A model generated the notes under the pieces. It searched no databases. It was given only the letters and a program-made list of their open reading frames with translations, and had not been told where the DNA came from. From assembly GCA_031271475.1 (NCBI GenBank), contig JAISVP010000161.1, forward strand, positions 1 to 11,243: a stretch of 11,243 nucleotides of DNA, read 5' to 3'. The stretch's first letter is position 1. Every line of letters begins with the position of its first letter. Origin of the DNA: Oscillospiraceae bacterium. Its GTDB lineage: Bacteria; Bacillota; Clostridia; Oscillospirales; Ruminococcaceae. The translations under genes were made by a program, and so were the position numbers. Shown here piece after piece: positions 1 to 11,243 of this stretch.

Positions 1-2
1 AT

Positions 3-158
3 GATCCTGTTGCGGAAACTCACATACTGGGGTTTGAGGGTGATTTATACTCACAGGCAGTCAGTGTGGAATTGCTTAAGTTTATACGCCCGGAGTGCAG
101 ATTCAATTCCCTTGAGGAACTTAGGGCACAGATAAAAAAAGATTTGGAGAAAGTATGA
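3..158 (+). CDS. ribF: RibF, bifunctional riboflavin kinase / FMN adenylyltransferase, C-terminal end only
   Basis: The gene enters from outside the window; 51 C-terminal residues are visible. RibF phosphorylates riboflavin to FMN and adenylates FMN to FAD in the cytoplasm. The visible part belongs to the C-terminal riboflavin kinase domain: it reads AETHILGFEGDLYSQAVSVE followed by LLKFIRPE and a helix LEELRAQIKKDLEKV. This matches the usual ETHIFDF-GDLYG...V.FL.FIRPE.KF.S...L..QI..D ending of the family. The TGA stop overlaps the gltX start as ATGA (155-158), which suggests translational coupling of the two genes. The other forward frames are interrupted by stops. The call rests on recognising this family-typical tail, since the catalytic parts lie outside the window. 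Confidence 0.85.
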   Translation, partial: DPVAETHILGFEGDLYSQAVSVELLKFIRPECRFNSLEELRAQIKKDLEKV

Positions 159-1612
159 AAGTAAGAACAAGATTTGCACCGAGTCCGACAGGATATATGC
201 ATATTGGGAACTTGCGCACGGCGCTGTACACCTATTTAATAGCAAAGCAAAACGGCGGTGAGTTTATTTTGCGTATAGAAGATACGGACAGAGCCCGTTA
301 TGTAGACGGTGCTGTAGACGTTATATACAGGTCACTGGAACTTGCCGGGCTTAAATGGGATGAAGGACCGGATAAAGGCGGTGATTACGGACCTTATTTG
401 CAGTCTGAACGGATGCAGCTTTACGGGCGGTACGCTTTGCAGCTGATAGAGCACGGGAGTGCTTACCGTTGTTTTTGCGCACATTCAGACGCAGCGGATA
501 CACAGTCTGTGGATTTAAGCGGTTCGGAGACATTTCATAATCCGGCGGACAAATGTCCTTGCCGTAATTTGACTGACGCTCAGGTATCTGAAAGGACAGC
601 GGCGGGGGAAACGTATGTAATCCGGCAGAAGATGCCGCTTGACGGAACTGTTGTATTCACAGATGAGATTTACGGTGAGATTGAAACACCGTGCGATACT
701 CTGGATGATCAGGTGCTTATTAAGTCCGACGGTATGCCGACATATAATTTTGCCAATGTAATAGACGATCATTTAATGGAAATAACGCATATTGTACGCG
801 GGAATGAATATCTTTCCTCAACGCCGAAATACAATTTGCTGTATAAGGCATTCGGATGGGACATACCGGTTTATATTCACTGTGCCCATGTAATGAAAGA
901 TAAAAATGCGAAACTTTCAAAACGCGACGGACACGCCTCTTTTGAAGATCTGCTGGCATTGGGCTTTTTACCCGAAGCAGTCGTAAACTATACGGCATTG
1001 TTGGGCTGGGCGCCGAAAACGGAGAATGAGTTCTTCACCTTAGAAGAACTTGTAAATGAGTTCAGTATAGACGGTATGTCAAAGTCTCCGGCGATTTTTG
1101 ACATGATGAAATTAAAGGCGTTTAATGCGGAATATATCCGTAGGATGTCTTTAGAGCAGTTCATGGACAAATCCGTGCCGATTATAAAGAATGCCGTAGG
1201 TAAAGAAATTGACTGTGCTATGCTTTGCAAGGTTTTACAGCCGAGAACGGAACTGTTCACCGATATAGCACAGCAGGTAGACTTTATAGCGGAATTGCCC
1301 GATTATGATATAGAACTGTATACGCATAAGAAAATGAAAACCAATCCGGAAATCGCACTTGATGTGCTTAAACGGGTACTGCCGTTATTGCAGGCAAACG
1401 AAAACTGGACGGAGGAAACCGTTCATGAAATACTGTTTGGACTGATAGAGGAAATGGGCGTAAAGAACGGCGTGGTGCTGTGGAGTGTGCGGACTGCTCT
1501 TGCGGGAAAGCCGGTGACCCCGGGCGGAGCCGCAGAACTTTGCGTAATTTTAGGCAAAGAAGAGAGTGTAGAAAGAATTCGTAAAGGTATTTTTAAACTT
1601 TCTCAATTTTGA
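155..1612 (+). CDS. gltX: Glutamyl-tRNA synthetase (class I)
   Basis: This enzyme charges tRNA-Glu with glutamate in the cytoplasm using ATP. The 485-residue length is typical of bacterial GluRS. The N-terminal Rossmann catalytic domain opens with RFAPSPTGYMHIGN, in which residues 16-19 are the HIGH-type motif. The second class I signature is KLSKR at residues 253-257, the usual GluRS form of KMSKS. A cysteine-rich insertion (CFC near residue 107, CPC near residue 135) lies where many GluRS enzymes bind zinc. The C-terminal third is the helical anticodon-binding region, ending in a GKEESVERIRKGI helix. The ATG overlaps the ribF stop, with GGAGAAAG upstream as ribosome binding site. Many Firmicutes GluRS are non-discriminating and also charge tRNA-Gln; the sequence alone does not settle that here. 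Confidence 0.98.
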   Translation: MKVRTRFAPSPTGYMHIGNLRTALYTYLIAKQNGGEFILRIEDTDRARYVDGAVDVIYRSLELAGLKWDEGPDKGGDYGPYLQSERMQLYGRYALQLIEHGSAYRCFCAHSDAADTQSVDLSGSETFHNPADKCPCRNLTDAQVSERTAAGETYVIRQKMPLDGTVVFTDEIYGEIETPCDTLDDQVLIKSDGMPTYNFANVIDDHLMEITHIVRGNEYLSSTPKYNLLYKAFGWDIPVYIHCAHVMKDKNAKLSKRDGHASFEDLLALGFLPEAVVNYTALLGWAPKTENEFFTLEELVNEFSIDGMSKSPAIFDMMKLKAFNAEYIRRMSLEQFMDKSVPIIKNAVGKEIDCAMLCKVLQPRTELFTDIAQQVDFIAELPDYDIELYTHKKMKTNPEIALDVLKRVLPLLQANENWTEETVHEILFGLIEEMGVKNGVVLWSVRTALAGKPVTPGGAAELCVILGKEESVERIRKGIFKLSQF

Positions 1613-1633
1613 CATATTCCGAACACAATACAG

Positions 1634-1642
1634 TGGTATAAT
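1634..1642 (+). promoter_or_regulatory. Candidate extended -10 promoter for the ABC locus
   Basis: TGGTATAAT is an extended -10 (TGN plus a perfect TATAAT at 1637-1642), 22 nt after the gltX stop. A perfect TTGACA at 1609-1614 overlaps the gltX stop codon, but its spacer to the -10 is 22 nt, too long for normal sigma-A use, so the extended -10 would have to carry initiation. Transcription from here would run through repeat copy A1 into the ATPase gene. Confidence 0.4.
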
Positions 1643-1647
1643 CAGTT

Positions 1648-1756
1648 ATAGTAATTTTGAACCCGAACGGGCTAAGCCCGTCCTCATCGACGCACGCATT
1701 TGCGTGCGAGGTCTGGACTTTGCCCAGACCGTAGCCGTTAGAAACGGCTACAGTAA
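1648..1756 (+). repeat. Dispersed multi-hairpin repeat, family A, copy A1 (best-preserved copy)
   Basis: This copy has four consecutive inverted repeats. Hairpin 1 is ACGGGC-taa-GCCCGT (1667-1681). Hairpin 2 is CGCACGC-attt-GCGTGCG (1691-1708). Hairpin 3 is GGTCTGG/CCAGACC (1710-1730). Hairpin 4 is GTAGCCGTT-aga-AACGGCTAC (1731-1751), a perfect 9-bp stem. The left edge is ATAGTAATTTTGA and the right edge is CAGTAA, so each unit ends with a short echo of its own beginning. It fills most of the 184-bp gap between gltX and the ABC ATPase gene. No U-run follows any hairpin, so it is not a standard terminator. Confidence 0.93.
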
Positions 1757-1796
1757 ATATTAACCCCCCGGTAAAACGCGGGTGTGAGGAAGTTTT

Positions 1797-2885
1797 ATGA
1801 TAGAAGTAAAGAATCTGACAAAGCATTACGGAGACAAAAGGGCAGTCAGCAATATAAGTTTTACAGTTGATGACGGGGAAATTCTCGGATTTTTAGGGCC
1901 GAACGGTGCTGGAAAAAGCACGACAATGAATATGCTCACCGGGTATATTTCTTCAACATCAGGAGATGCTGTGATTAACGGAGTCAATATCCTTGAAGAA
2001 CCTGTCAAAGCAAAGTCATTCATAGGGTATCTGCCGGAAGTACCGCCTCTGTATGTGGATATGACCGTTAGGGGATATCTCAATTTTATATATGATTTAA
2101 AGAGCTGCAAACAGCCGCGTACGCAGCATATTGAAGAAGTTTGTAAACTTACGAAAATTTTTGATGTAAAAGAACGGATAATAAAGCATCTGTCAAAAGG
2201 TTACAGACAGCGCGTAGGTCTTGCTCAGGCATTGGTAGGTAATCCGCCGGTGCTGATTCTGGACGAACCTACGGCAGGTCTTGACCCGAAGCAGATTATA
2301 GAAATCCGTACCCTTATAAAAAAATTGGGCAAGACTCATACCGTTATACTGTCTTCTCATATCCTTACGGAGATTCAGGCGGTATGTGACAGAATTGTTA
2401 TCATAAACAAGGGAGAAATAGCTGCAAACGATACCGCGGACAACCTTTCAAGAACAGTTTCATCCGATCATAGACTGTCAGTAAGAATTCCGGGGGATAA
2501 GAAAGAGATCATGCAGCTGATAAAAGCCATTGAGGACGTTAAATATATACGCGCCGATATGGAGCGTGAACCCGGCGTTTATGAATATGAGATTGAAGCA
2601 GCGGAAGGAAAGGACATACGCCGCGAACTTAACAAAGTCTTAGCTGAAAACAGTTTGCCGATACTTATGATGCGGACGGCAGATCTTACGCTTGAGGATA
2701 TATTCTTAAAAGTTACAATGGGACAGGAGTTTATGTTAAATCCGGAATTTTCAGCCAAAAAAGAAAAACTTAATCAAGAGGAAGTTTCATTGGAAGACTT
2801 GGAGTTTAAGGTGACGGGAATTGTAAAGAAACATATGGAAAAAGAACGGCAGAAAGATTCGGAATACGGGGGTGACAAAGAATGA
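1797..2885 (+). CDS. ABC transporter ATP-binding protein (GldA/CcmA-like)
   Basis: This is the cytoplasmic ATPase of an ABC-2 type exporter, expected to pair with the permease encoded next. All nucleotide-binding motifs are intact: Walker A GPNGAGKST at residues 34-42, signature LSKGYRQR at about 132-139 (family-typical LSKGYRQRVGLAQAL), Walker B VLILDEP with D156 and E157, and the switch histidine H188 in SSHIL. At 362 residues it is longer than a minimal ABC domain (about 230). The region up to about residue 305 resembles the C-terminal extension seen in GldA-type ATPases. The last 55 residues are highly charged and rich in Lys and Glu. GAGGAAG just upstream is the ribosome binding site. 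Its stop overlaps the permease start as ATGA. The substrate cannot be read from the sequence; the family and neighbours suggest a GldA-like role. Confidence 0.95.
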   Translation: MIEVKNLTKHYGDKRAVSNISFTVDDGEILGFLGPNGAGKSTTMNMLTGYISSTSGDAVINGVNILEEPVKAKSFIGYLPEVPPLYVDMTVRGYLNFIYDLKSCKQPRTQHIEEVCKLTKIFDVKERIIKHLSKGYRQRVGLAQALVGNPPVLILDEPTAGLDPKQIIEIRTLIKKLGKTHTVILSSHILTEIQAVCDRIVIINKGEIAANDTADNLSRTVSSDHRLSVRIPGDKKEIMQLIKAIEDVKYIRADMEREPGVYEYEIEAAEGKDIRRELNKVLAENSLPILMMRTADLTLEDIFLKVTMGQEFMLNPEFSAKKEKLNQEEVSLEDLEFKVTGIVKKHMEKERQKDSEYGGDKE

Positions 2886-3598
2886 AAGCCATTTACAGGA
2901 GAGAACTTGGAGCATATTTTACATCAAGCATTGGATATGTATTCTTAGGGGTGTTTTATTTTTACTGCGGGCTGTCATTTACATTCTCATCACTTTTTGC
3001 GTTAACTTATGATATGAGCGAGGCATTCAGTCTTGCGTTTACCGCATTGATTTTCCTTATTCCGATTTTGACCATGAAACTGTTCAGTGAGGAAAAGAAA
3101 CAGCGCACGGAGCAATGTCTTTTAACCGCACCGATAAGTTTGCCGTCTATGGTGCTGGGAAAGTTTTTTGCGGCTTTAACGCTTTATACGGCGGGTATTG
3201 CGGTATATTTTATTTTTGCGGTGATTCTAAGCTTTTTTGCGCCTGCGTTCGGTTGGATTCCGGTGTTAAGCAATTTTCTTGCATTGTTTTTAGTCGGCGC
3301 GGCGTTTACGGCAATAGGTGCTTTTATATCATCCCTTACGGAAAATCAGGTGGTAGCGGCGGTGACGTCCTGTATTGCTCTTATGGTTATATGGCTGCTG
3401 GATTCAATGGCGTCATTTATAACACTGGATTTTCTGTCATGGCTGCCAAAGCTGTTGATGTCGCTGTCTTTTTATTCGAAATATGCAGAGTTTACTTCAG
3501 GCATATTCAATCTTTCAAGCGTACTGTTTTATATCTCGGCAGTGGTTATATTCTTGTTTCTTACTGTCAGGGTGTCTGAGAAAAGACGGTGGAGTTAA
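2882..3598 (+). CDS. ABC-2 type permease (GldF-like)
   Basis: This is an integral membrane subunit of the exporter powered by the preceding ATPase. The 238 residues show about six hydrophobic segments, near residues 15-40, 48-66, 95-120, 128-155, 158-185 and 213-232. Two features are typical of the GldF-like ABC-2 family: the N-terminal RRELGAYFTSSIGYVFLGVF, and the cytoplasmic loop KLFSEEKKQRTEQCLLTAPI after the second membrane segment. The start overlaps the ATPase stop by 4 nt, indicating coupled translation and one complex. The stop at 3596-3598 is followed almost directly by repeat copy A2, so the gene ends where the repeat begins. A large open frame inside the gene in the +1 register is a shadow. 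Confidence 0.92.
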   Translation: MKAIYRRELGAYFTSSIGYVFLGVFYFYCGLSFTFSSLFALTYDMSEAFSLAFTALIFLIPILTMKLFSEEKKQRTEQCLLTAPISLPSMVLGKFFAALTLYTAGIAVYFIFAVILSFFAPAFGWIPVLSNFLALFLVGAAFTAIGAFISSLTENQVVAAVTSCIALMVIWLLDSMASFITLDFLSWLPKLLMSLSFYSKYAEFTSGIFNLSSVLFYISAVVIFLFLTVRVSEKRRWS

Positions 3599-3601
3599 GA
3601 T

Positions 3602-3695
3602 ACAGTCGTTTCTTACTGCTATGGTCTAGACCCCGCACGCATTTGCGTGCGCCGATGAGAACGGGCTTAGCCCGTTCGGGGTCGAAATTATACTG
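3602..3695 (-). repeat. Dispersed multi-hairpin repeat, family A, copy A2 (inverted)
   Basis: Read on the minus strand this copy starts near GTATAATTTCGAC and carries GAACGGGCTAAGCCCGTT (hairpin 1, perfect), GCACGCAAATGCGTGC (hairpin 2, perfect), GGTCTAGACC (hairpin 3 reduced to a loopless palindrome, losing both arms symmetrically) and a degraded hairpin 4 ending ACGACTGTA. It begins 3 nt after the permease stop and merges at its other end with family B copy B1. Confidence 0.9.
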
Positions 3696-3753
3696 TTTTA
3701 CTGTGTAAAACAGCAGTGTGTTTCGCAAGAAACGCACCGAACACGCAGTGTTC
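3693..3753 (+). repeat. Triple-hairpin repeat, family B, copy B1
   Basis: Three back-to-back hairpins are seen. The first is CTGTTTTAC-tgt-GTAAAACAG (3693-3713). The second is GTGTGTTTC-GCAA-GAAACGCAC (3716-3737), which has a GNRA-type loop. The third is GAACAC-gca-GTGTTC (3739-3753). Similarity to copy B2 continues into AGAGTATACT downstream. The last stem ends 32 nt before the ATG of the GldG-like gene, so the element would sit in its leader or in the operon's intercistronic RNA. Confidence 0.88.
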
Positions 3754-3785
3754 AAGAGTATACTATACAGAAAAGGCGGGTCAGT

Positions 3786-5402
3786 ATGGACGTGGATAAA
3801 AAAGAAGTGAAAAACACAAGAAAGCTAAAATACGGATGGGGAGCCGCAGCTATTACGGTACTGTTTGTGGCGGCAGTAGTGCTGTTAAATATAACAGTGT
3901 CGTTAATAACGAAGAATTTTCCCCTTAAGGCTGACTTAACGTCAAACAAGATGTATGAAATTTCACAGGAAACGCGGGATTACCTTAATAATTTAAACAC
4001 GGATGTTGAGATTGCCGTTATGGCGGATGAAACATCATTTAAGGCTGTTCCCAATAATAAATCCGTAGCGGAAGTTCTTGAAAAGTATGCGGTACTTACC
4101 GGGCATATCAAACTGAAATACTTAAATCCGAATTCAAACCCGACTGAGTATGACCGTTACAACAGCCTGTATACCGGCGGCGTTATAGAAGAAAATATGG
4201 TTGTGATAACTGCCGGTAATAAAATCCGCGTACACCCGACCACGGATTTTTATACAATGCAGTATGTGGATTATACATCGGAGTATCCGTCTGTTGTAGG
4301 ATTTAAAGCAGAGCAGATAGTTACCTCGGGTCTTATGTATGTTACGGATGCAAACCCGCAGAAGGCGGCGTTTGTGATGTCTACAAGAACGGCGGCAAAT
4401 AATTCCGCATTGCAGTCACTGTCGTATTTTTTAGCGCTTAACGGTTATGAAATGGATAATAAGGAAGTCAATCTTGATATTGAAGATATAACAGATGACG
4501 TGGATTTGCTTGTGCTGTATGCACCGATGAGCGATCTGACGGATACGGCGATTGACAAAATCGAACAGTTTATGGACAATGACGGTAAGTACGGTAAAAA
4601 TATGCTTTACGCAGCAAGCCTTGATCAGGAATTAACGCCGAACCTTGACGCATATATTGAGGAGTGGGGATTTAAATTAGGACGCAGTCTTGTGCTTGAA
4701 GATGACGAAGCAAAAAGACAGACAGTCGGTCTGTCTGCTATTGGCAGCCAGACTTCGGCATCGGTAGGCTATATTGACAATACGGATTATATTACAGACT
4801 TGCCCAATGTAAACATCCCTATTATTGTAGCATACTCACGTCCGATTGAAATTCTATGGGACAGTATGTCCGGAAGAACGGCATATTCATTGCTTAAGAC
4901 AAGTCCGACATCCTATCTGTACCCAACTCAGGAAGAAGAAACACAAGAGGAAGAAACTGCAAGCAGCACATCGGAAACTGCCGAAACAACTGCACAGTCA
5001 GAAACGGAAGAATCGGAGACAGAGGCTGAAACAACGGTTTTTGATTCAGCGGGTGCGCCAAAGTCAGAACAGGTTGTAGCTGCGGTATGTCAGAAGACTA
5101 AAAGCGGAACAGACAGTCAAGTGTATACCGGAAGTGTTATGGTGTTGGGGAGTGCGTTATTTACAGACTATTCTCTTATGTCGTCCAATGCGTGCAACAA
5201 TGCCGCGTATATCATAAGTGCAATAAATACTATGACGGGTAAAGATACAAGTTTTTTAGTAAGTGAGAAGGCTTTTGAGGATAAATCCATAGTCATCACA
5301 AAATCTGAAATTAAGGCGTTGGGTTTTGTGGTAATGGGTGTAATTCCAATTATTGTAATCCTGCTTGGAGTTTTTGTATACATCAGAAGAAGGAACAGAT
5401 AA
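3786..5402 (+). CDS. GldG-like ABC auxiliary membrane protein
   Basis: The 538-residue protein has a cytoplasmic basic N-terminus, a membrane segment at about residues 17-39, a large extracytoplasmic domain, and a second membrane segment at about 512-532 ending in RRRNR. This layout, and the region after the first segment (LTSNKMYEISQETRDYLNNL followed by DVEIAVMADE), match GldG-type proteins with an ABC_transp_aux domain. These work with a GldA/GldF-like ATPase and permease; their biochemical role outside gliding bacteria is not established. Residues about 382-418 form a low-complexity stretch of Glu, Thr and Ser, probably a flexible linker between the domain and the final part. The start is 187 bp after the permease stop, a gap filled by repeats A2 and B1, unlike the tight spacing elsewhere in the locus. 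The DUF4340-like gene follows after 3 bp. Confidence 0.87.
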   Translation: MDVDKKEVKNTRKLKYGWGAAAITVLFVAAVVLLNITVSLITKNFPLKADLTSNKMYEISQETRDYLNNLNTDVEIAVMADETSFKAVPNNKSVAEVLEKYAVLTGHIKLKYLNPNSNPTEYDRYNSLYTGGVIEENMVVITAGNKIRVHPTTDFYTMQYVDYTSEYPSVVGFKAEQIVTSGLMYVTDANPQKAAFVMSTRTAANNSALQSLSYFLALNGYEMDNKEVNLDIEDITDDVDLLVLYAPMSDLTDTAIDKIEQFMDNDGKYGKNMLYAASLDQELTPNLDAYIEEWGFKLGRSLVLEDDEAKRQTVGLSAIGSQTSASVGYIDNTDYITDLPNVNIPIIVAYSRPIEILWDSMSGRTAYSLLKTSPTSYLYPTQEEETQEEETASSTSETAETTAQSETEESETEAETTVFDSAGAPKSEQVVAAVCQKTKSGTDSQVYTGSVMVLGSALFTDYSLMSSNACNNAAYIISAINTMTGKDTSFLVSEKAFEDKSIVITKSEIKALGFVVMGVIPIIVILLGVFVYIRRRNR

Positions 5403-5405
5403 GTA

Positions 5406-6953
5406 ATGAAGAATGTTAAAAGTATTATCGCTCTCGGTTCAGCGGTGGCGGTGCTTGCGGGAGTGCTTACGGCAGTGTTGATTATAAACGGTAATGACGG
5501 CAATGAGGAACTCCCGACAGAAGCCGAAGCGGTAACTGTTGTTTCACTTTGTGAAAATACACACACTGAAAATGATGTTAAACGTATAACTTTGGAAAAC
5601 ACTTTGACGGCAGATTCCGGAAAGTTAACAGTAGTGCCGTCCGAAGAAGCAGATGAAAAGTTTACGATATTAGGTTATGATGAGTTCAGGCTTGACCACG
5701 CTATGCTTGACGGGATGGCAAAAACGATACTGGAAACAGAGTTAATACCGGTAACTGCCCAAGGTGAAGCGGAACAGTACGGGTTTGGAGCAGTGCCGCA
5801 GTATGCCCTGTTTGAATTTGACGATGGTGAAGAATTGAAAATTTTTGTGGGCGATCAGGCTCCTGCAATCGGTCAGATTTATGTTCAGATAGACGGCGGG
5901 ATCTACACGGCACACACCTCAAAAATAAATGCCGTATTGGGCGGTCCCGGATACTATGTTTCAAAAGTGCTTATAGACGTACCTGAGGGTGAAAACAGCG
6001 GTATGCAGACTATGAGTATTATGCGTAAGGATTTGGACTATGCTATAGTGTTTGAGTATGATGACGAAAGGAAAAGCGATGACAAATATACTGGAGGCAC
6101 ATCTGCCGCACACGTGTTGAAAGAGCCGTTTTTTGCTTATTTGGATGTAACGCGTTCGGTTGATTATACTCATAATCTGTTTGGCGTTACGGCTGATTCG
6201 ATATTTATATTAAACCCTGATGCAGAGGATCTGGCGCTTGCGGGCTTTGGTGCGGCTGAACAAAGCAGAACAGTTCCGGATGTGTCTGTGATTATGGAAA
6301 CACAGGACGGTCTATGCTATAGAATAGAGCTTGTAAAACAGCAGACGGGTGATATGTATTTCGCAAGAGTTTATGAACAAACACAAGTACAAACCAATGA
6401 AAACACAGAAAACTTAAGTCAGGACGCTTCCCGGGAATGGAAAGCACATGATTTGATATATGTGATGACGGAAGAATTGTTTCCGTGGCTTAATCTGCAA
6501 GTAAAGGATGTGATATCGCCCTTAATAATAGGAGAATATTTTTATGCGTTAAAAAAGGCGGACATAAAGGCAGAAGGTGAACCGGATATGGTGTTTAACT
6601 GCACGGGAACGGATAAAGACGACTTTTTTACATCTTTAAACGGTTCAAAAGAAGACTGTACGGATAGGTTCAGGGCATTTTATACATTCATGCTGAATAT
6701 CGCATCCGAGGAAGTGTATATGCCCGATGAGGAGACCGGGGAGCCGGCAGGTGAACCCGCAGCGGAAATAAAAGTGGAAAACATAAAAGGACGTACAACT
6801 GAACTTAAGTTTTACAAAGACGGTGCGTCCAAACTGATAATACAGGTAAACGGTGTAACCTGTTTTAAGTGCCGGGAGTCACTGCTTGAAGTGCTTAAAG
6901 GAAATATGCAAATGTTCGGTGATGAACAAAAAACGTTTACTGTAACTTGGTGA
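5406..6953 (+). CDS. DUF4340-like membrane-anchored protein
   Basis: The 515-residue protein has a single N-terminal hydrophobic segment (about residues 6-26) and no lipobox cysteine, so it is probably anchored in the membrane with its bulk outside. Around residues 135-180 it has the DUF4340 type of pattern: a hydrophobic strand, then LKIFVGDQAPAIGQIYVQID and a strand ending with YTAH. DUF4340 proteins often follow GldG-like genes, and here the start is 3 bp after that gene, with AAGGAA as ribosome binding site, so the two are surely co-translated. A role as an extracellular partner of the exporter is inference. The C-terminal half has no motif I recognise. Family B copy B2 starts 4 nt after the stop. 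The product name is less certain than that of the neighbours. Confidence 0.75.
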   Translation: MKNVKSIIALGSAVAVLAGVLTAVLIINGNDGNEELPTEAEAVTVVSLCENTHTENDVKRITLENTLTADSGKLTVVPSEEADEKFTILGYDEFRLDHAMLDGMAKTILETELIPVTAQGEAEQYGFGAVPQYALFEFDDGEELKIFVGDQAPAIGQIYVQIDGGIYTAHTSKINAVLGGPGYYVSKVLIDVPEGENSGMQTMSIMRKDLDYAIVFEYDDERKSDDKYTGGTSAAHVLKEPFFAYLDVTRSVDYTHNLFGVTADSIFILNPDAEDLALAGFGAAEQSRTVPDVSVIMETQDGLCYRIELVKQQTGDMYFARVYEQTQVQTNENTENLSQDASREWKAHDLIYVMTEELFPWLNLQVKDVISPLIIGEYFYALKKADIKAEGEPDMVFNCTGTDKDDFFTSLNGSKEDCTDRFRAFYTFMLNIASEEVYMPDEETGEPAGEPAAEIKVENIKGRTTELKFYKDGASKLIIQVNGVTCFKCRESLLEVLKGNMQMFGDEQKTFTVTW

Positions 6954-6956
6954 GGA

Positions 6957-7015
6957 GTTTTACTGTGTAAAACAGGAGTGTGTTTCACAAGAAACGTACC
7001 GAATACGCAGTGTTT
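6957..7015 (+). repeat. Triple-hairpin repeat, family B, copy B2
   Basis: This copy has the same three-hairpin order as B1: GTTTTAC-tgt-GTAAAAC (6957-6973), GTGTGTTTC-ACAA-GAAACGTAC (6978-6999) and GAATAC-gca-GTGTTT (7001-7015). It differs from B1 by three stem changes, all C-to-T, each turning a G-C pair into a G-U pair in + strand RNA. A TATAAT follows at 7021-7026, matching TATACT at the equivalent place in B1, but no -35 is present at the right distance. The ATG of the next gene is 28 nt after the last stem. Confidence 0.88.
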
Positions 7016-7043
7016 GGGAGTATAATATTTGAATGGAGGTAAT

Positions 7044-7346
7044 ATGGAAAACAACAAAATTTCAAAATCAATGACGTATAAGGGACTGCCCTTAGTGCGT
7101 AAAAACAATGAAATTTATTACGGTCATATGTATGACGATTACGTAGTATATATGAAAATTATAGAAACTAAAGATGTAAAAACCACTGTTGGCAACAGTG
7201 AAACATTAAAAGTAGCCACGAAAGTAAAGGTATATAAAATGTCAACAGACCGTAAACTGTCTCCGGCGGAAGCAATTGCACAGACAGGAGAAAGGAATGG
7301 ACTGTATGAAGCATTGGACTTAGCGGCGGCTTGGGCTGGAAATTAA
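7044..7346 (+). CDS. Conserved-looking 100-residue protein of unknown function
   Basis: The product is a small soluble protein with no signal peptide or membrane segment. It begins MENNKISKSMTYKGLPLVRK, continues IYYGHMYDDYVVYMKIIETK, has a basic, strand-rich middle, and ends in a helix LYEALDLAAAWAGN. I do not recognise a domain and assign no function. The ATG at 7044 is preceded by GGAGG at 7035-7039. An in-frame TTG at 7029 would lie ahead of that site and has no site of its own, so ATG is preferred. It follows the DUF4340-like gene after 90 bp filled by repeat B2, and a strong terminator comes 10 bp after its stop, so it is most likely the last gene of the ABC transcript. That position hints at a link to the exporter, but only by context. 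Confidence 0.75.
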   Translation: MENNKISKSMTYKGLPLVRKNNEIYYGHMYDDYVVYMKIIETKDVKTTVGNSETLKVATKVKVYKMSTDRKLSPAEAIAQTGERNGLYEALDLAAAWAGN

Positions 7347-7356
7347 TTTAGAATGT

Positions 7357-7385
7357 AAAAAAGCTCGAAAATCTTCGGGCTTTTT
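7357..7385 (+). terminator. Strong intrinsic terminator ending the ABC locus
   Basis: AAAAA-GCTCGAA, loop ATCA-type of 4 nt, TTCGGGC-TTTTT: a 12-bp stem with one G-U pair, an A-run on the left and a U-run on the right. The A-run means it could also stop transcription from the opposite strand. Confidence 0.92.
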
Positions 7386-7400
7386 GGTTTGGAAACTTCG

Positions 7401-7526
7401 CATAGCCCGTTCTTGATCGAAATTACTGCAGCCGTTTCTAACGTCTATGGTCTGGGCTTTGCCCGGACCTCGCACGCAAATGCGTGCAACGCTCGAAATT
7501 ACTGTATAAGAGTCTGTCTAAAAAAA
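7401..7526 (-). repeat. Dispersed multi-hairpin repeat, family A, copy A3 (inverted, rearranged)
   Basis: Read on the minus strand: an outer arm TTTTTTAGACAGACTCTTA (7507-7525), then ACAGTAATTTCGA. Hairpin 1 is missing here. Hairpin 2 GCACGCATTTGCGTGC (7472-7487) is perfect. Hairpin 3 (7449-7469) is a 9-bp stem, GGTCCGGGC against GCCCAGACC with one wobble-type pair. Hairpin 4 is degraded. A second unit then begins, CAGTAATTTCGATCAAGAAC plus part of hairpin 1, ending about 7401. The shared CAGTAATTTCGA junction shows that units can be joined in tandem. It lies 15 bp after the ABC terminator. Confidence 0.87.
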
Positions 7527-7550
7527 CTTTTATCAGCATACATATGTACT

Positions 7551-7650
7551 ATAGTAATTCCGCCCCCGAACGGGAGAAGCGAAGTCCTCATCGGCATACG
7601 TAAATGCGTGCGGGTCTGGCTTTTCCGCAGCCGTTGGAAACGGCTGATAA
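7551..7650 (+). repeat. Dispersed multi-hairpin repeat, family A, copy A4 (degenerate)
   Basis: It starts ATAGTAATTC and keeps the order of family A, but hairpins 1 to 3 are eroded (GAACGGGAGAAGCGAAGTCC in place of hairpin 1). Hairpin 4 is intact as CAGCCGTT-gga-AACGGCTG (7628-7646). It faces copy A3 head to head. A 9-bp inverted repeat, TTTATCAGC at 7530-7538 and GCTGATAAA at 7643-7651, brackets it and may mark element ends. Confidence 0.8.
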
Positions 7651-7709
7651 AGGAATAACAACACTGTGCACAAAAGGATTTTTAATTGAGGGAGTACGGA
7701 AAAAAAGTG

Positions 7710-7738
7710 TTGACACAGTTGGTATTGTGTGATATAAT
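7710..7738 (+). promoter_or_regulatory. Perfect sigma-A promoter for the zinc-ribbon / amidohydrolase / rimM unit
   Basis: TTGACA at 7710-7715, a 17-nt spacer and TATAAT at 7733-7738: both hexamers and the spacing match the consensus. Initiation would fall near 7745, about 35 nt before the ATG at 7780. Two direct copies of TTGGTAT (7719-7725 in the spacer, 7746-7752 at the start site) are 27 bp apart and could be an operator, which is speculative. Confidence 0.9.
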
Positions 7739-7779
7739 ATCAGTATTGGTATAAATTTGTGATTTATGGAGGATGTGTT

Positions 7780-8130
7780 ATGTATTGTTCAAATTGCGGA
7801 AATCAGCTTAATCCCGGTGCGGCTATTTGCACCAATTGCGGGGCAAATGTACCTAATTTAGCGGCGGGTGCCGGCGGAAATTCAGAAACACCTGTAAGTG
7901 TCGGCGAGTGGATGCTGATGGCACTTATAATGATGATACCTTTGGTGGGACTGGTTATGATGTTTGTTTGGGCGTTCGGAGCAAACGAGAAGAAGAGCAA
8001 GTCAAACTGGGCAAAAGCGTCCCTTATCTGGGCAGCTATCTATATAGGATTAACTATTATTATATCGATTGCTCTTGTTGCGGCGGGTATATCATTCTTT
8101 GATTACCTTACGATGGAAAGTATATATTAA
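7780..8130 (+). CDS. Zinc-ribbon membrane protein
   Basis: The 116-residue protein starts with a zinc-ribbon knuckle pair, CSNCG at C3/C6 and CTNCG at C17/C20, which should bind one zinc ion. A short Gly/Ala/Ser linker follows, then two hydrophobic segments at about residues 44-67 and 83-107 separated by a basic loop (NEKKSKSNWAKAS). The ribbon is thus expected on the cytoplasmic side of a two-span membrane protein. Such proteins are common in Clostridia and their roles are mostly unknown. ATG at 7780 has GGAGGA at 7768-7773, 6 nt away. An in-frame GTG at 7759 lies before that site and would add seven unlikely residues. It is the first gene after the strong promoter, and the amidohydrolase follows after 9 bp. 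Confidence 0.9.
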   Translation: MYCSNCGNQLNPGAAICTNCGANVPNLAAGAGGNSETPVSVGEWMLMALIMMIPLVGLVMMFVWAFGANEKKSKSNWAKASLIWAAIYIGLTIIISIALVAAGISFFDYLTMESIY

Positions 8131-8139
8131 GGTTGTGTT

Positions 8140-8949
8140 ATGGTCATAGATTTTCATACACACGCATTTGCGGATAAGATTGCTGAAAAAGCAATGGGCA
8201 GACTGTCACTTTTTGCGGATTGCACTGTTCCGGTGACTGACGGTACATTGTCTGACTTATTGGATAAAATGGATGAAAGCGGTATAGACAGGGCGGTAGT
8301 CCTGTCTATTGCCACGAAACCAAGTCAGCATAAAATAGTCAACCGGTGGGCTGCGGAAATACAAAACAGCAGGTTTTACTCGTTCGGAAGTGTGCATCCG
8401 GACGGTGACGATGCTCTTGAAACATTGGAACACATAAAGGAATTGGGGTTGTACGGAGTAAAGCTTCATCCCGACTATCAGGACTTTTTTGCCGATGAGG
8501 AAAGAATTTTCCCAATTTATCAGAAATGTTCGGAGTTGGGACTTCCGGTGAGTTTTCATGCCGGATTTGATCCTATATCGCCGGATACGATTCATGCAAC
8601 ACCGGCGATGTTTGCTAAGGTGTTAAAGGAGTTCCCTAAACTGACAGCGATTTTAGCGCATATGGGAAGTATGCGCCTTTGGGATGAGGTGGAAAAGGAA
8701 CTTGCCGGGAAGACCGGAGTAAATGTATATTTCGATACGTCAGCGGTTTCGGAGGAAATCCATCCCGAACAGTTCAAACGGATAGTCCGTGCACACGGTC
8801 CGGACAGGATTCTGTTTGCTACGGATATGCCTTGGGATTGCCCGAAAAGGTTGTTGAAGTTGGTTAAAAGCTGCGGGTTTTCGGCAGAAGATGAAGAAAA
8901 GATTTTGTATAAGAATGCATTGGAGTTACTGAACATTGGAACTGATTGA
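8140..8949 (+). CDS. Amidohydrolase family 2 metal-dependent hydrolase
   Basis: The 269-residue protein is a cytoplasmic TIM-barrel hydrolase or decarboxylase of the amidohydrolase superfamily. The metal-binding pattern is complete: H6 and H8 in VIDFHTHAF on strand 1, H110 in VKLHPDY, H140 in SFHAGFD, H174 in ILAHMGSM, and D229 in LFATDMPWD near strand 8. The FATDMPW and AHMG motifs place it with amidohydrolase-2 (ACMSD-like) proteins rather than TatD nucleases. The substrate is not predictable. The ribosome binding site is weak (AAGG), so translation may depend on the upstream zinc-ribbon gene 9 bp away. Its last 14 nt overlap the rimM start, placing it in one operon with a ribosome maturation gene, probably for expression rather than shared function. 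Confidence 0.92.
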   Translation: MVIDFHTHAFADKIAEKAMGRLSLFADCTVPVTDGTLSDLLDKMDESGIDRAVVLSIATKPSQHKIVNRWAAEIQNSRFYSFGSVHPDGDDALETLEHIKELGLYGVKLHPDYQDFFADEERIFPIYQKCSELGLPVSFHAGFDPISPDTIHATPAMFAKVLKEFPKLTAILAHMGSMRLWDEVEKELAGKTGVNVYFDTSAVSEEIHPEQFKRIVRAHGPDRILFATDMPWDCPKRLLKLVKSCGFSAEDEEKILYKNALELLNIGTD

Positions 8950-9430
8950 GATTGGAAAAATCGTTAATACTCACGGAATTAAGGGAGAAGTCAGGGTAAT
9001 GCCTTGGTGTGACAGTCCCGTACAGCTTGAGAGATTTGACATTTTTTATACAAAGAACGGTTCAGAAAAATTGGTGACGCAGTCTGTGAGAATAACCAAA
9101 GGAATGGGTATAATAAAGTTTAAAGGATATAATAATCCGGATGATGCCGAAAAATTGCGCGCACAGGTGCTGTATGTTCCGAAAGACAGTTTTGAGTTGG
9201 AAGACGGCGTTTTTTTTGTGCGGGATTTAATCGGGCTGAAAGTATATGACGCGGATACAGAGTTTTTTTACGGGGTAATCACGGATGTAATACCTACCGG
9301 ATCCAATGATGTATATACGGTAAAAAGTGAATTCAGGGAGTATTTGGTTCCGGGAATAGCAGACGTGGTAACGCAAACGGATATAAGTGAAGGGGTTATG
9401 AAAATCAGACCTCCGGAAGGTCTTTTTTAG
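8936..9430 (+). CDS. rimM: Ribosome maturation factor RimM
   Basis: RimM binds ribosomal protein S19 and helps mature the head of the 30S subunit. The 164 residues show the two expected domains: an N-terminal RimM barrel opening with ELIEIGKIVNTHGIKGEVRV, and a PRC-barrel domain starting near FFVRDLIGLKVYD. The end reads EYLVPGIADVV...KIRPPEGLF, matching the family's usual final PEGLL. The start is TTG inside the amidohydrolase gene, with GGAG at 8922-8925, 10 nt upstream; no ATG offers a full N-terminus. In many bacteria rimM is followed directly by trmD. Here a terminator built into the last codons and repeat A5 separate them. Confidence 0.96.
   Translation: MELIEIGKIVNTHGIKGEVRVMPWCDSPVQLERFDIFYTKNGSEKLVTQSVRITKGMGIIKFKGYNNPDDAEKLRAQVLYVPKDSFELEDGVFFVRDLIGLKVYDADTEFFYGVITDVIPTGSNDVYTVKSEFREYLVPGIADVVTQTDISEGVMKIRPPEGLF
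9407..9428 (+). terminator. Intrinsic terminator inside the rimM coding end
   Basis: AGACCT-CCGGA-AGGTCT followed by TTTTT forms a perfect 6-bp stem and a U-run. The stem lies wholly within rimM codons for Arg-Pro-Pro-Glu-Gly-Leu-Phe, and the TAG stop (9428-9430) begins in the U-run. It should end the promoter-7710 transcript. Confidence 0.82.
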
Positions 9431-9444
9431 ACAGGCTCTTAAGT

Positions 9445-9547
9445 ATAGTAATTTCGATCGAAAACGGACTAAGCCCGTCCTCATTGACGCACGCATTGCG
9501 TGGGGGTCTGGTTTTGCCGAGACCGTAGCCGTTAGAAACGACTGTAA
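9445..9547 (+). repeat. Dispersed multi-hairpin repeat, family A, copy A5
   Basis: It begins TATAGTAATTTCGA and keeps all four stems with damage: ACGGACTAAGCCCGT (one mismatch, 9464-9478), CACGC-att-GCGTG, GGTCT/AGACC, and GTAGCCGTT-aga-AACGACTGT with a mismatch. An outer arm TTTTTTAGACAGGCTCTTA (9423-9441) matches the arm of copy A3 at 18 of 19 positions and overlaps the rimM stop codon. It sits between rimM and trmD. Confidence 0.88.
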
Positions 9548-9607
9548 CGGCTTGCTTTGTCTTTTTGAGTGACGGTATGAAAAACTGATACAGCACGCGG
9601 GTTTAAA

Positions 9608-9614
9608 AAGGTGG
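9608..9614 (+). promoter_or_regulatory. Ribosome binding site that decides the trmD start
   Basis: AAGGTGG matches AAGGAGG at six of seven positions and stands 7 nt before the ATA at 9622. No ATG, GTG or TTG in the trmD frame lies between this site and the conserved first strand. Confidence 0.75.
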
Positions 9615-9621
9615 GGTTGGT

Positions 9622-10299
9622 ATAAAGATAAGGATAGCAACATTATTTCCGGAATTATGCATGGGGGTGATAACGGAAAGTATAATCGGCAGGGCAGTGA
9701 AGAAAGGAATATTGGATATCAGCTGTGTTCAGATTCGGGAGTTTACGGCGGACAAGCACCGCAGAGTAGATGCACCGCCATACGGAGGCGGTGTGGGAAT
9801 GGTAATGCAGGCTGACCCTATTTACAAATGTTACCAGCATGTCTGTGAGGAATTTTCCCAAAAACCGCATACAATATATATGACACCGAAAGGCAAAACA
9901 CTAACACAGCAGCGGTGTAAAGAATTGTCAAAACTCGATGGATTTTTTATTATATGCGGACATTATGAGGGTATAGATGAACGGCTTATAAAAAAAATAC
10001 AGCCTGAGGAAATTTCAATCGGAAATTACGTATTGACAGGCGGAGAGTTGCCGGCACTTGTATTGGTTGATGCGGTTGGCAGGCTGTGTGACGGCGTACT
10101 GTCATCGGAGGAATGTTATACAGGAGAGAGTCATTGGAACGGTCTGCTGGAATATCCGCAGTACACACGTCCTGAAGTTTGGGAAGGGCTGAGAGTTCCG
10201 GAAGTTCTTTTGTCCGGACATCATAAAAATATTGAGCAGTGGCGGAAGGAAAATCAGTTGACAGCCAGTAGCTGCGGGTTGTCAGACCCGGGATGCTGA
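9622..10299 (+). CDS. trmD: tRNA (guanine-N1-)-methyltransferase TrmD, apparent ATA start and short C-terminus
   Basis: TrmD methylates G37 of tRNAs with a 3'-adjacent G, using S-adenosylmethionine, and prevents +1 frameshifting. Family motifs are clear: YGGGVGMVMQADP, IICGHYEGIDERLI, the knot region SIGNYVLTGGELPALVLVDA, then EYPQYTRPEVW and VLLSGHHKNIEQWR. The first ATG (9661) would cut off the conserved IKIRIATLFPE first strand. That strand is encoded in frame from an ATA at 9622, with AAGGTGG (9608-9614) 7 nt upstream; the frame is closed by TAA at 9604. With this start the protein has 225 residues, shorter than the usual 240-250. The position aligned by eye with the catalytic Asp169 of the E. 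coli enzyme is Glu (TGES). Only weak promoter-like sequence (TTGAGT-N16-GATACA, 9565-9592) lies between the rimM terminator and this gene. Confidence 0.92.
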   Translation: MKIRIATLFPELCMGVITESIIGRAVKKGILDISCVQIREFTADKHRRVDAPPYGGGVGMVMQADPIYKCYQHVCEEFSQKPHTIYMTPKGKTLTQQRCKELSKLDGFFIICGHYEGIDERLIKKIQPEEISIGNYVLTGGELPALVLVDAVGRLCDGVLSSEECYTGESHWNGLLEYPQYTRPEVWEGLRVPEVLLSGHHKNIEQWRKENQLTASSCGLSDPGC

Positions 10300-10307
10300 C
10301 GTTTTTT
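10281..10307 (+). terminator. Candidate terminator overlapping the trmD stop
   Basis: GTCAG (10281-10285) and CTGAC (10296-10300) form a 5-bp stem with a 10-nt loop that can partly pair, followed by G and six T. The stem is short, but the position right at the trmD end and the U-run support it. Confidence 0.45.
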
Positions 10308-10517
10308 AAACTGCGGTTTTTGTTTTTATCTTAAAAATTTATGCTTGACGGGTACCCGTATTGGATGCGGATCTGTGCTGTAAGGGCTTCCTTAAGGTTT
10401 GATGTCAAAGGTTACAAAGTTATTGTGATATTAACCAAAAAAACAGGTACAGACAGTGCCGAAAACCGTCAAAGTGTAGAAAATTGTAATAATGGCATAA
10501 ATATATTATTTTATCTA
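10308..10517 (+). other. Gene-free stretch between trmD and the HPr promoter
   Basis: I see no convincing gene. The one open frame from 10341 has no ribosome binding site and no family-like features. The stretch holds a perfect 12-nt palindrome ACGGGTACCCGT (10348-10359) and a small hairpin TAAGG-gctt-CCTTA (10381-10394), neither followed by a U-run. It carries no copy of repeat families A or B. Confidence 0.6.
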
Positions 10518-10546
10518 TTGACACAGACTGATTTTGCCTGTATAAT
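10518..10546 (+). promoter_or_regulatory. ptsH: Perfect sigma-A promoter for the HPr gene
   Basis: TTGACA at 10518-10523, a 17-nt spacer and TATAAT at 10541-10546. TGCCT (10535-10539) and AGGCA (10547-10551) form a dyad around the -10, a possible operator. The expected leader before the ATG at 10601 is about 48 nt. Confidence 0.92.
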
Positions 10547-10600
10547 AGGCATAGCACAGAAATTAACATAAAGAATCACATATAAAAAGGGAGTGTATGT

Positions 10601-10873
10601 ATGTATTTTAAAGATTTAAAGGTGCAGAATTCAATAGGGTTACACGCAAGACCTGCGACATTCTTTATTCAGGAGGCAAATAAGTTTAAGTCAGCCATAT
10701 GGGTGGAAAAGGAAGATCGCCGTGTAAATGCAAAGAGTTTGCTTGGTGTGTTGTCTTTGGGTATCTTGGGCGGGACGCCGATAAAGATTCTTGCTGACGG
10801 TCCTGATGAACAGGCAGCGGTTGAGGCTTTGTATGATTTGGTGGACAGTAGTTTTCAAGATGAAAAGGTATAG
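10601..10873 (+). CDS. ptsH: HPr phosphocarrier protein
   Basis: HPr passes phosphate from enzyme I to the sugar-specific EIIA proteins of the phosphotransferase system in the cytoplasm. The 90 residues include the active-site motif IGLHARPATFF with phosphorylatable H15 and R17, and the regulatory serine S46 in NAKSLLGVLSLGI. In Gram-positive bacteria HPr kinase/phosphorylase phosphorylates this serine for catabolite control with CcpA. Having His15 rules out a Crh-type paralogue, which lacks it. AAGGGAG lies 7 nt before the ATG. The gene has its own promoter and a terminator 25 bp after its stop, so it is transcribed alone, whereas ptsH often forms an operon with ptsI. It could also be a second HPr copy in the genome. 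Confidence 0.95.
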   Translation: MYFKDLKVQNSIGLHARPATFFIQEANKFKSAIWVEKEDRRVNAKSLLGVLSLGILGGTPIKILADGPDEQAAVEALYDLVDSSFQDEKV

Positions 10874-10897
10874 GACATTGGGGTGAATATACTATCC

Positions 10898-10932
10898 GGC
10901 TATTGTTTTTAAGAAGCGATAGCCTTTTTTTT
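10898..10932 (+). terminator. Intrinsic terminator after the HPr gene
   Basis: GGCTATTG and CGATAGCC pair over 8 bp (one G-U) around an 11-nt loop, followed by eight T. It is the only strong terminator between the HPr and cysE genes. Confidence 0.93.
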
Positions 10933-11042
10933 AGCGTGATGCTTGCGGCAATGCGTACTTCTTTTGTCTGACAGTAATATAATAGTAACAAGTAGTAAAG
11001 TAACATTTGATAAACTTCCGCACGTTTAGGTTTAAAGTAAAT

Positions 11043-11109
11043 GACCCCAGAACAGCAAGGTTCTGTACGGTCTGAGGCTTTTTATATAAACATCCGGGAG
11101 TGTACCGGA
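11043..11109 (+). promoter_or_regulatory. Possible structured leader of cysE
   Basis: CAGAAC-agcaag-GTTCTG (11048-11065) lies within an outer GACC/GGTC pair (11043-11072), followed closely by GAGGCTTTTT. A second stem TCCGG/CCGGA lies at 11093-11109. CCCCAGA could instead pair with TCTGAGG just before the T-run, giving a terminator-like alternative. This could be an attenuating leader or simply a weak terminator. I found no T-box consensus and no strong promoter nearby; a TATAAT at 10978-10983 lacks a -35. Confidence 0.3.
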
Positions 11110-11131
11110 GATTACTGGACGAGAGGACTTT

Positions 11132-11243
11132 ATGTTTAAACGCTTAAGGGAAGAGTTGGCTTCCATAAGAGAACGTGACCCGGCAGTAAACAGTTTGTTT
11201 GAGATATGGCTGACGTATTCGGGATTTCATGCCGTACGCAGTT
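11132..11243 (+). CDS. cysE: Serine O-acetyltransferase CysE, N-terminal end only
   Basis: The gene runs off the end of the window; 37 residues are visible. CysE acetylates serine with acetyl-CoA, the first step of cysteine synthesis from serine. The visible part, MFKRLREELASIRERDPAVN followed by SLFEIWLTYSGFHAV, matches the family's N-terminal helices, usually M...IRED...V..RDPA..S..EV.L.YPG.HA. The catalytic hexapeptide-repeat domain lies outside the window. AGAGG at 11122-11126 is 5 nt before the ATG. The gene is separated from HPr by a strong terminator, so it has its own transcription, but I see no convincing promoter. The identification is good but rests on the N-terminus alone. Confidence 0.88.
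   Translation, partial: MFKRLREELASIRERDPAVNSLFEIWLTYSGFHAVRS

Follow-up and report, generated by a model that had tools for sequence, protein, structure and literature searches.

A repeat of about 105 bp, here called family A, is real, abundant and lineage-specific in the genome studied, and we regard it as probably a non-autonomous, MITE-like element that depends on a TA-duplicating transposase acting in trans. Our starting point was the window, by which we mean the whole stretch of 11,243 nt that was analyzed and which is the entire contig C108 of a 204-contig, 1.05-Mb genome assembly that is 55.9% complete. The data show that family A has many copies, constant boundaries and TA at its ends, that some filled sites have uninterrupted paralogous counterparts, and that copies nest with other repeats and are duplicated locally in tandem. 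Its consensus, derived from 123 near-full copies with a mean identity to the consensus of 0.825, is 105 nt long and consists of an unpaired tail, TAYAGTAATTTCGA, followed by four back-to-back hairpins (hp1 to hp4) and the terminal CTRTA.

The sequence-only reading had reported five copies in the window, and all five are confirmed, far above chance, by the covariance model R1 (built from 29 copies), with matches at 1647-1752 (+), 3601-3695 (-), 7427-7506 (-), 7550-7648 (+) and 9444-9546 (+) and E-values from 6e-33 to 7e-15. The fixed order given there, namely an edge followed by hp1, hp2, hp3 and hp4, was also correct and, as seen in our alignments, is common to the family. A1 (1647..1750, +; 121.7 bits, delimited by the model match and the alignment) is a full-length unit, with the left end TATAGTAATTTTGA at 1647-1660, an hp1 core at 1667-1681, hp2 at 1691-1708, hp3 at 1710-1730 and hp4 at 1731-1751, all on the + strand. 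A5 (9444..9546, +; 106.5 bits) is likewise full-length and A4 (7550..7648, +; 68.4 bits) is degenerate. In A2 (3601..3695, -; 75.5 bits), the left end is fused to a second multi-hairpin repeat, family B, and hp3 is shortened to GGTCTAGACC, which is loopless as proposed; the stem proposed for hp3 of A3, by comparison, contains one C.A mismatch. The extent of A3 also had to be redrawn, as what had been taken for one copy at 7401-7526 is a unit without hp1 at 7427..7506 (-; 61 bits), whose sequence shows an inverted hp3 loop (AAA), in tandem with a truncated second unit at about 7400..7430 (-) that retains the left end (match at 7417-7430) and part of hp1 (blastn match at 7400-7427). The remaining stretch, 7507-7525, is part of another repeat, with an inverted copy at 9423-9441. 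This inverted pair, TAAGAGyCTGTCTAAAAAA, thus lies beside A3 and A5, and it resembles the ends of a MITE that surrounds an A copy elsewhere (C125:662).

The hexamer CAGTAA, previously read as the right edge, follows hp4 in only two of the five window copies (A1 and A3), where it is the beginning of a next unit or what is left of one, and it does not stand out as conserved when 40 copies are aligned; on the right, the unit ends in CTRTA. At A1, CAGTAA (1751..1756, +) stands outside the unit and, judging from this alignment and the list of junctions, is most simply a trace of the following unit's left end. The proposal that copies abut gene 3' ends stands for A1, A2 and A5 but not for the family at large. 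When the 109 of 147 copies with at most 30 nt of ORF overlap were considered, crude ORF calls gave 36 left ends facing a gene 3' end and 61 facing a 5' end, the corresponding figures for right ends being 50 and 39. A bias in orientation relative to neighbouring genes was considered (18 in the same direction, 32 in the opposite one; p=0.065) and is not claimed.

Pfam analysis of 10 window proteins, with the HPr-like ORF at 10601 and the contig ends left out, identified gltX, an ABC transporter pair with ABC_transp_aux and DUF4340 companions, a zinc-ribbon protein, an amidohydrolase, rimM, trmD and one protein without a match. None of the 10 carries a transposase domain, in agreement with the earlier statement that no transposase is encoded near the copies. 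Among the 120 relatives listed from 7998 candidates scored, the closest GltX outside the window is 66% identical and comes from a Ruminococcus sp. MAG, with the names Ruminococcus sp., Oscillospiraceae and Clostridiales found among these relatives.

A genome-wide search for further copies, which had been suggested as a test, found many. With 150 of 978 candidates scored, the model yielded 147 matches at E<=0.01 across the 1.05 Mb, 123 of which are 94-114 nt long, although there are truncated and doubtful ones among the weakest. In the same genome, blastn with A1 gave 47 matches (40 of 143 candidates scored), and the left end TAYAGTAATTTCGA, when up to one mismatch was allowed, was found 118 times, versus twice for the reversed pattern. 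Scaling 147 by genome completeness gives about 260 copies, a purely arithmetic figure that assumes evenness. Outside this genome, family A was detected neither by blastn in 119 other genomes of relatives nor by the model at E<=1e-4 in 294 other genomes of the order (a search with stricter filters and 13 candidates scored per genome listed). The exact left end was matched seven times in six of 293 genomes of relatives, as compared with 28 matches for the reversed control, which is chance level. Exact family A patterns gave no match in genome_contigs (where the own genome may be excluded) or in viral_contigs, and one family A unit gave none against plasmids and phages.

The boundaries of family A are sharply defined. 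In the alignment of 40 copies with their flanks, conservation begins and stops abruptly at TA on both sides, with TA forming the first two bases in 108 of the 147 matches and the last two in 107. The ends read TAYAG...CTRTA, with the right end formed by the outer arm of hp4 and reading TAYAGCCGTTTCTA on the opposite strand, and in the consensus they make up an imperfect short inverted repeat (10/14, or 8/12 without TA). The possibility of coevolving terminal bases was rejected, as sites 3 and 103 showed no covariation between the ends (p=0.24). For the 79 copies with TA at both ends, the flanks share no further base beyond TA in 50 cases, one in 22 and two or three in 7, and no target duplication longer than TA was seen in the flanks of the 147 matches. 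TA duplication is typical of IS630/Tc1-type DDE enzymes, or of other TA-duplicating DDE enzymes such as those of the IS427 group.

To identify empty sites, the flanks of 143 copies were joined by one TA and searched against the own genome, leaving out those cases in which the flank was another A unit or the truncated copy itself (C17, C100, C172, C151, C98, C187, C167, C60, C123, C33:5992, C108:7427, C180, C112 and C164); three informative sites were obtained. The clearest is C71:2349-2454, which matches the uninterrupted C71:659-764 at 99/106 positions with no gap, the empty site reading CACCCCT-TA-TTAATT and the filled site CACCCCT-TG[element]TA-TTAATT, such that the left dinucleotide of the filled site is TG and not TA. 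The second copy, C125:662-756, lies inside a MITE, and its junction, CAG-TA-ATGC, is that of intact family C copies and of the uninterrupted relative in C179, although the latter is only 70% identical with three gaps. The third, C63:2198-2303, lies in a family D repeat, with uninterrupted counterparts in C21 (92/108) and C33 (87/108), neither with a gap, and further paralogues in C19 and C84 (79-80%, one gap each). In both the C21 and the C33 sequence, however, AA occupies the position of the TA in the join and a TA lies one base off, so that this site is evidence for an insertion in which nothing was lost but not for the exact target. Family D itself, a repeat with CCGTCTGTTTCGG and a AATAAACTC...GAGTTTATT hairpin, was noted at C21:7334-7499, C33:4449-4598, C63:2304-2416 and C84:524-677.

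Empty sites, which had been called for in close strains, were found for three copies as paralogous counterparts in the same genome, and not as allelic or strain counterparts. Of the two outcomes named beforehand as refuting, few further copies and a lack of empty sites, neither was obtained. That paralogous sites exist without the unit speaks in favour of mobile DNA and against regulatory parts that are fixed in place. Together with the 147 matches and the lack of a transposase among the 10 window proteins, they point to non-autonomous mobility. Family A shares with MITEs a small size, non-coding sequence and many copies (147 matches, mostly of about 105 nt), and the TA duplication of IS630-type elements is seen at two paralogous sites, namely C71, with TG on the left of the filled site, and C125, with its 70% identical relative. 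That TA is the target duplication in general is what we infer from these data.

No autonomous partner for family A was found in the own genome, 55.9% complete, or at 29 DDE_3 loci of relatives. The own genome holds one broken DDE_3 (IS630-type) fragment (C203:89-660), located at a contig end and scoring below the family cut-off. Of the 100 left ends listed from the 118, 17 are solo, i.e., without a model match, and in the 170 nt after each of these 17 no longer element with both ends was detected. DDE_3 matches occur in 24 of 247 family genomes (the own genome included), at 37 places outside the own genome; around 29 of these 37, no A-like pair of ends flanks the DDE_3 match, with single matches to an A end (at most two mismatches) occurring in nine of the 29 loci. 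The IS transposase with matching ends that had been suggested as a target of the search was thus not found at these 17 solo left ends and 29 DDE_3 loci. With almost half of the genome absent, going from mobility to a particular enzyme is a matter of inference.

The earlier suggestion of an element mobilised in trans had left open whether it is MITE-like or REP-like, and it is the MITE-like form that fits best. Family A units could be REP/BIME-type palindromes, moved via single-stranded hairpins by a RAYT or other Y1 (HUH) transposase, given their small hairpins, high copy number, tandem clusters and an hp4 that begins with GTAG in many copies. We nonetheless consider this very unlikely. The GTAG is variable, with G or A at site 84 and T or C at site 85, and Y1_Tnp had no match in the 55.9%-complete own genome, whereas the same search was positive in five of 14 control genomes. 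Moreover, REP/RAYT insertion proceeds without target duplication, such that TA on both sides is not expected, yet filled sites carry TA (once TG) on both sides and the uninterrupted C71 and family C sequences a single TA.

The pairing of the hairpins is backed by covariation. Over the 123 copies used for pair counts (of 147 matches), 69% of cells are paired in hp1, 92% in hp2, 88% in hp3 and 90% in hp4. Compensatory change is clearest at sites 68/78, with CG in 41 copies and GC in 38, as compared with mismatched CC in 12 and GG in 11 (p=4e-8), and is also seen at 88/100 (p=3e-4) and 85/103 (p=0.004). The loops of hp2 and hp3 occur in both orientations (62 versus 19, with 42 of 123 uncalled, and 54 versus 39, with 30 of 123 uncalled, respectively) and flip independently of one another (p=1, 55 copies called for both), while that of hp4 is nearly fixed (93 versus 3, with 27 of 123 uncalled). 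Linkage between variants decays rapidly, with a mean r2 of 0.37 at 1-3 nt, 0.035 at 4-15 nt, 0.021 at 16-40 nt and 0.012 beyond 40 nt; for base-paired polymorphic sites the mean is 0.15 (n=4), as compared with 0.02-0.035 for other sites 4-40 nt apart. Family A copies thus look like mosaics or carriers of recurrent changes. Among 25 dispersed pairs at >=0.92 identity, 11 have hp3 loops of opposite orientation, whereas the two members of a tandem pair agree wherever both are callable. A coupling of hp3 loop inversion to transposition was, however, dropped, as the ordinary polymorphic sites 17, 18, 36, 68 and 78 are equally unlinked at >=0.90 identity, with sites 3, 11, 43, 44 and 85 being less so.

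Pairing in hp2 to hp4, the compensatory change at 68/78 and the higher covariation of paired sites could be taken to reflect a conserved structured RNA, or a regulatory or terminator element, kept for host-gene function. When variants are nearly unlinked, however, conversion, arm-templated correction or recurrent mutation could also keep hairpin arms matched, so that matched arms alone are no proof of selection on RNA. Copies are, moreover, found in both orientations and in all types of intergenic region, they decay, are truncated and are interrupted by other MITEs, there is no match in the relatives searched, and no Rfam match at the gathering score was obtained in the window. A host function is accordingly an explanation to which we attach little probability.

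Eight head-to-tail pairs have a mean identity of 0.90, as compared with 0.718 for all 7503 pairs, and none of 20,000 random draws was as high, although a single array contributes three of these pairs, which hence are not independent. This high identity indicates that arrays grow by local duplication. Short forms, about 60 nt in length, have lost hp2 and parts of hp1 and hp3 while retaining the two ends; in addition, left-left palindromes occur three times and hp4-only palindromes twice (C164:1444 and C121:1481), the latter being the only such cases, by eye, among 13 hp4 matches outside A, the rest being split by family C, decayed A or terminator-like. No hp2 or hp3 match was found outside family A in the DNA searched, which was drawn from around copies. 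The occurrence of short forms and palindromes with ends, and of no free hp2 or hp3, points to the ends as mattering for spread, though deletion could also yield the short forms. That the repeat spread chiefly by recombination and tandem duplication, with no transposase, would suit the locally duplicated pairs and the variants nearly unlinked across 105 bp, as expected of frequent conversion between copies, but is highly improbable given the abrupt end of conservation at the TA on either side in the 40 aligned copies and given that paralogous sites differ by a unit with one TA at C71 and C125.

Other repeats accompany family A. Family B, which has TATACT/AGTATA-type ends and 13 matches in the genome, is present twice in the window (3691..3766 and 6957..7028, both -) and was noted elsewhere at C158:9431, C164:2854, C154:3040, C191:1719 and C33:4639; it adjoins A in at least four places (A2 of the window, C164, C154 and C191). 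Family C, a MITE of about 170 bp with ends GAGCCTGTTCAATATC and a duplicated TTA, which we take to be IS5/IS1031-like, has inserted repeatedly into A, within its hp4 loop, and once into B (C192:782, C57:2012, C121:1622, C19:2742, C157:6862 and C33:4638).

In terms of mechanism, the MITE-like element would be recognised at its TAYAG...CTRTA ends by a transposase supplied in trans, which would insert it at a TA dinucleotide and leave TA on each side. This enzyme is presumably of the IS630/Tc1-like class or of another TA-duplicating DDE type, and the hairpins probably serve mobility or survival and not host regulation. One may further speculate, although we consider it unlikely, that the outer arm of hp4 is a hairpin transposon end, that the enzyme recognises a folded or cruciform end together with a linear one, and that families A and B, which are both multi-hairpin repeats with TA-type ends, are two clients of one enzyme. 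Such recognition would explain why the ends are asymmetric and why the multi-hairpin body is conserved, and the idea draws on the almost fixed loop orientation of hp4, unlike that of hp3.

Among known systems, family A can be compared, by description, with several small interspersed repeats. The Correia elements of Neisseria begin with TATAG and duplicate TA. RUP of Streptococcus pneumoniae is 107 bp long, has ends like those of IS630-Spn1 and was hypothesised to move in trans (PMC3049150), and on this description is the nearest to family A in size and style. Both resemble family A as small interspersed repeats of similar size and high copy number, and differ from it in that family A has four successive hairpins, a short terminal inverted repeat and no partner IS found. 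BOX of S. pneumoniae comprises boxA, a variable number of tandem boxB and boxC (PMC3049150); it is a modular repeat like family A, in which, however, whole units are in tandem and hp2 and hp3 are single modules. The REP/REPIN sequences with RAYT are small, extragenic palindromes of high copy number (PMC2817692), as is family A, which differs in its four different hairpins in fixed order, TA on both sides and no Y1 match in the 55.9%-complete genome. A review of MITEs covers Correia, ERIC and further families, some of which exceed 100 copies (PMC10969869). In the literature searched, at the level of titles and listings, no description of such a multi-hairpin intergenic repeat in a Clostridia group was found.

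Family A is thus best read as a variant of the MITE-like kind whose ends are asymmetric and in part made of a hairpin. With it, a Clostridia group gains a small mobile element that is abundant and restricted to one lineage. Such repeats may break assemblies, as several copies lie at contig ends (e.g., C71:1-64, C101:5645-5709 and C167:1-83). The paralogous empty sites offer a direct handle on target choice, and the asymmetry of the ends makes it a testable question which transposase accepts a hairpin end.
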